DNA from: Arachidicoccus sp. BS20
GTDB lineage: Bacteria; Bacteroidota; Bacteroidia; Chitinophagales; Chitinophagaceae
Direction: 5' to 3'
Assembly (NCBI RefSeq): GCF_001659705.1
Contig: NZ_CP015971.1
Span: forward strand, 372,001 to 436,000
DNA: 64,000 nucleotides
The position numbers were made by a program, and so were the translations under genes. Positions 1 through 64,000 of this stretch are shown piece by piece; positions within the stretch are counted from its first letter, which is position 1; the number at the start of each line of letters is the position of its first letter. Below the pieces are notes generated by a model. It saw only the letters and a list, made by a program, of their open reading frames with translations, searched no databases and had not been told where the DNA came from.

Positions 1-1256
1 TGGATGTAACTTTCAATGCCGATTATAATCTCGGGCAAGACCAAAGTATTGATACCATACACGCCCGCTACAATTGGTTAGGCGATTCCATCACCTACCT
101 TGGAAAAGGCGGTGAAAGCTGGTACAGCCTGTATAAATACAGGAATCATAACGGAAGCGCATCGCTTTCGGCAAAGTATTCTATCAATGGCAGGCAGAAC
201 ATTGCTTTTGATAATGTCTTCAGCTATTTCAACAGAAAAGGCGCCAACCTGGTATCACCAAATCCTTTGGTGGACAATATCCCGCAGAAGACTGAAAAAA
301 ATATATTAGGCGCAAGTTATCAATATCATATCCCCGGTAAATTCAATATTACCGTATTCGGAAAATATTTTTATCAGCATGCAAGTACTACGCTTATCCA
401 AACCGATTATAATAATCCCGGCGATACCGTTTATAACAAAACAGGACTCAACAGAAACAAGCCGGGCTACGGCGTTGCAGCAACTTATTTTATTCAGCCG
501 CAGCTTCAACTAAAATTTTCTTACGAAAAAACATACCGGATGCCGGAAAGCGAAGACCTCTTCGGAGACATCATCAACAAAGACGGCAACTGGAATTTAA
601 AACCGGAACGAAGCAATAATATCAACCTGGGACTGGGTTACAATTTAAACTTAGATAAGCATCATTTTTACTTTAGCGGTACGGGAATATATTACTATGC
701 TAAAGATTTTATCTATTATAACCCGCTCGGGCCAAACCCGAATAAATTGTATCCCGACAACCTGTACAATGTATCCAATTTGGGGTTGGAATCCGAAATA
801 AGATATTCTTACCAACAGATTTTTGTTGCCGGAATAAACGTTACTTACCAAAATTTGAGGGATAGAAATAAATACCGTACAGACCTTCCGGACATTCCCA
901 GCATTACCTACAAAGAACGCATTCCCAATATTCCTTATTTATTCGGTAATGTCCATGCGGCGCTTTATTTTCCAAATATTTTTTCCGGCGCCGGTAAGCT
1001 GACCATCGGCTACAACATGATGTATGTGCACAATTTCTATTTGTACTGGGCAAGCGAAGGCGCGGCAGATACAAAACGCATGATTCCTACACAAATATCG
1101 CACGATGTAAGCATCGTTTACACATTTAAAAACGGCAGGTATAATACCGCAATTGAATGTAAAAACATTATCGGTGAAAAGTTATACGATAATTATAGCC
1201 TGCAAAAACCGGGACGGTCATTCAGTATAAAACTCAGATATTTTATCGGTCAATAA
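1..1256 (+). CDS. TonB-dependent receptor, C-terminal part (5' end outside window)
   Basis: The reading frame is open from the first bases of the window to a TAA at 1254-1256, so only the beta-barrel end (about 418 residues) is present. The protein is rich in alternating aromatic and polar strands (for example YQYHIPGKFNITVFGKYFYQ), has the typical outer-membrane phrase YRMPESEDLFG, and ends in a strand with an aromatic near the terminus (LRYFIGQ), as expected for an outer-membrane barrel. The family imports large ligands such as siderophores or glycans with energy from TonB. A DUF4374-type lipoprotein follows after 31 bases, which points to a siderophore or iron-related receptor. The substrate itself cannot be read from this fragment. 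Confidence 0.85.
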   Translation, partial: DVTFNADYNLGQDQSIDTIHARYNWLGDSITYLGKGGESWYSLYKYRNHNGSASLSAKYSINGRQNIAFDNVFSYFNRKGANLVSPNPLVDNIPQKTEKNILGASYQYHIPGKFNITVFGKYFYQHASTTLIQTDYNNPGDTVYNKTGLNRNKPGYGVAATYFIQPQLQLKFSYEKTYRMPESEDLFGDIINKDGNWNLKPERSNNINLGLGYNLNLDKHHFYFSGTGIYYYAKDFIYYNPLGPNPNKLYPDNLYNVSNLGLESEIRYSYQQIFVAGINVTYQNLRDRNKYRTDLPDIPSITYKERIPNIPYLFGNVHAALYFPNIFSGAGKLTIGYNMMYVHNFYLYWASEGAADTKRMIPTQISHDVSIVYTFKNGRYNTAIECKNIIGEKLYDNYSLQKPGRSFSIKLRYFIGQ

Positions 1257-1287
1257 TTCTTTTTTCAAAAAACAAAATCAAATAAAT

Positions 1288-2592
1288 ATGACAAAATCAA
1301 AGTTTGTAATCTTAGTATCATCAGCGCTTTTATTATTAAGCGCGTGCAGCAAAAAAGACGTATCCGGTAATCAGTCCGGCGGAAACGGCGGCGGGGATTC
1401 AACCGTCATTGAGCAACCGAAAGACAGCATATTTGTATTAACCACTGCAAGCTCCCCCTCCGGCGCTGAGGTAATTAATACCGCCGAAACGTTAGATTCG
1501 GGTGTATTAAACACGCAAGGAACGGGGATAGAGCAAGACGGCGCCACACACAATTACATCGTCAACGGAGATTATTTTATCAGCTTCTTGTTCGGGCAAA
1601 GCAATCCGGGCGCCGTAACGGCATACAAAGCCGATGCATCTAAGCAATTGGTAACAGCTACCGATTTCCAAACGGAATCCATGACCATGTTCGGCAACGC
1701 AGGCGATGAAGTTCTGATGGTAAAAAACGCCTGGCAGCCGGAAGAACAATATACACAATGGTACAGGCTCGATACAAAAAGTATGGAAATTGTAGCGCAA
1801 GGACAAATTGATGCAGAAGCATTGGCTGCCAACGGGCAAAAAGCATTCTTTACCGATATTAAAAAAGTGGGCGATAAAATTTTCGCTTCGTTCATCAGCG
1901 TGGAAAGCGGACTGAATTTTGAAACACAATATCCCGATAGTAACTGGATTGCCGTGTACAACTATCCCGATATGACGTTGGATAAGGTAATCCGCGACGG
2001 GCGTACCGGCTCTATAGGAACTTATTGGGTAAGAGGCATGGACGTGGATGAAAACGGCGACACGTATGTTTTCGGTACAAAACTGGACTGGGATATGTCG
2101 GGCAAATACAGCACGGCAACACCTGTCGGAATTATGAAAATTAAAAGCGGTACCACGGAATACGACCCAACGTTTTTCTTCAATATCACTTCCGCTTCCG
2201 GCGGAGAATACGTTTGGCGCAAAGATTATCTGGGTAAAGGATATTTCTTATTGACTATGGTTCCGCAACCGTATGTATATGCCGTACAATTGTATTTATA
2301 TCCCATGTTGATGGGCGGTATTAAATATGCCGTAGTAAATGTTTATGACGGCTCTTTCAAATGGGTAACCGGCACGCCGGAAGCCACTGACATCCAATTT
2401 ACCAGCGGTTCATATTCTTATTCCGCATTGGACGGAACAGGATATGCGGCTATTTATTATACTGATGCCGGTAAGGCAAAATCGACTGTTTTTAAATTCG
2501 ATGCAGCAACTGCAACCGCAACGCCCGGGCTTACCACAGACGGCAATGCTATCATTACAGGTATCAGCAGGTTGCCCGTAGCAGCGGAGTAG
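1288..2592 (+). CDS. DUF4374-like surface lipoprotein
   Basis: This 434-residue protein begins with a lipoprotein signal (Lys-rich start, leucine core, lipobox LLSAC with Cys at about residue 20) followed by a Gly/Ser/Asn spacer, typical of a surface-exposed Bacteroidota lipoprotein. The body has repeated beta-strand blocks (YKADASKQL, WYRLDTKSM, VYNYPDMTL, KFDAATAT) that suggest a beta-propeller, as in DUF4374 proteins. It sits 31 bases behind a TonB receptor, so the two probably act as a receptor and its capture lipoprotein. As I recall, similar pairs in Bacteroides (Xus-type) use foreign siderophores; that role here is inference. No PepSY reductase gene follows. Confidence 0.75.
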   Translation: MTKSKFVILVSSALLLLSACSKKDVSGNQSGGNGGGDSTVIEQPKDSIFVLTTASSPSGAEVINTAETLDSGVLNTQGTGIEQDGATHNYIVNGDYFISFLFGQSNPGAVTAYKADASKQLVTATDFQTESMTMFGNAGDEVLMVKNAWQPEEQYTQWYRLDTKSMEIVAQGQIDAEALAANGQKAFFTDIKKVGDKIFASFISVESGLNFETQYPDSNWIAVYNYPDMTLDKVIRDGRTGSIGTYWVRGMDVDENGDTYVFGTKLDWDMSGKYSTATPVGIMKIKSGTTEYDPTFFFNITSASGGEYVWRKDYLGKGYFLLTMVPQPYVYAVQLYLYPMLMGGIKYAVVNVYDGSFKWVTGTPEATDIQFTSGSYSYSALDGTGYAAIYYTDAGKAKSTVFKFDAATATATPGLTTDGNAIITGISRLPVAAE

Positions 2593-2702
2593 CCCCCTTC
2601 TTGGAGTGTACAGTTCCCCGTTGTTCAAAAAAAATAGCGGAATGTGAGGTAAGAAGAATAACGAATTATCCAGACTATATTTAATTTACTTGTTTATTGT
2701 AC

Positions 2703-2732
2703 AGCCGCTTTACTCCAAAGCGGCTATTTTTT
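2703..2732 (+). terminator. Rho-independent terminator after the lipoprotein gene
   Basis: AGCCGCTTT (2703-2711) pairs perfectly with AAAGCGGCT (2717-2725) around a five-base loop, followed by ATTTTTT. The T-run lies on the plus-strand side, so it ends the receptor/lipoprotein transcript. The stop codon of the decayed minus-strand gene lies inside the hairpin. Confidence 0.75.
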
Positions 2733-3055
2733 CTTCTTCACTCCTGCTCTGTAACCACAACCTTACGGCTATTATTTGTGTATGACTATATTTTTCATTG
2801 AATGACGAAAATATTTGAGATGAAGATAATTCAGGCTTTTTCTTCATAAATTTTTCTAATTCTTTCAATTCATTTTCCGTAACAAAAACAGAAATATCCA
2901 CTTCCCCGGTTGGGACAAATTCCATCAAATGCCCTTCAACCGTGCCTCTCACGAGATTGCGTTCCTGCGCAATTTCGTCGATGCGTTTTCACACGAGATA
3001 CATTTCCAAACTGATTTGCTTGGTCATACCTTTCGGAACTTTGGCTACAGCTAAT
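2710..3055 (-). pseudogene. Remnant of a helicase C-terminus (HTH_40-like domain)
   Basis: On the minus strand the frame reads KVPKGMTKQISLEMYL, V, stop, KRIDEIAQERNLVRGTVEGHL, then an 80-residue tail. This matches the C-terminal helix-turn-helix module of RecQ/Pif1-like helicases, where the phrase EGKSIEEIA is usual. The in-frame TGA at 2989-2991 falls exactly where Gly is expected and the preceding Val replaces Glu. No ATPase domain is present upstream, so only the tail survived. The open part (stop at 2710-2712) has no convincing start of its own. The domain identification is from motif memory. Confidence 0.6.
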
Positions 3056-3066
3056 TTTTTACAGCA

Positions 3067-3290
3067 ATGGATAGTACCCACGCCTATTTGAAAATAGTAA
3101 ATGCCTCACCCAATTTTGCAAGCGTAGTCAAAGGTAGTGATACATTCAATATTCTTGTAAACGGGCAAATATAAACGACACTTCTTTCAGCTATAATAGC
3201 ACATTTCCAAGAGCATTTACCATTCTTTATAAAGGAGATATATACCAGACAGGGACGAAAGGTATTTCAATGTCAAGTTACATTCAGTAA
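3067..3290 (+). pseudogene. Remnant of a DUF4397-like lipoprotein, frameshifted
   Basis: The plus strand reads AYLKIVNASPNFASVVKGSD and TFNILVNGQI, then a stop at 3173-3175. The sense continues in another frame as [20 protein letters not shown] to a TAA at 3288-3290. The phrase (L)KIVNASP followed by VNG is typical of DUF4397 exported proteins. Two joined frames and the absence of a signal peptide show a broken fragment. It lies back to back with the helicase remnant, so the area is a scar of lost genes. Family assignment is tentative. Confidence 0.45.
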
Positions 3291-3339
3291 TATATACAAA
3301 CTTATGTACCGAAATGCGGAAATTTTTATATTCAGGGGG

Positions 3340-3347
3340 TACATTTG
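3340..3347 (+). promoter_or_regulatory. Possible Bacteroidota -7 box TACATTTG
   Basis: TACATTTG matches the TAnnTTTG box of primary-sigma promoters in this phylum. It lies 4 bases before GTG at 3352, the likely start of the J-domain gene, which would make the mRNA leaderless or nearly so. No clear -33 TTTG was identified. Confidence 0.4.
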
Positions 3348-3351
3348 CAGA

Positions 3352-3993
3352 GTGCAGGCAAAAAATTATTATCAAATTCTGGGCGTTTCTCCTACGGCTT
3401 CTTCTGCCGAAATTAAAGGTGCATACAGAAAGTTAGCGCTTCGTTTTCATCCGGATAAAAATGTGGGCAATACCTCGACCAATGCAGCTTTCACAGAAAT
3501 CAACGAAGCATATTCCATACTTTCGGACGAAAAAAAACGTGCAGCCTATCATCGGGAGAATTTTGGAAATTTTATTGCGAAAAAGGAAGATGCACATTTG
3601 AATATAACACCTCAATTTATCTGTGAAAAAATAGTAGAAATACGTAAAAGTCTTGAACATACCGACCCTTATCGTATGGACAAACCTTCGCTGCTGCTCC
3701 AATTGAAACAACTTTTCTCCGCATATCATTTAGCGATTTTGAAAAAGGAAAATAATATTGCACTGAACAACTCTATCATCGATGAAACGCTTACCATACT
3801 TGCATTTCTGCCGGCGGAACAACAAAAAATTATTACCGACTGGTTTAAAGATATTCCTCAAAACCGGGAAGAAAAAATCAATGCTTTTTTGAAGAAACAA
3901 CAAAGCGTTTTCTTTTGGGAGAAATATAAATTATTGTTTGTACTGGCGGCTACCGTTGTGGTTTGCTTAGTTGTATATTTAGTCATCAGATAA
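3352..3993 (+). CDS. J-domain (DnaJ-like) protein with C-terminal membrane anchor
   Basis: A J-domain fills the N-terminus: [33 protein letters not shown] with the invariant HPD, then [14 protein letters not shown]-domain proteins stimulate the ATPase of Hsp70 (DnaK, encoded at 30.2 kb). A Gly/Phe region and zinc finger are missing, so this is a class III J-protein. The last 20 residues ([20 protein letters not shown]) form one membrane helix, so it is tail-anchored with the J-domain in the cytoplasm. I chose the GTG at 3352 because the upstream in-frame ATG (3304) precedes a promoter-like box and adds residues unlike the family. The end overlaps pyrR by 15 bases, tail to tail. Confidence 0.8.
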
Positions 3994-4527
3994 CAAAACT
4001 ACTTCATCGTGCCCACTGTTTTCTTTCCAATACACTTTTACTTTTTGCGATTGGTAAGTGTCGATAGCACGACCAATATAATTTGCCTGAATAGGAAGTT
4101 GTCGGGAAAACCTTCTGTCAATCAACACGCAAAGTTCTACGTTTGAAGGGCGACCGAAATCAAGCAAAGCATCAAGCGCAGCCCGAATGGTACGACCTGT
4201 CCACAAGACATCATCAATCAGTATCACAGATTTTTTTTCGATGCTGAAAGGGATATCCGTTTCATTTGCCACATGCAGGTTGTTGCGGATATCATCGCGG
4301 TAAAATGTAATATCAAGCTTGCCGTAAGCAATTTTTTCGGTCGGAACAATTTGCTCCAGCTCATCCACAATTCTATTGCTCAGAAAAACACCGCGCGGCT
4401 GCAGCCCAATGATGACGGCACTTTCAAGCCCCAAATGATTTTCAATTATCTGGTGCGCCAATCGTTTTATTGTTAAATCCACCTGCTGCGGGGTTAATAT
4501 AGATTTTGCATTGCTACTCATTATCAC
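3979..4527 (-). CDS. pyrR: PyrR bifunctional regulator / uracil phosphoribosyltransferase
   Basis: The 182-residue protein has the PyrR order of motifs: [28 protein letters not shown], and the PRPP-binding loop [20 protein letters not shown], ending in [12 protein letters not shown]. The family binds pyr mRNA in response to UMP and/or converts uracil plus PRPP to UMP; in Bacteroidota the enzymatic role may dominate. The first Met (4527) or the Met two residues on are both possible starts. It stands alone on the minus strand with no other pyrimidine genes nearby. Confidence 0.9.
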
Positions 4528-4607
4528 TTCAACAAAAGATTAGTAATTTGTAAACAAAAATACTTGAAGCGAATCAATTACATTCGCGTTTTACAAATTA
4601 ATTTAAA

Positions 4608-5330
4608 ATGAAGAAACCTTTTATTATTGTTACGGCAACTCTGTTTGCAGCTGCAGCAAAGGCGCAAGTACATAAAACTGTTACGCATTCGACGGTCCAT
4701 TCCAAGACAACTATGCAACAACCGGTTCGTCTTGCGAATTTTGACGATACTGTAAGCTACGCTTTAGGTTTGAGCATTGGCAAGTTTTACCAGCAACAGG
4801 GGATCAAAAATCTTAACACGACATTATTGTCCAGGGGTATTAAAACCGCAATGGGCAAGGATTCTGCATTATTTACCGATGAGCAGGTGGGCGATATTCT
4901 GATGAGTTCTGCACAGCGCGCGGCAGAGGAAAAAGCGTCAAAAGCAAAGCATGAGGGCGAAGTTTTTTTAGCAAAAAATAAAACCAATCCGGGCGTTGTT
5001 ACTTTGCCCGACGGCATTGAATATGAAGTGTTGCAAAAAGGAACCGGTACAATACCGGCAGATACAAGCAATGTGAAAGTTAATTACGTAGGAACATTGC
5101 TGGACGGAACAGAATTTGACAATTCTTATAAGCGCGGAGAACCGCTTGATATGGATGTAACACGCGTTATCAAAGGATGGACAGAGGTACTGAAGCTGAT
5201 GCCTGTAGGCAGTAAATGGCGTGTGTGGATTCCTTCCGATTTGGCATATGGCGACCGTGGCGCCGGCGAAATGATTCCACCGGGAGCCACATTGCAGTTT
5301 GATATAGAACTGTTGGGCATCAATAAATAA
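4608..5330 (+). CDS. FKBP-type peptidyl-prolyl isomerase, exported
   Basis: This 240-residue protein has a signal peptide (KKPFIIVTATLFAAAAKAQ), an FKBP N-terminal dimerisation domain (DDTVSYALGLSIGKFYQQQG, residues about 45-125) and an FKBP catalytic domain from about residue 140: VKVNYVGTLLDGTEFDNSY, VIKGWTEVLKLMPVGSKWRV, IPSDLAYGDRG, PPGATLQFDIELL. This is the Mip/FkpA architecture: a periplasmic chaperone that isomerises Xaa-Pro bonds and helps fold envelope proteins. It is monocistronic. Confidence 0.9.
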   Translation: MKKPFIIVTATLFAAAAKAQVHKTVTHSTVHSKTTMQQPVRLANFDDTVSYALGLSIGKFYQQQGIKNLNTTLLSRGIKTAMGKDSALFTDEQVGDILMSSAQRAAEEKASKAKHEGEVFLAKNKTNPGVVTLPDGIEYEVLQKGTGTIPADTSNVKVNYVGTLLDGTEFDNSYKRGEPLDMDVTRVIKGWTEVLKLMPVGSKWRVWIPSDLAYGDRGAGEMIPPGATLQFDIELLGINK

Positions 5331-5334
5331 TCTT

Positions 5335-5382
5335 CAAAAAAAATTGAGACAAGATACTTTCTTACGAAGCATCTTGTCTCAA
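5335..5382 (-). terminator. Terminator between the FKBP gene and fabF
   Basis: TTGAGACAAGAT (5344-5355) is a perfect 12-bp complement of ATCTTGTCTCAA (5371-5382). On the minus strand the hairpin runs into eight Ts (5343-5336), so it ends the fabF transcript about 70 bases after its stop. The stem may also serve the convergent FKBP gene. Confidence 0.8.
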
Positions 5383-5449
5383 CATGAACTATATAAAAAA
5401 TATTTGGAGTAATTCATTTTATACAAATTACGAATCATTCCAAATAAGC

Positions 5450-6691
5450 TTATATCTTCTTAAACACCACACTTGCATTGTGCCCGCCGAAACCGAAAGC
5501 ATTGCTCATGGCTGTATTGATTTCTTTTTCAAAAGGCTGATTAATCACGATATTAATGTTACCCGGTATTTTTTCGTCAAGGTGTTCTACATTAATTGTC
5601 GGCGGAATAATATTATGATTGATTGACTTGATAGCAATAATCGCTTCAATTGCTCCCGCCGCGCCCAACAAATGTCCCGTCATGGATTTCGTTCCGCTGA
5701 TATGCAAATGTTGCGTATGTCCGCCAAATGCTTTTTGTACCGCGTTCAATTCACTAATGTCGCCAATCGGTGTGGACGTTGCATGAGGGTTGAGATAATC
5801 CAGTTCGTCAGGATTCAACTGCGCTTCTTTCAGCGAAAGTTCCATCGCTTTTGCCGCGCCAATTCCTTCGGGATGCGGCGATGTGAGATGATATGCATCT
5901 GCCGTCATAGCTGCGCCTACAAGCTCTGCATAAATTTTTGCGCCGCGTTTTTTCGCGTGTTCATATTCTTCCAGAATCAACGCGCCGGCGCCCTCGCCCA
6001 TGACAAAACCATCGCGGTCTTTATCAAACGGACGGCTTGCGTGTTGCGGGTCGTCATTGCGCGTGGACATGGCTTTCATCGCAGAAAATCCACCGACAGA
6101 CGCAGGCGTTACCGGCGCTTCGGAACCGCCGGTAATAAACACTTTCGCTTTGCCCAAACGGATATAGTTAAACGCATCCATAATCGCAGTGTTAGACGTA
6201 GCGCACGCAGAAACCGGAGCATAGTTGATGCCTTGCAAACCATACTTCATCGAAATCATTCCGGGCGCAAGATTGACAATCAGCTTGGGAACAAAAAACG
6301 GATTGAAACGCGGATTGTAATTTCCTTCAACATAGTTTGTAACTTCCTGCTCAAACGTTTCCATGCCGCCCTGCCCCACACCCCAGATTACACCGATATC
6401 AAAAGGATCTTCTTTGGAAACGTCTAAGCCTGAATCATTCATCGCTTCGGCTGCTGCATACAAAGCATATTGCGAAAACAAGTCGGAGCGCTTGATTTCG
6501 TTTCTGTCCAAATACTTTTCGGGCGTAAAGCCTTTTACTTCGCAGGCAAGTTTTGTGCGGAACAATCCCGCATCGAAACGCGTTATCAAACCTGCGCCGC
6601 TTGTGCCTTTCAGCGCATTTTCCCAGAAGGTGTTTACGTCGTTTCCGATTGGCGTAACCGCGCCCAAACCTGTGATTACAACTCTTGTCAT
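5450..6691 (-). CDS. fabF: 3-oxoacyl-[ACP] synthase II
   Basis: The enzyme condenses malonyl-ACP with acyl-ACP in fatty-acid elongation. Using the ATG at 6691 (MTRVVITGLGAVTPIG) gives 413 residues and puts the catalytic residues at Cys163 (SACATSN), His303 (NPHATSTP) and His340 (KSMTGHLLGAAG), the same numbers as in E. coli FabF. An upstream ATG at 6736 would add 15 unrelated residues and is rejected. The active-site lysine (GTKSMTGH) is present. It is isolated from other fab genes in this window; acpP would be expected upstream but is not here. Confidence 0.95.
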   Translation of the reverse strand: MTRVVITGLGAVTPIGNDVNTFWENALKGTSGAGLITRFDAGLFRTKLACEVKGFTPEKYLDRNEIKRSDLFSQYALYAAAEAMNDSGLDVSKEDPFDIGVIWGVGQGGMETFEQEVTNYVEGNYNPRFNPFFVPKLIVNLAPGMISMKYGLQGINYAPVSACATSNTAIMDAFNYIRLGKAKVFITGGSEAPVTPASVGGFSAMKAMSTRNDDPQHASRPFDKDRDGFVMGEGAGALILEEYEHAKKRGAKIYAELVGAAMTADAYHLTSPHPEGIGAAKAMELSLKEAQLNPDELDYLNPHATSTPIGDISELNAVQKAFGGHTQHLHISGTKSMTGHLLGAAGAIEAIIAIKSINHNIIPPTINVEHLDEKIPGNINIVINQPFEKEINTAMSNAFGFGGHNASVVFKKI

Positions 6692-6769
6692 TTTATTGAT
6701 TCGATTTTCAAAAGGTGCAAAAATACATTTCTGCAATCATATATGAATTTTCTTACAGAAGAATTTATA

Positions 6770-7651
6770 TCATCTTTCCGCAACAGCAAAACCGACTGTT
6801 TCGCGATATAGTTGCGGCGAAACATCAGCATTGGTTTTGAAGAAACGGCTGAAATAATATTCATCGTTATAACCCAATTCGTATGCAATTTCTTTTACGG
6901 TTTTTGAAGTAAGATATAATTCTCGTTTTGCTTCAATTACGATGCGTTCCGAAATCAATTCCGTTAATGTTTTATTGAAATGCGCTTTGGTAATTCTTGC
7001 CAATGCTTTCGCTGAAATGTGCAGCATATCTGCATAATCGCCTGCTGAATGTTTTGTCTTGAAATTGTTTTCAATTGCATCTTTCAGGTTTTGCAATATA
7101 AAAGGTTGTTCATTATCCGCAACGTTCGTTGCCGCATCAGGCTGCTGTTCTACTTTGATTCTTGACAAATGAATTAACAGGATTTTTAATTGCGAAACCA
7201 ACAATTCATATTGTGCCAACGCATCATTTCGAACTTCATCTTTAAGCTGTGCAACAATCGTAGCTAACAGCAATTCCTGTGTTGCATCAAGCTTTAGATA
7301 AGGCGGATTGTAAATATTGTTAAACAAAACGCCGTTGCAGGCAACTTCGTTTTGATGCTTGTGAATACAGAAAAAATCCGGATGAAATTGAATGGCAAAA
7401 CCTTTAAGACCTTGTTCCGTTGCAAACATAAAAGGCTGATAAGGCGAAAAGGCAAACACTGAATTTGCCTGCAATTCATATGTCGTAAAATCGGCTCTTA
7501 CTTCGCCCGCACCTTGCTTTACAAAGATTAATGAAAAATAATTGTTGCGCTGAATATGGTCAAAATGTTCATTACTTTCAAAATCAAAAATCTTGAAGGC
7601 AAGGTTGCCGTTTTGCGGATTGATTAATGTGTAATTGTTGTGTTCAAACAT
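6770..7651 (-). CDS. AraC-family transcriptional regulator
   Basis: This 293-residue protein has an N-terminal cupin-like sensing part (residues about 20-110, with LIFVKQGAGEVRAD and FAFSPYQPFMF) and a C-terminal AraC double helix-turn-helix (about 200-290): YADMLHISAKALARITKAHF, then VKEIAYELGYNDEYYFSRFF, the family signature. It is the last gene of the minus-strand series that starts at the DHA2 exporter, 73 bases behind the alpha/beta hydrolase. It probably controls part of that cluster or a distant set of genes. Its ligand is unknown. Confidence 0.88.
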   Translation of the reverse strand: MFEHNNYTLINPQNGNLAFKIFDFESNEHFDHIQRNNYFSLIFVKQGAGEVRADFTTYELQANSVFAFSPYQPFMFATEQGLKGFAIQFHPDFFCIHKHQNEVACNGVLFNNIYNPPYLKLDATQELLLATIVAQLKDEVRNDALAQYELLVSQLKILLIHLSRIKVEQQPDAATNVADNEQPFILQNLKDAIENNFKTKHSAGDYADMLHISAKALARITKAHFNKTLTELISERIVIEAKRELYLTSKTVKEIAYELGYNDEYYFSRFFKTNADVSPQLYRETVGFAVAER

Positions 7652-7724
7652 TTTTTCAAAATGGTTTCAAGACCCTGAATGTTTTCTTTTCAAGGTCTTA
7701 AATATAAAAAGATTGTCAGTTATA

Positions 7725-8588
7725 CTATACCTTTCTTAAAAATAGGCGCATTTTTTCAATAATATCTTCGCCATCTTCTTCTAACGCAAAATGTCCTGTT
7801 TCATAATAATGATACTCAATATTTTTTACGTCTTTCTTATACGCCTCTGCCCCCTCTACAGGAAAAAAAGCATCGTTCTTTCCCCACACAATCAACACCG
7901 ATGGCTGATACTTATGCAAATATTCATGCCATTCAGGATAAAGTTTTACATTATTCCTATAATCATAAAATAAATCAAGATTGATTTTGTGTGCATTGGG
8001 GCGCGAAAGCCTGTAATAATCCAGTTCCCAGTTATCTGGATTTATCGTTTCGGGGTTTCGTGTACCGTGCGTGTATTGCCATTTTAATCCCTCTAAACTA
8101 AACGCATCAAGCAATGCATTCCTTTCAGCCACGCCATTAGATGAATCCCAAAGCTTTTTTATTCCCTCCCAGGCTTTGCCTAATCCTTCCTTATAAGCGT
8201 TTCCGTTCTGGCTGATAATTGCCGTTACTTTTTCGGGATGAGCTGTTGCAATCCTAAACCCAATTGGCGCACCGTAATCCTGTATCATCAGGCAGTAACT
8301 CTCCAAATTAAAACTTTGCACAAAGGCATCCATTATTTTGCCTAAATTATCGAAAGAATATTCAAAAATTTCTTCTGACGTAAAATCGCTTACCCCAAAA
8401 CCTGGATAGTCGGGAGCAATTAAATGAAACTCATCATTTAAAGTTCTCAAAACTTTTCTGTATTGATGACTTGACGCAGGAAAGCCATGCAGTAGAAAAA
8501 TAGTTGGTTTGTCCCAAGAACCTGCTTCGCGATAAAAGATATTGATACCGCTAATGTTTTTTGTTTTATAAGAAATTGAATTACTCAT
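7725..8588 (-). CDS. Alpha/beta hydrolase (haloalkane dehalogenase / epoxide hydrolase type)
   Basis: The 287-residue protein shows the fold in order: oxyanion region LLHGFPASSHQYR, DYPGFGVSD, nucleophile elbow MIQDYGAPIG with Asp at about 104, an acid at about 239 (VWGKNDAFFP) and the catalytic His at about 266 (ETGHFALEE). An aspartate nucleophile, rather than serine, places it with haloalkane dehalogenases and epoxide hydrolases instead of esterases. It has no signal peptide, so it works in the cytoplasm. It lies 24 bases behind a DUF1348 gene in the putative detoxification operon. Confidence 0.87.
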   Translation of the reverse strand: MSNSISYKTKNISGINIFYREAGSWDKPTIFLLHGFPASSHQYRKVLRTLNDEFHLIAPDYPGFGVSDFTSEEIFEYSFDNLGKIMDAFVQSFNLESYCLMIQDYGAPIGFRIATAHPEKVTAIISQNGNAYKEGLGKAWEGIKKLWDSSNGVAERNALLDAFSLEGLKWQYTHGTRNPETINPDNWELDYYRLSRPNAHKINLDLFYDYRNNVKLYPEWHEYLHKYQPSVLIVWGKNDAFFPVEGAEAYKKDVKNIEYHYYETGHFALEEDGEDIIEKMRLFLRKV

Positions 8589-8612
8589 TTTTTACTCAAT
8601 TTTATTTGATAA

Positions 8613-9026
8613 TTATAATTTTCGTTCCGATGCTGCAATTTCCAAATCATTAATACTTGCAAAACGCTTGTGCATCAAACCGTTTTTGTCAAATTCCCAA
8701 AGCTCGTTTCCGTAGCTTCTGAACCATTGTCCTGCATTGTTATGCCACTCGTACTCAAACATAACTGCAATTCTGTTTTCGCGAAAACCCCATAATTCTT
8801 TTCTCAGTTTATAGTCCAATTCCTTTTCCCACTTGCGTTTCAGAAAATCTTTTATGGCTTCTCGTCCGTTTATAAATTCAGTTCGGTTGCGCCATTCAGA
8901 GTTTTCGGTATAAGCCAAACAAACCACTTCGGGATTGCGTGTGTTCCATGCATCTTCCGCCAACTGAACTTTTTGTAAAGCGGTTTCTAAAGTAAACGGC
9001 GGCAATAATAGCTTTCGCTGATTCAT
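8613..9026 (-). CDS. DUF1348 (NTF2-like) protein
   Basis: The 137-residue protein matches the DUF1348 / SnoaL-like small-barrel family: [62 protein letters not shown]. Members have an NTF2-type pocket, and their chemistry is mostly unknown. Such genes often accompany oxidoreductases and AhpD-like proteins in stress-response clusters, as here. Length is normal for the family. Confidence 0.82.
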
Positions 9027-9116
9027 TAATTAAGTTTTTAAAACATCAGGCCACGAATGCACAAATATCTTTAATTCTTCGTTCAGATTTATTCCTGCAT
9101 TCGTGGCATTTAATTT

Positions 9117-9662
9117 TTAATTTGTCAACGCTTTTGCCAAAGGAAAATCAATCGGTGTGCCTGCGATGTTGTTCACATAATTGGTAACCGTAATGTCTGC
9201 AATCGCCAGAACTACATCAATCACGCTCGCCTTTGTATAGCCTGCATTCAGAAAGTTATCAAGAGTTGTTTCACTCACGCGCCCCTTGGTAATTGCTGCT
9301 TCTTTTGCAAACTTTGCCAAAGCATCTAATTTGCTGTCAAATGAAACTTCGCCTTTTCTGATTTCGAAAGTTTGCTCTTCGCTGAAACCGTTGAGTTTAC
9401 CGATTGCTGTGTGTGCTGCCAAACAATAATCACAACCATTTACTTCGCTTACCGAAAGGTTAACTACTTCTTTTTCTTTCTTGCTCAAGGAACTTTTTGC
9501 GTTGGAAAAGTTAAGATATGTTTCCAATGCTTTATCGCTGTATGCGATGGTTGCGAAGGCGTTTGGAACAAAGCCAAGTCCTTTTTTGAGGTTGTCAAAA
9601 ATTGCCTGATTGTTTGCCGATACATCTTCTCTTTGCGGAACTGCAAATTTTGTGTTTGTCAT
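9117..9662 (-). CDS. Carboxymuconolactone decarboxylase / AhpD-like peroxidase-related protein
   Basis: This 181-residue helical protein carries the AhpD-type active site: Glu73, Cys77, Cys80 and His84 in SEVNGCDYCLAAHTAIG. The redox CxxC with a neighbouring His is typical of peroxide-linked AhpD enzymes. No partner AhpC is in the window. It lies in the middle of the minus-strand operon; a near-consensus -7 box (CAACTTTG, around 9702) upstream hints at an extra internal promoter. Confidence 0.85.
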   Translation of the reverse strand: MTNTKFAVPQREDVSANNQAIFDNLKKGLGFVPNAFATIAYSDKALETYLNFSNAKSSLSKKEKEVVNLSVSEVNGCDYCLAAHTAIGKLNGFSEEQTFEIRKGEVSFDSKLDALAKFAKEAAITKGRVSETTLDNFLNAGYTKASVIDVVLAIADITVTNYVNNIAGTPIDFPLAKALTN

Positions 9663-9786
9663 TGTCTTTAAAATTTAATTTGTTTATGTCGTTATTGACA
9701 ATGCAAAGTTGCGGCAGTAATGCACGCCCGAAAATGGACTGACAACGCTTGTTGATGGATAATTTTCCCGCTGACCTAAAGATTTT

Positions 9787-10527
9787 TTATCCTAATTGAT
9801 TTAATGCAGCAAATGCGGCTTTTGATGAAGAAAAAAATCCGTTATACAACGCTATTCCTTGTCCAACAGGAATTTCGTAGTTGTCGGTTTCCAGACCTTG
9901 CAATAACCCTTCGGCGACTTCAACCGGCGATATTCCATTTTGCTTTCCGCCGAGTTCGGTAGTAAGTTCCGTATCAACCAAAGGCGGCAATAATTCAAAC
10001 ACTTTAATGTTTGTGTTTTTTAGCTCGTGGCGTAAAATCTGCGTATAAAAACGGAGCGCCGCTTTGCTGTCGGAATAAGTAGGAATAATCAACCATGGAG
10101 TTAATGCGACCACAGAAGTAACATTTACTATTGCTGCTTCAGGTTGTTTTCTCAATACGGGCAAAAGTTTTTCAACTAATCGAAGCGGAGCAAAATAATT
10201 GGTCATAAATTCAGCTAATGCTATTGAATAAACATCAGGAGATTCGGAAACCTTATGTGAATTTCCAATACCTGCGTTATTGATAAGCACACTTAAATCG
10301 CCGTATTTATTCTTTATTTCATCAACAAGACGATTCACATCGTTTTCGTCTGTAATATCGGCTTGGATGGCAACAGTATTCTTTAGTTTAGAAGCTGCCG
10401 CGTCCAGCTTTTGTTTGTTTCTTCCCGCGATAATTATATTATTATCCGCGCTTAATAATTTGGCTGTTTCAAAACCAATTCCTGAGCCTCCTCCGGTGAT
10501 GAGGATTGTTTTGTTTTTAATGTTCAT
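9787..10527 (-). CDS. Short-chain dehydrogenase/reductase (DltE-like)
   Basis: Classical SDR features are visible: cofactor loop ITGGGSGIGFETAKLL near the start, NNAGIGN, and the YSDSKAA active-site tyrosine/lysine. The Met at 10527 (MNIKNKTILITGG) gives 246 residues, standard for the family. A start at 10614 would add 29 residues unlike any SDR and overlap the previous gene, so I reject it. Sequence style is that of DltE-like oxidoreductases; the substrate is unknown. Third enzyme of the probable TetR-controlled operon. Confidence 0.87.
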   Translation of the reverse strand: MNIKNKTILITGGGSGIGFETAKLLSADNNIIIAGRNKQKLDAAASKLKNTVAIQADITDENDVNRLVDEIKNKYGDLSVLINNAGIGNSHKVSESPDVYSIALAEFMTNYFAPLRLVEKLLPVLRKQPEAAIVNVTSVVALTPWLIIPTYSDSKAALRFYTQILRHELKNTNIKVFELLPPLVDTELTTELGGKQNGISPVEVAEGLLQGLETDNYEIPVGQGIALYNGFFSSSKAAFAALNQLG

Positions 10528-10597
10528 TTTTGTTTGATTTTTATTGTGAAAATTTATTGTTAATGCGTTTGGTAATTTATGAATTGTTTCCTTCGTG

Positions 10598-11266
10598 TTA
10601 TTCAACCAACTCAATCAGTTTTTTGTTTTTCATTTTCGATAGACGATTTAAAGAAATGAAATGAGTAAACCCTGACAACGGAACTCCAAAAAGCGGAATC
10701 ATTATGAGTGGCAATTGAACGATAGGAAGCATTTGGTTGTCGCCGGTTATCGTTAATGTAATTCCCGCTCCAACTGCAATTATGAAGTCTAATAATCCTA
10801 TAACATCGAAAATATAATAGTTCAATTTTGTGTGTCCGAATATAAAAATTGCCAATGCCAAAAAGCCTGAAATAATATCGCCGTAAGCGGCGCAGTTGAT
10901 AAACGTTTGCGACAACATTCCGCTGTATGAAAGAAAAATCCAGCCTGCAAAAATTCGCCATGTGTGAAACAGTGCAATAGCCTTTAATGGTATAGAATTA
11001 CTGAAATTTTTGAAAGTTTGATTATATTGATAAATTATAATCAAACTTGTCAAAATGATGATTACAGTTACTCCGAAAAAAAGTCGTGGTATGTGTGTAA
11101 AAAACCGATAATAACCCAGAAAAAAACTTGCTATTCCCCAAATCGCAACACCAATAGCAACTCTTTTTTCAAGATTAAATTGCAGAACTGCATTTGATTG
11201 TTTTTCCAAAATATTCAAATCATTGTTGCTTTGATTAACGTTTTGTGTATTTACTGTGATATTCAT
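10598..11266 (-). CDS. Unknown multi-pass membrane protein
   Basis: I do not recognise a family. The 222-residue protein has a hydrophilic Asn-rich N-terminus (about 45 residues) followed by roughly six membrane helices, for example VAIGVAIWGIASFFLGYY, FFGVTVIIILTSLIIIYQY, DIISGFLALAIFIFGH and LLDFIIAVGAGITLTITG, and a basic C-terminal tail (SKMKNKKLIELVE). It follows the DHA2 exporter by 37 bases. Small transmembrane proteins next to drug-type exporters are common in this phylum, but its role is not known. Confidence 0.7.
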   Translation of the reverse strand: MNITVNTQNVNQSNNDLNILEKQSNAVLQFNLEKRVAIGVAIWGIASFFLGYYRFFTHIPRLFFGVTVIIILTSLIIIYQYNQTFKNFSNSIPLKAIALFHTWRIFAGWIFLSYSGMLSQTFINCAAYGDIISGFLALAIFIFGHTKLNYYIFDVIGLLDFIIAVGAGITLTITGDNQMLPIVQLPLIMIPLFGVPLSGFTHFISLNRLSKMKNKKLIELVE

Positions 11267-11303
11267 TTTTGTTTGATTAGTGAATTAAAAAATAAAAACT
11301 TGT

Positions 11304-12845
11304 TTAATGGTCAGCCGATACAATCAAGATTTTCTTGTTCTTCTTTTTGCCGACAAAGAATAATAGCAACGGTATTGCCAAAATAAAAATCAACCCTATC
11401 AATTGATAACTGTCTAAATAACCAATGAAAGACGATTGCTTTTCCACCACTTTTTCCATAAGTCCAACCGCTCTTTGTTTGGCTTCAAGCATAGGCGAAC
11501 CTTTACTCATAAACATAGAAGTATAAGCGTGTAATCTGTCGGTCATCAATATATTATCATTACGAATATTGGATATTAAATCCACACGGTGCTGTTGCAC
11601 TCTGTGTGCGGCATAAGTGTTGATAATGGAAATGCCGAACGAGCCCCCAAGTTGCCGCATCATGTTGTTGATAGCCGTTCCCTGCGGCATATCTTTCGCC
11701 TGTAATGCAGACACAGCAAGGGTTGCAAGCGGAACAGTCAGCAACGCCATGCCGATAGCACGAAAAATTAAACTCATAGAAATTGCTCCAAATGATATAG
11801 CCAGATTCGCCTGCGACATTGACCAGTTGAAATAAATAAAGCATATAAAACCAAGCAACACAATCAATGCAGGCGGCACTCCGCGCTGTAGTAATCTGCC
11901 TGTAATAATCAATGCAAACACCGCCGTAATCGCACCGGGCAATAATAATAATCCCGATTGCGTAGGACTGAAACCAAGAAAGCGTTGCGCTACAATCGGC
12001 GTGAGATAAATGGACGTAAACATTCCCATGCCTGTAACAAATGTGAGCGCAGCAGAAATGCTCAACGACGGATATTTCAGTATGGATAATTTTACGACAG
12101 GATGCTCCGTTGTGAGTTCTCTGTAAACAAATAAAATCAAAGACATTACAGCGGCAACAGTGAGTACGGTAATGTATGTTGCAGCGAACCAATCGTCCGT
12201 TTCGCCGCGCTCCAGCACGGTTTGCAAAGAACCTATACCAATGATTAATAAAATAATTCCCGCCCAGTCAATCTTCTTAACCTTTTGTCTTGTAGGCGAT
12301 TCGGGCAATAATTTGTAACAGGAAATTGCTGTGAGCAAACCAATAGGAATATTGATATAAAAAATCCACCTCCACGAAAAATTGTCCGTAATGTAGCCGC
12401 CTAATGTCGGTCCAATTGTTGGTCCGATAAAAACACCTATGCCGAACAATGCGCTTGCGACATTCTGCTTTTCCTTCGGAAACGCTTCGTACACAACCAT
12501 TGCAGAAACAGACAAGAGTGCGCCACCGCCAACGCCTTGCAAGAAACGAAATGCAACCAATTCCCAAATGTTGCCGGCATTGCCACACATGAAAGAGCAA
12601 AATGTAAACAGAATAATCGAACCGATATAATAATTTCTCCGCCCAAGGTTATTTACCAAAAAGCTCGTCATTGGAATGATGATTACATTCGCAATGCCAT
12701 AAGCCGTAACTACCCACGAAGTATCCTCCAGCGTTGAGCCAAGATTTCCGCTCATATAATTAAGCGCAACATTCACAATGGAAGTGTCAATCAATTCCAT
12801 GATTGCCGCCGCAATTACCGTAATAATGAGTAGTTTTCTTTTCAT
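11304..12845 (-). CDS. DHA2-family MFS multidrug exporter (EmrB-like)
   Basis: The 513-residue length and about 14 membrane helices fit the DHA2 proton-driven exporters. Visible motifs: LIDTSIVNVALNYM in helix 1, WVVTAYGIANVIIIP, NNLGRRNYY in loop 2-3, RFLQGVGGGALLS, and GPTIGPTLGGYITDNFSWRW in helix 5. The last helix is followed by a lysine-rich tail. No EmrA-type membrane fusion partner is nearby. One palindromic operator ends 29 bases upstream of the ATG and another lies about 126 bases upstream, so the TetR protein at 13.0-13.6 kb probably represses it and the genes behind it. Confidence 0.92.
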   Translation of the reverse strand: MKRKLLIITVIAAAIMELIDTSIVNVALNYMSGNLGSTLEDTSWVVTAYGIANVIIIPMTSFLVNNLGRRNYYIGSIILFTFCSFMCGNAGNIWELVAFRFLQGVGGGALLSVSAMVVYEAFPKEKQNVASALFGIGVFIGPTIGPTLGGYITDNFSWRWIFYINIPIGLLTAISCYKLLPESPTRQKVKKIDWAGIILLIIGIGSLQTVLERGETDDWFAATYITVLTVAAVMSLILFVYRELTTEHPVVKLSILKYPSLSISAALTFVTGMGMFTSIYLTPIVAQRFLGFSPTQSGLLLLPGAITAVFALIITGRLLQRGVPPALIVLLGFICFIYFNWSMSQANLAISFGAISMSLIFRAIGMALLTVPLATLAVSALQAKDMPQGTAINNMMRQLGGSFGISIINTYAAHRVQQHRVDLISNIRNDNILMTDRLHAYTSMFMSKGSPMLEAKQRAVGLMEKVVEKQSSFIGYLDSYQLIGLIFILAIPLLLFFVGKKKNKKILIVSADH

Positions 12846-12873
12846 TTTATTTAGATGAGATACTTGTTTTTAT

Positions 12874-12897
12874 AAAATATACCGATTGGTATATTTT
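12874..12897. promoter_or_regulatory. Palindromic TetR-type operator, copy 1 (exporter promoter)
   Basis: The 24-bp palindrome has the core ATATACCGATTGGTATAT flanked by AAA/TTT. It lies 29 bases upstream of the exporter ATG (12845), where a repressor would block transcription. Its core is the exact complement of the two other copies. Confidence 0.75.
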
Positions 12898-12970
12898 TGA
12901 AGAAAAAATATCGAATAATTAGTTTACAAAAATATATTGTATAAAAACAGGCATTATTTGTCGAGGGAAT

Positions 12971-12994
12971 AAAATATACCAATCGGTATATTTT
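12971..12994. promoter_or_regulatory. Palindromic TetR-type operator, copy 2
   Basis: Core ATATACCAATCGGTATAT, identical to copy 3 over 24 bp. It lies between the TetR stop codon (13009) and the exporter operon, 97 bases from copy 1, so two sites could act together on the exporter promoter. Confidence 0.75.
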
Positions 12995-13008
12995 TGATTA
13001 AAAAATTT

Positions 13009-13602
13009 TTATTTACTCAGTTCATTGTCAATAATAGCATTCATGCGTTCTGCTGCAATGCTTAGATATTTCGCATCATTCATTATTTTGGAATACAGAA
13101 CGCCGCCTTCCCAAATCATAAAAATACTATCAGCAATATCCGATGCAGAAGCCTTTTTATCAAATTCATTGTTTGCCTGACCTTGTTCTATCAGAATTCT
13201 AAGATTTTTTACGAATTGCTTGATAGTCTTGCGAACTTCTGCACGCAAAAACACCAAATGATCGTCAGCTTCGACAGAAGCGTTTAACATGGGACAACCA
13301 CCTCGTTCTAACACACTATTCCAATTTTGCGCATACATAACAGCAAGGGATTTTAAGGCTTCTTTCGCAGAAGTTGCTGATTCCATCGCAGCTTTTATTC
13401 TTCGCGCAGCAACAATGCAATTGTGTTGAAAAGCCGCAACAGCCAATTCGTTCTTATCCGAAAAATTGCCGTATATCGCACCTTTCGTGAGTTTGGTAAC
13501 TTCCTGCACATCGCTCAAAGAAGTATTTTCGTACCCTTTTTTATTAAAAATAGGCGCCGTTGTTTCTATAATAAACTGTCGTGTTTGTTCTGCCTTTGTC
13601 AT
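13009..13602 (-). CDS. TetR/AcrR-family repressor
   Basis: The 197-residue protein has a TetR N-terminal DNA-binding domain (residues about 5-50): RQFIIETTAPIFNKKGYENT, SLSDVQEVTKLTKGAIYGNF and SDKNEL. A helical ligand-binding C-terminus follows, with the GGCPML phrase common in AcrR-like repressors. It is the first gene of the minus-strand series. Its own start is preceded by an operator (33 bases upstream) and the exporter by two more, which predicts autoregulation plus repression of the efflux operon. The inducer is unknown. Confidence 0.9.
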   Translation of the reverse strand: MTKAEQTRQFIIETTAPIFNKKGYENTSLSDVQEVTKLTKGAIYGNFSDKNELAVAAFQHNCIVAARRIKAAMESATSAKEALKSLAVMYAQNWNSVLERGGCPMLNASVEADDHLVFLRAEVRKTIKQFVKNLRILIEQGQANNEFDKKASASDIADSIFMIWEGGVLYSKIMNDAKYLSIAAERMNAIIDNELSK

Positions 13603-13634
13603 AGCTCATTTTTTAAATCCGATGCAAAGATAAT

Positions 13635-13658
13635 AAAATATACCAATCGGTATATTTT
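13635..13658. promoter_or_regulatory. Palindromic TetR-type operator, copy 3 (tetR promoter)
   Basis: Core ATATACCAATCGGTATAT with AAA/TTT flanks, 33 bases upstream of the TetR ATG at 13602. Its placement fits autorepression. Confidence 0.75.
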
Positions 13659-13827
13659 ATTTTTTCGAAATAACATCTGTATAAGAAAAATTATTGATTT
13701 TCTCAAAGCATATTAAGTATTCCGTTGTTCTACTTGCGCCTTTTCAAAAGAGAAACAGGTGTCAGCTTAGGCCATCTAAAAACAATATTTGAATTAGAAA
13801 ACTTTCGGAGTAGCGTAGCGGGAAATA

Positions 13828-13863
13828 AAAAAGGAACATGACATTGAAATCATGTTCCTTTTT
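13828..13863 (-). terminator. Rho-independent terminator of the small lipoprotein gene
   Basis: AAAAAGGAACATGA (13828-13841) pairs perfectly with TCATGTTCCTTTTT (13850-13863) around an 8-base loop, 20 bases past the stop of the minus-strand gene. The A/T ends give a U-run on either strand. Confidence 0.8.
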
Positions 13864-13883
13864 ACTGTTTAAGTGTGCTTAGC

Positions 13884-14096
13884 TTATTTTTTCAAAGAAT
13901 CAGCAGCAGCTTTAACGGTAGAATCAACTTTAGATGCAGTTGTATCAATTGCAGCTTTTGCAGAATCAGCAGTTGCAGAAACTGTAGAATCAACAGCAGC
14001 TGCAGTAGAATCTGCAGCAGAAGTTGTAGATGCACCACCGCAAGAAGTCAATGCGAAACCTAAGCCTAAAACAGCAACAAATAATAACTTTTTCAT
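13884..14096 (-). CDS. Small Ala/Ser/Thr/Asp-rich lipoprotein
   Basis: The 70-residue product has a lipoprotein signal (KKLLFVAVLGLGFALTSC, lipidated Cys at about 19) and then a low-complexity tail built of repeated (A)DST/VDST units such as AADSTAAAVDSTVSATADSA, with heptad-like spacing. It resembles small envelope lipoproteins of this phylum that are often highly expressed; no function is known. It has its own terminator and is transcribed away from the sigma-factor gene; a GGGTTAC motif (14162-14156) is shared between the two promoters. Confidence 0.8.
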   Translation of the reverse strand: MKKLLFVAVLGLGFALTSCGGASTTSAADSTAAAVDSTVSATADSAKAAIDTTASKVDSTVKAAADSLKK

Positions 14097-14155
14097 TTTC
14101 GTTTAATTTTAATTTTTATAAAAATTTCAATAGTTAATCCGAAAAATTGAAAAAG

Positions 14156-14213
14156 GTAACCCGGAAAATTCCTTTTTTTTGAAAAAAGTTTTTTAAGATA
14201 TTTTTTGGGTTAC
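14156..14213. promoter_or_regulatory. Divergent promoter region with a shared GGGTTAC motif
   Basis: GGGTTAC followed by a T-run occurs once for each direction: minus strand at 14162-14156, reading toward the lipoprotein gene (60 bases before its ATG), and plus strand at 14207-14213, reading toward the sigma gene (34 bases before its GTG). The same motif at both promoters suggests recognition by one factor, possibly the adjacent sigma factor as its -35 element. Confidence 0.5.
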
Positions 14214-14246
14214 TTTTACGCATTTTGAAGAATTAAAAGTGGATTT

Positions 14247-14810
14247 GTGAAATCAGGAGCTACAGAACAACAACTTTTAGACGGTTTGGCAAAGGGCGAC
14301 AGGCAGGCGATTGAGGTTATTTATGAAAATAATTTCAATACAATTTTGTCTCTCATTATCAATAATAACGGCTCCTACGACGATGCAAAAGATATTTTTC
14401 AGGAAGCGTTAGTAATATTGTACGAGAAAGTACAAACAGGAAATTTTCAATTGTCGAGCCGGATAAAAACGTATTTGTACGCTGTTTCCCGCAAGTTATG
14501 GTTGAAAAAACTACAGTTGCAGGGACGATATTATATTTCGTCAGATGTAGATTTGGAAGAGCATATTTTTACAACCGAAGACGCGGATGATGCACGGCAA
14601 AAAGATGCGGATTTTTCTATCATGGAAAATGCTTTAAACAAACTGGGCGAACCTTGCAAAAGCCTGCTTGAAGCATTTTATATACAGAAAAAAGGAATGA
14701 GCGAACTGGCAGAAATGTTTGGCTACACCAATACAGACAATGCCAAGACTCAGAAATATAAATGTTTGATGCGACTGAAAAAACTATTCTTCGCTCAATA
14801 CAAAAAATAG
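14247..14810 (+). CDS. ECF-type RNA polymerase sigma factor
   Basis: The 187-residue protein has a region 2 (AIEVIYENNFNTILSLIINN, DDAKDIFQEALVILYEKV, IKTYLYAVSRKLWLKKL) and a region 4 (FYIQKKGMSELAEMFGYTN, then KTQKYKCLMRLKKLF). Length and the lack of regions 1 and 3 fit the ECF group that directs extracytoplasmic stress genes. The start is a GTG at 14247; no Shine-Dalgarno is seen. The next gene starts 9 bases later and carries an anti-sigma-like N-terminus, so the pair probably forms a regulatory unit. Confidence 0.85.
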   Translation: MKSGATEQQLLDGLAKGDRQAIEVIYENNFNTILSLIINNNGSYDDAKDIFQEALVILYEKVQTGNFQLSSRIKTYLYAVSRKLWLKKLQLQGRYYISSDVDLEEHIFTTEDADDARQKDADFSIMENALNKLGEPCKSLLEAFYIQKKGMSELAEMFGYTNTDNAKTQKYKCLMRLKKLFFAQYKK

Positions 14811-14819
14811 GATACAGAT

Positions 14820-15917
14820 ATGAGTGACTTTTATTTAATCGAATCCCTCGAACGATATGTCAACGGCGAAATGCTGCCCGAAGAAAAACAATACTTCGAG
14901 CAGATGCGTGCAAGCAATCCGGAAATTGATAAAATGCTTGCTGAGCATAAAATATTTATGCAAACATTATCTTCCTACGCAGAAAGAAAAAATTTCAGAC
15001 AGGAACTGAATGCTGTTCATAATGATTTGTCGGTAAACGGCGCTATCTGCGGTGCAGAGAATGAAACAGACGGCAAAACAATTTCATTGTGGCAACGGTA
15101 TAGAAAAACAACAGCCATTGCCGCTTGTATTGCAGGTGTAACAGCCCTCGTTATCAGCGGCTTGATTTCTTTATTTTCTCCTAATAACAATAAAATAGAA
15201 TTGCTGAGCAATACTACAGAGCAACTTCAGAAAAATCAAGCTTATTTATCGAGCAAAATAAAAGAAGTAACCAAAATGCCGGCTGATGCCGTTATTAAAA
15301 GCGGCGGGTCTGCTTTTCTGATTGACGGCAATGGATTTTTGATTACCAATGCGCACGTATTAAAAGGCTCCGGTGCGGTTGTTGTAAATCACGAAGGACA
15401 TGAATTCAGTACCTCTATTATGTATGTGGATGAGGCAAGAGATTTGGCTGTTTTAAAAATTACAGATAAAGATTACAATCCTGTAAAATATCTTCCTTAC
15501 GGCATTAAAACAACCGAAGAAGATATGGGGAAAAATGTATTTACATTCGGTTATCCGAGTAACGATATTGCGTACAACAGAGGTTATATAAGCTCGCTGA
15601 AAGGGTATGAAGGCGACACTTCAACTATTTCCGTTTCTTTATTGGCAAACCCCGGCAATTCCGGCGGTCCTGTTTTCAACGAAAGTGGCGATGTGATAGG
15701 CGTCTTAGGCGCTCGTGAAGCAAATACCCAGGGAGTAACTTTTGTAATCAAATCTAAAGAGATATACCGTATGCTCAGCGACTGGCGCAAAACATCGGAC
15801 AGCGCTTACGATGTTAAAGTAACACCATTGAGAAAAAATAATAACGCGAGAGCGAACCGTACAGAGCTCATCAAGAAATTGGAGAACTATGTGTACAATG
15901 TAAAAGCGTATAATTGA
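14820..15917 (+). CDS. Membrane-anchored trypsin-like serine protease with anti-sigma-like N-terminus
   Basis: The 365-residue protein has three parts. Residues 1-95 are cytoplasmic and resemble anti-sigma N-termini (YVNGEMLPEEKQYFEQMRAS, NPEIDKMLAEHKIFM). A single membrane helix follows at about 100-122 (IAACIAGVTALVISGLISLF), then a coiled stretch. The periplasmic part is an HtrA/DegP-like S1C protease with the triad His in ITNAHVLKGSG, Asp in DEARDLAVLKI and Ser in ANPGNSGGPVFNES. No PDZ domain is visible. It follows the sigma gene by 9 bases. Inference: a sensor that links envelope stress to release of the sigma factor. Confidence 0.85.
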   Translation: MSDFYLIESLERYVNGEMLPEEKQYFEQMRASNPEIDKMLAEHKIFMQTLSSYAERKNFRQELNAVHNDLSVNGAICGAENETDGKTISLWQRYRKTTAIAACIAGVTALVISGLISLFSPNNNKIELLSNTTEQLQKNQAYLSSKIKEVTKMPADAVIKSGGSAFLIDGNGFLITNAHVLKGSGAVVVNHEGHEFSTSIMYVDEARDLAVLKITDKDYNPVKYLPYGIKTTEEDMGKNVFTFGYPSNDIAYNRGYISSLKGYEGDTSTISVSLLANPGNSGGPVFNESGDVIGVLGAREANTQGVTFVIKSKEIYRMLSDWRKTSDSAYDVKVTPLRKNNNARANRTELIKKLENYVYNVKAYN

Positions 15918-16090
15918 TATTTTCATCGGTCAGCGTATTCCTGTCAGGTTGCACCTCTATAGCGCCCGCATCCACCTTAATGGCAAGAACATTTTCACGA
16001 ATTTTGCAGTAATTTCATGAATATTTGCACTGTTATTTCGTTAAATTAGAGGCAGCTATTTTTAAACATCCATAATTGCTCGGTTTCTTT

Positions 16091-16963
16091 TTAATTATAT
16101 CCATATTCTTTAAGATGCGTATCGTTGTCTCTCCATTTCGGGCGAACTTTTACGAATAGTTCAAGAAATATTTTTTGCTCTAAAAACTGCTCAATATCTG
16201 CGCGAGCCGATGTTCCTATTTTTTTAATCATCTTTCCACTTTCGCCAATGAGTATGATTTTTTGTGTTTCGCGCTGCACAATAATATCCGCCTGAATTTT
16301 TACCAACGTATTTTTTTCTTTAAATTCATTTACAAGAATCGCTGTGTGATAAGGAATTTCATCGCCGAAAAATTGATAAATTTTTTCACGAATCATTTCG
16401 CCTACGAAAAATTTTACCGGCAAATCCGTCAATTCATCTTCGCTGTAAAAAGGAAAACCTTCGGGTAAGAGTTCAATAATTACGTTGATTAATCCACTAA
16501 AATCTTTCTGCGACAATGCCGAGATGGCAATTGTTTTTTTACAATAATTTTTCGATTGAAAATATTTTTCGGCTTCATCAATGCGTTCTTTTGTTACGCC
16601 ATCAATTTTATTCAAGACTATTATGCAAGGGACTTTTAGCTTTAACGAACTAAACAATTCGTCATTTTCTCTCCAGTCATCGTTTATATCAACCATCAGC
16701 AAACCTACATCCGCATCTTCCAACGCGCTCTTGACGGCGCTCATCATTTTTTCGTGCAGTTTGTATTTCGGTTCTATGATTCCGGGCGTATCGGAAAAGA
16801 TAATTTGGTATTCATTTTCTTTCGTCAGAAAACCTTTGATGCGATGCCTTGTCGTCTGCACTTTGTTGGACACAATTGCCAGTTTCTCTCCCAACAAAGC
16901 ATTGAGCAACGTACTTTTTCCCGCATTGGGTTTTCCGAAAATATTGACAAATCCTGATTTCAT
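16091..16963 (-). CDS. era: Ribosome assembly GTPase Era
   Basis: The 290-residue protein has the GTPase motifs G1 (FGKPNAGKST), G2 (TTRHRIKG), G3 (SDTPG), G4 (VLNKIDG) and G5 (ISAL), followed by a C-terminal KH domain (QADIIVQRETQKIILIGESG, then KMIKKIGTSARADIEQFL). Era binds the 3' end of 16S rRNA and helps 30S maturation. Length is normal. It is single; the rnc/recO neighbours known elsewhere are absent. Confidence 0.95.
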   Translation of the reverse strand: MKSGFVNIFGKPNAGKSTLLNALLGEKLAIVSNKVQTTRHRIKGFLTKENEYQIIFSDTPGIIEPKYKLHEKMMSAVKSALEDADVGLLMVDINDDWRENDELFSSLKLKVPCIIVLNKIDGVTKERIDEAEKYFQSKNYCKKTIAISALSQKDFSGLINVIIELLPEGFPFYSEDELTDLPVKFFVGEMIREKIYQFFGDEIPYHTAILVNEFKEKNTLVKIQADIIVQRETQKIILIGESGKMIKKIGTSARADIEQFLEQKIFLELFVKVRPKWRDNDTHLKEYGYN

Positions 16964-17048
16964 AAATTATTCTAAAGTGTGTAAAGATAAAAAGATAAAC
17001 ACAATGTTATTTTAAATTTAAAGCGCCCATAACGAATGTTCTTTAGAG

Positions 17049-17077
17049 TTTTGTATTGTGAAAGCTATCTAACTTTG
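17049..17077 (+). promoter_or_regulatory. Possible primary promoter of the MFS gene
   Basis: TTTTG at 17049-17053 and TAACTTTG at 17070-17077 resemble the -33 and -7 boxes of Bacteroidota promoters, with somewhat short spacing. Their position excludes the upstream start codon (17036) and supports the ATG at 17099. Confidence 0.4.
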
Positions 17078-17098
17078 CAATGCAATTCATCTAATTTT

Positions 17099-18310
17099 AT
17101 GCTTGGCGCAACTGTTTCAAAGTCTGATTATAAAAGTATTCAACTAAAGATAATCAACTATGTATTATTTACCTTTTTAGGGTATGTCTGCATTGGTTTG
17201 CCTTTGGCAATTCTTCCGATATTTATTACAAAAAACTTAGGTTACAGTGCGCTTGTTGCCGGCGTTGTGATTAGTCTGCAATATGCTACGACTTTTGTTA
17301 CACGTGGTATTTCGGGCAATATGATTGACAAATACGGACCAAAACTTTCCGTGTATATCAGTATGATATGTTTTATGCTGAATGGTATTTTGCTATATGC
17401 GGTTTATTTGTTAAGAGCAAATCCGTCGTTAAGCCTCATTACCTTAGTAGTCGTAAGGTTGATTACCGGTTGCGGCGAAGGTTTTATAGGCGCCTCTCCT
17501 ATTGCCTGGGCAATGATGATTGTAGGACAGAAACATACTGCAACAGTAATTTCATACAATGGCATTGCATCGTATGGCGCGTTAGCTGTGGGAGCGCCGC
17601 TTGGCGTTTTACTAAATGAACAATTCGGTTTAAACGCTGTCTCAATACTGATTCTGTTAATAGCTGTTTTCGGATTTTTTCTTGCTACTAAAAAAGAAAA
17701 AATTGTTTCGGCAAAACAAGATAATAATGCTTCGCACGTTCCGTTTTTTTCTGTGCTGCGGAAAGTTGCGCCTTATGGCATTTGTTTAATGCTTGCAGGA
17801 CTTGGGTTTGGAACAATTTCTAATTTCATTACATTGTATTATGACCATTTTCATTGGGCAAATGCGGCGCTTTGTCTTTCTGTTTTCAGTATTTTATTTA
17901 TTGTAGGAAGGTTGTTTTTCTCCAATGCCATTAATCAACACGGCGGTATCAAAGTTGCCCTTGCCTGTCTTATTTGCGAAACAGTGGGTTTGTTTTTATT
18001 GGCAATCATTCATCATCCTTATTTTGCATTGTTAGGAGCGTCGGTTACCGGCTTTGGATTTTCGTTGGTATTTCCGGCGCTTGGCGTGGAAGCTGTAAAA
18101 TTATTTTCTGCTGAACGTAGTGGAGCGGCTTTAGCCGCTTACGGATTGTTTATCGATATTTCGCTCGGCATTACAGGACCTTTAATTGGCGGTGTTATAG
18201 AAGGTTTTGGCATTGCATCTATGTTCACATTCTGTACAGGGATTGTATTTATCGGGCTTTTACTTTGTGCATCGCTCAATAAAAAAGCGGCTAAAGTTTT
18301 AGCCGCCTGA
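17099..18310 (+). CDS. MFS transporter (YhhS/UPF0226-like)
   Basis: About twelve helices in 403 residues, with the MFS loop motif GNMIDKYGPKLSV, the phrase RLITGCGEGFIGASPIAWAM and a central loop rich in Lys (TKKEKIVSAKQ). The pattern matches YhhS-like members that export small sugars or glyphosate-like compounds; the substrate here cannot be told. I start at the ATG at 17099 because a promoter-like box lies between it and the earlier in-frame ATG at 17036. Its 3' end contains a hairpin that serves the convergent gene. Confidence 0.82.
   Translation: MLGATVSKSDYKSIQLKIINYVLFTFLGYVCIGLPLAILPIFITKNLGYSALVAGVVISLQYATTFVTRGISGNMIDKYGPKLSVYISMICFMLNGILLYAVYLLRANPSLSLITLVVVRLITGCGEGFIGASPIAWAMMIVGQKHTATVISYNGIASYGALAVGAPLGVLLNEQFGLNAVSILILLIAVFGFFLATKKEKIVSAKQDNNASHVPFFSVLRKVAPYGICLMLAGLGFGTISNFITLYYDHFHWANAALCLSVFSILFIVGRLFFSNAINQHGGIKVALACLICETVGLFLLAIIHHPYFALLGASVTGFGFSLVFPALGVEAVKLFSAERSGAALAAYGLFIDISLGITGPLIGGVIEGFGIASMFTFCTGIVFIGLLLCASLNKKAAKVLAA
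18281..18306 (-). terminator. Terminator for the convergent TPR-like gene, inside the MFS coding end
   Basis: GCGGCTAAA (18287-18295) pairs with TTTAGCCGC (18298-18306); on the minus strand it is followed by six Ts (18286-18281). It lies 22 bases past the stop of the minus-strand gene and overlaps the last codons of the MFS gene. Confidence 0.65.
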
Positions 18311-18328
18311 AATTTTACACTCGTCATT

Positions 18329-18964
18329 TTATTTACTACATTCTTCCAATAAGCCTTCTGCCTCTTCCCTGCCCCATCTCGGCGAAAAATCCATTGACGG
18401 TTTTTCATTGTTAAATAAGTCCACAGATTTCTGAAACAAAGGTTTTGCGGCGGCTTTTCCACCGCCGAAACTTTCGGGCGTATGATAAACAGTTTCGCCT
18501 TTCATAAAGTAAATACGCGGATTTGTCGAGTCTTGAGCAATCGCTTGCTCGTAGTATTTTTCCATCGCAACACCGCTCGTTTGCCAGCGCGTTTGCGGGT
18601 CAACGGTCATTTCCATTACTTCATTATAATAATGCAGAACACTCAGCTCAGCATTTTTTTGGATAGCTTCGGCTTTTGCCAATAAAGAATCAATCTTTTG
18701 TCCGGTTGCATCTTTATCAACAGTTTTGTCTTCACTTTCACCTCTTAGTTGCGACAATGCTGCAAAATAATAAGGCTGCCACAAAGTTTTTTCGGCATTA
18801 CCGATTCTTTCAAAAGCTGCGGAAACACTTAAATAATCATTAAACGTTTTTGCATTTTTTAATAACTCCAAATTGCTTTTCATTGCGCCAATATATTTCG
18901 GCGACTGTGCCTGAACGGCTGAAATACTGATAAACAGTAGTGTTGAGAAAATTAACTTTTTCAT
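18329..18964 (-). CDS. Exported TPR-like protein of unknown function
   Basis: The 211-residue protein has a signal peptide (KKLIFSTLLFISISAVQAQ) and a helical body with TPR-like repeats (YYFAALSQLRGESEDKTVDK, MEKYYEQAIAQDSTNPRIYF, KPLFQKSVDLFNNEKP). It is probably periplasmic. It lies 95 bases downstream of a TonB-dependent receptor on the same strand and may be cotranscribed, which suggests a role alongside the receptor. I cannot name a function. Confidence 0.75.
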   Translation of the reverse strand: MKKLIFSTLLFISISAVQAQSPKYIGAMKSNLELLKNAKTFNDYLSVSAAFERIGNAEKTLWQPYYFAALSQLRGESEDKTVDKDATGQKIDSLLAKAEAIQKNAELSVLHYYNEVMEMTVDPQTRWQTSGVAMEKYYEQAIAQDSTNPRIYFMKGETVYHTPESFGGGKAAAKPLFQKSVDLFNNEKPSMDFSPRWGREEAEGLLEECSK

Positions 18965-19059
18965 TTTTTAACGGGGATTTTGAATGATTAAATTGATTAT
19001 TAATTGGATTTTACTTTGCTGTTGAATATTGATTATTAATCATTGTGTATTGAATATTT

Positions 19060-21303
19060 TTAAAGATTATCATTAATAATTTGCTGCGACCTGTCCACAC
19101 CGAACGTGAAAAATATTCCCAAGAAAAATTGTTGCCGCGTCGCAGGCAACACGGCTTGTCTGTACGAACCGTCGTAAGAATAATTGTAAGAATAAATTTG
19201 CTTAAAGTCGAACAAATTTTTTACCGTACCTACGATAATGATATTCGTTTTCGCATTCTTCTTTCCGAATGTCGGCAAATAATCTACGCTGAAACCTACA
19301 TCGTTCAGGGTTTGCGTCTTGCCTTGATGCTCCAGGTTGTATGTTCCGTTTTGTTGCGGCGCAAAATAATAATACGGTCTGCCTGTTGAAAAAGTATAGG
19401 TCAAATTAAATTCCGTTTTAATCGGCAGTACAAAAGATTTTGCCACAACGGACAATGTGTGCGGCGTAATAAAATCGGGTTGTATAGATTGATAATAATT
19501 CAAAAAATTTCTTTTAGAATCAATGTAAGAATAGCTAATCCAATACTCAAAACCCTTAATCGTTTTTTGGTCTTTCCAAAATAAATCGACGCCTTTCGCA
19601 TAACCGTTACCATTATTGTTATAAGTAAAATTAGCATCGGGCAACGCAATTGTTTTTATCAAATCGTCATACTTTTTATAGTATGCTTCTACACGAAATA
19701 ATTGATTAATTGTACTTCTTTGATAGTTCAAAATATAATGCGTCGCTTGTGTAAATTTCAAGTCGGGATTATACATTAAATAGACCCCGTCCGGCTTTTG
19801 GTAAAAAATTCCGTATGCGGCAGATACTTGTCCATTGTCGCCAACACGATACGCCAAACTCGCTCGTGGCGCCACTTTCGACTGATTCATCAAAGATGAA
19901 AGTTCGCCGCGCGCGCCAAGTTTCATCATAAAATCGTGTGTGAAGTACACATCCGTTTCTGCAAACAACGCACCGTAATTATCTTTAAAATTAAGCGGAT
20001 AATTGTTGTACGTCAAACGCGAATTTGTATAATCATATTCACCGCCGAAACGCACCGCGTCTAAATGGCTAAACTTCTTTTCAAACACCAAACGCGATTG
20101 CAAATTATCCGTCGGTTGGTGCAATGCCACTTTTTTTATATTCATCCAATACACGCTCGAATCAAACGCTTTCGGCATATTGTTTTTATCAACAATCGAA
20201 ACATTAATTTTATCGGCATTAATCGTAAAGCTGTTTGCCCAAATCATTTTCCAGCTGTTACCCAAGTTTTGTGTATAATTGAAATTATTATACCAATTGG
20301 TATTTTTCACATTGTATTGGTCTTTCAAATAAAGGCTGTCCACATCAGGCTTGCGCATTCCCGAAGCGTTGTAACCGAAAGCCGTGTAAAACTTAAACAT
20401 TCCGCCATGCTTCGTTTTTTTATGATAATAAAAATGTCCGGTTTGATAACGCGGCACATCGTAAATTTCATACTCCGAATGAACCACATCGAGATAAGGT
20501 TTCACATTCACAAAATTATAATTCACACCCCAAGCTGAAGTTTTATCTTTCGATAATTGTTGTGTTTGTGCCACCAGATAAACCAAAGGCGAAGCGTCGA
20601 TTTCGTACTGCGTTTTTTCAGGAAAATCATTACTGTTCATTAATAATACGGAAGAAAGCGCGTCGCCGTACAAAGCCGAATAACCGCCGGTTGCAAACAT
20701 TGTTCCGCTAAATAAATTCGGGTCGAAACGCCCGCGCTGCATTATTTGCGGTGCTCCTCTAAAGTACGGATTTGAGATAACCGCACCGTCCATATACTGC
20801 GCTGTTTCGCCCGCCGTGCCACCATGCACAAACAATCCTTCCTGCTCTCCTACTTGCTGAACACCCGGCAGTGTGCGCATTGCGGTGGAAATATCGCCGT
20901 TGGTTGCTGTGGTTAAAATATCGAGTGAGGTCATTACAACACCTTTTTTATTGTCGCCTGCGGAAAATGAACCTGCGCTCACGGTAACAGCATTCAGTTC
21001 ATTGAACGATTCTTTTAGTACAGCATTTATGTTTATAGTTTCATTGCCGATATTGACAACTTTTTCAAAAGGCTCATAACCCGTAAAAGTGATTTGTATT
21101 GTGTCAATTCCTTTGTCAGTTGTAGTGAAAGAAAAATTTCCTGCACTGTCAGTGATTGTGCCGTCGTAACCATTTTTAATGGCGATGCCTGCGTTGCGAA
21201 TCGGTTTCATTTTACTGTCTTTTACCCAACCTTTGATGATGGTTTGGGAAAATGACATTGTTGATGAAACAATAAAAATAATAATGAGCGATATTTTTTT
21301 CAT
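19060..21303 (-). CDS. TonB-dependent receptor with carboxypeptidase-regulatory-like domain
   Basis: From the ATG at 21303 the product has 747 residues. A signal peptide (KKISLIIIFIVSSTMSFSQ) is followed by a carboxypeptidase-regulatory-like beta-sandwich (GWVKDSKMKPIRNAGIAIKN, residues about 20-95), the plug (AMRTLPGVQQVGEQEGLFVH, GGTAGETAQYMDGAVISNPY) and a large barrel ending FLGIFFTFGVDRSQQI. No SusD-type lipoprotein is adjacent, so it is probably a siderophore/vitamin or peptide-type receptor, not a SusCD glycan importer. An ATG five codons earlier (21318) is less likely because it precedes the natural signal start. The neighbour downstream is a TPR-like exported protein. Confidence 0.9.
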   Translation of the reverse strand: MKKISLIIIFIVSSTMSFSQTIIKGWVKDSKMKPIRNAGIAIKNGYDGTITDSAGNFSFTTTDKGIDTIQITFTGYEPFEKVVNIGNETININAVLKESFNELNAVTVSAGSFSAGDNKKGVVMTSLDILTTATNGDISTAMRTLPGVQQVGEQEGLFVHGGTAGETAQYMDGAVISNPYFRGAPQIMQRGRFDPNLFSGTMFATGGYSALYGDALSSVLLMNSNDFPEKTQYEIDASPLVYLVAQTQQLSKDKTSAWGVNYNFVNVKPYLDVVHSEYEIYDVPRYQTGHFYYHKKTKHGGMFKFYTAFGYNASGMRKPDVDSLYLKDQYNVKNTNWYNNFNYTQNLGNSWKMIWANSFTINADKINVSIVDKNNMPKAFDSSVYWMNIKKVALHQPTDNLQSRLVFEKKFSHLDAVRFGGEYDYTNSRLTYNNYPLNFKDNYGALFAETDVYFTHDFMMKLGARGELSSLMNQSKVAPRASLAYRVGDNGQVSAAYGIFYQKPDGVYLMYNPDLKFTQATHYILNYQRSTINQLFRVEAYYKKYDDLIKTIALPDANFTYNNNGNGYAKGVDLFWKDQKTIKGFEYWISYSYIDSKRNFLNYYQSIQPDFITPHTLSVVAKSFVLPIKTEFNLTYTFSTGRPYYYFAPQQNGTYNLEHQGKTQTLNDVGFSVDYLPTFGKKNAKTNIIIVGTVKNLFDFKQIYSYNYSYDGSYRQAVLPATRQQFFLGIFFTFGVDRSQQIINDNL

Positions 21304-21403
21304 AGAAAGAAAAAGCAATTTTTAAACTTTATGCTAAATAAAATTGATTAAAATTATTCAACAACACCTTTCCGTTCAGTCAACATTAACTTTCGGTAAA
21401 ACA

Positions 21404-21694
21404 TCATTTTTTCGGCTTTAAATAATCCTTCAAAGCGTCCACATAATCGTCAAACGCCTTAATGCCTTTCTTCGTGATTTTACAGGTCGTCAATGGATAT
21501 TTTCCTTTAAAAGATTTTTTCAGCGTAATGTATTCTGCTTCGGCAAGTTTCTGCAACTGTACGCTGAGATTACCTGATGTTGCGCCCGTTTTTTCTTTTA
21601 TTTCTCCGAACTCTGCTTCCGTTGCACCTACCAACAAGCTGATGATTGCGAGTCGCAGCTCCGAATGTAACAGAGGGTCTAACGCTTTAAACAT
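21404..21694 (-). CDS. Winged-helix transcriptional regulator (HTH_34/PadR-like size)
   Basis: The 96-residue protein is a single winged-helix domain: LDPLLHSELRLAIISLLVGA, EAEFGEIKEKTGATSGNLSV, QLQKLAEAEYITLKKSFKGK. This is the short ArsR/MarR-like group often paired with a membrane protein in Bacteroidota. The start at 21694 overlaps the end of the upstream gene by 8 bases (ATGTTTAA), which implies translational coupling. The TonB receptor begins about 100 bases downstream, a possible target. Confidence 0.85.
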   Translation of the reverse strand: MFKALDPLLHSELRLAIISLLVGATEAEFGEIKEKTGATSGNLSVQLQKLAEAEYITLKKSFKGKYPLTTCKITKKGIKAFDDYVDALKDYLKPKK

Positions 21695-22274
21695 TCGCTT
21701 CTTTTTTTGCTTTCTTCCACAATAAATATCCGGGAACAAGATACCCTAAAAACATAACGGCAATAGCTACAAGCAATGTATCCGTGCCGCGAGGCAACAA
21801 CACATCGGCAATCGCTCCGAGCCAAAACACAACCGCGCCTGCATACAACGACCAGAATTTATAAATGCCGCCCGACGTGAACATACACAATCCCAATATG
21901 CAGTAAATAAATGGTGGCATATCTACTTTTAAGTGAACACAAAGAAATCCAAGAACGAGGTAACTTATACCAAAACTGATCCACAACTTTCCGTTGATGG
22001 AATCAAGCTTGGAAAACCTTCTTTCTTTAGGCGCAATTACTGCGTAATACAACGCCGTAACTATCATGCCGATAGCAATAGCCATCATCCATACATAGCC
22101 GGAAATGTTATGACCGGCCACATCTGAACAATAATCTACAATACAAGCAATGATAATCAATGCGCCCCAAAACAGAAATGCAAAACCATTATTGTAAAAG
22201 CGGTTTCTTGTATCAGCAAGCATTTTCTCAATGATTTGCAGGCTTTCTTCAGGCGAGATATTTTTTTCTTCCAT
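21687..22274 (-). CDS. Unknown membrane protein coupled to the regulator gene
   Basis: The 195-residue product starts with a helical hydrophilic segment (EEKNISPEESLQIIEKMLAD) and then has about six membrane helices, e.g. GFAFLFWGALIIIACIVDYC, VWMMAIAIGMIVTALYYAVI and LLVAIAVMFLGYLVPGYLLW. Such proteins commonly precede a short winged-helix regulator in this phylum and may sequester or inform it. The ATG at 22274 is preferred to one at 22301. Function unknown. Confidence 0.78.
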   Translation of the reverse strand: MEEKNISPEESLQIIEKMLADTRNRFYNNGFAFLFWGALIIIACIVDYCSDVAGHNISGYVWMMAIAIGMIVTALYYAVIAPKERRFSKLDSINGKLWISFGISYLVLGFLCVHLKVDMPPFIYCILGLCMFTSGGIYKFWSLYAGAVVFWLGAIADVLLPRGTDTLLVAIAVMFLGYLVPGYLLWKKAKKEANV

Positions 22275-22369
22275 GATTTTGTTTTTATAAATATGACACA
22301 AAAATAAAGTAGTTTACAATATAAACCAAATTTATTTAAAAAACGAAATATCTACCAAAGGGAGAAGTC

Positions 22370-23665
22370 TCAAAGAATATTTTTCTTTTGCGAATAAATC
22401 AGCCCGAAGAAACCAACGAGAAAGAAAGCAATCAGTACCAAAATTGAATAACGCATATTGCCTGTGAGTTGCTGGATAAATCCGAAACTGAAGGTTCCAA
22501 TCACAATTCCGATTTTTTCCGACACATCATAAAAGCTGAAAAACGAAGCAGTGTCTTTGGTTTCGGGCATCAGTTTGGAATACGTGGAACGACTTAAAGA
22601 TTGAATGCCGCCCATAACAATTCCTACAAGCGTTGCAACGATATAAAAGCCTGTTGCCGTTTGTATAAAATACGCCATCGCGCAAACGCCAATCCACACC
22701 AAAACTACGAACGACAAGACTTTTAGGTTGCCGAAGCGTTCCGATAATTTCGCCATTAAATATGAGCCGGCAATGGCAACCAACTGAATAATTAAAATAC
22801 AGGTTATCAACTGCGAGGCTTGCAATTGTAGCACCTGGCTTCCGAATAAAGTTGCTGCGAGCATCACGGTTTGTACGCCCATGCTGTAAAAGAAAAAGGC
22901 AAATAAATATCTTTTTAATACAGGTAAATGTTTGAGTTGTTGCCAAACTTTTTTTAATTCGACAAAGCCTTTGTTGAATAATGTTACTTCCGTTTTATTG
23001 GTTTTTACTTTCGGTAAAACAGCAAAAGTAATCTGCGCAAACCCAAGCCACCACAAGCCTACAAGTAAAAACGACAACCGTGAAGCAAAGCCTTCGTCCA
23101 TACCAAAAGGCTTCGTCAATACAAAAACAAAACAAATTAATTGTAAAATTACACTGCCGATATATCCGTAAGCAAAACCTTTCGCGCTCACATTATCTTG
23201 TTCTTTTTCAGGCGCAATTTCCGGCAGATATGCGTTGTAAAAAACAAGACTTCCGCAATAACCAATCGCAGCTAAAATGCAACAGATAATTCCCAAATTC
23301 AATCTTGTTTTTGTAAAGAAAAACAGCACGCAGCAAGCCAGCGAACCGAGATAACAAAAGAACTGCATGAAGCGTTTTTTGTTTCCTCTTCCATCGGCAA
23401 CGGAAGAGAGCATCGGCGATAAAATCGCAATAATCAAATAAGCTGTTGCGATGGCATAATTATACAAAGCACCGCTTTCAAATTTTGTCCCAAGAAAAGA
23501 AACCGAATGGCTAAAAGCCTTACCATTACTGTCTTTCAATGTAGTAATGGCATCGTAATAAACAGGGAAAATAGTAGAAGTAATTACGAGATTGTACGCG
23601 CTGTTTGCCCAGTCGTACATTGCCCAGCCGTTAATAATTTTTTTAGAAGAAGTTGTTTTGTTCAT
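22370..23665 (-). CDS. UMF1/Atg22-type MFS transporter
   Basis: The 431-residue protein begins with the family signature NGWAMYDWANSAYNLVITST and has about 12 helices, including GRGNKKRFMQFFCYLGSLAC in the first loop, FYNAYLPEIAPEKEQDNVSA and GGIQSLSRSTYSKLMPE. UMF1 members relate to yeast vacuolar amino-acid exporter Atg22; the bacterial substrates are unknown. Its ATG overlaps the stop of uppP by one base (TAATG), so the two are translationally coupled. Confidence 0.88.
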   Translation of the reverse strand: MNKTTSSKKIINGWAMYDWANSAYNLVITSTIFPVYYDAITTLKDSNGKAFSHSVSFLGTKFESGALYNYAIATAYLIIAILSPMLSSVADGRGNKKRFMQFFCYLGSLACCVLFFFTKTRLNLGIICCILAAIGYCGSLVFYNAYLPEIAPEKEQDNVSAKGFAYGYIGSVILQLICFVFVLTKPFGMDEGFASRLSFLLVGLWWLGFAQITFAVLPKVKTNKTEVTLFNKGFVELKKVWQQLKHLPVLKRYLFAFFFYSMGVQTVMLAATLFGSQVLQLQASQLITCILIIQLVAIAGSYLMAKLSERFGNLKVLSFVVLVWIGVCAMAYFIQTATGFYIVATLVGIVMGGIQSLSRSTYSKLMPETKDTASFFSFYDVSEKIGIVIGTFSFGFIQQLTGNMRYSILVLIAFFLVGFFGLIYSQKKNIL

Positions 23666-24462
23666 TAAACCATTTGCAAACTATGCCCTGAAAAAATGAA
23701 GATTAAAATTACAATTCCTACAATGATGCGATACACGCCAAATGCCTGAAATCCGTGTTTGGATACAAAATTGATAAACGATTTTATAGCAATAATTGCC
23801 ACAACAAATCCAACTAAATTTCCTACGCCCAACAATCCTAATTCGTGCGAAGAAACGCGATAACCTTGTTTGTAAAAATCAAATAATTTTTTTGCCGTTG
23901 CGCCGAACATAGTTGGCACAGCAAGAAAGAAAGAAAATTCCGCTGCCGCTTTCTTTGTAAGTTTTTGCTGCATTCCGCCAATGATGCTTGCTGCGCTTCG
24001 GCTTACGCCCGGAATCATAGCCAAACATTGCCAAATGCCAATGACAAACGCTTTCGGATAAGGAACTTTATCGGCACTTTCTACCGTGGGATTTTTAAAT
24101 ACTTTATCAATAAACAACAATACAATACCGCCGACCAACAGTGCAACAGCAACGACTTCGATGCTTCCCAAAAACGCATCTATTTTTTTACTAAACAATA
24201 CGCCGAGTATCGCGGCGGGAATGAATGCAACAATCAATCTGTAATAAAAGTCCAGCGACTTTAAAAATCTTTTGAAGTACAAAACAATTACGGAAAGTAT
24301 TGTCCCAAGCTGAATAGCAACAATGAACAATTGTACGAATTGATTGCTTGTATCAAGTCCGAGCAGTGTGCTTCCGATAATCAAATGTCCTGTGGACGAA
24401 ACAGGTAAAAACTCCGTCAATCCTTCGATGATACCGAGAATGAGCGCTTGTAAATAGTTCAT
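23665..24462 (-). CDS. uppP: Undecaprenyl-diphosphate phosphatase
   Basis: The 265-residue membrane protein has the BacA/UppP signature motifs: [19 protein letters not shown] near the N-terminus and [16 protein letters not shown] in the middle, both forming the active site. The enzyme recycles the lipid carrier for peptidoglycan and other envelope polymers and gives bacitracin tolerance. Coupled to the following UMF1-type transporter by a one-base overlap; dnaX lies 59 bases upstream on the same strand. Confidence 0.95.
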
Positions 24463-24521
24463 GTATTGAATTAAATTTTCACAATAATATTATCAAATTA
24501 TCACATCGTCAAATTATCAAA

Positions 24522-26348
24522 TTAATAATCGATATTTAGTTTCAGTTTGTCTTTCAGCAATTTCAACGCAGGATTTTTTTCTGCCATTATTTCAAATCTT
24601 TGACGACTGTTCAATACAGGTTTTACATCTTCCGGCTCTTCATCGGACTGCGAAAATTCGATTTGAAAATTCAGCATCCGGTTTTTAAACAGCGCGCAGA
24701 TTTTTTCCATAACAAACAATCTTTCCAATTCAATCTGTTTTTTCTGCACTGTTGTATGAACGAATATTTTAAAATTTTCGTCGTCCACAATCATTAATTC
24801 TGCAGCGCGAAAAGTCATTGCGGCAGCATGTTTATTTTGCTGTAGCAGTTCGTCGGAATACGCCAGCCACGTACTCTGTAACCGGCACAGTTCAAGCGGT
24901 TCGGGATTTTCAACTTCCGTTACATCATATTCTTTGCCCACTTTCGCTTTAATTGCATCCAGTAAAGTCTGTTTGGAAACAGGCGATTGTACTCGTGTCG
25001 AAATTTGTGGTTTTGCTTTCGGCAAAGGATTTTGTGCGACAGTTTTTTTCTCTTCAACAATCGGTTTCACATCTTCTTTTGTCGTAGTTTTTCCGGGAGT
25101 TTCTTTTGCTATATACAATCTCGCAGAAGTGTCTTTCGGAGCCTGCGGCTGCGCAATGATTTGCAAAGGCTCGATTTTCTTTTCGCGAAAAGCTACCGGT
25201 CCGTCAATCCGCTTTTTTTTTATAACAACTCCATTCTCGGAAGCTAATTCTATGGCTTGTTGTAAAAAATTCAGTTTGATTAATGCCATTTCTACGTGCA
25301 ACCTTTTGTTGCGCGCTTGCTTGTAATTGATTTCCGCTTCGTTCAAAATATTCAACGCACTTACCAACAATGAAGCCGAAACTTTCTTCGCAAAGTCCAA
25401 ATATTTCTGTTGCAAACCTTCCACAACATCCAGTAAACTTGCGGCTTTTGAATCCTGGCAAACCAATAAATTCCTGATAAATTCCGCAAAGCCGTTTAGT
25501 ACCATGTCGCCTTCAAAGCCTTTTCGGTTGATTTCGTCGTACAACAACATTAATCCTGCCAAATCCTGTTGCAGTAAGCATTCCAGCATTTTGAAATAAT
25601 AATCTTCATCCAGAATATTCAGGTTATCAATTGTATTTTGGTACGTTAATTTTCCATCGGTAAAACTGACGATTTTATCCAGAATGCTTAACGCATCGCG
25701 CATACAGCCTTCACTCTTTTGCGCAATTACTTGCAGCGCAGCTTTCTCGGCATTGAGATGTTCGTTCTCAACAATTTCTTCGAGATGTTCAACCGTATCG
25801 TTATTGGTAATTCTTTTAAAATCGAAGATTTGACAACGGCTCAAAATCGTGGGAAGAATTTTATGTTTTTCCGTAGTTGCCAAAATAAAAATCGCATAGC
25901 CCGGTGGTTCTTCCAGAGTTTTCAGAAAAGCATTGAATGCGCTTGCGCTCAGCATGTGAACTTCGTCCACAATATATACTTTGTATTTCCCCGCCTGCGG
26001 CGCAAAACGTACTTGCTCGACAAGCGCGCGAATGTCATCCACAGAGTTATTGCTCGCGGCGTCTAATTCGTGAATATTTAAAGATGCACCATCGTTGAAA
26101 CTCACGCACGACGGGCATTTGTCGCAAGCTTCGCCATTCGGCTGAAGGTTTTCGCAGTTGATTGTTTTTGCCAAAATACGTGCGCAGGTGGTTTTGCCCA
26201 CGCCGCGCGGACCGCAGAACAAAAATGCGTGCGCCAACTGATGATTCTTAATCGCGTTTTTTAAAGTTGTTGTGATATGTTTTTGCCCCACAACCGTGTC
26301 GAAAGTTTGCGGGCGATATTTTCGTGCCGATACTACAAAATTGTCCAT
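24522..26348 (-). CDS. dnaX: DNA polymerase III subunit gamma/tau
   Basis: The 608-residue clamp-loader subunit has Walker A FCGPRGVGKTTCARILAK (about 44-61), four zinc-binding Cys (CENLQPNGEACDKCPSC), Walker B VYIVDEVHML, sensor 1 ATTEKHKILPTILSRCQ and the arginine-finger SRC. The C-terminus (about 370-608) is a low-complexity Lys/Pro/Gln segment followed by a tau-like domain. It loads the beta clamp during replication. The recR/YbaB neighbours known in other phyla are absent. Confidence 0.95.
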   Translation of the reverse strand: MDNFVVSARKYRPQTFDTVVGQKHITTTLKNAIKNHQLAHAFLFCGPRGVGKTTCARILAKTINCENLQPNGEACDKCPSCVSFNDGASLNIHELDAASNNSVDDIRALVEQVRFAPQAGKYKVYIVDEVHMLSASAFNAFLKTLEEPPGYAIFILATTEKHKILPTILSRCQIFDFKRITNNDTVEHLEEIVENEHLNAEKAALQVIAQKSEGCMRDALSILDKIVSFTDGKLTYQNTIDNLNILDEDYYFKMLECLLQQDLAGLMLLYDEINRKGFEGDMVLNGFAEFIRNLLVCQDSKAASLLDVVEGLQQKYLDFAKKVSASLLVSALNILNEAEINYKQARNKRLHVEMALIKLNFLQQAIELASENGVVIKKKRIDGPVAFREKKIEPLQIIAQPQAPKDTSARLYIAKETPGKTTTKEDVKPIVEEKKTVAQNPLPKAKPQISTRVQSPVSKQTLLDAIKAKVGKEYDVTEVENPEPLELCRLQSTWLAYSDELLQQNKHAAAMTFRAAELMIVDDENFKIFVHTTVQKKQIELERLFVMEKICALFKNRMLNFQIEFSQSDEEPEDVKPVLNSRQRFEIMAEKNPALKLLKDKLKLNIDY

Positions 26349-26469
26349 ACGAGTTGCAAGATAATCATTTCTTATTTGTGATTTTGGATTTAAGATTGAT
26401 GATTTGAAAGTGTGGATAAAAAGGGTTTTCCAAACATTTTTTTATACTTTTTCCGAACACTTTTATTAC

Positions 26470-26640
26470 AACCTTAGTAATAATCAAATTACTGATGAAT
26501 TTCACCTTATTACATTATTTTTTACTTGCAATAAAGCGTAATAAGGTATTTTCTCAAAGGCTGTTTATGTTACTAAGGTTTATACATATTTGTTGTGTAT
26601 TTGATTGCGTCAAACTTCGTTTTGCAGTTAAATACACAAC
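26470..26640. repeat. Three inverted repeats in the gap before the toxin-antitoxin pair
   Basis: The 356-base gap (26349-26704) holds nested perfect repeats: AACCTTAGTAA (26470-26480) with TTACTAAGGTT (26570-26580), enclosing ACCTTATTAC (26504-26513) with GTAATAAGGT (26538-26547). A third, GTTGTGTATTT (26592-26602) with AAATACACAAC (26630-26640), follows. They could be autoregulatory sites of the toxin-antitoxin operon, a folded RNA, or a remnant mobile element. A -7 box TAAATTTG is at 26675-26682. Confidence 0.55.
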
Positions 26641-26704
26641 GGTTTTTAGTTTTTTCTTTTGAAAGAATTAAATGTAAATTTGTTATCGAAAAATTGAATG
26701 AATT

Positions 26705-26944
26705 ATGACAACAACAACTATTCGGCAGAAACTGCATCAATATATAGATACAGGCGATGGCAAGCTTTTGAAACTTTTGTATGCGCTTGCAAAAGAGTAT
26801 AGTGAAGACGATGATTTTGAATATACTTTTTCAGAAGAAGAAATTCGCGAGTTTGATAATCGCCGACAAAAAAGACTGAACGGCGAAAGCAAATTATATA
26901 ATTGGGAAGAAGCAAAAAGTATTATCACAAGAAAACAGGAATAA
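26705..26944 (+). CDS. Antitoxin of a type II toxin-antitoxin pair
   Basis: This 79-residue acidic protein (TTIRQKLHQYIDTGDGKLLK, EEEIREFDNRRQKRLNGESK, LYNWEEAKSIITRK) resembles the short antitoxins paired with ParE/RelE toxins in Bacteroidota. The phrase SKLYNWEEAKSII is the toxin-binding tail. Its TAA overlaps the toxin ATG by one base (TAATG), ensuring coupled translation. A -7 box TAAATTTG lies 23 bases upstream. Confidence 0.85.
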   Translation: MTTTTIRQKLHQYIDTGDGKLLKLLYALAKEYSEDDDFEYTFSEEEIREFDNRRQKRLNGESKLYNWEEAKSIITRKQE

Positions 26945-27222
26945 TGTATCAAGTTGTTCTACAGTCCGAAGCCATATCGGATATGCAAGATGCTTATGAT
27001 TGGTATGAAGAACAAAGAACCGGTTTAGGAAATGAGTTCGTGGAAGAAGTAGAAATATCTTTAGAAAAAATCAGTGAGCATCCCGAATATTACAGTTATG
27101 TCAATGATATTTACAGACGGATTAAAACCAACAGATTTCCATATTTGATTATTTACGAAATCGAAAACAATACCGTTTTTGTCAATAGCATTATGCACGG
27201 AATGAGAAATTCAAAATATTAA
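26944..27222 (+). CDS. ParE/RelE-type toxin
   Basis: The 92-residue protein has the ParE/RelE fold signature: VLQSEAISDMQDAYDWYEEQ, then GLGNEFVEEVEISLEKISEH, YYSYVNDIYRRIKTNRFPYL, IIYEIENNTVFVNSIMHGMR. ParE toxins poison gyrase while RelE toxins cut mRNA; the sequence reads closer to ParE. I start at 26944 because it is coupled to the antitoxin stop; the upstream in-frame ATG at 26902 lies inside the antitoxin gene. Confidence 0.88.
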   Translation: MYQVVLQSEAISDMQDAYDWYEEQRTGLGNEFVEEVEISLEKISEHPEYYSYVNDIYRRIKTNRFPYLIIYEIENNTVFVNSIMHGMRNSKY

Positions 27223-27225
27223 TGT

Positions 27226-27894
27226 ATGTCCGCAACAATTCATAAACAAACACTCCAATTTCTCACAGCGTTAAAAAAGCACAACGACCGCGATTGGTTT
27301 CATGCCAACAAAGAAAAGTATGATTTAGCGAAGGGAAATTTTCATCAGTTTGTAGATGCAATGCTCAAAGAACTGGGAAAGTTTGAACCATACATTGCAG
27401 AACTGAATGCAAAAGATTGCGTGTTCCGCATCAATCGCGACATTCGTTTTTCAAAAGACAAATCGCCGTACAAAACCAATTTCGGCGCGCTGCTTTCCGG
27501 CAAAATGAATATGGCAAAATCCGCGTATTATTTGCACATCGAGCCGAACGGTTCTTTTCTCGCAGGCGGCATTCATTTACCCGAACCGAAAGTTTTAAAA
27601 GCAATCAGGCAGGAAATTGTATATAATTCGGAAGCATTTTCCAATATCATCAATGAGAAAATTTTTAAAAAATATTACGCGCTTGAGAATGAAAAATTAT
27701 CCAAAGTTCCGCAAGGTTTTGATAAAGAACATCCTTTGGCAGAATACCTGAAACACAAGGAAATGATTGCCATTCATTATGTAAAAGATGAAGATGTTCT
27801 TTCCGAAAAATTTCTTTCTTATGCCGCGAATGCGTTGAAAGCATTACAACCTTTTAATCATTTTTTGAACGATGCAATAAGTGATGTTTCATGA
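27226..27894 (+). CDS. DUF2461 family protein
   Basis: The 222-residue protein matches the DUF2461 (TIGR02453) family: LKKHNDRDWFHANKEKYDLA, FRINRDIRFSKDKSPYKTNF, and GSFLAGGIHLPEPKVLKAIR. These proteins are found widely in bacteria and plants but have no known function. It starts 3 bases after the toxin stop. Its stop overlaps the next gene by 4 bases (ATGA). Confidence 0.9.
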   Translation: MSATIHKQTLQFLTALKKHNDRDWFHANKEKYDLAKGNFHQFVDAMLKELGKFEPYIAELNAKDCVFRINRDIRFSKDKSPYKTNFGALLSGKMNMAKSAYYLHIEPNGSFLAGGIHLPEPKVLKAIRQEIVYNSEAFSNIINEKIFKKYYALENEKLSKVPQGFDKEHPLAEYLKHKEMIAIHYVKDEDVLSEKFLSYAANALKALQPFNHFLNDAISDVS

Positions 27895-29054
27895 TGCGTA
27901 CTCTATTTATTTTATTATTTTTCTGCGCAAACATTTGCCACTCACAAACTTCATCCTTAATCGCTAATGGCAGCAGATGCTATGAAATTACAGCATCCTT
28001 TATATCAAAAAATAAAGTAATTGCTGTATGGATGGGAGCAAGACCTTCAAAAACCATATTTGATACACAACACACAGGCGATTTTTGTGTGGCATATTCC
28101 GTATCAAATGATTTTGGTAAAACATGGCAATCCAAGAAGATTATTGACAAAGCAGGCACACTTATTATAGGAAATCCCACTTTGACAACCGATTCTTTAG
28201 GTAACACGTTTTTGGCATTGATGCGCGTTGATAGTAGTTTCTTTTCAAGCGATATTGCGGTTTATAAACTTAATAATACAACTAACGAATTTGCATTAAC
28301 CTCAATCCCTGTACATTCCGACAACACACTTTTGGACTAGCCCGCAATAAGTTTTCACAAAGGAATATGTTATTTATCTTATGTTCAATACAATAAAATG
28401 CTGGACACAGGTTTTGTACAAATACAGACTTCTAAAGACGATTGTAAAACTTGGTCAGCTCAATATTCGCCGTCAATCAACAGAAATACTATTTTTTTAG
28501 GCGCATCACTAAATAATTCGGAAAATGGATTATTATTTTCCGTAGGCTCGTATTGGAAAGGCAATATTTATTTTACAAATAATTTAAACGAGGATAATAT
28601 CAAACCAATTGCACAAATATCTGATTCGCTTATAAGCGCAATGACGGTTCTTGCAAACAACAAAGAAAATATTGCAATCGGTTGGCAAAAACCGCATCAT
28701 ATAAATGAGCTGTATATCAGTTACAGTAACAATAAAGGTAAGAATTGGAGTGCGCCGATATTACTTGCAAAACATGGCGCATTATTGACTATTAACTTTG
28801 ACAAAAAGGATAATTTACGTTGTATCTATGACGATTTTGAGAACAATCATTTCTCCGTAATACATGAAATTATTTCTTTTACTAAAGGAAATATAAACCG
28901 AACAAAAAGATTCATTAAAGTTCCAACCGAAGAACATTACAAAGATTATATTGGTGCATTTCAACAAATAATTTATTCATCAGACAATAAAAAAGGTTTA
29001 GCATTTTGGATAGATTTTTCTGACAACAATAAGTTGTATTGCACTCCTATCTAA
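27891..29054 (+). pseudogene. BNR/sialidase-like exported protein interrupted by an in-frame TAG
   Basis: Two reading frames, 27891-28340 and 28398-29054, are in the same frame and separated only by a TAG at 28338-28340. The sense continues on both sides: PVHSDNTLLD, stop, PAISFHKGICYLSYVQYN. Sialidase/BNR proteins have Asp-Lys-Pro at this point, so the stop probably replaced AAG. The N-terminus is a signal peptide (RTLFILLFFCANICHSQ); BNR repeats follow (SNDFGKTWQSKK, SKDDCKTWSAQY, SNNKGKNWSAPI). Whole length would be 387 residues. Either a fresh nonsense mutation or, less likely, a read-through. Confidence 0.75.
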
Positions 29055-29126
29055 ACTCTTAATCTACATTATTGGAAACACCTCTCTGCCCGTCGCATCT
29101 TTGCATTCAAAAAAGGAAAATACGAT

Positions 29127-29849
29127 ATGGCAAAGACAATCTTACATAAAGCCGACACAAGAGGGCACGCCAATCACGGTTGGCTCAACAGTTATCACAC
29201 ATTCAGTTTTGCGAATTATTATAATCCCGAAAGAGTACACTTCGGCGTGCTCCGCGTATTGAACGACGATACGGTTTCTCAGGGAATGGGCTTCGGCGCG
29301 CATCCGCACGAAAATATGGAAATTATCAGCATTCCGCTCGAAGGCGATTTGGAACATAAGGACAGCATGGGCAACACAGCCGTTATCCGCAAAGGCGATA
29401 TTCAGGCAATGAGTGCAGGAACCGGAATTTATCACAGCGAATACAACAGGAATAAAGACGAACAGGTAAAATTTTTACAAATATGGATTTTCCCCAACAA
29501 GGAAAATGTAACGCCGCGTTATGACCAAATTACGCTGAACGCTGACGACAGATATAATAAATTGCAACAAATCCTCTCTCCTAATGCCGGCGATGAAGGC
29601 GTATGGATTCATCAGGATGCATGGTTTCACATGGGGAAATTTGACAGAGGTTTTTCAGCCGAATACAAATTGAAAAAGCATGGCAACGGCATTTACGCAT
29701 TTGTAATTAAAGGAGATTTTTCTGTTAATGGAAACGTGTTAAACGAAAGAGACGGGTTGGGAATTTGGGATACAGACAAAATCGATATTACGGCAAATGC
29801 GCAAGACGCGGAAATTCTGTTAATGGAAGTTCCGATGAACTTAAATTAA
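29127..29849 (+). CDS. Pirin family protein
   Basis: The 240-residue bicupin has the pirin metal-binding motif (FGAHPHENMEIISIPLEGDL, then EHKDSMGN), the start ADTRGHANHGWLNSYHTFSF, and a C-terminal cupin. Pirins bind Fe(II); YhaK/YhhW-type members act as quercetinases or redox-linked regulators. The exact role is not clear. It is followed by a strong terminator. Confidence 0.9.
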   Translation: MAKTILHKADTRGHANHGWLNSYHTFSFANYYNPERVHFGVLRVLNDDTVSQGMGFGAHPHENMEIISIPLEGDLEHKDSMGNTAVIRKGDIQAMSAGTGIYHSEYNRNKDEQVKFLQIWIFPNKENVTPRYDQITLNADDRYNKLQQILSPNAGDEGVWIHQDAWFHMGKFDRGFSAEYKLKKHGNGIYAFVIKGDFSVNGNVLNERDGLGIWDTDKIDITANAQDAEILLMEVPMNLN

Positions 29850-29874
29850 AAATACCTACAACCGAATGAGATAG

Positions 29875-29903
29875 CCGATGATTCTTGAAATCATCGGTTT
29901 TTT
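29875..29903 (+). terminator. Rho-independent terminator after pirin gene
   Basis: CCGATGATT (29875-29883) pairs with AATCATCGG (29889-29897), loop CTTGA, then six Ts. It starts 26 bases past the pirin stop. Confidence 0.85.
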
Positions 29904-29914
29904 ATTTTCTTTTC

Positions 29915-30005
29915 TCGCAGAAGACGCTGATTAAAAACACGTAGATATTCGCTGATTTTTCTGTGCGAATCTGCGAAACAAATCTGCGTTCATCTGCGGG
30001 AAAAT
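29915..30005. repeat. Intergenic repeat of the 'cgcagat..gctgat' family
   Basis: Repeated words (CGCAGAAGACGCTGATT, TTCGCTGATTTTTCTGTGCG, AATCTGCGAAACAAATCTGC) run through this stretch, a type of dispersed extragenic repeat I recognise from Bacteroidota genomes. A related stretch occurs at 49355-49448. Apart from this and the terminator, the 325-base gap before dnaK holds only the promoter candidate below. Confidence 0.5.
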
Positions 30006-30114
30006 CTTACAAAATGTCAATCATTTTCACTCCCACATGACATTATTCAACTTTTTTAATATCTGAAATCAACAAACCTTTACCAAACTGTCATTTTTGC
30101 ATAGCAATTACCTG

Positions 30115-30130
30115 TGGCACAATGATTGAC
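30115..30130 (+). promoter_or_regulatory. Weak sigma-54-like -24/-12 element before dnaK
   Basis: TGGCAC, five bases, then TTGAC resembles the sigma-54 consensus TGGCAC-N5-TTGC except that the second GC is GA. It lies 45 bases before the dnaK ATG. The mismatch at an invariant base makes this a weak candidate. Confidence 0.25.
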
Positions 30131-30174
30131 TATTTGTTAGAAAATCTTTTTAAAAAATTAAATATCAATATACA

Positions 30175-32079
30175 ATGGGAAAAATTATAGGAATTGACTT
30201 AGGAACAACCAACAGCTGCGTTGCCGTAATGGAAGGTAACGAACCTGTGGTAATTGCCAACGACGAGGGGCGCCGTACCACGCCGTCGGTCGTGGCATTT
30301 TTGAAAAACGGCGAGCGTAAAGTGGGCGATCCCGCAAAGCGCCAGGCGATTACCAATCCGCAAAACACCATCATGAGTGTAAAGCGTTTTATGGGTCGCA
30401 AGTTTGATGAAGTTGGCAACGAAATCACGCATTTCAGCTACAAAGTAGTGAAAGGCGACAACAATACCGTGCGCGTGGATATTGACGGTCGTCAATATAC
30501 GCCGCAGGAAATTTCCGCAATGGTTTTACAGAAAATGAAAAAAACGGCGGAAGATTATTTGGGGCAGGAAGTAACAGAAGCCGTGATTACGGTTCCTGCA
30601 TACTTCAACGATGCACAACGCCAGGCAACGAAAGAAGCAGGCGAAATCGCAGGTTTAAATGTGCGCAGAATAGTGAATGAACCCACAGCCGCAGCGTTGG
30701 CTTACGGTTTGGACAAAGGCGGTAAGGAACATAAAATTGCCGTGTTCGATTTGGGCGGAGGTACATTCGATATTTCCATCTTGGATTTGGGCGACGGTGT
30801 GTTTGAAGTAAAATCAACCAACGGCGATACGCATCTTGGCGGCGATGATTTTGATAAAGTAATTATGGATTGGCTCGCTGACGAATTTAAAAGCGATGAG
30901 GGCATTGACCTGCGCAAAGACCCGATGGCTTTGCAACGTTTGAAAGAAGCAGCGGAAAAAGCAAAAGTCGAATTGTCCTCTTCTACCGAAACGGAAATCA
31001 ATTTGCCTTACATCACGGCAGTTGATGGCGTGCCTAAACACTTAGTGAAAAAACTAAGCCGTGCCAAATTTGAGCAATTGAGCGACAGTCTTTTTGAAAG
31101 ATGTTTGAAACCTTGTGAAGCTGCGTTGAAAGATGCAGGTTACAGCACAAGCGATATTGACGAAGTAATTCTTGTCGGTGGTTCTACTCGTATTCCGAAA
31201 GTACAGGAAATTGTAGAAAAATTCTTCGGTAAGAAACCGCATAAAGGTGTGAATCCCGATGAAGTAGTTGCAATTGGTGCAGCTATTCAGGGCGCAGTTT
31301 TAACAGGCGAAGTGAAAGATGTATTGTTGCTGGACGTTACGCCTTTGACTTTAGGTATCGAAACAATGGGCAGCGTAATGACGCCTATGATTCCTGCGAA
31401 CACAACTATTCCGTCAAAGAAAACGGAAGTATTTTCAACAGCAAGCGACAATCAACCGGGCGTACAAATTCATATTCTGCAAGGCGAACGTTCTATGGCG
31501 AAAGACAATAAAAGTTTGGGCGTATTTAACTTAGACGGCATTCCGCCTGCACCGCGCGGCGTTCCGCAAATCGAAGTAACTTTTGATATTGACGCCAACG
31601 GTATTTTGCACGTAAGCGCGAAAGACAAAGGCACAGGCAAGGAACAAAAAATCCGTATTGAAGCAGGTAGCGGTTTGAGCAAAGATGAAATCGAAAAGAT
31701 GAAAGCGGAAGCTAAAGCCAACGAATCTGCCGATAAAGCTGAACGCGAAAAAGTAGATAAACTGAACCAAGCCGACAGCCTGATTTTCCAAACGGAAAAA
31801 CAACTGAAAGAGTTTGGCGATAAAATTCCTGCGGATAAAAAAGGCGCTATCGAAACTGCGTTGAACAACTTGAAAGAAGCGCACAAATCGCAGAATATTG
31901 CATCTGTTGATACATCTCTCGAAGCGTTGAATGCCGCATGGACAGCCGCAAGCGAAGACATTTACAAAGCGCAGCAAGACGGCGGGGATGCTTCTGCAAA
32001 CGCAACGACAGACACCGGTTCTTCTCAACAAAGCAGCGGCGATAATGTAACCGATGCAGAGTTTGAAGAAGTGAAGTAA
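30175..32079 (+). CDS. dnaK: Chaperone DnaK (Hsp70)
   Basis: The 634-residue Hsp70 begins [20 protein letters not shown] and shows the ATPase motifs ([59 protein letters not shown]), the linker with [16 protein letters not shown], a substrate-binding domain and the C-terminal EEV-type end (AEFEEVK). It folds and protects cytoplasmic proteins with DnaJ and GrpE. Neither dnaJ nor grpE is adjacent. It ends in a terminator; see the separate entry for the weak upstream promoter candidate. Confidence 0.97.
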
Positions 32080-32103
32080 GTTTGAAATAAGAAATATTAA
32101 ATG

Positions 32104-32135
32104 AAAAGCGGGTTGAAATTTCAACTCGCTTTTTT
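32104..32135 (+). terminator. Rho-independent terminator after dnaK
   Basis: AAAAGCGGGTTGAAA (32104-32118) pairs with TTTCAACTCGCTTTT (32119-32133) with one G/T mismatch, then further Ts. It starts 24 bases past the dnaK stop. Confidence 0.85.
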
Positions 32136-32164
32136 GTATTTTTATACCAAACTAAAACAAAAAA

Positions 32165-32497
32165 ATGGACACAACACTCATTACCACAAGCACAACTTTG
32201 GAAGGCTATAATGTGGTAAAACAATTAGGGCTTGTACGCGGCATCACAGTTCGTTCGAGAAGCGTGTTCGGAAATTTTGCAGGCGGCATTCAAAGTCTGT
32301 TTGGCGGAAAGCTTAGTGTTTTCACGGAACTCTGCGAAAAAACAAGAGAAGAAGCCTTGGACTTAATGATTGAACACGCACGGCAATTAGGCGCCAATGC
32401 CGTTATCAATATGCGCTACGATGCCAACGAAGTAATGAATGGAATTACCGAAGTGCTTGCGTATGGAACGGCTGTTGTGGTTGAAGAAGTGAAATAA
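32165..32497 (+). CDS. YbjQ / UPF0145 family protein
   Basis: The 110-residue protein matches the YbjQ-like heavy-metal-binding fold: TTSTTLEGYNVVKQLGLVRG, RSRSVFGNFAGGIQSLFGG, LDLMIEHARQLGANAVINM, RYDANEV. The family is pentameric and widespread, with no settled function. Monocistronic, placed between the dnaK terminator and glgB. Confidence 0.9.
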   Translation: MDTTLITTSTTLEGYNVVKQLGLVRGITVRSRSVFGNFAGGIQSLFGGKLSVFTELCEKTREEALDLMIEHARQLGANAVINMRYDANEVMNGITEVLAYGTAVVVEEVK

Positions 32498-32646
32498 GAT
32501 TTAGAAAAATTACTATTGAGTCGTTTATTATTTATTGGAACTCTGCCGACTTCATACCTTTTTAACCTGCCGGTTTCATGCAGTCTGTTTCTGTTGTTGC
32601 AATTCATAATTCATTCGTATCTTGCTTATTCATAATCTTTATAATC

Positions 32647-34599
32647 ATGAGTGAGCAAATGCCGCCGTACGAAGAACAATATTTTATCGATACATCCAAG
32701 CCTGTATGGAACTATTCTTTGTTTACAGATGATGATATAAAATCTTATCAATACGGTACGCATTGCAGACTGTATAAGTTATTTGGAAATAAACAAATTA
32801 CTGTCCTTAACACGCCGGGAACATATTTTGCTGTATGGGCGCCAAATGCCCGATACGTCTCGGTTATAGGAGATTTTAACCATTGGAATAAAGATGCCCA
32901 CAAATTAATTGTTCGTCAGGATTCTTCCGGTATTTGGGAAGGATTTATTCCGAATGTTGCAGTGGACGAATTGTACAAATACTGCATCATTACCGCAGAT
33001 AATGAAACGCTTTACAAAGCCGACCCTTTTGCTAACTTTGCAGAGAAACGTCCTAAAACGGCATCTATTACTCATACCTTAAATTACAATTGGCAGGACG
33101 ATTTATGGATGAAGAAAAGAAAGAAAATCAATGCGCTCAATGCACCATTTTCCATATATGAAGTGCATCTTGCGAGTTGGATGCGACCCGATAAATACAA
33201 CGAAGAATCGTACAATACCTATCTCAACATGATTGATTTGCTTGTGCCTTATGTGAAAGAATTGGGGTTTACGCATGTTGAGTTTATGCCTGTGATGGAA
33301 CATCCTTTTGACGGAAGCTGGGGTTATCAGGGAACAGGATTTTTTGCCGCTACAAGCCGCTTCGGCAAACCTGAAGATTTAATGAAACTAATTGATACGT
33401 TGCATAACGAAAATATTGGTGTAATTCTCGATTGGGTGCCTTCGCATTTTCCTGCAGATGCTCACGGACTCTACCGTTTCGACGGCGAACACACTTATGA
33501 ATATGCCGATATGCGCAAGGGATTTCATCCCGACTGGAACTCGTATATTTTCAATTATTCACGTGGCGAGGTACGTAGTTTTTTGTTGAGCAGCGCCCAC
33601 TTTTGGTGCGACCGTTTTCATGCGGACGGGATACGTGTGGATGCCGTGAGTTCCGTACTGCGACTGGATTACAGCCGGGAAGAAGGGCAATGGGAAGCTA
33701 ATATTCATGGCGGCAACGGCAATCTTGAGGCAATTGATTTTATAAAGCTGCTGAACGAAACTTTATACCGGGATTTCCCCGATATACAAACTATTGCAGA
33801 AGAATCTACTGACTGGTCTAAAATAAGCAAACCAACATTTGAAGGAGGCATGGGTTTCGGTATGAAATGGATGATGGGCTGGATGCACGATACGCTGAAA
33901 TATTTTAAACGCGAGCCGGTTTATCGTCCGTATCATCAGAATGATATTACGTTCAGCATGGCGTATTTTTATGATGAAAATTTTATGCTGCCTTTGAGCC
34001 ACGACGAAGTCGTTCATGGTAAAAGCCCGATGCTCTACAAAATGCCCGGCGATGATTGGCAGAAGTTTGCCAACCTTCGTTTGTTGTATTCATATATGTT
34101 TCTGCATCCTGGGGCAAAGTTGTTGTTTATGGGCAATGAATTTGCAGCTACCGGGGAATGGAATTATAAGAGCGAACTGCAATGGGATTTGCTAATGTGG
34201 CAAAGTCATCAGGGCATGAAAGAGTGTGTAAAAGCGCTAAACAAATTGTACCGGGAAGAAAATGCTTTGTACGAAAAACAATTTGAACACGATGGCTTTG
34301 AATGGATAGACTTAAAGCATGAAAGCGAGGCTGTGCTTGCATTTAAGCGCAAAGGCTTGAAAGCCAAAGACGATATTTTGGTTATTTTAAATATGCTTCC
34401 CGAAGTGCGTTGGAATTGGAAAATTAATGTTTTCGGAAAAACAAAATGGACAGAAATTTTCAATAGCGACAGTCAACTTTTTTGGGGAACTGATGAAGTA
34501 TATAATCCCAATATTGACATGCAGGAAATAGATAAAGCCGCAAAATATTTTGAACTGAATGTACATTTGCCGGCGTTGAGTGCGGTTGTGTTGAAGTGA
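32647..34599 (+). CDS. glgB: 1,4-alpha-glucan branching enzyme
   Basis: Starting at the ATG at 32647 the enzyme has 650 residues: an N-terminal CBM48 domain (GTYFAVWAPNARYVSVIGDF, NHWN), a GH13 barrel with the catalytic Asp at 332 (GIRVDAVSSVL) and Glu at 385 (TIAEEST), and the third conserved Asp in LPLSHDEVVHG, then a small C-terminal beta domain. It makes alpha-1,6 branches in glycogen. The next upstream ATG (32578) would add 23 hydrophobic residues unlike the family, so I reject it. No other glg gene is nearby. Confidence 0.93.
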   Translation: MSEQMPPYEEQYFIDTSKPVWNYSLFTDDDIKSYQYGTHCRLYKLFGNKQITVLNTPGTYFAVWAPNARYVSVIGDFNHWNKDAHKLIVRQDSSGIWEGFIPNVAVDELYKYCIITADNETLYKADPFANFAEKRPKTASITHTLNYNWQDDLWMKKRKKINALNAPFSIYEVHLASWMRPDKYNEESYNTYLNMIDLLVPYVKELGFTHVEFMPVMEHPFDGSWGYQGTGFFAATSRFGKPEDLMKLIDTLHNENIGVILDWVPSHFPADAHGLYRFDGEHTYEYADMRKGFHPDWNSYIFNYSRGEVRSFLLSSAHFWCDRFHADGIRVDAVSSVLRLDYSREEGQWEANIHGGNGNLEAIDFIKLLNETLYRDFPDIQTIAEESTDWSKISKPTFEGGMGFGMKWMMGWMHDTLKYFKREPVYRPYHQNDITFSMAYFYDENFMLPLSHDEVVHGKSPMLYKMPGDDWQKFANLRLLYSYMFLHPGAKLLFMGNEFAATGEWNYKSELQWDLLMWQSHQGMKECVKALNKLYREENALYEKQFEHDGFEWIDLKHESEAVLAFKRKGLKAKDDILVILNMLPEVRWNWKINVFGKTKWTEIFNSDSQLFWGTDEVYNPNIDMQEIDKAAKYFELNVHLPALSAVVLK

Positions 34600-34671
34600 T
34601 AAGAACAACACGGCATCCGTCATTTCAACATAAGGAGAAATCTCAAAGACATTGAAAGTTAATTATTAAAA

Positions 34672-35262
34672 ATGAAAAAACTCTTCTTTATTCTTACCAC
34701 TATTTTATTAGTTTATGGTTGCACTTCGCATCATAAGTACACTAATCCTCATGTATTAATTACAACAAAACTCGGCGATATTGAAGTGGAATTATATCCA
34801 AAACAAGCGCCTAAAACCGTTGCCGCATTTTTGTCTTATGTTGATTCCGGATTGTATAGCAGCTCAAATTTTTATCGTGTATTGAACAGAGATAATCAGC
34901 CGTCCAATGCTTCGAAAGTAGAATTAATACAAGGCGGCATCTGGCAAACCAATCCTGCGAAATATGCAACACTCAAAGGCATTCCGCACGAAAGCACCAA
35001 GAAAACAGGGATTCTGCATAAAAACGGCACAATTTCTTTGGCACGTGAAGAGCCCGGCACGGCAACTTCGGAATTTTTTATCTGCATCGGCGACCAGCCG
35101 GGTTACGATTCCGGCGGTGTGAATAATCCTGACAAACTGGGTTATGCAGCATTCGGTCGTGTGGTAAAAGGGATGGATATTGTATTGCAGATTTATAACA
35201 GGAATGAGAATAATCAATACTTTGATCCGCCGATTCCGATTTATAGCATTAAGCATTTATAA
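34672..35262 (+). CDS. Cyclophilin-type peptidyl-prolyl isomerase, lipoprotein
   Basis: The 196-residue protein has a lipoprotein signal (KKLFFILTTILLVYGC) and a cyclophilin domain: VLITTKLGDIEVELYPKQAP, KTVAAFLSYVDSG, LYSSSNFYRVL, GTISLARE, TATSEFFICIGDQP, LGYAAFGRVVKGMDIVLQIY. It helps fold envelope proteins by isomerising prolyl bonds. Its stop codon region overlaps rlmB, tail to tail, by 6 bases. Confidence 0.9.
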   Translation: MKKLFFILTTILLVYGCTSHHKYTNPHVLITTKLGDIEVELYPKQAPKTVAAFLSYVDSGLYSSSNFYRVLNRDNQPSNASKVELIQGGIWQTNPAKYATLKGIPHESTKKTGILHKNGTISLAREEPGTATSEFFICIGDQPGYDSGGVNNPDKLGYAAFGRVVKGMDIVLQIYNRNENNQYFDPPIPIYSIKHL

Positions 35263-36021
35263 TCTTTGCTTCATCGCTTCATACAACGAAATACCTGTGG
35301 CAACAGAAACATTCAGCGAATCGAAATCGCTTTTCATGGGAATGGAAAATTTCTCGTCCGCAGCTTTTGAAATATAAGATTGAACACCGTTTTCTTCGCC
35401 GCCCATTACAATGCAGCAAGGTTCGGTAAAATCAATTTCAAATATTTTTTTCGAGGCATTCATTTCGCTCGTAAAAACTTTGATGCCGTTCAGATGCAGG
35501 TCATCAACGGCTTTCAGCAAACTGTTCACACGGCAAATCTGAATTTTTTCCAACGCGCCTGCGCTGCTTTTTACCGCGTCTTCGTGCAACGCGCCTACGC
35601 CTTTATCGGGAATGATAATCGCATGGACACCTGTACAGAGCGCACTCCGTGCAATCGCGCCAATGTTACGCACGTCCGTAACGCCATCGAGCATCAATAA
35701 TAACGGAACTTCGCCATTGCCGTTAATCCAATCAATCACTTGCTGCAAATCCTGATAAATAACCGATGACTTAAACGCAACTACACCCTGATGATTGATA
35801 TTGGTTAATTGGTTCAGCTTTTCATTTGGCACATATTGAATAGGAATATTGAGCTGTTTTGCTTTGTTGCGAATGTCATTAATGACATCGCCCGAAGCAT
35901 TTTTAAAGAGCAATATTTTATCGATGTTATCGCCGCTGCGCAAGGCTTCCAGCAAAGGATTGCGCCCCGCGATAATGTTTTTCTTGGATTGATAATTGTT
36001 GGTACTTTTCTTAAAAGACAT
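35257..36021 (-). CDS. rlmB: 23S rRNA (guanosine-2'-O-)-methyltransferase RlmB-like (SpoU family)
   Basis: The 254-residue protein (ATG at 36021, MSFKKSTN) has an N-terminal RNA substrate-binding domain with AGRNPLLEALRSGDNIDKIL and a SpoU C-terminus with the knotted SAM-binding motifs (LLMLDGVTDVRNIGAIARSA, IIIPDKGVGALHEDAVKSSA, CIVMGGEENGVQ, SDFDSLNVSVATGISLYEAM). It modifies G2251 in E. coli. The ATG at 36072 would add 17 residues outside the usual length. Confidence 0.88.
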   Translation of the reverse strand: MSFKKSTNNYQSKKNIIAGRNPLLEALRSGDNIDKILLFKNASGDVINDIRNKAKQLNIPIQYVPNEKLNQLTNINHQGVVAFKSSVIYQDLQQVIDWINGNGEVPLLLMLDGVTDVRNIGAIARSALCTGVHAIIIPDKGVGALHEDAVKSSAGALEKIQICRVNSLLKAVDDLHLNGIKVFTSEMNASKKIFEIDFTEPCCIVMGGEENGVQSYISKAADEKFSIPMKSDFDSLNVSVATGISLYEAMKQRL

Positions 36022-36140
36022 TGATTGAATTGATATAAAGTTGTTACACAAAATTGCACTAAGCAAATGCAAAGTTACATAAAGAATTCACTGCATAACT
36101 CCGTGAAAAAACTTTATAAACCTCTACGGATTAATTCTCT

Positions 36141-36962
36141 TTAACTAAACACAAAATTTTCTTCCGCTTTTGCAACGCTTCCATATTTCAGCAGCAATTC
36201 TTTCGCCTTTTGGTAATCATCAATATTGAGATTATTCATGAGCATTCTTGTTCCTCTGTCGATTAGTTTTTCATTCGTCAGTTGCATATTTACCATTTGA
36301 TTGTCGTGAACTTTGTTCAGGCGAATCATGGTAATGGTAGAAATCATATTCAGCACCAATTTTTGCGCAGTTCCGCTTTTCAATCTTGTACTTCCCGTCA
36401 AAAACTCCGCGCCTACAATTACTTCGACCGGATAGTCCGAAACCTGTGCCACATAAGCATTTGCGTTGCAAGTAATGCAGCCTGTGGCAATATTATTTTG
36501 TTTGCAATTTTCCAAGGCACCCAACACGTAAGGTGCGCCGCCGCTTGCGGTAAGCCCGATTACGAAATCTTTCGTAGATATTTTTTCATTCAGCAAATCC
36601 TGCCAGCCTTGTTCATAATCATCTTCTGCGTTTTCAACGGCATGGCGCAAAGCCGTTTCGCCACCGGCAATAATGCCGTTTATCAAATCTTCAGGTACGC
36701 CAAAAGTTGGCGGGCATTCGCTCGCATCCAACACACCAAGACGTCCGCTGGTGCCTGCACCGATATAAAACAAGCGACCGCCGAGCTGCAATTTTTCAAC
36801 TACTGCATTGATTAGTTTTTCTATCTGCGGAATGGCTTTTTGTACAGCTTTCGGCACGCATTCATCTTCTTTATTCATTCCCTCAAGCAAATCTTTCACG
36901 GGCATTTTTTCCAGGTGCCTGTACGGCGATGGTTGTTCTGTAACTCTGACATAATCTTGCAT
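36141..36962 (-). CDS. murQ: N-acetylmuramic acid 6-phosphate etherase
   Basis: The enzyme splits MurNAc-6-phosphate into GlcNAc-6-P and D-lactate during cell-wall recycling. The 273-residue SIS protein has the phrases GRLFYIGAGTSGRLGVLDAS, catalytic Glu82 in SECPPTFGVP, GLTASGGAPYVLGALENC and STRLKSGTAQKLVLNMISTI. It is slightly shorter than the E. coli enzyme (298) but normal for this phylum. It lies 15 bases downstream of hisH on the same strand. MurNAc kinase is not in the window. Confidence 0.93.
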   Translation of the reverse strand: MQDYVRVTEQPSPYRHLEKMPVKDLLEGMNKEDECVPKAVQKAIPQIEKLINAVVEKLQLGGRLFYIGAGTSGRLGVLDASECPPTFGVPEDLINGIIAGGETALRHAVENAEDDYEQGWQDLLNEKISTKDFVIGLTASGGAPYVLGALENCKQNNIATGCITCNANAYVAQVSDYPVEVIVGAEFLTGSTRLKSGTAQKLVLNMISTITMIRLNKVHDNQMVNMQLTNEKLIDRGTRMLMNNLNIDDYQKAKELLLKYGSVAKAEENFVFS

Positions 36963-36977
36963 AATCCTGCATTTAAT

Positions 36978-37589
36978 TTATATATTCTCCGCAAAATTAC
37001 GCAAAATTTGCTCTCCTACTTCCGCACTTTTTTCAGGATGAAACTGAACGCCGTAAAAATTGTTTTTGTGCAAAGCTGTACTGTACGGCTGCACATAATC
37101 GGCAGTTGCAATAGTATGCTCACCTAAAGCAGCAGCGTAACTGTGTACGAGATACACATAACTGTTTTCCTGTACGCCCGCAAACAACGGCGATTGCAAA
37201 TTATAAATATTGTTCCAACCAATCTGTGGAACTTTCAGCAGCCTCACCCCGTCCCTCTCCAAAGGAGAGGGTGAAAATAGCTTCACATCTTCATCAAAAA
37301 TGCCCAAGCATCGCGCATCGTTTTCTTCGCTGTGGCGGCACATCAGTTGCATTCCCAGACAAATACCCAATACGGGTTGTTGCAGGTTTTTGATGAGCGT
37401 ATCAAGATTACGCTCGCGCAAATATTTCATGGCGCTGCTCGCCTCGCCCACGCCGGGAAAAATCACTTTGTCGGCGGATAAAATTTCGTTCTCGTCATCC
37501 GTAACTTTTGCCGAAAAACCAATGCGCTCCAAAGCATATAAAACCGATTGAATGTTGCCTGCGTTGTATTTGATGATTGCGATGTTCAT
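36978..37589 (-). CDS. hisH: Imidazole glycerol phosphate synthase glutaminase subunit, with repeat-derived insertion
   Basis: The 203-residue class I glutaminase starts NIAIIKYNAGNIQSVLYALE and has the triad Cys77 (LGICLGMQ), His184 and Glu186 (VQFHPEKSAEVG). It supplies ammonia to HisF in histidine synthesis, but hisF and the other his genes are not in the window. Residues about 105-118 (FSPSPLERDGVRLL) are encoded by an extragenic palindromic repeat that has entered the frame; HisH normally passes at once from VKLF to KVPQIGWN. The reading frame is kept, so the protein is probably still active. Confidence 0.9.
   Translation of the reverse strand: MNIAIIKYNAGNIQSVLYALERIGFSAKVTDDENEILSADKVIFPGVGEASSAMKYLRERNLDTLIKNLQQPVLGICLGMQLMCRHSEENDARCLGIFDEDVKLFSPSPLERDGVRLLKVPQIGWNNIYNLQSPLFAGVQENSYVYLVHSYAAALGEHTIATADYVQPYSTALHKNNFYGVQFHPEKSAEVGEQILRNFAENI
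37243..37274. repeat. Palindromic repeat inserted inside hisH
   Basis: CCCTCTCC (37253-37260) and GGAGAGGG (37264-37271) form a perfect hairpin with loop AAA, flanked by CTCACCCCGT and TGA. This is the dispersed extragenic repeat that in many genomes reads PSPLERDGVR when translated. Here it lies in frame within hisH. Confidence 0.75.
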
Positions 37590-37599
37590 GTGAATAATT

Positions 37600-37740
37600 A
37601 TTAATTAAAAATTGTTTAAGGCTTAAAATATTTGAAAACCTTTGCACGTTCCGAACTTGTTGCGGAATCTAAATACCTGAAATAAAATAGATACCGAAAT
37701 AAATTCTTGCGACTTAAATTAATTATTTTATAAAAAGATT
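37600..37740. repeat. Degenerate CGAACTTGTT.GGAATCT repeat upstream of hisH
   Basis: The words GCACGTTCCGAACTTGTTGC and GGAATCT mark a decayed member of the repeat family seen better at 44603 and 50450. No gene is visible in this AT-rich stretch. Confidence 0.45.
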
Positions 37741-37752
37741 ATCAAAATTTTC

Positions 37753-37804
37753 GCTGTGTGAAGCGTCTTCGCTTCACACGATTATTCTATCGCTTCATAG
37801 CGAT
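37753..37804. repeat. Double-hairpin repeat, copy 1 (3' side of trpA)
   Basis: GTGTGAAGCG (37756-37765) with CGCTTCACAC (37770-37779) and ATCGCT (37789-37794) with AGCGAT (37799-37804), joined by GATTATTCT. The whole 52-base element is nearly identical, in inverted orientation, to the copy at 38599-38649 on the other side of trpA. Confidence 0.8.
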
Positions 37805-37805
37805 T

Positions 37806-38576
37806 TCAAGGCAACACCGATTGCAAAAATTCTTTCGTAGCCGTTTCAATATCATCTGCATTTTGTAATGCTTTGATATACGCACTTCCGATAATTGCGC
37901 CGTTGGAATATTTGCAAACCGATTGAAAAGTTACTTTGTCCTTCACGCCGAAACCCGTTAAAATCGGGCATTTCAGCGAATACGACTGCAAGCGTTGCAA
38001 ATATTTTTCAACATCTTCAAAGCTTTTATCTTTTCCTGTTGTGGACGAAGAAGAAACGGCGTACAAAAATCCGGAACTCAATTCGTCCAGTTTTTTCACG
38101 CGCTCTTCTGAAGTTTCGGGCGTAACGAGAAAGATAAAATCCAATCCGTATTTTTTCATGATTGCGCTGTACTCTTTCTCAAAGCTTATTTGCGGCATAT
38201 CAGGCAAAATCAATCCGTCAATTCCGATAGCCGAAACATCTGCACAAAATTTTTCAAAACCGTATTGCAACACAGGATTTAAGTAACCCATCAGTACAAC
38301 AGGCACAGAAATATCTCCTCTGAAATTTTTTAATTGCTCCAACAAGACTTTTATCGTCATGCCGTTTTTCAGAGCCACACTCCCACTCTGCTGAATTACT
38401 TCGCCGTCCGCCAAAGGGTCACTGTACGGCATTCCCAATTCTATTAAATCGGCGCCGTTGTTTTGCAACGCTTTCATTACTTCCAACGTGCTGTTTAACT
38501 TCGGGAAACCTGCAGTACAATAGACATTCAGCACGTTTTTGTTTTTATTGTCGAATAAGTTTTTTATTCTGCTCAT
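37806..38576 (-). CDS. trpA: Tryptophan synthase alpha subunit
   Basis: The 256-residue TIM-barrel enzyme splits indole-3-glycerol phosphate to indole. Visible motifs: YCTAGFPKLNSTLEVMKALQ, DLIELGMPYSDPLADG with the catalytic Glu and Asp, GLILPDMP, TGFGVKDK, AIIGSAYIKAL. It is the last trp gene on the strand and is flanked on both sides by inverted copies of a double-hairpin repeat, which separates it from the preceding GNAT gene by about 100 bases. Confidence 0.95.
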   Translation of the reverse strand: MSRIKNLFDNKNKNVLNVYCTAGFPKLNSTLEVMKALQNNGADLIELGMPYSDPLADGEVIQQSGSVALKNGMTIKVLLEQLKNFRGDISVPVVLMGYLNPVLQYGFEKFCADVSAIGIDGLILPDMPQISFEKEYSAIMKKYGLDFIFLVTPETSEERVKKLDELSSGFLYAVSSSSTTGKDKSFEDVEKYLQRLQSYSLKCPILTGFGVKDKVTFQSVCKYSNGAIIGSAYIKALQNADDIETATKEFLQSVLP

Positions 38577-38598
38577 TTATTTATTTTTTCAAAATTAA

Positions 38599-38649
38599 AT
38601 CGCCTGAGGCGATAGAATAATCGTGTGAAGCGAGGACGCTTCACACAGC
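38599..38649. repeat. Double-hairpin repeat, copy 2 (5' side of trpA)
   Basis: ATCGCC (38599-38604) with GGCGAT (38608-38613) and GTGTGAAGCG (38623-38632) with CGCTTCACAC (38637-38646). Complement of copy 1 with a few differences in the loops. Confidence 0.8.
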
Positions 38650-38674
38650 TATATCCTCATACACTTTTTTGGGT

Positions 38675-39274
38675 TTATAATTTCTTCCTCAAATTTTCTT
38701 TTACATGACCAAACCATTCATCTTTTAAAATGCTCAACACAATTGTATCACGTCTTCCATGTTCCATTGTTTTGTGGCTTCGCAAAACACCTTCAACTAC
38801 ACAACCAATGCTTTTCATCGCTGCGATACTTTTTTCATTTGTGTTATCTGCTTCAAACTGAACGCGCTCCATTTCCATTTCTTCAAAAGCAAATTGTAAC
38901 AACAAATATTTGCAATGCTTGTTCAATCCTGTTCCCTGAAAGTTCTTTCCATACCATGTAGAACCGATTGAAGTTGATTTGTGTAAAAATGAAATATCAT
39001 AAAATCTTGTGCTGCCTGCATATTCGTTTTTCGCTTTATCAAAAACAACAAACGGATAATGAATTTTATTCTCTCTTGATAATATAGCCATATCAACATA
39101 TTTTTTCAGATTCTCTTCGCCCGCTGCACCTGCATTAATCGGCGAATACTTCCAAAGCTCAGGTTCGTTCAAAGAAAATACACGTAAATGCTCGTCATCA
39201 GTGACTTTTAACGGACGAAGCAGAACTCGTTTGTCTTCTAAAACGTAATCTTTATTAAAATCGAAACTTAACAA
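38675..39274 (-). CDS. GNAT N-acetyltransferase (RimJ/RimL-like)
   Basis: The 199-residue protein has the GNAT start (LRPLKVTDDEHLRVFS), the acceptor region STSIGSTWYGKNFQGTGLNK and the coenzyme-A region (HCKYLLLQFAFEEMEMERVQ, then FEADNTNEKSIAAMKSIG). RimJ-like enzymes acetylate protein N-termini or small amines. It lies between trpB and trpA, 21 bases past trpB, so it is likely transcribed with them. It has no known role in tryptophan synthesis. Confidence 0.85.
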   Translation of the reverse strand: MLSFDFNKDYVLEDKRVLLRPLKVTDDEHLRVFSLNEPELWKYSPINAGAAGEENLKKYVDMAILSRENKIHYPFVVFDKAKNEYAGSTRFYDISFLHKSTSIGSTWYGKNFQGTGLNKHCKYLLLQFAFEEMEMERVQFEADNTNEKSIAAMKSIGCVVEGVLRSHKTMEHGRRDTIVLSILKDEWFGHVKENLRKKL

Positions 39275-39295
39275 TTCTTAATTCTTAATTACTAA

Positions 39296-40477
39296 TTATC
39301 CCATCGCTTTCATATAGGTATCCATATCCTTATCGCCTCTGCCGCTCAAACAAACTACAACAACATCTTCTTTTTTCAAATCCAGTTTCTTCAGTCCTGC
39401 CAATGCGTGCGAACTTTCCAGCGCAGGAATAATGCCTTCCAACCTTGTTAAATTAAATGCTGCTTCCAACGCTTCGTCATCAGTTGCACTTAAAAATATT
39501 CCTCTTTTGCTTTCAAACAAATGCGCGTGCAAAGGACCAATACCCGGATAATCCAAACCTGCGGAAATGCTGTGCGGTTCTACCACTTGCCCGTCTTCGG
39601 TTTGCATTACAATACTTTTACTGCCATGCAAAACGCCAAGCGTTCCAAGCTGTGTCGTAGCTGCGCTCATACCTGAATTTACGCCGTGTCCCGCTGCTTC
39701 AATGGCAACAAGTTTCACGCTTTCTTCATTCAGATAATGATAAAAAGTTCCTGCCGCATTGCTGCCGCCACCAACGCAGGCAACTAAATAATTAGGCAAT
39801 TCACTATTTGTTTTTTCTTTTAACTGCTTTCTTATTTCTTCGCTGATGACGCTTTGAAAACGCGCCACCATATCGGGATAAGGATGCGGACCAACAACAC
39901 TTCCGATTACATAATGCGTGTCCGCAGGATTGTTAATCCAATCGCGGATAGCCTCATTGGTGGCGTCTTTCAGCGTTTGGCTTCCGCTTTTTGCAGGAAC
40001 GACTTTTGCGCCGAGCATCTTCATTCTCGCTACATTCGGCGCTTGTCTTTCTATATCAATCGCACCCATGTACACGATACATTCCAAACCTTTTAACGCA
40101 CAAACTGTTGCCGTTGCCACGCCGTGTTGTCCCGCACCTGTCTCGGCAATAATGCGTTTTTTGCCTAATCGTTGTGCCAATAAAACTTGTCCGATGGCGT
40201 TGTTGATTTTGTGCGCGCCCGTATGATTGAGGTCTTCTCTTTTTAAATAAGTTGTTGCGCCGATTTGTTCGCTTAATCTTTCCGCCAAATACAACGGCGA
40301 CGGACGACCGACGTAATCCTTTAATAAATATTGAAATTCTTTCTGAAAAGAATCTTCGTACATTATCTCAAGATATTTCGATTTTAATTCTTCCACATTC
40401 GGATACAGCATCTCGGGAATGTACGCTCCGCCGAAGTTTCCGTAATATCCGTTTTCGTCTATTTCTATTTTACTCAT
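39296..40477 (-). CDS. trpB: Tryptophan synthase beta subunit
   Basis: The 393-residue PLP enzyme condenses indole with serine. Motifs: [20 protein letters not shown], the PLP lysine in [15 protein letters not shown] (about residue 85), [20 protein letters not shown], phosphate loop [27 protein letters not shown]. Length matches TrpB1. Upstream lies an unknown exported protein (14-base gap). Confidence 0.96.
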
Positions 40478-40491
40478 TGAATTTTTATTTT

Positions 40492-41523
40492 TTAAAAGCT
40501 GAACATATCATCCATAAATTCGCTGATTCGTTGCTGCCTTTGCTGATATTCATCAAGCGTTCTGCCGATAATTGTTTCAAACGTTTGATACAATGTCATC
40601 AACGAAAATGAAACATCGCCATCATAATCTTTGATTATTTTTTTACTGCCGTCTGTATAATAAATTGTCGTTACAATCGGCAACTTTTCATCTTGTATTG
40701 ATGAATTATAAACGGTGCTATCGCCTCTCAACGGAATGCTGCGCATCAAAGAATCAACGCTTCCCCACAACGCGGTTGTCATTCTCGCCTTAAAAGTTGA
40801 CGGCGTTTTAGAATCGGGCTGCATAATGCTGATAACCACGTTTGCATATTTTTCATTCAACTTCTCAACACTCAACTCTTTGTATGTATCAGGCTGAAAA
40901 TCCTTTACCAGATAATCAATTTTTTGTATATTTTTTTCATATAAATATTGCGAGTAATTCACAAAATTATCCAGCATATTGTGATAGCGCAACGTATCAA
41001 TTTTCAAAGGCAGCTTTAACGCTGCGTCTGCATCGGGCTGCCAACGATAAACTTTCAAATAATTGACAGTGTCGCTTGGAAGCACGTCAAAATACGAAGG
41101 AAATTTATCCAATTGGTCATCTATCAGATTCAGTTCCACATAACCGTTTCCACGTTGCGAAAGAAACACCAGCAGTTTGAAAGTGCTTGTATTCCAGTCT
41201 TTCGGGCGACGAGCGATATATCCGTTCACGATTAAATCGGGCTTTCCATCGCCGTTCACATCTGCCTTTTGCCAACTCGTGTGCTGCATATTTTCTTCAA
41301 CGGAAGCGACTTGCTGTGTACTTAAATTATAGTAACTTTTCCATTCTGTTCCATCCGTTAAATAAAAATGATTCCATTGCGGCGCATTGTCTTTATCATA
41401 ATTTTCCTGCTTCACATACGCTAAAACATCTGCATCGGAATTGACTTGCTGAACAGTTATATTCTGTGAATGAGCATAAATATTTTCTACTAAAAAAATT
41501 ATGCTAAAGAAAATCTTCTTCAT
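40492..41523 (-). CDS. Exported protein of unknown function with an FG-GAP-like motif
   Basis: I do not recognise a family. The 343-residue product has a signal peptide ([19 protein letters not shown]), then a stretch with [19 protein letters not shown], a calcium-loop-like DxNxDGxxD motif as in VCBS/FG-GAP repeats, and a mixed alpha/beta remainder ending in a helical, charged tail ([20 protein letters not shown]). It is probably periplasmic. It sits inside the trp operon; its ATG overlaps the trpF stop by one base (TAATG), so it is cotranslated. Such coupling implies it is a fixed part of the operon. Confidence 0.72.
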
Positions 41524-42164
41524 TAAACTAAGTTTTTAATTTCTTGCAGAAACTTTTCGGTTTTCGGAATATTTTTTACGCCGGGAGAAACCTCAAACCT
41601 GCTGTTTATGTCCAACGAAAATAAATGTTTTCCCGCATCCGTTTTTGTTAAAGAATGAATCGCTTCAATATCGTTTTCGTCAATGCCGCCACTCAAAAAA
41701 TACGGTTTACTGATGAACGAATTTTGCAAAATATTCCAGTCAAATTTCTTTCCTGTACCGCCATAATTTTTGGACGAAGTGTCGAACATAAAATAATCTG
41801 CAACATCAGAATAATCCTTTATTTTTTGTTCCAAATCTTCGGCGTCTTTCACGCCAAATGCTTTAATCACAGGCTTTTCAGAAGAAATAATTTTTACAAA
41901 TTCCGGCGATTCATCACCGTGAAGCTGCACTACATCAAGCCTGCAATTTTTTATTTTTAGAAAAATTTCTTCTGCCGAAGCATTTACAAACACACCGACA
42001 TTTTTAAAATTTCTATTGATATTTTTTATTTCATTTTCCGATAAATGATTCAACACATAGCGTGGCGATTTTTCGTAAAAAATAAAGCCGACGAAATCTG
42101 CGTTTAAATCGTTCAACGCATTTATTTGTTCAACTTGCGTCATGCCACAGACTTTAATTTTCAT
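41523..42164 (-). CDS. trpF: Phosphoribosylanthranilate isomerase
   Basis: The 213-residue TIM barrel starts MKIKVCGMTQVEQINALNDL with the catalytic Cys in KVCGMT, and has the second catalytic Asp in YFMFDTSSKNYGGTGKKFDW; then PYFLSGGIDENDIEAI and SRFEVSPGVKN. I start at 42164; an in-frame ATG further upstream (42239) would read through a repeat element. Coupled to the next gene by a one-base overlap. Confidence 0.94.
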   Translation of the reverse strand: MKIKVCGMTQVEQINALNDLNADFVGFIFYEKSPRYVLNHLSENEIKNINRNFKNVGVFVNASAEEIFLKIKNCRLDVVQLHGDESPEFVKIISSEKPVIKAFGVKDAEDLEQKIKDYSDVADYFMFDTSSKNYGGTGKKFDWNILQNSFISKPYFLSGGIDENDIEAIHSLTKTDAGKHLFSLDINSRFEVSPGVKNIPKTEKFLQEIKNLV

Positions 42165-42182
42165 AATCAAATTTTTATTTTG

Positions 42183-42230
42183 GTCGGCAGAGCCGACAGA
42201 ATAAAACTGCGCGGCGAAGACGCCACACAG
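42183..42230. repeat. Double-hairpin repeat, divergent copy 3 (between trpC and trpF)
   Basis: GTCGGC (42183-42188) with GCCGAC (42192-42197), then AGAATAAAA and CTGCGCGGCG with CGCCACACAG. It has the same plan as the two copies around trpA (short hairpin, AGAATAA linker, longer hairpin) but different stem sequences with compensating changes. Confidence 0.6.
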
Positions 42231-42242
42231 AGCATCCACATT

Positions 42243-43037
42243 TTAGCTTTCTATTACTTTTAATTGTTGAACATAATTCTTAAATGCTTCGCCCGGGTTT
42301 TCATGTTTCATAAAATTTTCGCCAATTAAAAATCCTTTGAAACCCGCGCTGCGCAACTGTTTTACCACTTCCACATTATCAATGCCGCTTTCCGCAATTG
42401 CTAATTTATCTTTCGGCAATTTGTTGAGTAAACGAATGGAATTTTCAATGTCCACTTCAAATGTTTTTAAGTTGCGGTTGTTCACGCCAACGAAATCCAC
42501 TTCGTCGCAAACGCACGCCAATTCATCATCTCCGTGAATTTCGAGCAACACTTCCAAATCCAGTTGCTTTGCATAAGTTGCCAATTCTTTCACACGTTGC
42601 GGATTTAAACAAGCTGCAATCAACAAGATAACATCCGCGCCGTTTGCACACGCTTCAAGAATCTGGTATTCATCAATCATAAAATCTTTTCGCAAAATCG
42701 GAATATTATTCTGTCTTGCCATTTTCAAATCTTCCAACGAACCGCCAAAGAAATCTTTGTCCGTCAAAACTGACAAACAACTTGCACCGTTTTCAGTATA
42801 AGCCTTTGTTACATCTTCAACTTTTGCATTGGCATTGATAATACCTTTCGATGGCGAACGGCGTTTAAATTCCGCGATAATGCCTGTTTTATTTTTATCT
42901 GTCAAAGATGCTTTCAAAGAAAAAGGCGTTCGCTGAAACATTGATGAACGCTGCAATTCAGCCTCACTCACTTTTTGCTTTGCTTCGGCAACTTCTTCAA
43001 TTTTTCGTTTGACTATTTTTTCTAAAATGTTTTTCAC
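42243..43037 (-). CDS. trpC: Indole-3-glycerol phosphate synthase
   Basis: The 264-residue enzyme closes the indole ring. Motifs: IIAEFKRRSPSKGIINANAK with the catalytic Glu and Lys, ASCLSVLTDKDFFGGSLEDL, PILRKDFMIDEYQILEA, GVNNRNLKTFEVD, IAESGIDNVEVVKQLRSAGF. Length is typical. The gap to trpF (78 bases) holds a repeat. Confidence 0.95.
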   Translation of the reverse strand: MKNILEKIVKRKIEEVAEAKQKVSEAELQRSSMFQRTPFSLKASLTDKNKTGIIAEFKRRSPSKGIINANAKVEDVTKAYTENGASCLSVLTDKDFFGGSLEDLKMARQNNIPILRKDFMIDEYQILEACANGADVILLIAACLNPQRVKELATYAKQLDLEVLLEIHGDDELACVCDEVDFVGVNNRNLKTFEVDIENSIRLLNKLPKDKLAIAESGIDNVEVVKQLRSAGFKGFLIGENFMKHENPGEAFKNYVQQLKVIES

Positions 43038-43095
43038 ACACTAAATTTTTATTACACGAATTTTATCAAATTACACGAATTTAAACCTCGATGAT

Positions 43096-43539
43096 TCACG
43101 GAGTATATTTCATAAAATATTTCAGTTCATCTTCTTTCCAGACTTTAAAATTCATTCTTTTATATAAATTAATCGCGCCTGTATTGAGTTTCAACACTTC
43201 TAATGAAACTGTTTTATTTTGTTTAAAAATTTCACTCAATAAATATGTTCCGATTCCCTTTTTCTGAAAATCAGTTGTGATAAAAAGGCTGCCGATAAAA
43301 ATCTCATCTTCGTTTTCTTTCGTCTGGATAAATCCTGCAACTTCATTTTCAAACAGAATAAATTTTACTTCTTTATACGAAGTATTTTCTTTTAAAAACT
43401 GTCGTTGAAAATTTTCTTCCCATCCCCAAACCAGCTCCACATAAGGCTTTATGGAATTTTCTTTGATTTGATACATCAAATCATAATCGTCTTCTGTCGC
43501 GTTTCTCAAACTTATTTTATCATTCATTTTGTTTTCCAA
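43096..43539 (-). CDS. GNAT N-acetyltransferase
   Basis: The 147-residue protein begins ISLRNATEDDYDLMYQIKEN and has the acetyl-CoA loop FITTDFQKKGIGTYLLSEIF and the C-terminal TGAINLYKRMNFKVW signature. The second GNAT gene inside the trp operon, between trpD and trpC. Its target is unknown. The start may be the Met at 43539 or the Met four residues on; there is no clear ribosome site. Confidence 0.85.
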   Translation of the reverse strand: MENKMNDKISLRNATEDDYDLMYQIKENSIKPYVELVWGWEENFQRQFLKENTSYKEVKFILFENEVAGFIQTKENEDEIFIGSLFITTDFQKKGIGTYLLSEIFKQNKTVSLEVLKLNTGAINLYKRMNFKVWKEDELKYFMKYTP

Positions 43540-43552
43540 TTAATCCCAAAAA

Positions 43553-44554
43553 TCAACCCAAATCCTCGTTCAGACTTATTAACTTCTGTAAACATTGATG
43601 CGCTTTTCCGCTTTCCAGGCTATCCACCGCCGCACTAAAAGCGTCATCATAAGTTGTATATTTTCCCGTACAATGCAGCGCCATCGCGGCATTTGCCAGT
43701 ACAACGGAATTTTGCGCCCAGCTTCCTTTGCCATTGATAATTTTTTTAAACAAACCCGAGGCTTCTTCCAAAGTGTTGCCGCCGAAAATATCCTGCGCAT
43801 CCACTTGCCGTTTTCCCAACTGTTCCGGCGTGGCAATGTATTCGCCTTTATCGGATAAAACTTTGGTGTCGCTCGTCAAAGAAATTTCGTCATAACCATC
43901 CAAACTATGCACAATCGTAAACGCTTTGCCGCTTTGCTGCAACAGATAATTATACAAACGCGCCATTTCCAAATTATAAACGCCCAGCAACTGAAACTTA
44001 GGTCCGGCGGGATTTACAAGCGGACCGAGCATATTGAAAAATGTTCGCAATCCAAGATTTTTTCTAATCGGCGCAACAGTTTTTAATGCCGGATGAAACG
44101 CAGGCGCATGCAAAAAACAAATATTTGCTTCATCCAATTCTTTCTTCAGCAACGCTTCATCAGACTTGAATTTGTAACCCAATTGTTCCATTACATTCGA
44201 CGAACCGGAAATCGAAGATGCGCCGTAGTTTCCATGCTTTGCAACTTTTTGCCCTGTGCCTGCAACAATAAAACAAGCCAACGTTGAAATGTTGAAAGTG
44301 TTTTTTCCGTCGCCACCTGTGCCGACAATATCGATTAAATCATTGCCTAAATCAATCTTTACGGAAAGCTCCAAAAGTGCGTCAGTAAAGCCTTGCAGCT
44401 CGTCAATGGTAATGCTGCGCATAAGAAACACCGTAACAAACGACGTAATTTCATACTCGTTGTACAAGCTTTTGGAAATATTGATTAAGGCTTCTTTTGC
44501 CTGCTCGCGCGAAAGTGTTTTATAGTCGAATAAATATTGTAATAACTTTTTCAT
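43553..44554 (-). CDS. trpD: Anthranilate phosphoribosyltransferase
   Basis: The 333-residue enzyme (start at 44554, MKKLLQYLFDY) has the family signature DIVGTGGDGKNTFNISTLAC, then KHGNYGASSISGSSNVMEQL, PVHHP-like region AFHPALKTVAPIRKNLGLRT and FFNMLGPLVNPAGPKFQLLG. It attaches phosphoribose to anthranilate. The longer frame from 44647 would include an intergenic repeat and is rejected. Confidence 0.95.
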   Translation of the reverse strand: MKKLLQYLFDYKTLSREQAKEALINISKSLYNEYEITSFVTVFLMRSITIDELQGFTDALLELSVKIDLGNDLIDIVGTGGDGKNTFNISTLACFIVAGTGQKVAKHGNYGASSISGSSNVMEQLGYKFKSDEALLKKELDEANICFLHAPAFHPALKTVAPIRKNLGLRTFFNMLGPLVNPAGPKFQLLGVYNLEMARLYNYLLQQSGKAFTIVHSLDGYDEISLTSDTKVLSDKGEYIATPEQLGKRQVDAQDIFGGNTLEEASGLFKKIINGKGSWAQNSVVLANAAMALHCTGKYTTYDDAFSAAVDSLESGKAHQCLQKLISLNEDLG

Positions 44555-44603
44555 CTGTATATTTTTAAAGTTGATGGTGTTTTGTAGAACAATTAAAACG
44601 TTT

Positions 44604-44690
44604 GCCGTCATGCCGAATTTATTTCGGCATCTCAAACGATAAAACAATAAGATGCTGAAACAAGTTCAGCATGACGTGCAAGCGTGTCCA
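44604..44690. repeat. Intergenic palindromic repeat in the trpG-trpD gap
   Basis: ATGCCGAA (44610-44617) with TTCGGCAT (44623-44630) and ATGCTGAA (44652-44659) with TTCAGCAT (44665-44672), flanked by GTCATGCC and GACGTGCAAGC. These words (CATGCTGAACTTGTTTCAGC-like) recur at 45.3-45.5, 50.4-50.5 and 52.9 kb, so this is a dispersed family. Confidence 0.7.
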
Positions 44691-44738
44691 TATTTCATTT
44701 TCGCGTTCAATTATTAATTACTAATTTTTAATTCTTAA

Positions 44739-45311
44739 TTATTTAGAAAGCCAATTCTCCAAAATCCTCACTCCATCAGGTGTCAGCACACTTTCAGGAT
44801 GAAACTGCACCCCTTGCACATCGTACGTTTTATGTTGCAGCGCCATGATGAAACCTTGTTCATCAACAGCCGTAATATCCAACACATCCGCAAGGAAATT
44901 TTTATTGCTCACTACCCAACTGTGATATCGACCAATCGTAAACTCATCGCTTAAACCCTTGAACAGCGGGCTTTTTACGGAAGTTTGTTTACAAGTTGTT
45001 GCTACGCCATGAAAAACATCCGTGAGATTTTCAAGTGTTGCGCCAAATGCTTCACCAATTGCCTGTTCGCCCAAACACACGCCGAGTATAGATTTTGTGG
45101 GCGCATATTCCTTAATCACATCCAACAAAATTCCCGCTTCATTCGGAATGCCCGGACCGGGCGATAAAATTATTTTATCGTATTTATTTACTTCTTCCAA
45201 AGCAATTTTATCGTTGCGGAACACATCTACTTTTTGTTGCAGAATGCGCTCGACAATATGTACTAAATTGTAGGTAAATGAATCGTAATTATCTAAAACT
45301 AAAACACGCAT
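44739..45311 (-). CDS. trpG: Anthranilate synthase glutamine amidotransferase (component II)
   Basis: The 190-residue class I amidotransferase starts MRVLVLDNYDSFTYNLVHIV, with ILSPGPGIPNEAGI and catalytic Cys79 (GVCLGEQAIGE), and His/Glu in GVQFHPESVLTPDG. It gives ammonia to TrpE. The same protein could serve para-aminobenzoate synthase, as in many bacteria. Confidence 0.95.
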   Translation of the reverse strand: MRVLVLDNYDSFTYNLVHIVERILQQKVDVFRNDKIALEEVNKYDKIILSPGPGIPNEAGILLDVIKEYAPTKSILGVCLGEQAIGEAFGATLENLTDVFHGVATTCKQTSVKSPLFKGLSDEFTIGRYHSWVVSNKNFLADVLDITAVDEQGFIMALQHKTYDVQGVQFHPESVLTPDGVRILENWLSK

Positions 45312-45340
45312 TTAATTATGATTTATGAATTTTGAATTTT

Positions 45341-45460
45341 GTTGAGATTTCTCCTGTCGTCGAAATGACGTTGCGAACATTTTAATTGTTTTACAAATCA
45401 TCACGATAGATTTAAAAAGTCAAAGACTGCGCCGTCATTCCGAACGAAGTGAGGAATCTC
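45341..45460. repeat. Inverted intergenic repeat between trpE and trpG
   Basis: GAGATTTCTCCTGTCGTCG then GAAATGACG in the left half and GCCGTCATTCCGAACGAAG then TGAGGAATCTC in the right half are partly complementary. The right half is the familiar GTCATTCCGAACGAAGTGAG repeat found across this phylum. No gene is visible here. Confidence 0.55.
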
Positions 45461-45464
45461 ATTA

Positions 45465-46886
45465 TTAATAATTATTAATTGACTGCGCTTGCACCAGCGC
45501 TTGTTTCAACGCACCAAGCTTGTTATGCACTTCCTGCAACTCGCTTTGCGGATTGGACTTTGCAACAATGCCCGCGCCTGCCTGATAATACAAAGTATTA
45601 TTCTTGCTCAAAAAACTTCTTATCATAATCGCATGATTAAAGCTGCCGTCAAAGCCAACAAAACCAATTGTTCCGGCGTAATAGCTGCGTGAATCTTTTT
45701 CGTATTCATCAATTAATTGCATAGCTTTATATTTAGGCGCGCCACTTAAAGTTCCCGCAGGAAAAGTGTTTGCGAGCAACACAAAAGGATTTGCATTCTC
45801 TTTCACATCGCCAGAAACTTCGCTCACAATATGCAGCACGTGCGAGAAAGCATGAATTTGTTTGTAATAATTCAGGTGCACATTTTCACAATTTCGGCTT
45901 AAATCATTTCGCGCCAAATCCACGAGCATCGTGTGTTCCGCAATTTCTTTCGGGTCTTGCAACAACGCTTCGCCTGCTTTTTCATCTTCTATTTCGTTGC
46001 CCGTTTTTTTATACGTTCCCGCAATCGGATGAACGATAGATTTTCCGTCGCGGACAATCAGTTGCGATTCAGGACTTGAACCCAACAATTTATAATCGCC
46101 GTAATCAAAATAAAACAAATAAGGCGAAGGATTGATGCTGCGCAACGTGCGGTAAACATTAAAATCGTCGCCCGTAAATTTTTGTTGAAACCTGCGGCTC
46201 AGCACTATTTGAAACACATCGCCGCGCAAACAACTTTTAATTCCCTTCTGCACCATTTCGATATATTCGTCATCGGTTTTGTTGGAACTTTCTTTGCCTT
46301 GCAATGCAAACGGAAACGACGGAACATCTTTATTGTTAATCAACGTTTCCACCAAATCAAGTTCACTGTCCAATCCGTTTATTTTGTTTTCGCAAATAAA
46401 CATTTCGCTTTTGAAATGATTAATCACAATCACGTATTGATACAAGCGATAACGCATCAAAGGAATTTCGCGCTCCGGTTCATTATTCGCATGATTGATT
46501 TTTATGGTATCAAAAAACTGAACGGCGTTGTAGGAAACATAACCAAACAAGCCTTGCGCAAGTTTCACGAGCTTATTATCCGCGGGCTGCACATCGTATT
46601 GCTGCATATAATTCCACAACAAATCCGGCACTTCTAAATGACTTCTCACTTCCTGTTTTTCAGGCTTGCGGTTTGGATATTTCAATTCGATTGCACCTAA
46701 ATTTTTCACTTCAATACCGCCGATTGCATTAATCCCGATAATGGAACGGCTGTTTTCCGACGAGCCATACTCTGCGCTTTCCAGCAGAACCGTATCGCGG
46801 AATTTATCGCGCAGGCGCAGGTAAATTCCTACAGGTGTATAAATATCTGACAATACTTTTTTGTATGTTGTTTCAATCTTGACCAT
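45465..46886 (-). CDS. trpE: Anthranilate synthase component I
   Basis: The 473-residue chorismate-using enzyme has an N-terminal part with the feedback site (LLESAEYGSSENSRSIIGIN resembles the LLES Trp-binding motif) and the catalytic C-terminus: VFQIVLSRRFQQKF, NPSPYLFYFDYGDYKLLGSS, PIAGTYKKTG, DEKAGEALLQDPKEIAEHTM, FPAGTLSGAPKYKAMQLI, YYAGTIGFVGFDGSFNHAIM. Tryptophan feedback is expected from LLES. It is the first biosynthetic gene of the operon, behind the GxxExxY gene and the attenuator. Confidence 0.95.
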   Translation of the reverse strand: MVKIETTYKKVLSDIYTPVGIYLRLRDKFRDTVLLESAEYGSSENSRSIIGINAIGGIEVKNLGAIELKYPNRKPEKQEVRSHLEVPDLLWNYMQQYDVQPADNKLVKLAQGLFGYVSYNAVQFFDTIKINHANNEPEREIPLMRYRLYQYVIVINHFKSEMFICENKINGLDSELDLVETLINNKDVPSFPFALQGKESSNKTDDEYIEMVQKGIKSCLRGDVFQIVLSRRFQQKFTGDDFNVYRTLRSINPSPYLFYFDYGDYKLLGSSPESQLIVRDGKSIVHPIAGTYKKTGNEIEDEKAGEALLQDPKEIAEHTMLVDLARNDLSRNCENVHLNYYKQIHAFSHVLHIVSEVSGDVKENANPFVLLANTFPAGTLSGAPKYKAMQLIDEYEKDSRSYYAGTIGFVGFDGSFNHAIMIRSFLSKNNTLYYQAGAGIVAKSNPQSELQEVHNKLGALKQALVQAQSINNY

Positions 46887-46918
46887 GATTTTATGCGATT
46901 TTTCTTATAATACTGATT

Positions 46919-47308
46919 TTATATAATTGGTTTGAATTTGTTGTTATACAAGCGTTTCCATTCAAGGCTGTTCGCCCCGAAATTGATAAGCAAACCGACT
47001 TCTAAATTAAATGCTTCCAAATAATTTTTTCCTTGCGCAAGATGTGCCGATTCTAATTTGCCAAACGCTTTTAATTCAACGCTGATAATATTTTCCACTA
47101 AAAAATCAACTCTTCTGTCTCCAACTTTTACGCTTTTATAAAATACAGGCATACTTACTTCTCTCCCGAAATTTATATTCATTAAATTAAACTCCACTTC
47201 CAAAGACCGTTGATAAACGATTTCAGGAAAACCATTCCCTGATGCATTGTGAACATTCATTGCAGCCTTGATAATTTTTTCTGTTATGTCGCTATACTTA
47301 TACTCCAT
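46919..47308 (-). CDS. GxxExxY family protein
   Basis: The 129-residue protein (ATG at 47308) has the family phrase GNGFPEIVYQRSLEVEFN (Gly..Glu..Tyr) and the nuclease-like core FGREVSMPVFYKSVKVGDRR, VDFLVENIISVELKAFGKLE, LEVGLLINFGANSLEWKR. GxxExxY proteins occur singly and have no proven function; they resemble small restriction-type endonucleases. It is the first gene after the trp leader, 32 bases before trpE, so it is controlled by the attenuator. The longer frame from 47356 would overlap the terminator stem and is less likely. Confidence 0.85.
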   Translation of the reverse strand: MEYKYSDITEKIIKAAMNVHNASGNGFPEIVYQRSLEVEFNLMNINFGREVSMPVFYKSVKVGDRRVDFLVENIISVELKAFGKLESAHLAQGKNYLEAFNLEVGLLINFGANSLEWKRLYNNKFKPII

Positions 47309-47352
47309 TTTATTTTCAGTAAAATCAGAAAAATCGTTTAAAATCAAGATAA

Positions 47353-47386
47353 ACAAAAAGCCCCGGCGAATTTATCGCCGAGGCTT
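47353..47386 (-). terminator. trp attenuator terminator hairpin
   Basis: On the minus strand AAGCCTCGGCGA (47386-47375) pairs with TCGCCGGGGCTT (47369-47358) with one mismatch, followed by a run of Ts (47357-47353). It lies 45 bases before the GxxExxY ATG and after the leader peptide. A competing pairing of its 5' arm with leader sequence at 47451-47434 would be the antiterminator. Confidence 0.8.
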
Positions 47387-47419
47387 GAATATTTTTTGTT
47401 ACCCGATTTTCATTTTTCT

Positions 47420-47494
47420 ATAAACAAAGTGCTATTCAAACATACCCGACGCAGAGTTTGCTTGCCACCACCAATGAATATTTACTTTGTTTAT
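47420..47494. promoter_or_regulatory. trp leader RNA structure (bracketing repeat and antiterminator partner)
   Basis: ATAAACAAAGT (minus 47494-47484) is complementary to ACTTTGTTTAT (47430-47420), folding the Trp-codon region. The minus-strand words CGTCGGG (47451-47445) and TTGAAT (47439-47434) can pair with ATTCAAGCCTCGGCG (47390-47376), the terminator's 5' arm, through two short helices with G-U pairs. This is the expected attenuator switch; pairing was read by eye. Confidence 0.65.
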
Positions 47495-47500
47495 CAACAT
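47432..47500 (-). CDS. trpL: trp operon leader peptide with three consecutive Trp codons
   Basis: The 22-codon frame runs from ATG at 47500-47498 to TAG at 47434-47432. Codons 10-12 are TGG TGG TGG (47473-47465), right in front of the terminator hairpin. The peptide has no similarity to anything but such leaders, and its Trp content (3 of 22) is the classic signal for tryptophan attenuation: a ribosome stalls here when charged tRNA-Trp is scarce. A perfect 11-bp inverted repeat (47484-47494 with 47420-47430) brackets the Trp codons, and an antiterminator pairing is possible. A possible -7 box TATCTTCG (47512-47505) lies 4 bases before the ATG, so the leader may be leaderless. Confidence 0.85.
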   Translation of the reverse strand: MLINKVNIHWWWQANSASGMFE

Positions 47501-47707
47501 GGTGCGAAGATAAAATGTTTTTTGAAATGGAGAAAAATATTTTTGAAGAAACACATAAAACAACATTCAAATAAAGACACTGTCGATGATAATTAAAACA
47601 TATTTTTTATAGGCTTTTTATTTTTTTCACTTTAATTCTATACTTTTAAAACCTTAATTAACGTTGGTTATCCTATTAGAATAATTTGTATTATATTAAA
47701 AACGTTT

Positions 47708-48982
47708 ATGTCAAAAAACAAATATTTGTTCCCTTTCATTTTGGTTACTTCCCTGTTTTTCTTTTGGGGATTTATTCACAATCTTGACCCTGTTTTAATT
47801 CCGCATTTGCGCAGGTCGTTCAGCCTTACAACGGTTGAGGCATCTTTGGTAGATTCATCCATTTTCATTGCATATTTTTTAATGGCAATTCCTGCAGGAT
47901 TAATCATTAAAAAATACGGATACAAAAAAGGTATTCTCACGGGACTTTGCTTTTTCGCTGTCGGATGTTTTTTGTTTGTGCCTGCCGCGAATACGATGCA
48001 ATATCCTTTCTTTCTCGGCGCATTGTTTGTGGTTGCTTGCGGACTCGCAACTTTGGAAACCGTTGCAAATCCTTATGTAACATTGTTGGGCAAACCCGAA
48101 ACTTCTGTACAACGGTTGAACTTTGCGCATTTCTTCAACGGCTTGGCGGCGTTCATTGCGCCTACGGTTGGCGGCTGGCTTATTCTTTCGCCCAATCCTA
48201 AATCCGATGCAGAACTCGCAGCGATGACTGTTGATGCGCGTCATGCTTATTTATTGTCAGAAACATCAACAGTAAAATTGCCTTATATTATTTTAGGAAG
48301 CGTGATATTGTTGATTGCAATTGTATTCTTTTTTTCCAAACTACCCGACAAAAAAGAAAGCGATGAAAAAGAAAAGGCAGGCTTCTTTCATGCGTTTAAA
48401 CACAAGCATTTGACATGGGCTGTGGTGGCGCAATTCTTTTATATAGGCGCACAGATTTGCATCTTCAGCTTATTGATTTTGTATGCCGATAAAGTTGTTG
48501 GTATAACTGAAAAACAAGCTTCTTATTATGCAAGCATTGCCGGATTATTATTTATGCTCGGCAGACTTGCAGGCACATTTTTTATGCAGTTTATTGCGCC
48601 GCCAAAATTGTTGCGCATTTATGCTGCAATATGTTTGTTGCTGACTCTTGAATTAATTTTCGGGAAAGGAATAGCAACCATGTACGCAATGCTCGGCATA
48701 ACATTTTTTATGTCGATTATGTTCCCCACAATATTTGCATTGGGTATCGATGGCTTGGGCGTTGATTCCAAAGCCGGTTCAAGCTTGCTCGTAATGTCGA
48801 TTGTCGGCGGCGCATTGTTGCCGCCCGTGCTCGGTTTTATTGCAGATAAATCGGGCAATTTTCAATACGGTTATGTTGTGCCTTTGATATGTTTCGTTGT
48901 TGTACTTTTGTTCGCAACGATTGGTTATAAAAGAAAAGGCGTTGATGATAACGCTGTAAAAATTACTTCAACAGGACATTAA
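47708..48982 (+). CDS. fucP: L-fucose:H+ symporter (FucP family)
   Basis: The 424-residue MFS protein starts LFPFILVTSLFFFWGFIHNL, the FucP signature, with DPVLIPHLRRSFSLTTVEAS, IAYFLMAIPAGLIIKKYG and ETVANPYVTLLGKPETSVQR. It brings in fucose, galactose or a related sugar with protons. The enzymes that follow are those of the oxidative L-fucose pathway, so fucose is the likely substrate. Palindromic AAACGTTT sits just before the ATG. Confidence 0.88.
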   Translation: MSKNKYLFPFILVTSLFFFWGFIHNLDPVLIPHLRRSFSLTTVEASLVDSSIFIAYFLMAIPAGLIIKKYGYKKGILTGLCFFAVGCFLFVPAANTMQYPFFLGALFVVACGLATLETVANPYVTLLGKPETSVQRLNFAHFFNGLAAFIAPTVGGWLILSPNPKSDAELAAMTVDARHAYLLSETSTVKLPYIILGSVILLIAIVFFFSKLPDKKESDEKEKAGFFHAFKHKHLTWAVVAQFFYIGAQICIFSLLILYADKVVGITEKQASYYASIAGLLFMLGRLAGTFFMQFIAPPKLLRIYAAICLLLTLELIFGKGIATMYAMLGITFFMSIMFPTIFALGIDGLGVDSKAGSSLLVMSIVGGALLPPVLGFIADKSGNFQYGYVVPLICFVVVLLFATIGYKRKGVDDNAVKITSTGH

Positions 48983-48985
48983 ATT

Positions 48986-49330
48986 ATGAACAGAAAATAT
49001 GTACTCGCGCTCGACTTGAAAGACGATGAGCAACTGATAAAAGAATACGAAGCGTATCACAAAAACATTTGGAAAGAAATACGTGAAAGCATTGTAAACA
49101 GTGGCATTGAGCAAATGGAAATTTTTCGCACAGGCAACAGATTGATGATGATTATGGAAGTGAATAATGATTTTTCTTTTGAAAAAAAATCCCAGGCCGA
49201 TGCAGCAAACGAAAAAGTACAGGAATGGGAAAAACTGATGTGGAAATTTCAACAGCCGTTGCCTTTTGCAAAGAACGGCGAAAAGTGGATGCTGATGGAA
49301 AAGATATTTTGTCTGAACCATGATTTATAG
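48986..49330 (+). CDS. L-fucose/L-rhamnose mutarotase (RhaM/DUF718-like)
   Basis: The 114-residue protein matches the DUF718 mutarotase family: LDLKDDEQLIKEYEAYHKNI, WKEIRESIVNSGIEQMEIFR, then TGNRLMMIMEVN and WEKLMWKFQQPLPFAKNGEK. It interconverts sugar anomers before oxidation. It lies 3 bases after fucP. Confidence 0.88.
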   Translation: MNRKYVLALDLKDDEQLIKEYEAYHKNIWKEIRESIVNSGIEQMEIFRTGNRLMMIMEVNNDFSFEKKSQADAANEKVQEWEKLMWKFQQPLPFAKNGEKWMLMEKIFCLNHDL

Positions 49331-49354
49331 GGTTAAAAGATTTTCAGGAAAATA

Positions 49355-49448
49355 AATAGAACGCAGATGACACGGATTTTGTATGATTATTTAAGATAAT
49401 GAAAATCATAATTCAATCATCAGCATCATAAAAAATCAGCGTTCTATT
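49355..49448. repeat. Inverted repeat of the GCAGAT..ATCAGC family
   Basis: AATAGAACGC (49355-49364) is complementary to GCGTTCTATT (49439-49448), with GCAGATGACACGG and AAAAATCAGC next to them. Same family as 29915-30005. Confidence 0.6.
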
Positions 49449-49470
49449 CATTTGTATGATAAAAATTTTT

Positions 49471-49540
49471 GAACCACAACGACACAAAGGAACACAAAGT
49501 TTTGCATCTTCGCTTCTTTGTGTCTTTGCGAAAACAGATA
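49471..49540. repeat. CACAACGACACAAAGG / TTTGTGTCTTTGCG repeat
   Basis: The words CCACAACGACACAAAGG and CTTTGTGTCTTTGCG are approximately complementary. Related copies occur at 53101-53163 and 54018-54088. No gene is present. Confidence 0.6.
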
Positions 49541-49577
49541 ACAAATAACCGATAACAGAAAACAAAAATTAATAAAT

Positions 49578-50339
49578 ATGAGTTTCTCTTTAACAGGAAA
49601 AAATGCAATCGTAACAGGCGCGGGAAGCGGCATCGGAAAAGCGACGGCGCTCACATTCGGCAAAGCAGGCGCGAATGTTTTTGTTGCAGATTTAAACAAA
49701 GAAAATGCGGAAGCAACCGTGAATGAAATACAACAGGCAGGCGGCAATGCAACAGCAATTATTGTGAACGTAACCGCGCAAAGCGAGGTACAGCAAGCGT
49801 TCCAGCCAATCGGCACGATTGATATTTTGGTAAACAGCGCAGGCGTTTCGCACATCGGGAAACTGGAAACCACAACCGAAGCAGACTTTGATAAAGTGTA
49901 CAGCGTGAATGTAAAAGGTGTTTACAACTCCATGTTCGCCGCCATTCCGTTGATGAAAAAAGGCAGCGTGATTTTGAACCTCGCATCTATCGCATCAAGC
50001 GTGGGCATTCCCGACAGGTTTGCTTATAGCATGAGCAAAGGCGCGGTATTGGCCATGACATTAAGTGTCGCGAAAGATTATCTTGCACAGGGCATTCGCT
50101 GCAATTGCATCTCGCCCGCGCGCGTGCATACACCTTTTGTCGATGGTTTTCTGGCAAAAAATTATCCGGGCAAAGAAGCGGAAATGTTTGAAAAATTATC
50201 CAAAACACAACCTATTGGCCGTATGGCAAAACCGGAAGAAATTGCCAACCTGATTTTGTATTTGTGCAGTGATGAAGCAGGCTTTATCACAGGTTGCGAT
50301 TACCCGATTGACGGCGGATTTATTAGGTTGAATAATTAG
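49578..50339 (+). CDS. SDR, probable 2-keto-3-deoxy-L-fuconate dehydrogenase
   Basis: The 253-residue SDR has the cofactor loop IVTGAGSGIGKATALTFGKA, NSAGVSH, the YSMSKGA Tyr/Lys pair and the fuconate-dehydrogenase-like stretch CISPARVHTPFVDGFLAKNY. It is the probable oxidiser of 2-keto-3-deoxy-L-fuconate to 2,4-diketo-3-deoxy-L-fuconate in the non-phosphorylating pathway. The assignment rests on position and residue pattern, since a second SDR (54115) lies in the same run. Confidence 0.8.
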   Translation: MSFSLTGKNAIVTGAGSGIGKATALTFGKAGANVFVADLNKENAEATVNEIQQAGGNATAIIVNVTAQSEVQQAFQPIGTIDILVNSAGVSHIGKLETTTEADFDKVYSVNVKGVYNSMFAAIPLMKKGSVILNLASIASSVGIPDRFAYSMSKGAVLAMTLSVAKDYLAQGIRCNCISPARVHTPFVDGFLAKNYPGKEAEMFEKLSKTQPIGRMAKPEEIANLILYLCSDEAGFITGCDYPIDGGFIRLNN

Positions 50340-50439
50340 ATTTTTCACGCAACGAGGTAATGAAAAGCAAAGAACGCAACGAGATTATATTTGTTCTCTT
50401 GACTTTTTTATACGAAGTAAAATGAAGAATCATGAACAT

Positions 50440-50520
50440 GCTTGCACGTCATTCTGAACTTGTTTCGGAATCTAAAATATGCTGAATTAAATCGTACAAG
50501 AGATGCTGAAATAAATTAGA
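50440..50520. repeat. Dispersed GCACGTCATTCTGAACTTGT repeat in the fucose run
   Basis: GCTTGCACGTCATTCTGAAC, TTGTTTCGGAATC and later GATGCTGAAATAAATT mark a degenerate copy of the repeat seen at 44604. The gap 50340-50605 otherwise shows no gene. Confidence 0.55.
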
Positions 50521-50605
50521 ATACGGCTAAAGTTTTCATGTTTTCAAGCGTTTTTAATTTTATTTAAATATCAAATTTTCCAATGGCAAATATCAAACTC
50601 ATATT

Positions 50606-51118
50606 ATGAAACCAAAAATTATCATCACGCTATTCTGTGCTATCGCATTTGTATCAGTACTCAAAGCGCAGGAATCCGATAATGGCAAACAGCTTTGGGC
50701 AAAGTCTGTCATCAACCAAAAAGCGCCTAAATTAGTCGTAGAGAAATGGCTGACCAAAAAGCCTGGTACAAAAGGCAAATTTATTATTATAGATTTTTGG
50801 GCTACCTGGTGCCCGCCATGCAGAAAGTTTATACCCATTCTCAACGACATTAGTAAAAAGCATAAAGATAAGCTGGTGGCTATTGGTATTTCCGATGAGC
50901 CGGCCGAAAAAGTGGAATCATTAAAAGGTACAAAACCCGTTTACTACGAAGCTATCGACACGAAAAAAACGATGTCTGATGAATTGGAAATAAAAGGTAT
51001 TCCGCATGTGATATTAATAGACCCGAAAGGCATTGTTCGCTGGGAAGGGTTTCCTTTGCTGGACGGGCACGAATTGACTGACAGCGTTGTTACGGCGCTG
51101 ATTAAGAAATATCAATAA
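50606..51118 (+). CDS. TlpA-like exported thioredoxin
   Basis: The 170-residue protein has a signal peptide (IIITLFCAIAFVSVLKAQ), then a thioredoxin fold with the redox site IIDFWATWCPPCRKF (Cys69 and Cys72), the cis-proline IKGIPHVILIDPKG and RWEGFPLL. TlpA-like proteins reduce disulfides in the periplasm. It splits the fucose genes but has no clear part in sugar use, so it may be a later insertion or be moved with the BRO-like gene behind it. Confidence 0.85.
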   Translation: MKPKIIITLFCAIAFVSVLKAQESDNGKQLWAKSVINQKAPKLVVEKWLTKKPGTKGKFIIIDFWATWCPPCRKFIPILNDISKKHKDKLVAIGISDEPAEKVESLKGTKPVYYEAIDTKKTMSDELEIKGIPHVILIDPKGIVRWEGFPLLDGHELTDSVVTALIKKYQ

Positions 51119-51168
51119 ATCATGAAACTCATCCGTTAAAGACAATTTTTTATTAAAATAGCATTGTT

Positions 51169-52002
51169 ATGAGTACCATCAAACTTTTTGAAAGTAAAAA
51201 GATACGCTCTGTTTGGGACGAAGCAGGTGAGAAATGGTATTTCGTAGTCGAAGACGTTGTTGCTATATTAACCGACAGTAAAGACCCCAAACAATACATA
51301 AAACGTATGCGACAACGAGATGCAGAACTCGGCAAAGGGTGGGTACAATTTGTACCTACCCTTCCGGTGGACACCGCAGGCGGTAAGCAAAAAATGGGCT
51401 GTGCCGATACCAAAGGTCTCCTGCGCATCATTCAATCTATTCCATCGCCTAAAGCGGAACCGTTTAAACTTTGGCTGGCACAAGTAGGCTCCGACAGGTT
51501 AGATGAAATTGAAAACCCGGAATTAGCTACGCAACGCACCAGGGAACTTTACAAACTAAAAGGTTATACCGATGACTGGATTGAGAAGCGTATGCGCAGT
51601 ATTGCCATTCGTGAGGAACTGACGGATGAGTGGAAAAAACATGACGTTAAGGAGCAAGTAGAATACGCTATACTGACGGCAGAAATATCGAAAGCAACTT
51701 TTGGGCTTACGCCAAAAGAATACAAAAAAGTGAAAAAACTGAAAAGCCAAAATCTGCGCGACCACATGAGCGACCTTGAATTAATTTTTTCCATGTTGGG
51801 TGAAGCTTCTACAACAGCAATTGTAAAAACGCAACATCCAAAAGGTTTCGCAGAAAATAAGAAAGCAGCTAAGCAAGGCGGCGCAGTTGCCGGAAATGCC
51901 AGGCGCGAATTGGAAAGTAAAACAGGTGAAAAAGTTGTATCATCGAAAAATTATTTGCCTGAAAACCGAAAGAAAAATCTAAATAACAAAAAAGAAAAAT
52001 AA
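51169..52002 (+). CDS. BRO-family N-terminal / antirepressor-like protein
   Basis: The 277-residue protein starts with a BRO-N domain (KLFESKKIRSVWDEAGEKWY, FVVEDVVAILTDSKDPKQYI, KRMRQRDAELGKGWVQFV), has a middle helical part (REELTDEWKKHDVKEQVEYA) and a Lys-rich C-terminus that ends with NNKKEK. The family includes phage antirepressors and DNA-binding proteins; chromosomal copies in this phylum are common. It lies between TlpA-like and FAH-family genes with a different coding style, and may be a transferred gene. Confidence 0.82.
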   Translation: MSTIKLFESKKIRSVWDEAGEKWYFVVEDVVAILTDSKDPKQYIKRMRQRDAELGKGWVQFVPTLPVDTAGGKQKMGCADTKGLLRIIQSIPSPKAEPFKLWLAQVGSDRLDEIENPELATQRTRELYKLKGYTDDWIEKRMRSIAIREELTDEWKKHDVKEQVEYAILTAEISKATFGLTPKEYKKVKKLKSQNLRDHMSDLELIFSMLGEASTTAIVKTQHPKGFAENKKAAKQGGAVAGNARRELESKTGEKVVSSKNYLPENRKKNLNNKKEK

Positions 52003-52035
52003 ATCTTACATCACAAATCTTAAATCATACATCAA

Positions 52036-52896
52036 ATGAAATTGATACGTTACGGACAATTTGGAAAAGAAAAGCCGGGAATTATTATCGATGACGTGCG
52101 TTATGATACGTCAGCCTTCGGCGAAGATTACAACGAACAGTTTTTTGAAAGCAACGGCTTGGAAAGACTGAAAAAGTTTGTGGAAGAAAACAAAGATAAT
52201 CTTCCGAAAGTAAGTGATGACGAGCGTTTGGGAAGTTGCGTTGCGCGTCCGTCAAAGATAATTTGCATTGGTTTGAACTATGCGTTACATGCGAAAGAAA
52301 CCAATGCGCCCATTCCGAAAGAACCGGTTATTTTCTTCAAATCCACAACCGCTTTGTGCGGTCCGAATGATAATGTTATCATTCCGAAGAACTCCGTAAA
52401 AACAGATTGGGAAGTTGAATTGGCAGTGATTATCGGCAAAAAAGCAAGTTATGTGGAAGAAAGCGAAGCGTTGGATTATGTGGCAGGATATGCGCTGCAC
52501 AACGATTACAGCGAACGCGAATTTCAAATCGAACGCGGCGGTCAATGGGTAAAAGGTAAGAGCTGCGATACGTTTGCACCACTCGGTCCTTTCCTCGCAA
52601 CAAAAGATGAGATTGAAAACCCGAATAATTTAAACCTTTGGTTAAAGGTCAATGGAAATAAAGTGCAGGATTCAACTACGTCCGATTTTATTTTCAACGT
52701 GCAACAAGTTGTAAGCCATTTAAGTCAGTTTATGACCTTGTTGCCCGGCGATGTAATTTCTACGGGAACGCCCGCCGGTGTTGGGCTTGGCATGAAACCC
52801 GAACCTTGGTATTTAAAGCCCGGCGATGTTGTGGAACTCGGCATTGAAGGCTTGGGAACGTCGAAGCAAGTCGCGAAAGTGTATAGTGGAAAATAG
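52036..52896 (+). CDS. FAH-family hydrolase, probable 2,4-diketo-3-deoxy-L-fuconate hydrolase
   Basis: The 286-residue protein has the FAH domain with metal and active-site motifs: IICIGLNYALHAKETNAPIP, PVIFFKSTTALCGPNDNVII, DWEVELAVIIGKKASYVE, GYALHNDYSEREFQIERGGQ, WVKGKSCDTFAPLGPFL and ISTGTPAGVGLGMKP. In Bacteroidota and Xanthomonas it cleaves the diketo acid to pyruvate and L-lactate, the last step of oxidative fucose use. Its C-terminal 18 residues are repeated in a remnant at 53025-53100. Confidence 0.85.
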   Translation: MKLIRYGQFGKEKPGIIIDDVRYDTSAFGEDYNEQFFESNGLERLKKFVEENKDNLPKVSDDERLGSCVARPSKIICIGLNYALHAKETNAPIPKEPVIFFKSTTALCGPNDNVIIPKNSVKTDWEVELAVIIGKKASYVEESEALDYVAGYALHNDYSEREFQIERGGQWVKGKSCDTFAPLGPFLATKDEIENPNNLNLWLKVNGNKVQDSTTSDFIFNVQQVVSHLSQFMTLLPGDVISTGTPAGVGLGMKPEPWYLKPGDVVELGIEGLGTSKQVAKVYSGK

Positions 52897-52920
52897 GAAA
52901 TATTAAATTGTAAATGGAAT

Positions 52921-53017
52921 ACGCTTGCACGTCATGCCGAACTTGTTTGATTTCGTCGCCGTGGTTCGTGTCCGCACGAACCACTTATAAATTTTCGGTA
53001 CGTGAGGACACGTACCG
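52921..53017. repeat. Hairpin repeats between two FAH C-termini
   Basis: GTGGTTCGTG (52961-52970) with CACGAACCAC (52975-52984) and CGGTACGTG (52996-53004) with CACGTACCG (53009-53017) are perfect hairpins with 4-base loops. The preceding words GCACGTCATGCCGAACTTG belong to the repeat seen at 44.6 kb. Confidence 0.7.
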
Positions 53018-53024
53018 GGGCTAA

Positions 53025-53100
53025 AAAGCCCGGCGACGTGGTAGAACTCGGCATTGAAGGCTTGGGAACATCAAAACAAACGGCGGTAGCGTATCAATAA
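53025..53100 (+). pseudogene. Duplicated tail of an FAH-family gene
   Basis: The stretch reads KPGDVVELGIEGLGTSKQ and TAVAYQ, then TAA at 53098-53100. The first 18 residues are identical to the end of the intact gene (52815-52872), but the final residues differ, as in another member of the family. No N-terminal part is present. It looks like the remnant of a second, lost FAH gene, or a duplication followed by divergence. Confidence 0.7.
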
Positions 53101-53163
53101 TTTCTCACAAAGACACAAAGAAACAATATTAAAACTTTGTGTTCTTTGCGTCTTTGCGAGAAT
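53101..53163. repeat. ACAAAGACACAAAG / CTTTGTGTTCTTTGCGTCTT repeat
   Basis: ACAAAGACACAAAGAAACA and its partial complement TTTGTGTTCTTTGCGTCTT form a loose hairpin. Same family as 49471. Confidence 0.6.
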
Positions 53164-53175
53164 CTAAAAAATCTT

Positions 53176-54006
53176 ATGCAAAAAATAGATGCACATAATC
53201 ACTTCTGGGTTTACGACAAAGTCCGCGATGCGTGGATTACAGACGATATGCGAGTAATCCAAAGAGATTTTTTGCCGCAGGATTTTGAACCTGTTTTGCA
53301 GGAAAATAATATCGATGGAACGGTCGCCGTGCAAGCCGACCAATCGGAAAAAGAAACCAATTTTTTGTTGCAATTAGCAAAAGAAAATGATTTCATCAAA
53401 GGCGTTGTGGGTTGGGTGGATTTAAAAAATGAAAATATTGAAGAACGATTGATTCATTATTCAACAGAAAAAAAGCTCAAAGGTTTCCGGCATATTTTGC
53501 AAGGAGAAAATGTTGAGGAATATTTGAACAATAAAGATTTTTTGAACGGCATTTCTTTGTTGGGAAAATATCATTTCGCATACGATATTTTGGTGTATCA
53601 TCATCAGCTAAAATTTGTAAATGATTTCGTGGAACGCTTTCCACATCAGCGTTTCGTGATTGACCATTTGGCAAAGCCCGATATAAAAAATCATTCAATT
53701 GATGATTGGAAAAAAGAAATTTCTGCCATCGCAAAGAACGAAAATATGTATTGTAAAATTTCGGGAATGGTTACGGAAGCCGATTGGAAAAATTTGAAGC
53801 GCGAAGATTTGAAACCTTATTTAGATATTGTTGTTGAAAATTTCGGAACGGACAAAATTATGTTCGGAAGTGATTATCCTGTTTGTTTGGTAGCGACTTC
53901 ATACAACAATTGGTTGAATATTTTGAAAGATTATTTTACAAATTTTTCTTCTGGCGAAAAAGAAAAAATATTCGGTGGAAATGCAATTGAATTTTATAAT
54001 TTATAA
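53176..54006 (+). CDS. Amidohydrolase, probable L-fuconolactonase
   Basis: The 276-residue protein starts MQKIDAHNHFWVYDKVRDAW with the HxH metal motif and has the family phrases VGWVDLKNENIEERLIHYST, GFRHILQGE, AYDILVYHHQLKFVNDFVER, FVIDHLAKPDIK, MYCKISGMVTEADWKN and KIMFGSDYPVCLVATSYNNW. The amidohydrolase-2 lactonases open L-fucono-lactone to L-fuconate, the second step of the oxidative route. I start at 53176; a TTG/ATG further upstream would lie inside repeats. Confidence 0.85.
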   Translation: MQKIDAHNHFWVYDKVRDAWITDDMRVIQRDFLPQDFEPVLQENNIDGTVAVQADQSEKETNFLLQLAKENDFIKGVVGWVDLKNENIEERLIHYSTEKKLKGFRHILQGENVEEYLNNKDFLNGISLLGKYHFAYDILVYHHQLKFVNDFVERFPHQRFVIDHLAKPDIKNHSIDDWKKEISAIAKNENMYCKISGMVTEADWKNLKREDLKPYLDIVVENFGTDKIMFGSDYPVCLVATSYNNWLNILKDYFTNFSSGEKEKIFGGNAIEFYNL

Positions 54007-54017
54007 ACGAATGATTA

Positions 54018-54088
54018 AACCACAACGACACAAAGACACAATGAAATCACAACGTTGTGAAACGTTCAGTCACTGCGCCGTTGTGGTT
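54018..54088. repeat. Inverted repeat before the fucose dehydrogenase gene
   Basis: AACCACAACG (54018-54027) with CGTTGTGGTT (54079-54088), enclosing the palindrome TCACAACGTTGTGA (54047-54060). Same family as 49471 and 53101. Confidence 0.65.
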
Positions 54089-54114
54089 ATTTATTCATAA
54101 TTCATATTTTAAAA

Positions 54115-54903
54115 ATGAACTTACAATTAAACAATAAAGTCATCATCATCACGGGCGGCGCAAAAGGCATCGGTGCTGGCGTTGCAGATGTGTTGGCTGC
54201 GGAAAATGCGACTGTTGTTATCGTTGGAAGAAACGAAAACGACAATCAACAGAAAGTTGATGAATTGGCGGCGAAAGGTTTTACCGCTTCGCAGATTGTT
54301 GCGGAACTCACGGAACCCGAAACCTGTAAAAAAGTGATTGATGAAGTATTGGCAAAATACAACCGCATCGACGGCATCGTGAACAACGCGGGACACAACG
54401 ACGGCGTGGGTTTGGAGAATGGTAATTACGATGATTTTATAAAATCCTTACATAAGAATGTGGTGCATTATTATTTGCTCGTGCACCATGCGTTGCCGGC
54501 GTTAATCAAATCAAAAGGAAGCATCGTAAATATTTCTTCCAAAACGGCGGAAACCGGTCAGGGCAACACTTCCGGCTACGCGGCATCGAACGGCGCGCGC
54601 AACGCTTTGACGCGCGAATGGGCTGTGGAATTGTTGAAATACGGCATTCGTGTGAACGCTATAATTGTTGCGGAATGTTGGACACCGCAGTACGAAACCT
54701 GGATTCAAACATTGTCCAATCCCGAAGAAAAACTGAAAGAAATCACGTCGCGCATTCCTTTGGAAAACCGTATGACGACTGCGGAAGAAATCGCGAATAC
54801 AGTCGCGTTTTTATTGTCCGAAAAATCGTCGCACACAACAGGACAATTAATTCATGTGGACGGTGGTTATGTGCATTTGGACAGGGCTTTGGCGAATGCG
54901 TAA
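54115..54903 (+). CDS. SDR, probable L-fucose dehydrogenase
   Basis: The 262-residue SDR has the cofactor loop IITGGAKGIGAGVADVLAAE, NNAGHNDGVGLENGNYDDF, the YAASNGARNALTREWAVELL region (Tyr present; the usual Lys is replaced by Asn in YAASN) and IVAECWTPQYETWIQTLSNP. The NAGHNDGVGLE phrase fits L-fucose dehydrogenases. It would make L-fucono-lactone, the first step. The Tyr-x-x-x-Lys change (Tyr-Ala-Ala-Ser-Asn) is worth noting. Confidence 0.75.
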   Translation: MNLQLNNKVIIITGGAKGIGAGVADVLAAENATVVIVGRNENDNQQKVDELAAKGFTASQIVAELTEPETCKKVIDEVLAKYNRIDGIVNNAGHNDGVGLENGNYDDFIKSLHKNVVHYYLLVHHALPALIKSKGSIVNISSKTAETGQGNTSGYAASNGARNALTREWAVELLKYGIRVNAIIVAECWTPQYETWIQTLSNPEEKLKEITSRIPLENRMTTAEEIANTVAFLLSEKSSHTTGQLIHVDGGYVHLDRALANA

Positions 54904-54967
54904 TGATAATGAACCAATGTTTTCGCATCTTTTATTTCGGTAATTTTGTCCATCAATTTTATAGGCA

Positions 54968-56191
54968 ATGAAAAAGGCAATCATCATTTTATCAGGCTTA
55001 TTGTTAAGTGTAAATGTATTTTCTCAAAGCCGCATCAATAATGGGTTTTGGCGGGCAGTTCTTGAAAGGCGCGACGGAAAACAAATTGTTTTCAATATTC
55101 GTTCGGCAACCGAAAAAGGTAACACTGTTTTGTATGTCAAAAACGCGTCGGAAGAAATGCGCTTGTCAGATGTAACATTTCATGGCGATTCCGTTTTCTT
55201 CAATATGCCTGTTTTTGAGTCGGGATTCAGAGCAAAAATCGTTTCGCCCGACAGTCTTAACGGTTTCTGGATAAGAGCAAGCGTCAGCAGAAATATTGTG
55301 TTGCCATTTACCGCTACGCAAAAAAATCCGAAAAGATTTGCATTAACCAACGGCAATGCTCATTCCAATCTCTCAGGTAAATGGGCAATAAGTTTTGGTG
55401 CAAATAGCGAACCTGCCATCGGCAATTTTATACAACATCAAAATAAAATTACAGGCTCGGTTTTAACGCCCACAGGCGACGACAGATATTTGGAAGGTGT
55501 TGTAAGCGGCGATTCCGTGCGGCTTTCAGGCTTTGATGGCATTCACGCATTGTTGTATGTCGCAAAAATCAATGGCAAGAATTTAGACGGAACTTTATAT
55601 AGCGGAGCAGCAAGTAAAGAAAAGTTTACGGCAGTTTTTAACGATACGGCTACATTGCCAAACACATCTGCCATGTATGTAAAAAAAGGCGAAAACGGAC
55701 ATTTGCATTTCCGGTTTAAAGACTTGAACGGCAATGACGTTTCGATAAATGATGAACGTTTTGAAAACAAAGTTGTTGTCATCGACATCATGGGTTCGTG
55801 GTGTCCGAATTGTATGGACGAAACAGCTTTTCTCAGTGATTTTTACAACAAGCAAAAAGAAAAAAATGTAGAAATCATTGGGCTTTGCTATGAACTGACC
55901 ACGGATTTTGAACGCTCAAAAAACAGTATTGAGAAATTTAAGAAGCGCTTTAATGTTCAGTACCCTTTGTTGATTACAGGTGTAAGCGTTGCCGAACCGG
56001 AACCTGCGCGTACCGAAAAAACATTGCCGCAGCTTACGTCCATCAAGATGTTTCCAACAACTATTATCTTAGATAAGACCGGAAAGGTAAGAAAAATAGA
56101 TACCGGTTTTGAAGGTCCGGCTACGGGCGAATATTATATGAAATACGTGCAGGAATTTAACGAGACAATCGATACTTTGCTGAAAGAGTAA
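54968..56191 (+). CDS. TlpA-family disulfide reductase with N-terminal DUF4369-like region
   Basis: The 407-residue protein has a signal peptide (KKAIIILSGLLLSVNVFSQ), about 230 residues of beta-rich N-terminal domain, and a C-terminal thioredoxin fold with redox site VVIDIMGSWCPNCMDETAFL (CPNC) and cis-proline region IKMFPTTIILDKTGKVRKID. Such proteins are usual in Bacteroidota and handle periplasmic disulfides. It follows the fucose run and precedes pepT; no link to the pathway is clear. Confidence 0.85.
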   Translation: MKKAIIILSGLLLSVNVFSQSRINNGFWRAVLERRDGKQIVFNIRSATEKGNTVLYVKNASEEMRLSDVTFHGDSVFFNMPVFESGFRAKIVSPDSLNGFWIRASVSRNIVLPFTATQKNPKRFALTNGNAHSNLSGKWAISFGANSEPAIGNFIQHQNKITGSVLTPTGDDRYLEGVVSGDSVRLSGFDGIHALLYVAKINGKNLDGTLYSGAASKEKFTAVFNDTATLPNTSAMYVKKGENGHLHFRFKDLNGNDVSINDERFENKVVVIDIMGSWCPNCMDETAFLSDFYNKQKEKNVEIIGLCYELTTDFERSKNSIEKFKKRFNVQYPLLITGVSVAEPEPARTEKTLPQLTSIKMFPTTIILDKTGKVRKIDTGFEGPATGEYYMKYVQEFNETIDTLLKE

Positions 56192-56243
56192 CATATCAAT
56201 TCGGCAAAAAATTTTGATGTACATTGCGGCAAATTTTATAGCA

Positions 56244-57491
56244 ATGTTGCACAATTATCAATTTACTGTTACCGAAAGATTTTTGCGTTATGTGCAGATA
56301 GATACACAGAGCGACCCGGAAAATCCCGCTTTTCCATCGTCCGAAAAACAAAAAAGTCTGAGTCATTTGCTTGCGGATGAATTAAAAGCAATTGGCTTGC
56401 AGGATGCACACGTTGATGAATATGGATACGTGCTCGCGACTATTCCGGCTAGTACAGATAAAAAAGTTCCCACGATTTGTTTTTGTTCCCATGTCGATAC
56501 TGCACCGGATTGTTCCGGTACGGATGTAAAACCCATTGTTCATCAGCATTACAACGGATATCCTATTGTTTTGCCCGACGACGAAACACAGATTATTACC
56601 ACAGAAAAATATCCTTATTTAAAAAACTTCATAGGCAAAGATATTATTACGGCAAGTGGAAAAACTTTGCTTGGCGCAGATGATAAAAGTGGGGTTGCCA
56701 TCATTATGGATTTAGCAAATTATCTGCAAGCACATCCTGAAATAATACACGGAGCAATAAAAATTCTGTTCACACCGGATGAAGAAACCGGGCGTGGCGT
56801 AGAAAAATTAGACATGAAAAAACTGGGTGCAGATTTCGGCTATACGCTTGACGGCGGCGAATGCGGCACATTTGAAGATGAAACTTTCAGCGCCGATGCA
56901 GCAAGTATTACCATTAATGGCGTGATTGCGCATCCCGGTTATGCGAAAGGAAAATTAATCAATGCGATAAAAATTGCAGGAGAAATTTTGGATGCTTTAC
57001 CCAAGCATGAATTTAGCCCTGAAACTACAAGCGGAAGAGAAGGGTTTATACATCCTGTGCGCGTTTCAGGTATTGCGGAAAAGGCATCTATCGATTTTAT
57101 CGTTCGTGATTTCATAACTGATAATTTGGCAAAACACGAAGAACGGCTGAAAGACATCGCACAGCCAATCATTGATAAATATATAGGCGTTACTATGGAA
57201 TTTTCCGTAAAAGAGCAATATCGCAATATGAAAGATGTGCTGGTAAATTATCCGCAAGTTGCAGAAAATGCTTTACTTGCCTATGAACGTTCGGGCTTGA
57301 CACTCCGCAATGAACCAATCCGCGGAGGCACCGATGGAAGCCGTTTAAGTTACATGGGATTACCTTGTCCCAATATTTTTACGGGAATGCAAGCGATACA
57401 CAGCAAACACGAATGGGTTGCTATTGAAGACATGGAAAAAGCAGTGGAAGTATTGATAAATCTTGTACAGGTTTGGGAAGAAAAAGCGTGA
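56244..57491 (+). CDS. pepT: Peptidase T (tripeptide aminopeptidase)
   Basis: From the ATG at 56244 the product has 415 residues. Metal and active-site motifs: ICFCSHVDTAPDCSGTDVKP, LLGADDKSGVAIIMDLANYL, ILFTPDEETGRGVEKLDMKK, LDGGECGTFEDETFSADAAS, PIRGGTDGSRLSYMGLPCPN, IHSKHEWVAIEDM. The M20 enzyme cleaves tripeptides in the cytoplasm. An earlier Met (56214) would add 10 residues with no family support. Confidence 0.92.
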   Translation: MLHNYQFTVTERFLRYVQIDTQSDPENPAFPSSEKQKSLSHLLADELKAIGLQDAHVDEYGYVLATIPASTDKKVPTICFCSHVDTAPDCSGTDVKPIVHQHYNGYPIVLPDDETQIITTEKYPYLKNFIGKDIITASGKTLLGADDKSGVAIIMDLANYLQAHPEIIHGAIKILFTPDEETGRGVEKLDMKKLGADFGYTLDGGECGTFEDETFSADAASITINGVIAHPGYAKGKLINAIKIAGEILDALPKHEFSPETTSGREGFIHPVRVSGIAEKASIDFIVRDFITDNLAKHEERLKDIAQPIIDKYIGVTMEFSVKEQYRNMKDVLVNYPQVAENALLAYERSGLTLRNEPIRGGTDGSRLSYMGLPCPNIFTGMQAIHSKHEWVAIEDMEKAVEVLINLVQVWEEKA

Positions 57492-57508
57492 TTCTGAAAT
57501 AAGCAGTT

Positions 57509-57516
57509 TATATTTG
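57509..57516 (+). promoter_or_regulatory. -7 box of the tRNA promoter
   Basis: TATATTTG matches TAnnTTTG, 10 bases before the tRNA 5' end. No convincing -33 box was found. Confidence 0.5.
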
Positions 57517-57526
57517 CGCATCTTTT

Positions 57527-57598
57527 GGTCTCGTAGTACAATGGATAGTATAAGAGTTTCCGAAGCTCCAGATACAGGTTCGATTCCTGTCGAGACCA
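57527..57598 (+). tRNA. tRNA-Arg (anticodon CCG)
   Basis: The 7-bp acceptor stem GGTCTCG pairs with CGAGACC. The anticodon loop TTCCGAA carries CCG, read as arginine for CGG codons. The T arm is ACAGG-TTCGATT-CCTGT, and the D arm contains AATGGATAG. CCA is not encoded. The anticodon stem has one A-C mismatch at its end, which is tolerated. Confidence 0.9.
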
Positions 57599-57690
57599 CA
57601 AATAGCGTTGATTATCAAATTTTTCTAATAATGGCTTCCTTATCTTACAATGAAATAAACCTGCTCTAAATAAGATTTCAAGTTCAATTA

Positions 57691-59034
57691 TTACTTTATC
57701 GAATCAATGTATATATTCTTATTTAATAACTCCACTACTCCTTCATTTTTTATGATTAACATTCCTTGCTTGTCTTCCGTAATACCTTCGGTTAAAAGGT
57801 AAGAGTAACAAGGCTTGTTGCTTTCCATAATGGTGGGCATATATCCGAATTTAATATTACCGCTGCTTTTCAATGCCTCTCCTACCTCAATGATATGTGT
57901 GGAAATAATAAACAGGCAATCGGTATATTTAGAAAAAGCTTTTGTTACTTCTAAGGTACCTTCATAGGCATCTTTTACATTTGTTCCTTTAAATAATTCA
58001 TCAAACATTACCAGTACTCGTCTGCCTTGCGATACCAATTCCGCAGCTCGTTTTACTCGCAATACTTCCGCATAAAAATGACTGTAACCAAGACTAATAT
58101 TGTCCGGTACATTGATGGAGCTGAACAAACCGTCCTTTGCCGTGAATACCATCTCTTCAACTGCTACGGGAAAACCGCAATGCGCCATATATAAAGCAAT
58201 TCCGACACTTTTTATCAATGTGGACTTACCCGCCATGTTGGCTCCTGTCAGAAATAAAAGGTTATGTTTATCATCCAAACATAAATCGTTGCCTACTGCG
58301 TTGTTCAATGCAGGATGTTTCAATCCTTTAATTTTTATTTCGTTACCGAAATCAGATTTCGCTTCAGCATAAGCAAAACGTTTTTGTCTTGCAACATCGC
58401 TAACAGTAATATTTACATCCAATTCATAAATAAATTCAAGTATTTTATTTATCTCATTTATCATCGTGTATTTTAGCAATCGGTCATAAAATGCCACATC
58501 TTTGACTGAGAGTTTCTTAGGCGTGGCAAGCGATCTAAGTTTCTCTATGTTTTTGTCTGCAAGAATTTTCTTTATGGATTTTATTTTTTCTTCATAAAAA
58601 TGATTCTCAATAATTACTATACCTGACAAGAATATAAAGAGTTGCTGTAATACCTGCGCTGCTGCCGATAACCCTGCTATTTGTGCTGCATATTGTTCAT
58701 CATGAACTAAAGAAGACAAAGTTTTTTTCCTCAAGGTAGAAAACAGACTGCCGGCGTAGGTTTTATTCCCTCCGGAATCTAACCAATTGGCAACAATTCC
58801 AATTTGCTCCCTGTTCAATGAAAAGGAATAATTTTTTTTCTGAAAATATTGAAATATGGCAGTTCTTTGATTTATCAGGGTAGCATTTGTCAGAGGACTT
58901 TTTAGTAATTTTTCTAATAGTCTTTCCCCTCCGCGTGTGTGAGTATTGTTGAATAAACCAAAAATGGAATCAGGCTGGTAGCGTCCCAGTAGGTTCAATT
59001 CATCGGTCGTTTGTTTATCTGTAATAAAAGACAT
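57691..59034 (-). CDS. MutS-like ATPase, tandem copy 2 (no mismatch-recognition domain)
   Basis: The 447-residue protein lacks the N-terminal mismatch and connector domains of MutS. It keeps a lever/core part (NNTHTRGGERLLEKLLKSPL, the MutS domain III signature) and the ABC-type ATPase: Walker A FLTGANMAGKSTLIKSVGIA, ST-motif, Walker B RRVLVMFDELFKGTNVKDAY, and the conserved LFIISTHIIEVGEALKS. Members of this shortened MutS group are not general mismatch-repair proteins; their DNA target is unknown. It lies 2 bases behind a paralogue, so the two probably form a heterodimer. Confidence 0.85.
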   Translation of the reverse strand: MSFITDKQTTDELNLLGRYQPDSIFGLFNNTHTRGGERLLEKLLKSPLTNATLINQRTAIFQYFQKKNYSFSLNREQIGIVANWLDSGGNKTYAGSLFSTLRKKTLSSLVHDEQYAAQIAGLSAAAQVLQQLFIFLSGIVIIENHFYEEKIKSIKKILADKNIEKLRSLATPKKLSVKDVAFYDRLLKYTMINEINKILEFIYELDVNITVSDVARQKRFAYAEAKSDFGNEIKIKGLKHPALNNAVGNDLCLDDKHNLLFLTGANMAGKSTLIKSVGIALYMAHCGFPVAVEEMVFTAKDGLFSSINVPDNISLGYSHFYAEVLRVKRAAELVSQGRRVLVMFDELFKGTNVKDAYEGTLEVTKAFSKYTDCLFIISTHIIEVGEALKSSGNIKFGYMPTIMESNKPCYSYLLTEGITEDKQGMLIIKNEGVVELLNKNIYIDSIK

Positions 59035-59036
59035 TT

Positions 59037-60377
59037 TTAATGGATATTTTTGTTCACTACATTCTTTTCCAACATTTCTAAAATTCCTTCATTTCTGATG
59101 ATAATCATGCCGTGTCTGTCCGCTGTAATGCCATGTTCCAGCTTATACGTATAAACAGGCTTGTGTCCTTGCATTGTAGTAGGCAAAAAACAGTATTGGA
59201 TATTGTCTGTTTTTTGCCGAAGCACATCTCCCGCTTCGATGATGTGGGTAGAGATAATAAACAGGCTGTTTGTTTTTTTTGCAAAGCCTTCCACAATAGT
59301 GATGGTCGCTTCTCCTGCATCTTTTACATTGGTTCCCCGGAACATTTCATCGAACAGTACGAATAATCTTTTACCTGCATGAAGCTCCTGTGCTATTTTT
59401 TTTACACGCAGCACTTCTGCATAAAAATGACTGGCACCCATACCTAAATTGTCCGGCAGATTTATGGTAGAAAACATCCCGTCCATTATCGTAAATCGCA
59501 TAGCTTTCGCCGCTACCGGGAAACCGCAATGAGCCAGATAAACGGCAATGCTGACGCTTTTCATAAAGGTACTCTTCCCCGCCATATTCGCTCCTGTGAG
59601 AAAGACGACATTTTTCTCTGAATCAATGATAATATCGTTGCCAATGGCATTCATTACTATAGGATGCCATACATACTCTAAATGAAGAACGGAGGTGTCG
59701 GTGGTATTATCGGCAGCTATTGCAAAGCAGAAACCACATTCGCGTGCAGTTTGCCCAATGGAAATATAGGCATCAAGATTATAGACAAATTGCAACAGCT
59801 CACGCACTTCCGTGTGATGGCGAAAGCGCAGTATGCTGTCATAAGTAACAAGTTGCTCTTGTGATAATTTTTTACTGTGCCCCGACAAGATGGGAGCAAA
59901 AGCCGGTTCGGACAACAAAGTATTTATCCTCTCTCTTTCTTCTGCGTAATCTTGATTGTGAACAGCAGCTTCGCTATGTACAAAGAGCTTCAATTGGAAT
60001 AACAACTCTGTAAGGGTATTAATACCTTTGACTATATTTTTAAATTGAACATCTTTGGCTATCAGCCCCGACAATTTTTGACTGAGGCTTCGTTGCTGAG
60101 CTATGAGTCGTGTACGTTCGTCTCTCTCCGAAAGATATTGCTCTATAGCATCAAAGAATTCCCTGTTAAAAGGAAACTCAATTCCCTTGGAAGAAAAGTT
60201 TTGAATAATACCTGTGCGCTGATTAATCTTCTCCACATCACTTAAAGGGTAGCAGAGCATCTCTTCCAAAACCCGCTCGCCACCACGAGTTATCGTTCGA
60301 CTATACAATGCATAAATGCCGCTACTTTTGCTAAAAATACCTATATCGTTTAATGTCTGTGCGTCTGTGATGAACAC
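59037..60377 (-). CDS. MutS-like ATPase, tandem copy 1 (no mismatch-recognition domain)
   Basis: The 446-residue protein resembles its neighbour throughout: LYSRTITRGGERVLEEMLCY, Walker A FLTGANMAGKSTFMKSVSIA, Walker B RLFVLFDEMFRGTNVKDAGE, LFIISTHIIEAGDVLRQK. The same domain loss is seen. Two related copies with conserved ATPase motifs suggest that each supplies one nucleotide site of a heterodimer. It follows the GldF-GldG fusion by 60 bases. Confidence 0.85.
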   Translation of the reverse strand: MFITDAQTLNDIGIFSKSSGIYALYSRTITRGGERVLEEMLCYPLSDVEKINQRTGIIQNFSSKGIEFPFNREFFDAIEQYLSERDERTRLIAQQRSLSQKLSGLIAKDVQFKNIVKGINTLTELLFQLKLFVHSEAAVHNQDYAEERERINTLLSEPAFAPILSGHSKKLSQEQLVTYDSILRFRHHTEVRELLQFVYNLDAYISIGQTARECGFCFAIAADNTTDTSVLHLEYVWHPIVMNAIGNDIIIDSEKNVVFLTGANMAGKSTFMKSVSIAVYLAHCGFPVAAKAMRFTIMDGMFSTINLPDNLGMGASHFYAEVLRVKKIAQELHAGKRLFVLFDEMFRGTNVKDAGEATITIVEGFAKKTNSLFIISTHIIEAGDVLRQKTDNIQYCFLPTTMQGHKPVYTYKLEHGITADRHGMIIIRNEGILEMLEKNVVNKNIH

Positions 60378-60437
60378 TTATTCTTAATTATTAATAATGA
60401 AACTTTAGTGAATAACAATTTCCACTTTATGCAGATT

Positions 60438-62750
60438 CTATTTCCTTTTCCTGCGAATCAACAATATTGTACTGAAAATGACCACCAATCCCGGCAATAC
60501 CCATAAGAAAATGATATTTAAAACTGCCACCTCTTTATCATTTAAAAGAAAGTGAATATCCTCCGGTTTTGGGCGTGAAGAATCTATTGGAAATTCACCG
60601 TCAGTAAACCAACCAAACAGAGCCGTATTAAAATCAAAATTACCAGTTGCTACATTTCCTCGTCCTAATTCTGCATTACTCATCAAGTCAGCATCTCCGG
60701 TAACAATAATACGTTGTAGTTTACCATGAATCGTTCTTGTTAATGCTAACGCCGTAGGAAATGCCCCTTTCTGGTCGCCTTGCTTTCCATCGAAACTTAC
60801 TGCAGCAGAGTCTAATACAAGATTTCCCATTTTATTCCAGCTCACAAGAATATCTGTTATCAACAACGGAGAAACTTTAAAGTTGCTACTATCATTGTTA
60901 TAGGCAAGAGCAGCAGCTCCCGGCATAGAAATACGAAGACTATCCAGATAATGCAGACGCATTGTTTGGGACATATCTCCACTTGCTTTTGTTAAATAAG
61001 GCAATACCAAATTGGCAGCAAAGTCCCGGCTTTTCTGTACGAGCTGTCCATTCATCAATCGTACATCCGTTGCCTGTAATAAGGAATTGACAATCTGCTG
61101 TTTACCTGGCTCGCCAAGAACCATTAGATTTCCTCCGTTTGCAATATACTGTTGAAGAACGGCGGAAGCAGCCGGTTCTAATGCTTTTCTAGGGTCGGCA
61201 ATAACTAAAACTGAAATATTTGATGGTATTTCCCGAAGTGACGAATCTGCCTGTATGGATTCGACATCAAAACCCTGATTAATAAGTGCATAACGGAAAG
61301 TCTTTTCACTGGTAAGGGTTCTATAATCCCTATCGCCAATTTTATCGGGACTGCGTTCGTAATCTCCCTGAAGAAAAGCGACAACAGGAAGCTTGACCGT
61401 TAAACGTTTAATAGCAGCAGATACTTCCGTTTCTGATGGAAATGTTTCTGCATCGTTATACAGGCGTAAAAAAGTCGTTTTTCCTTTATACTTGAGCTGC
61501 ATAATATAGGGATTACCTTCAGGTCGAAGATTGATAATTTTGTGTATTTGGTCAGGCGTCAAAAATCTTTTGAGGTTTATCTTAAAGATTTTAGCCATTC
61601 GCTCAGAAATTTGTTTTATGTTCAGACCTTTGTTACCTCCATACATATAAAAGCTTGGCTGTGGAATACTGTCGTAATAATAAACATATTTCAAATTAAT
61701 ATCTTTTTTGAAACGTATATAAGGTTCCCATCTGTTTAAATCTGCGTTACGCATTTCAGGAGAACCAAGCCCATAATGTCTGTCCAATAAGTTGATATAA
61801 GATGTAATTTCTAATGGGCTGTCAAGTCCTTCAATGATTTTTTGTGCATTTTTTGTTAGGGTGTTGGTCTTTGTCAATGTAGCATCATAGTATCCGATAT
61901 ATCCGGGTCTGGATGTAATGTATCCTAAAAACAAAGCACATATTATACACAACAGGTAACGAGCTGCCCTGACAAACCACGGCTTTGCTTCCCTGCCTGC
62001 TTTCAGTTTTAAAACACTAAATACAAGAAACATTGCAATAATCACTATAAAATAAGCAATATCTTTTGTGGTAATGAGTCCTGCAATCATTTTTTCCGTT
62101 CTGCCGGAGATTGACAAAAAATACGTAAGGTCGCGCACAAAATCAACTCCCTGCCATAGACCACCAACATAAGCAAGAAAAGCGAAAACCACAAAAGTAC
62201 TCAATGCCGCCACAATCTGATAGCTGGTAAGCGACGACATGAAAAGCCCGATAGCAGAATAAGTACAGAGTAAAAGAAAAATGCCCAATAGCGCGGAAAA
62301 TACAAGACCATAATCGAAACGATGTATAGCGAAGCTTGCTGTAAACACAAATAATGTTAAGATGAATATCAGGCAAAGATTATAAACTACCATTGCAAGA
62401 AATTTTCCTGCAACAATCTCCCTGATTTTTACCGGAGAGGAATACAAAAGGCTTATGGTACCGCTATTGATTTCCCGGCTGATTAATCCCATTGTCAGTA
62501 ATGGTATATACAAATAGAGTCTGCCTAAAAGAGAAGGAAAGAGGGTACCATTTCTGCAAAACATACTCTTTGTCAAGAAGAAAAAAGTTGTGGAAGCCCC
62601 TGAGTAGTCTTTGGAACGAACTAACCCTTCCAGCATGTCGGTAAAACTCATACTTGCCTGTATGATAAATACAAGAAAAAGTAGCCATGCAATGGGAGAA
62701 TAAAAAAGGTTGCTCAGTTCGAGTTTCGCTATCTTTAATGTTTTTTTCAT
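60438..62750 (-). CDS. GldF-GldG-type ABC permease fused to a GldG-like periplasmic domain
   Basis: The 770-residue protein has an ABC-2 permease part (residues about 1-270) with six helices, LARs such as GRLYLYIPLLTMGLISREIN, SGTISLLYSSPVKIREIVAG and LLCTYSAIGLFMSSLTSYQI, then a transition helix and a long GldG-like part (about 300-740, with INLLDRHYGLGSPEMRNADL, VLVIADPRKALEPAASAVLQ and YIANGGNLMVLGEPGK) and a C-terminal helix (LNIIFLWVLPGLVVIFSTIL). Separate gldF and gldG exist in gliding bacteria; here one gene joins both. It runs with the ATPase 47 bases upstream. Confidence 0.87.
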   Translation of the reverse strand: MKKTLKIAKLELSNLFYSPIAWLLFLVFIIQASMSFTDMLEGLVRSKDYSGASTTFFFLTKSMFCRNGTLFPSLLGRLYLYIPLLTMGLISREINSGTISLLYSSPVKIREIVAGKFLAMVVYNLCLIFILTLFVFTASFAIHRFDYGLVFSALLGIFLLLCTYSAIGLFMSSLTSYQIVAALSTFVVFAFLAYVGGLWQGVDFVRDLTYFLSISGRTEKMIAGLITTKDIAYFIVIIAMFLVFSVLKLKAGREAKPWFVRAARYLLCIICALFLGYITSRPGYIGYYDATLTKTNTLTKNAQKIIEGLDSPLEITSYINLLDRHYGLGSPEMRNADLNRWEPYIRFKKDINLKYVYYYDSIPQPSFYMYGGNKGLNIKQISERMAKIFKINLKRFLTPDQIHKIINLRPEGNPYIMQLKYKGKTTFLRLYNDAETFPSETEVSAAIKRLTVKLPVVAFLQGDYERSPDKIGDRDYRTLTSEKTFRYALINQGFDVESIQADSSLREIPSNISVLVIADPRKALEPAASAVLQQYIANGGNLMVLGEPGKQQIVNSLLQATDVRLMNGQLVQKSRDFAANLVLPYLTKASGDMSQTMRLHYLDSLRISMPGAAALAYNNDSSNFKVSPLLITDILVSWNKMGNLVLDSAAVSFDGKQGDQKGAFPTALALTRTIHGKLQRIIVTGDADLMSNAELGRGNVATGNFDFNTALFGWFTDGEFPIDSSRPKPEDIHFLLNDKEVAVLNIIFLWVLPGLVVIFSTILLIRRKRK

Positions 62751-62797
62751 TTTATTGTTATGATATTGATTCGATTATTGTCAATTATTTACTTAAT

Positions 62798-63730
62798 TTA
62801 TTTCTTTGCTTTTCCGGACAGCTCTGCAAATACTTCATCTAAAGAACTTTTCTCTGCATAGGCTTCCTGCACCTGCCATTTATTTAGTACTGCGTGTTCT
62901 ATAATTTGATTTGAAGCAGCGATGCTTCCGTTAAAATATACACGAATACGCCGAGCCGTCAGAAATTCAACCTTTGCGATATCAGGAAGTGCCAATAGTG
63001 AATGCTCATCCGGAGGATTACCCAGCACTAGTATCATGCTATGAGGTGTTACATAATTGTTAAATGCATCCATCGTGTCCGAAAACACAATTTTTCCCTG
63101 TTCAATCATTTTAATATCCTGACATAATACCTGTACTTCGGATAATATATGTGTCGAAAATATCACGGAGTGTTCCTGTGCTATTTCTTTAATTAATGCT
63201 CTTACTTCTATAATCTGGTTGGGGTCAAGACCATTGGTTGGCTCATCTAACACTACAAGCTGTGGTTTATGAATGATTGCCTGTGCAATACCCACTCGCT
63301 GGCGATATCCACCGGAAAGATTGCGAATCAATCGCTTACGAAAGTGTGCAATGCCGCACCGCTCTTTTGCCTCGTCCATTGCATTTTTGATACGTTCTTC
63401 CGGGATAGAACGCATATATGCTGCAAATTCCAAATATTCATCAACTGTAAGGTCGGTATATAAAGGCGGATTTTGCGGCAAAAAACCTATCTGCTTTTTC
63501 GCTTCTTCCGGGTGCTCTCGCATATTGATGCCTCCTATTTCTACACTACCTTCTGTTTGGTTGATTACCCCACAAAGGATATTCATAGTAGTAGATTTGC
63601 CAGCCCCATTTGAGCCCAGCAATCCCACAATGCCGGTTTTATCTATCTCTATGTTTATATCGCGGATAGCCCAATTTCCTCCGTTGTAACGGTGCGACAG
63701 ATGTTTAATTGATACAATTGGTGTATGCAT
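62798..63730 (-). CDS. ABC transporter ATP-binding protein, GldA-like
   Basis: The 310-residue ATPase has Walker A LLGSNGAGKSTTMNILCG, Q-loop GFLPQNPPLY, ABC signature NLSGGYRQRVGIAQAIIH, Walker B LVVLDEPTNGLDPNQ and H-loop VIFSTHILSEVQ. A C-terminal extension after about residue 220 (DIAKVEFLTARRIRVYFNGS, then AEKSSLDEVFAEL) is usual for the GldA/NatA type. It powers the permease encoded directly behind it, and the unknown gene upstream ends 47 bases before it. Confidence 0.9.
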   Translation of the reverse strand: MHTPIVSIKHLSHRYNGGNWAIRDINIEIDKTGIVGLLGSNGAGKSTTMNILCGVINQTEGSVEIGGINMREHPEEAKKQIGFLPQNPPLYTDLTVDEYLEFAAYMRSIPEERIKNAMDEAKERCGIAHFRKRLIRNLSGGYRQRVGIAQAIIHKPQLVVLDEPTNGLDPNQIIEVRALIKEIAQEHSVIFSTHILSEVQVLCQDIKMIEQGKIVFSDTMDAFNNYVTPHSMILVLGNPPDEHSLLALPDIAKVEFLTARRIRVYFNGSIAASNQIIEHAVLNKWQVQEAYAEKSSLDEVFAELSGKAKK

Positions 63731-63777
63731 AAATAAATAAGTTATATAGTTTTAATAATAAGTACAGATATTCGACA

Positions 63778-64000
63778 TTACAGTTTGTCTATTTTAAATC
63801 CAACAGCAGATAGCGCCGTTATCAGGTAATTATATTTTTGCATGACTAATGGATAAGCGCCAAATCTTTGCGTAAAAGATGCCTCGGAACCGGACAATAT
63901 TGTATTTAAATATTGTGAAAGGTCATCACTTTGTGAACCTATTGAATAATAGGTTGTACTCTCATTACCGTAAGGAATCAGTCCATATTCTTCTTTTGGA
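63778..64000 (-). CDS. Unknown protein, C-terminal part (5' end outside window)
   Basis: The minus-strand frame is open from the window edge to a TAA at 63780-63778 and covers 73 residues: KEEYGLIPYGNESTTYYSIG, GSEASFTQRFGAYPLVMQKY, then LITALSAVGFKIDKL. I recognise no domain. It lies 47 bases before the GldA-like ATPase on the same strand and is probably in the same operon. Whether it is a membrane, peptide-modifying or other protein cannot be judged from this fragment. Confidence 0.55.
   Translation of the reverse strand, partial: PKEEYGLIPYGNESTTYYSIGSQSDDLSQYLNTILSGSEASFTQRFGAYPLVMQKYNYLITALSAVGFKIDKL

Follow-up and report, generated by a model that had tools for sequence, protein, structure and literature searches.

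In the trp attenuator of Escherichia coli, the Trp codons lie in segment 1 of a leader whose segments pair as 1:2, 2:3 and 3:4; the 2010 work of Lopatovskaya et al. is reportedly a comparative paper. The classical trp attenuators of Corynebacterium and Streptomyces possess leaders with double or triple UGG codons (PMC1262725), and in Sinorhizobium meliloti the trpL RNA starts with the ATG of its leader frame (PMC7298713). Leaderless polycysteine attenuators of mycobacteria appear as a title in the reference list of PMC13236596. The Rfam element Bacteroid-trp (RF01692) stems from Weinberg et al. (2010), where it is entered as cis-regulatory in a table (PMC2864571). It is mentioned before the trp operon of F. 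psychrophilum (PMC6414381), and strong clues for leader-peptide attenuation before amino-acid operons have been described (PMC9723704).

Within the window, namely the whole stretch of 64,000 nucleotides analysed here, a short gene with three Trp codons is very probably a switch of a familiar kind, through which the trp genes would be read only at tryptophan shortage. More specifically, we consider it highly probable from sequence and modelling that this element functions as a ribosome-mediated transcription attenuator of the trp operon, with a leader peptide read from a leaderless or nearly leaderless 5' end. Its parts are as follows.

47505..47512, minus strand: -7 promoter box TATCTTCG, read from the sequence, 4 nt before the leader ATG; same spacing in three same-genus genomes
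47500..47500, minus strand: predicted transcription start at the A of the leader ATG (leaderless), from the box-to-ATG distance
47432..47500, minus strand: leader peptide frame MLINKVNIHWWWQANSASGMFE, read from the sequence; a short WW frame stands before trpE in 135/138 family loci
47465..47473, minus strand: regulatory codons TGG TGG TGG (Trp x3), read from the sequence; WWW in 121/135 family leaders
47475..47494, minus strand: segment 1 (ATAAACAAAGT + TATTCA), which by folding pairs with 47420-47438 in this genome's protector hairpin
47433..47453, minus strand: segment 2, the frame end, CGTCGGG(TAT)GTTTGAATA, antiterminator partner of segment 3; fold P 0.997 when a ribosome occupies the Trp codons; relatives show covariation
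47376..47391, minus strand: segment 3, TATTCAAGCCTCGGCG, common to the antiterminator and the 5' arm of the terminator; folds and covariation
47351..47386, minus strand: intrinsic terminator, stem 47386-47358, T-rich tail to 47351; sequence, fold and covariation, with a terminator in 132/135 family leaders

The leader frame runs on the minus strand from its ATG at 47500 to a stop ending at 47432 and is read directly as 22 codons, including three consecutive TGG codons at 47473-47465, just as a preliminary description of this DNA had it. The GC-rich terminator with a T-run behind the frame, the pairing of its 5' arm with the leader in two helices and the -7-like box 4 bases before the ATG (positions 47512-47505), all claimed in that description, are likewise borne out. 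The terminator stem comprises 12 pairs, one of them G-U. With a ribosome footprint placed on the Trp codons, 47451-47433 pairs with 47391-47376 as two helices (CGUCGGG and GUUUGAAUA). The region 47340-47512 folds with z = -6.0, and none of 200 shuffles folds equally well. The perfect 11-bp repeat noted earlier around the Trp codons is present, as an inverted repeat, but is rejected as a conserved element: among the four genomes of the genus it is private to this one, the longest equivalent in the other three being 6 bp.

The arrangement resembles the E. coli trp attenuator in its Trp codons within segment 1 and its 1:2, 2:3 and 3:4 pairings, and departs from it in having three Trp codons, a segment 2 inside the frame end and a predicted leaderless start. 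With Corynebacterium and Streptomyces it shares complementary triples common to terminator and antiterminator, although those genera belong to another phylum and use a GGCC-type triple in contrast to the CCCCG-type found in most leaders here (PMC1262725).

A complete trp operon follows the attenuator on the minus strand, in the gene order GxxExxY, trpE, trpG, trpD, acetyltransferase, trpC, trpF, weak FG-GAP protein, trpB, weakly acetyltransferase-like protein, trpA. The assigned genes are these.

46919..47308, minus strand: GxxExxY protein (PDDEXK_3), between attenuator and trpE; PF13366, TIGR04256
45465..46886, minus strand: trpE, anthranilate synthase component I; TIGR00564 at 399.5 bits, best of 26, below the equivalog cut-off of 517.7; place in the operon
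44739..45311, minus strand: trpG; TIGR00566 above cut-off
43553..44554, minus strand: trpD; TIGR01245 above cut-off
42243..43037, minus strand: trpC; NF001377 above cut-off
41523..42164, minus strand: trpF; NF002298 at 177 bits, below the cut-off of 215; place in the operon
39296..40477, minus strand: trpB; TIGR00263 above cut-off
37806..38576, minus strand: trpA; TIGR00262 above cut-off, PF00290

TrpE and TrpF are named because of their best NCBIfam scores, which lie under the cut-offs, together with their neighbourhood. Since the GxxExxY gene sits between the attenuator and trpE, it would share trp control. Among the trp genes, on the same strand, are the acetyltransferase (43096-43539), the weak FG-GAP match (40492-41523) and the weakly acetyltransferase-like protein (38675-39274). 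After trpA, again on the same strand, comes hisH (36978-37589, TIGR01855 above cut-off), hisG being elsewhere in the genome. The window's genome yields no match to the TrpR family.

For comparison, we collected the region upstream of trpE from 138 genomes of the window's family and from 60 that belong to other families within the phylum, the latter drawn from 95 genomes with a TrpE match; the partial TrpE hits of genomes G128, G183 and G059 were left out. Frames of up to 34 codons with WW were accepted as short leader frames, and terminators within 140 nt of the frame were counted. By these measures a short WW frame lies upstream of trpE in 135/138 family loci and 57/60 loci of other families, and a terminator stands behind it in 132/135 and 57/57 cases, respectively.

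The distance from the -7 box to the ATG points to a leader without a 5' untranslated region. In Flavobacterium johnsoniae and F. psychrophilum, counting from the start site, the -7 element spans -12 to -5 (PMC6847099, PMC9723704); with the box ending 4 nt before the ATG, the start is therefore predicted at the A of the ATG. The spacing of TATCTTCG to the ATG is 4 nt in all four same-genus genomes, and in 116/135 family leaders it is 4-9 nt (mode 7), so that 5' UTRs of 0-5 nt are predicted. In contrast, the family whose genomes match Bacteroid-trp (f5) has the box 16-18 nt from the ATG in 9/16 leaders. None of 192 leaders has GGAG, GAGG or AGGA at -18 to -4 of the leader ATG, an absence expected because the phylum lacks Shine-Dalgarno sequences (PMC6847099). 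The leader peptide of the window's family is probably leaderless, and the probable leaderless start appears to be a special trait of this trp attenuator variant. Leaderless mRNAs are a minority in the phylum, at 5.5% in F. psychrophilum (PMC9723704); 5' UTRs under 10 nt make up about 3.7% in Bacteroides thetaiotaomicron (PMC7366714), and 87% of leaders in F. johnsoniae exceed 10 nt (PMC6847099). The comparison supports the earlier reading of a leaderless peptide. The accompanying remark that this is unusual for attenuators holds only in part, given the S. meliloti trpL start (PMC7298713) and the mycobacterial leaderless attenuators cited by title (PMC13236596).

The likeness to S. meliloti trpL, whose short RNA begins at the leader ATG as is predicted here, raises a second possible role alongside attenuation: either the peptide or the leader RNA released by termination (about 145 nt) might also act in trans, like rnTrpL/peTrpL. 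The layout is similar, with trpL starting at its ATG and the released short RNA active in trans (PMC7298713). S. meliloti belongs to another phylum and makes a 14-residue peptide, with trans roles known there. In our leaders the N-terminal residues of the peptide vary. Given also that the cis role accounts for the stretches that are conserved (WWW and segments 1-4), an additional trans function seems unlikely.

To examine the three alternative helices, which exclude one another, we aligned 60 family leaders (alignment A1) chosen by hand from 117 eligible ones. RNAalifold on A1 returns the terminator together with a second hairpin, whose one side consists of the Trp codons plus the bases that follow and whose other side is the frame end plus bases beyond the stop. 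The terminator helix (3:4) is paired in 95.7% of cells, with changes on both sides in 47 cells; the protector helix (1:2) is paired in 95.3%, with both-side changes in 5 cells, its Trp side being invariant and the partners mostly switching C<->U or A<->G with the pair kept. In the antiterminator (2:3), the last-codon CGGGGCUU pairs with AAGCCCCG. This helix, the least tight of the three, is paired in 85.1% of cells against 82.5 +/- 0.6 in shuffles (slid controls, below 60%), with six of eight pairs changed on both sides and a covariation of 0.218 against 0.175 +/- 0.011 in shuffles, a type of control that overstates significance when sequences are related. Taken leader by leader, the pairing of segment 2 with its own terminator arm exceeds 95% of its shuffles in 101/132 family leaders; outside the family, where the layout may differ, 16/57 leaders pass. 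Family-wide, the region before trpE thus retains the complete set of attenuation parts claimed for the window, and each of the three alternative helices covaries. Alignment of relatives, suggested in the preliminary description as a check on conserved WWW and compensatory stem changes, reveals both.

Codon usage follows the same pattern. Among 68 leaders of one length, the Asn after WWW is AAC in 60/60 and the Asn at codon 7 is AAT in 56/61, so that codon choice, as far as sequence can tell, fits the helices. This bears upon a TnaC-like arrest peptide, in which stalling would arise from the nascent peptide and free tryptophan instead of a shortage of Trp-tRNA. Peptide conservation does continue past WWW, as H-T-N-S-x-R-G-L in many leaders, but it tracks RNA pairing (the AAC and ACA codons and the CGGGGCUU stretch), and N/I, T/S and S/L exchanges preserve the pairing bases. 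Moreover, the downstream genes make tryptophan, and stalling at high tryptophan would turn them on when unneeded. We regard such an arrest peptide as very improbable.

Frames with WWW starting from ATG occur in 120/138 family regions upstream of trpE compared to 0/690 dinucleotide shuffles, and frames that also have a -7 box 4-9 nt upstream in 108/138 compared to 0/690; the leader frame is 19 or 20 codons long in 106/135 family leaders. Were the terminator controlled by a ligand-binding RNA or by a protein bound to the leader, as with TRAP, the frame would be incidental, and termination through alternative folds alone would look much like this near the terminator; the recurrence of WWW and the constancy of frame length argue against it, and we hold such control to be extremely improbable. 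Weaker sequence criteria are less telling. Frames with WW only can arise by chance, 25/690 shuffles holding one, and the bare pattern ATG-N6-36-TGGTGGTGG matches ten times in the genome, as does its reversed control. The bare codon pattern is not rare in the genome, and we therefore dropped the argument from it and placed the weight on position, context and conservation. That an ordinary constitutive terminator or a chance small frame stands here with no regulation, as those ten matches in pattern and control alike might suggest, is similarly close to excluded by the conservation and covariation of the leader.

Six loci lacking a WW frame were inspected (L146, L049, L052, L139, L166 and L197). 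At L146 a leader with a single Trp lies upstream of trpE, and at L049 and L052, both of family f3, translation by eye reveals W-L-W leaders before trpE; these three leaders look like weaker versions of the sensor. Inspection of the trpE upstream regions of L139, L166 and L197 revealed no leader; a covariance model of the 60 A1 leaders (R1) scores genome G139 at that place with E 2.6e-7. The WW-only pick at L190, 503 nt upstream, is doubtful.

To compare the states of the attenuator, each of 132 leaders was folded to the end of segment 3 with the ribosome footprint masked. In the window's leader, a ribosome placed on the Trp codons gives a predicted antiterminator (-22.4 kcal/mol, P 0.997). When the ribosome sits at the stop instead, the antiterminator is not clear (-7.6, P 0.60 of weak upstream pairing); the fold that lacks a ribosome has the protector hairpin (-24.9, P 0.41). 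The mean P over the 132 leaders is 0.77, 0.37 and 0.32 for the Trp codons, the stop and no ribosome, respectively; the stalled state exceeds the stop state by more than 0.1 in 108/132 leaders, with the reverse in 3. Once segment 2 is shuffled, P drops from 0.77 to 0.50; in 90/132 cases, where 26 are expected, the real leader does better than all four of its shuffles. Full-length folding favours the terminator in every state (mean P 0.81-0.88); therefore, the order of events during transcription, that is, kinetics, must decide. The parts, their conservation, the covariation of three helices and this predicted folding of the states are direct results of the analysis. By sequence and modelling, the leader holds an antiterminator that would exclude the terminator and would be freed by a ribosome on the regulatory codons.

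We infer the start site, translation, stalling and tryptophan response in the following scheme. RNA polymerase would begin on the A of the leader ATG or on a neighbouring base, after which a ribosome would load onto the 5'-terminal AUG. With ample Trp-tRNA, the ribosome would pass WWW, reach the stop and cover segment 2, leaving segments 3 and 4 to pair and transcription to end near 47355. When Trp-tRNA is scarce, it would stall on WWW and cover segment 1; segment 2, left free, would pair with segment 3 ahead of segment 4 synthesis, allowing read-through to the GxxExxY gene and on to the trp genes. An untranslated leader would fold into the protector hairpin, and termination would be the default.

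In its place before trp genes, its terminator, its lack of a Shine-Dalgarno sequence and the M-K...-WWW leader present in the Rfam consensus, the element is like Bacteroid-trp. RF01692 itself finds no match in the window at the gathering score, in the region at E up to 10, or in the window's genome. Run on 15 of 30 family loci, it reaches at best 41.7 bits (L024) against a cut-off of 49, and membership is rejected at scores below those 49 bits; the model matches 13/148 genomes of the phylum, 11 of them over the cut-off and all 13 in family f5. The Trp_leader model RF00513 has no match in the window region, its best relative (L030) reaching 33.0 bits against a cut-off of 41, and is likewise rejected, as are His_leader (RF00514; 20.8 bits, cut-off 49) and the matches in the region to isrJ, STnc240 and AaHKsRNA20, each under its cut-off. 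The evidence supports well an element that would work like Bacteroid-trp without being a scoring member; we class it as a diverged variant within a known type of control. Our literature search, whose coverage left out most subscription journals, found no description of this version of the trp leader. The earlier statement that attenuation is poorly described in this group is thus correct insofar as the RF01692 model misses this version, and too strong insofar as Rfam already holds Bacteroid-trp.

Attenuation of trp by WW(W) leaders would accordingly extend to nearly all genomes of the family examined and to most of those sampled from other families, in a version missed by the current Rfam model. 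A leaderless leader also bears on how the first ribosome would pace RNA polymerase in organisms without Shine-Dalgarno sequences. Model R1, which can annotate the element and also led to a possible many-tRNA attenuator, scores 100.1 bits at the window's trp leader and matches 133/147 family genomes at E up to 0.1, counting weak matches and places anywhere in the genome. A weak R1 match at 2693-2828 of the window (24.9 bits, E 0.009) was rejected; it holds no leader and overlaps the end of an 80-residue frame.

Secondary R1 matches led to further putative attenuator leaders, before other amino-acid genes in the window's genome. Before hisG, the leader MILNVHTHHHHFLSKG (L255) has a -7 box 4 nt from its ATG and a terminator, with counterparts in three same-genus genomes (L253, L254 and L256), and is probably a leaderless his attenuator. 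Before asd stands the Lys/Thr-rich leader MSNIKKHTKKIKPSHKEG (L257; box at 12 nt; same-genus counterparts L258-L260); leaders of this type (L257-L260, L231, L232 and L238) have GGAAGG at the frame end and CCTTCC in the terminator arm. The pheA leader MFSRVTYYFGFYFSFFFRRKRVGFCN (L249), read by eye, has no close -7 box. Phe/Tyr-rich leaders (L249, L233, L237 and L240) precede prephenate dehydratase and an aminotransferase.

The most novel lead of the analysis is a putative attenuator whose leader peptide contains nearly every amino acid. On balance we find it plausible that trp attenuation represents one application of a plan shared within the family, seen here also with his, asd and pheA, and that the plan was adapted to serve as a general tRNA sensor, with a leader of about 30 residues and nearly all 20 amino acids, placed over arrays of tRNA genes and over genes for RNA repair (RtcB, TROVE/Ro60, RNase H-like, SPFH, AAA). 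On the simplest reading, such an attenuator possibly stalls for lack of almost any aminoacyl-tRNA and so switches on tRNA and RNA-repair genes. If true, shortage or cleavage of almost any tRNA would turn on both. The general sensor job is comparable to that of RtcR in a Salmonella operon (PMC7790460). A literature search found no report of an all-amino-acid leader.

Outside the window, at C1:274928-275017 (plus strand; L265, L291), the window's genome encodes the 30-residue leader MQRKSLHKELAYWFSPMTDYSYCGAYCAVE; a terminator comes behind it, and so do 14 tRNA genes. This copy contains 18 different amino acids, Ile and Asn being missing, and has no close spacing between its -7 box and the ATG; the all-amino-acid leader is therefore not leaderless. 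Across 191 family genomes, a profile of eight such peptides picks out 31 places (E up to 1.1e-4); in a class-wide sample it finds 2/247 genomes, one of them the window's. Thirty places were fetched (L261-L290), and 28 were usable once L281 and L286, where another frame had been picked, were dropped. All 28 possess a terminator, and 27/28 show significant pairing of the frame end with the terminator arm. tRNA genes lie within about 1.6 kb at 16/28 fetched loci, and homologues of RtcB, TROVE, RNase H-like or AAA proteins were found by tblastn at 15/28; one or both occur at 26/28, and neither at L269, which lies at a contig end, or at L270. The 27 distinct peptides contain 15-20 different amino acids, with a mean of 18.0 and all 20 in three of them, compared to means of 14.7-15.7 for random 30-mers. 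Among 17 aligned 30-mers, the mean is 18.5 versus 17.4 +/- 0.2 after column shuffling (0/2000), a figure that relatedness makes too optimistic.
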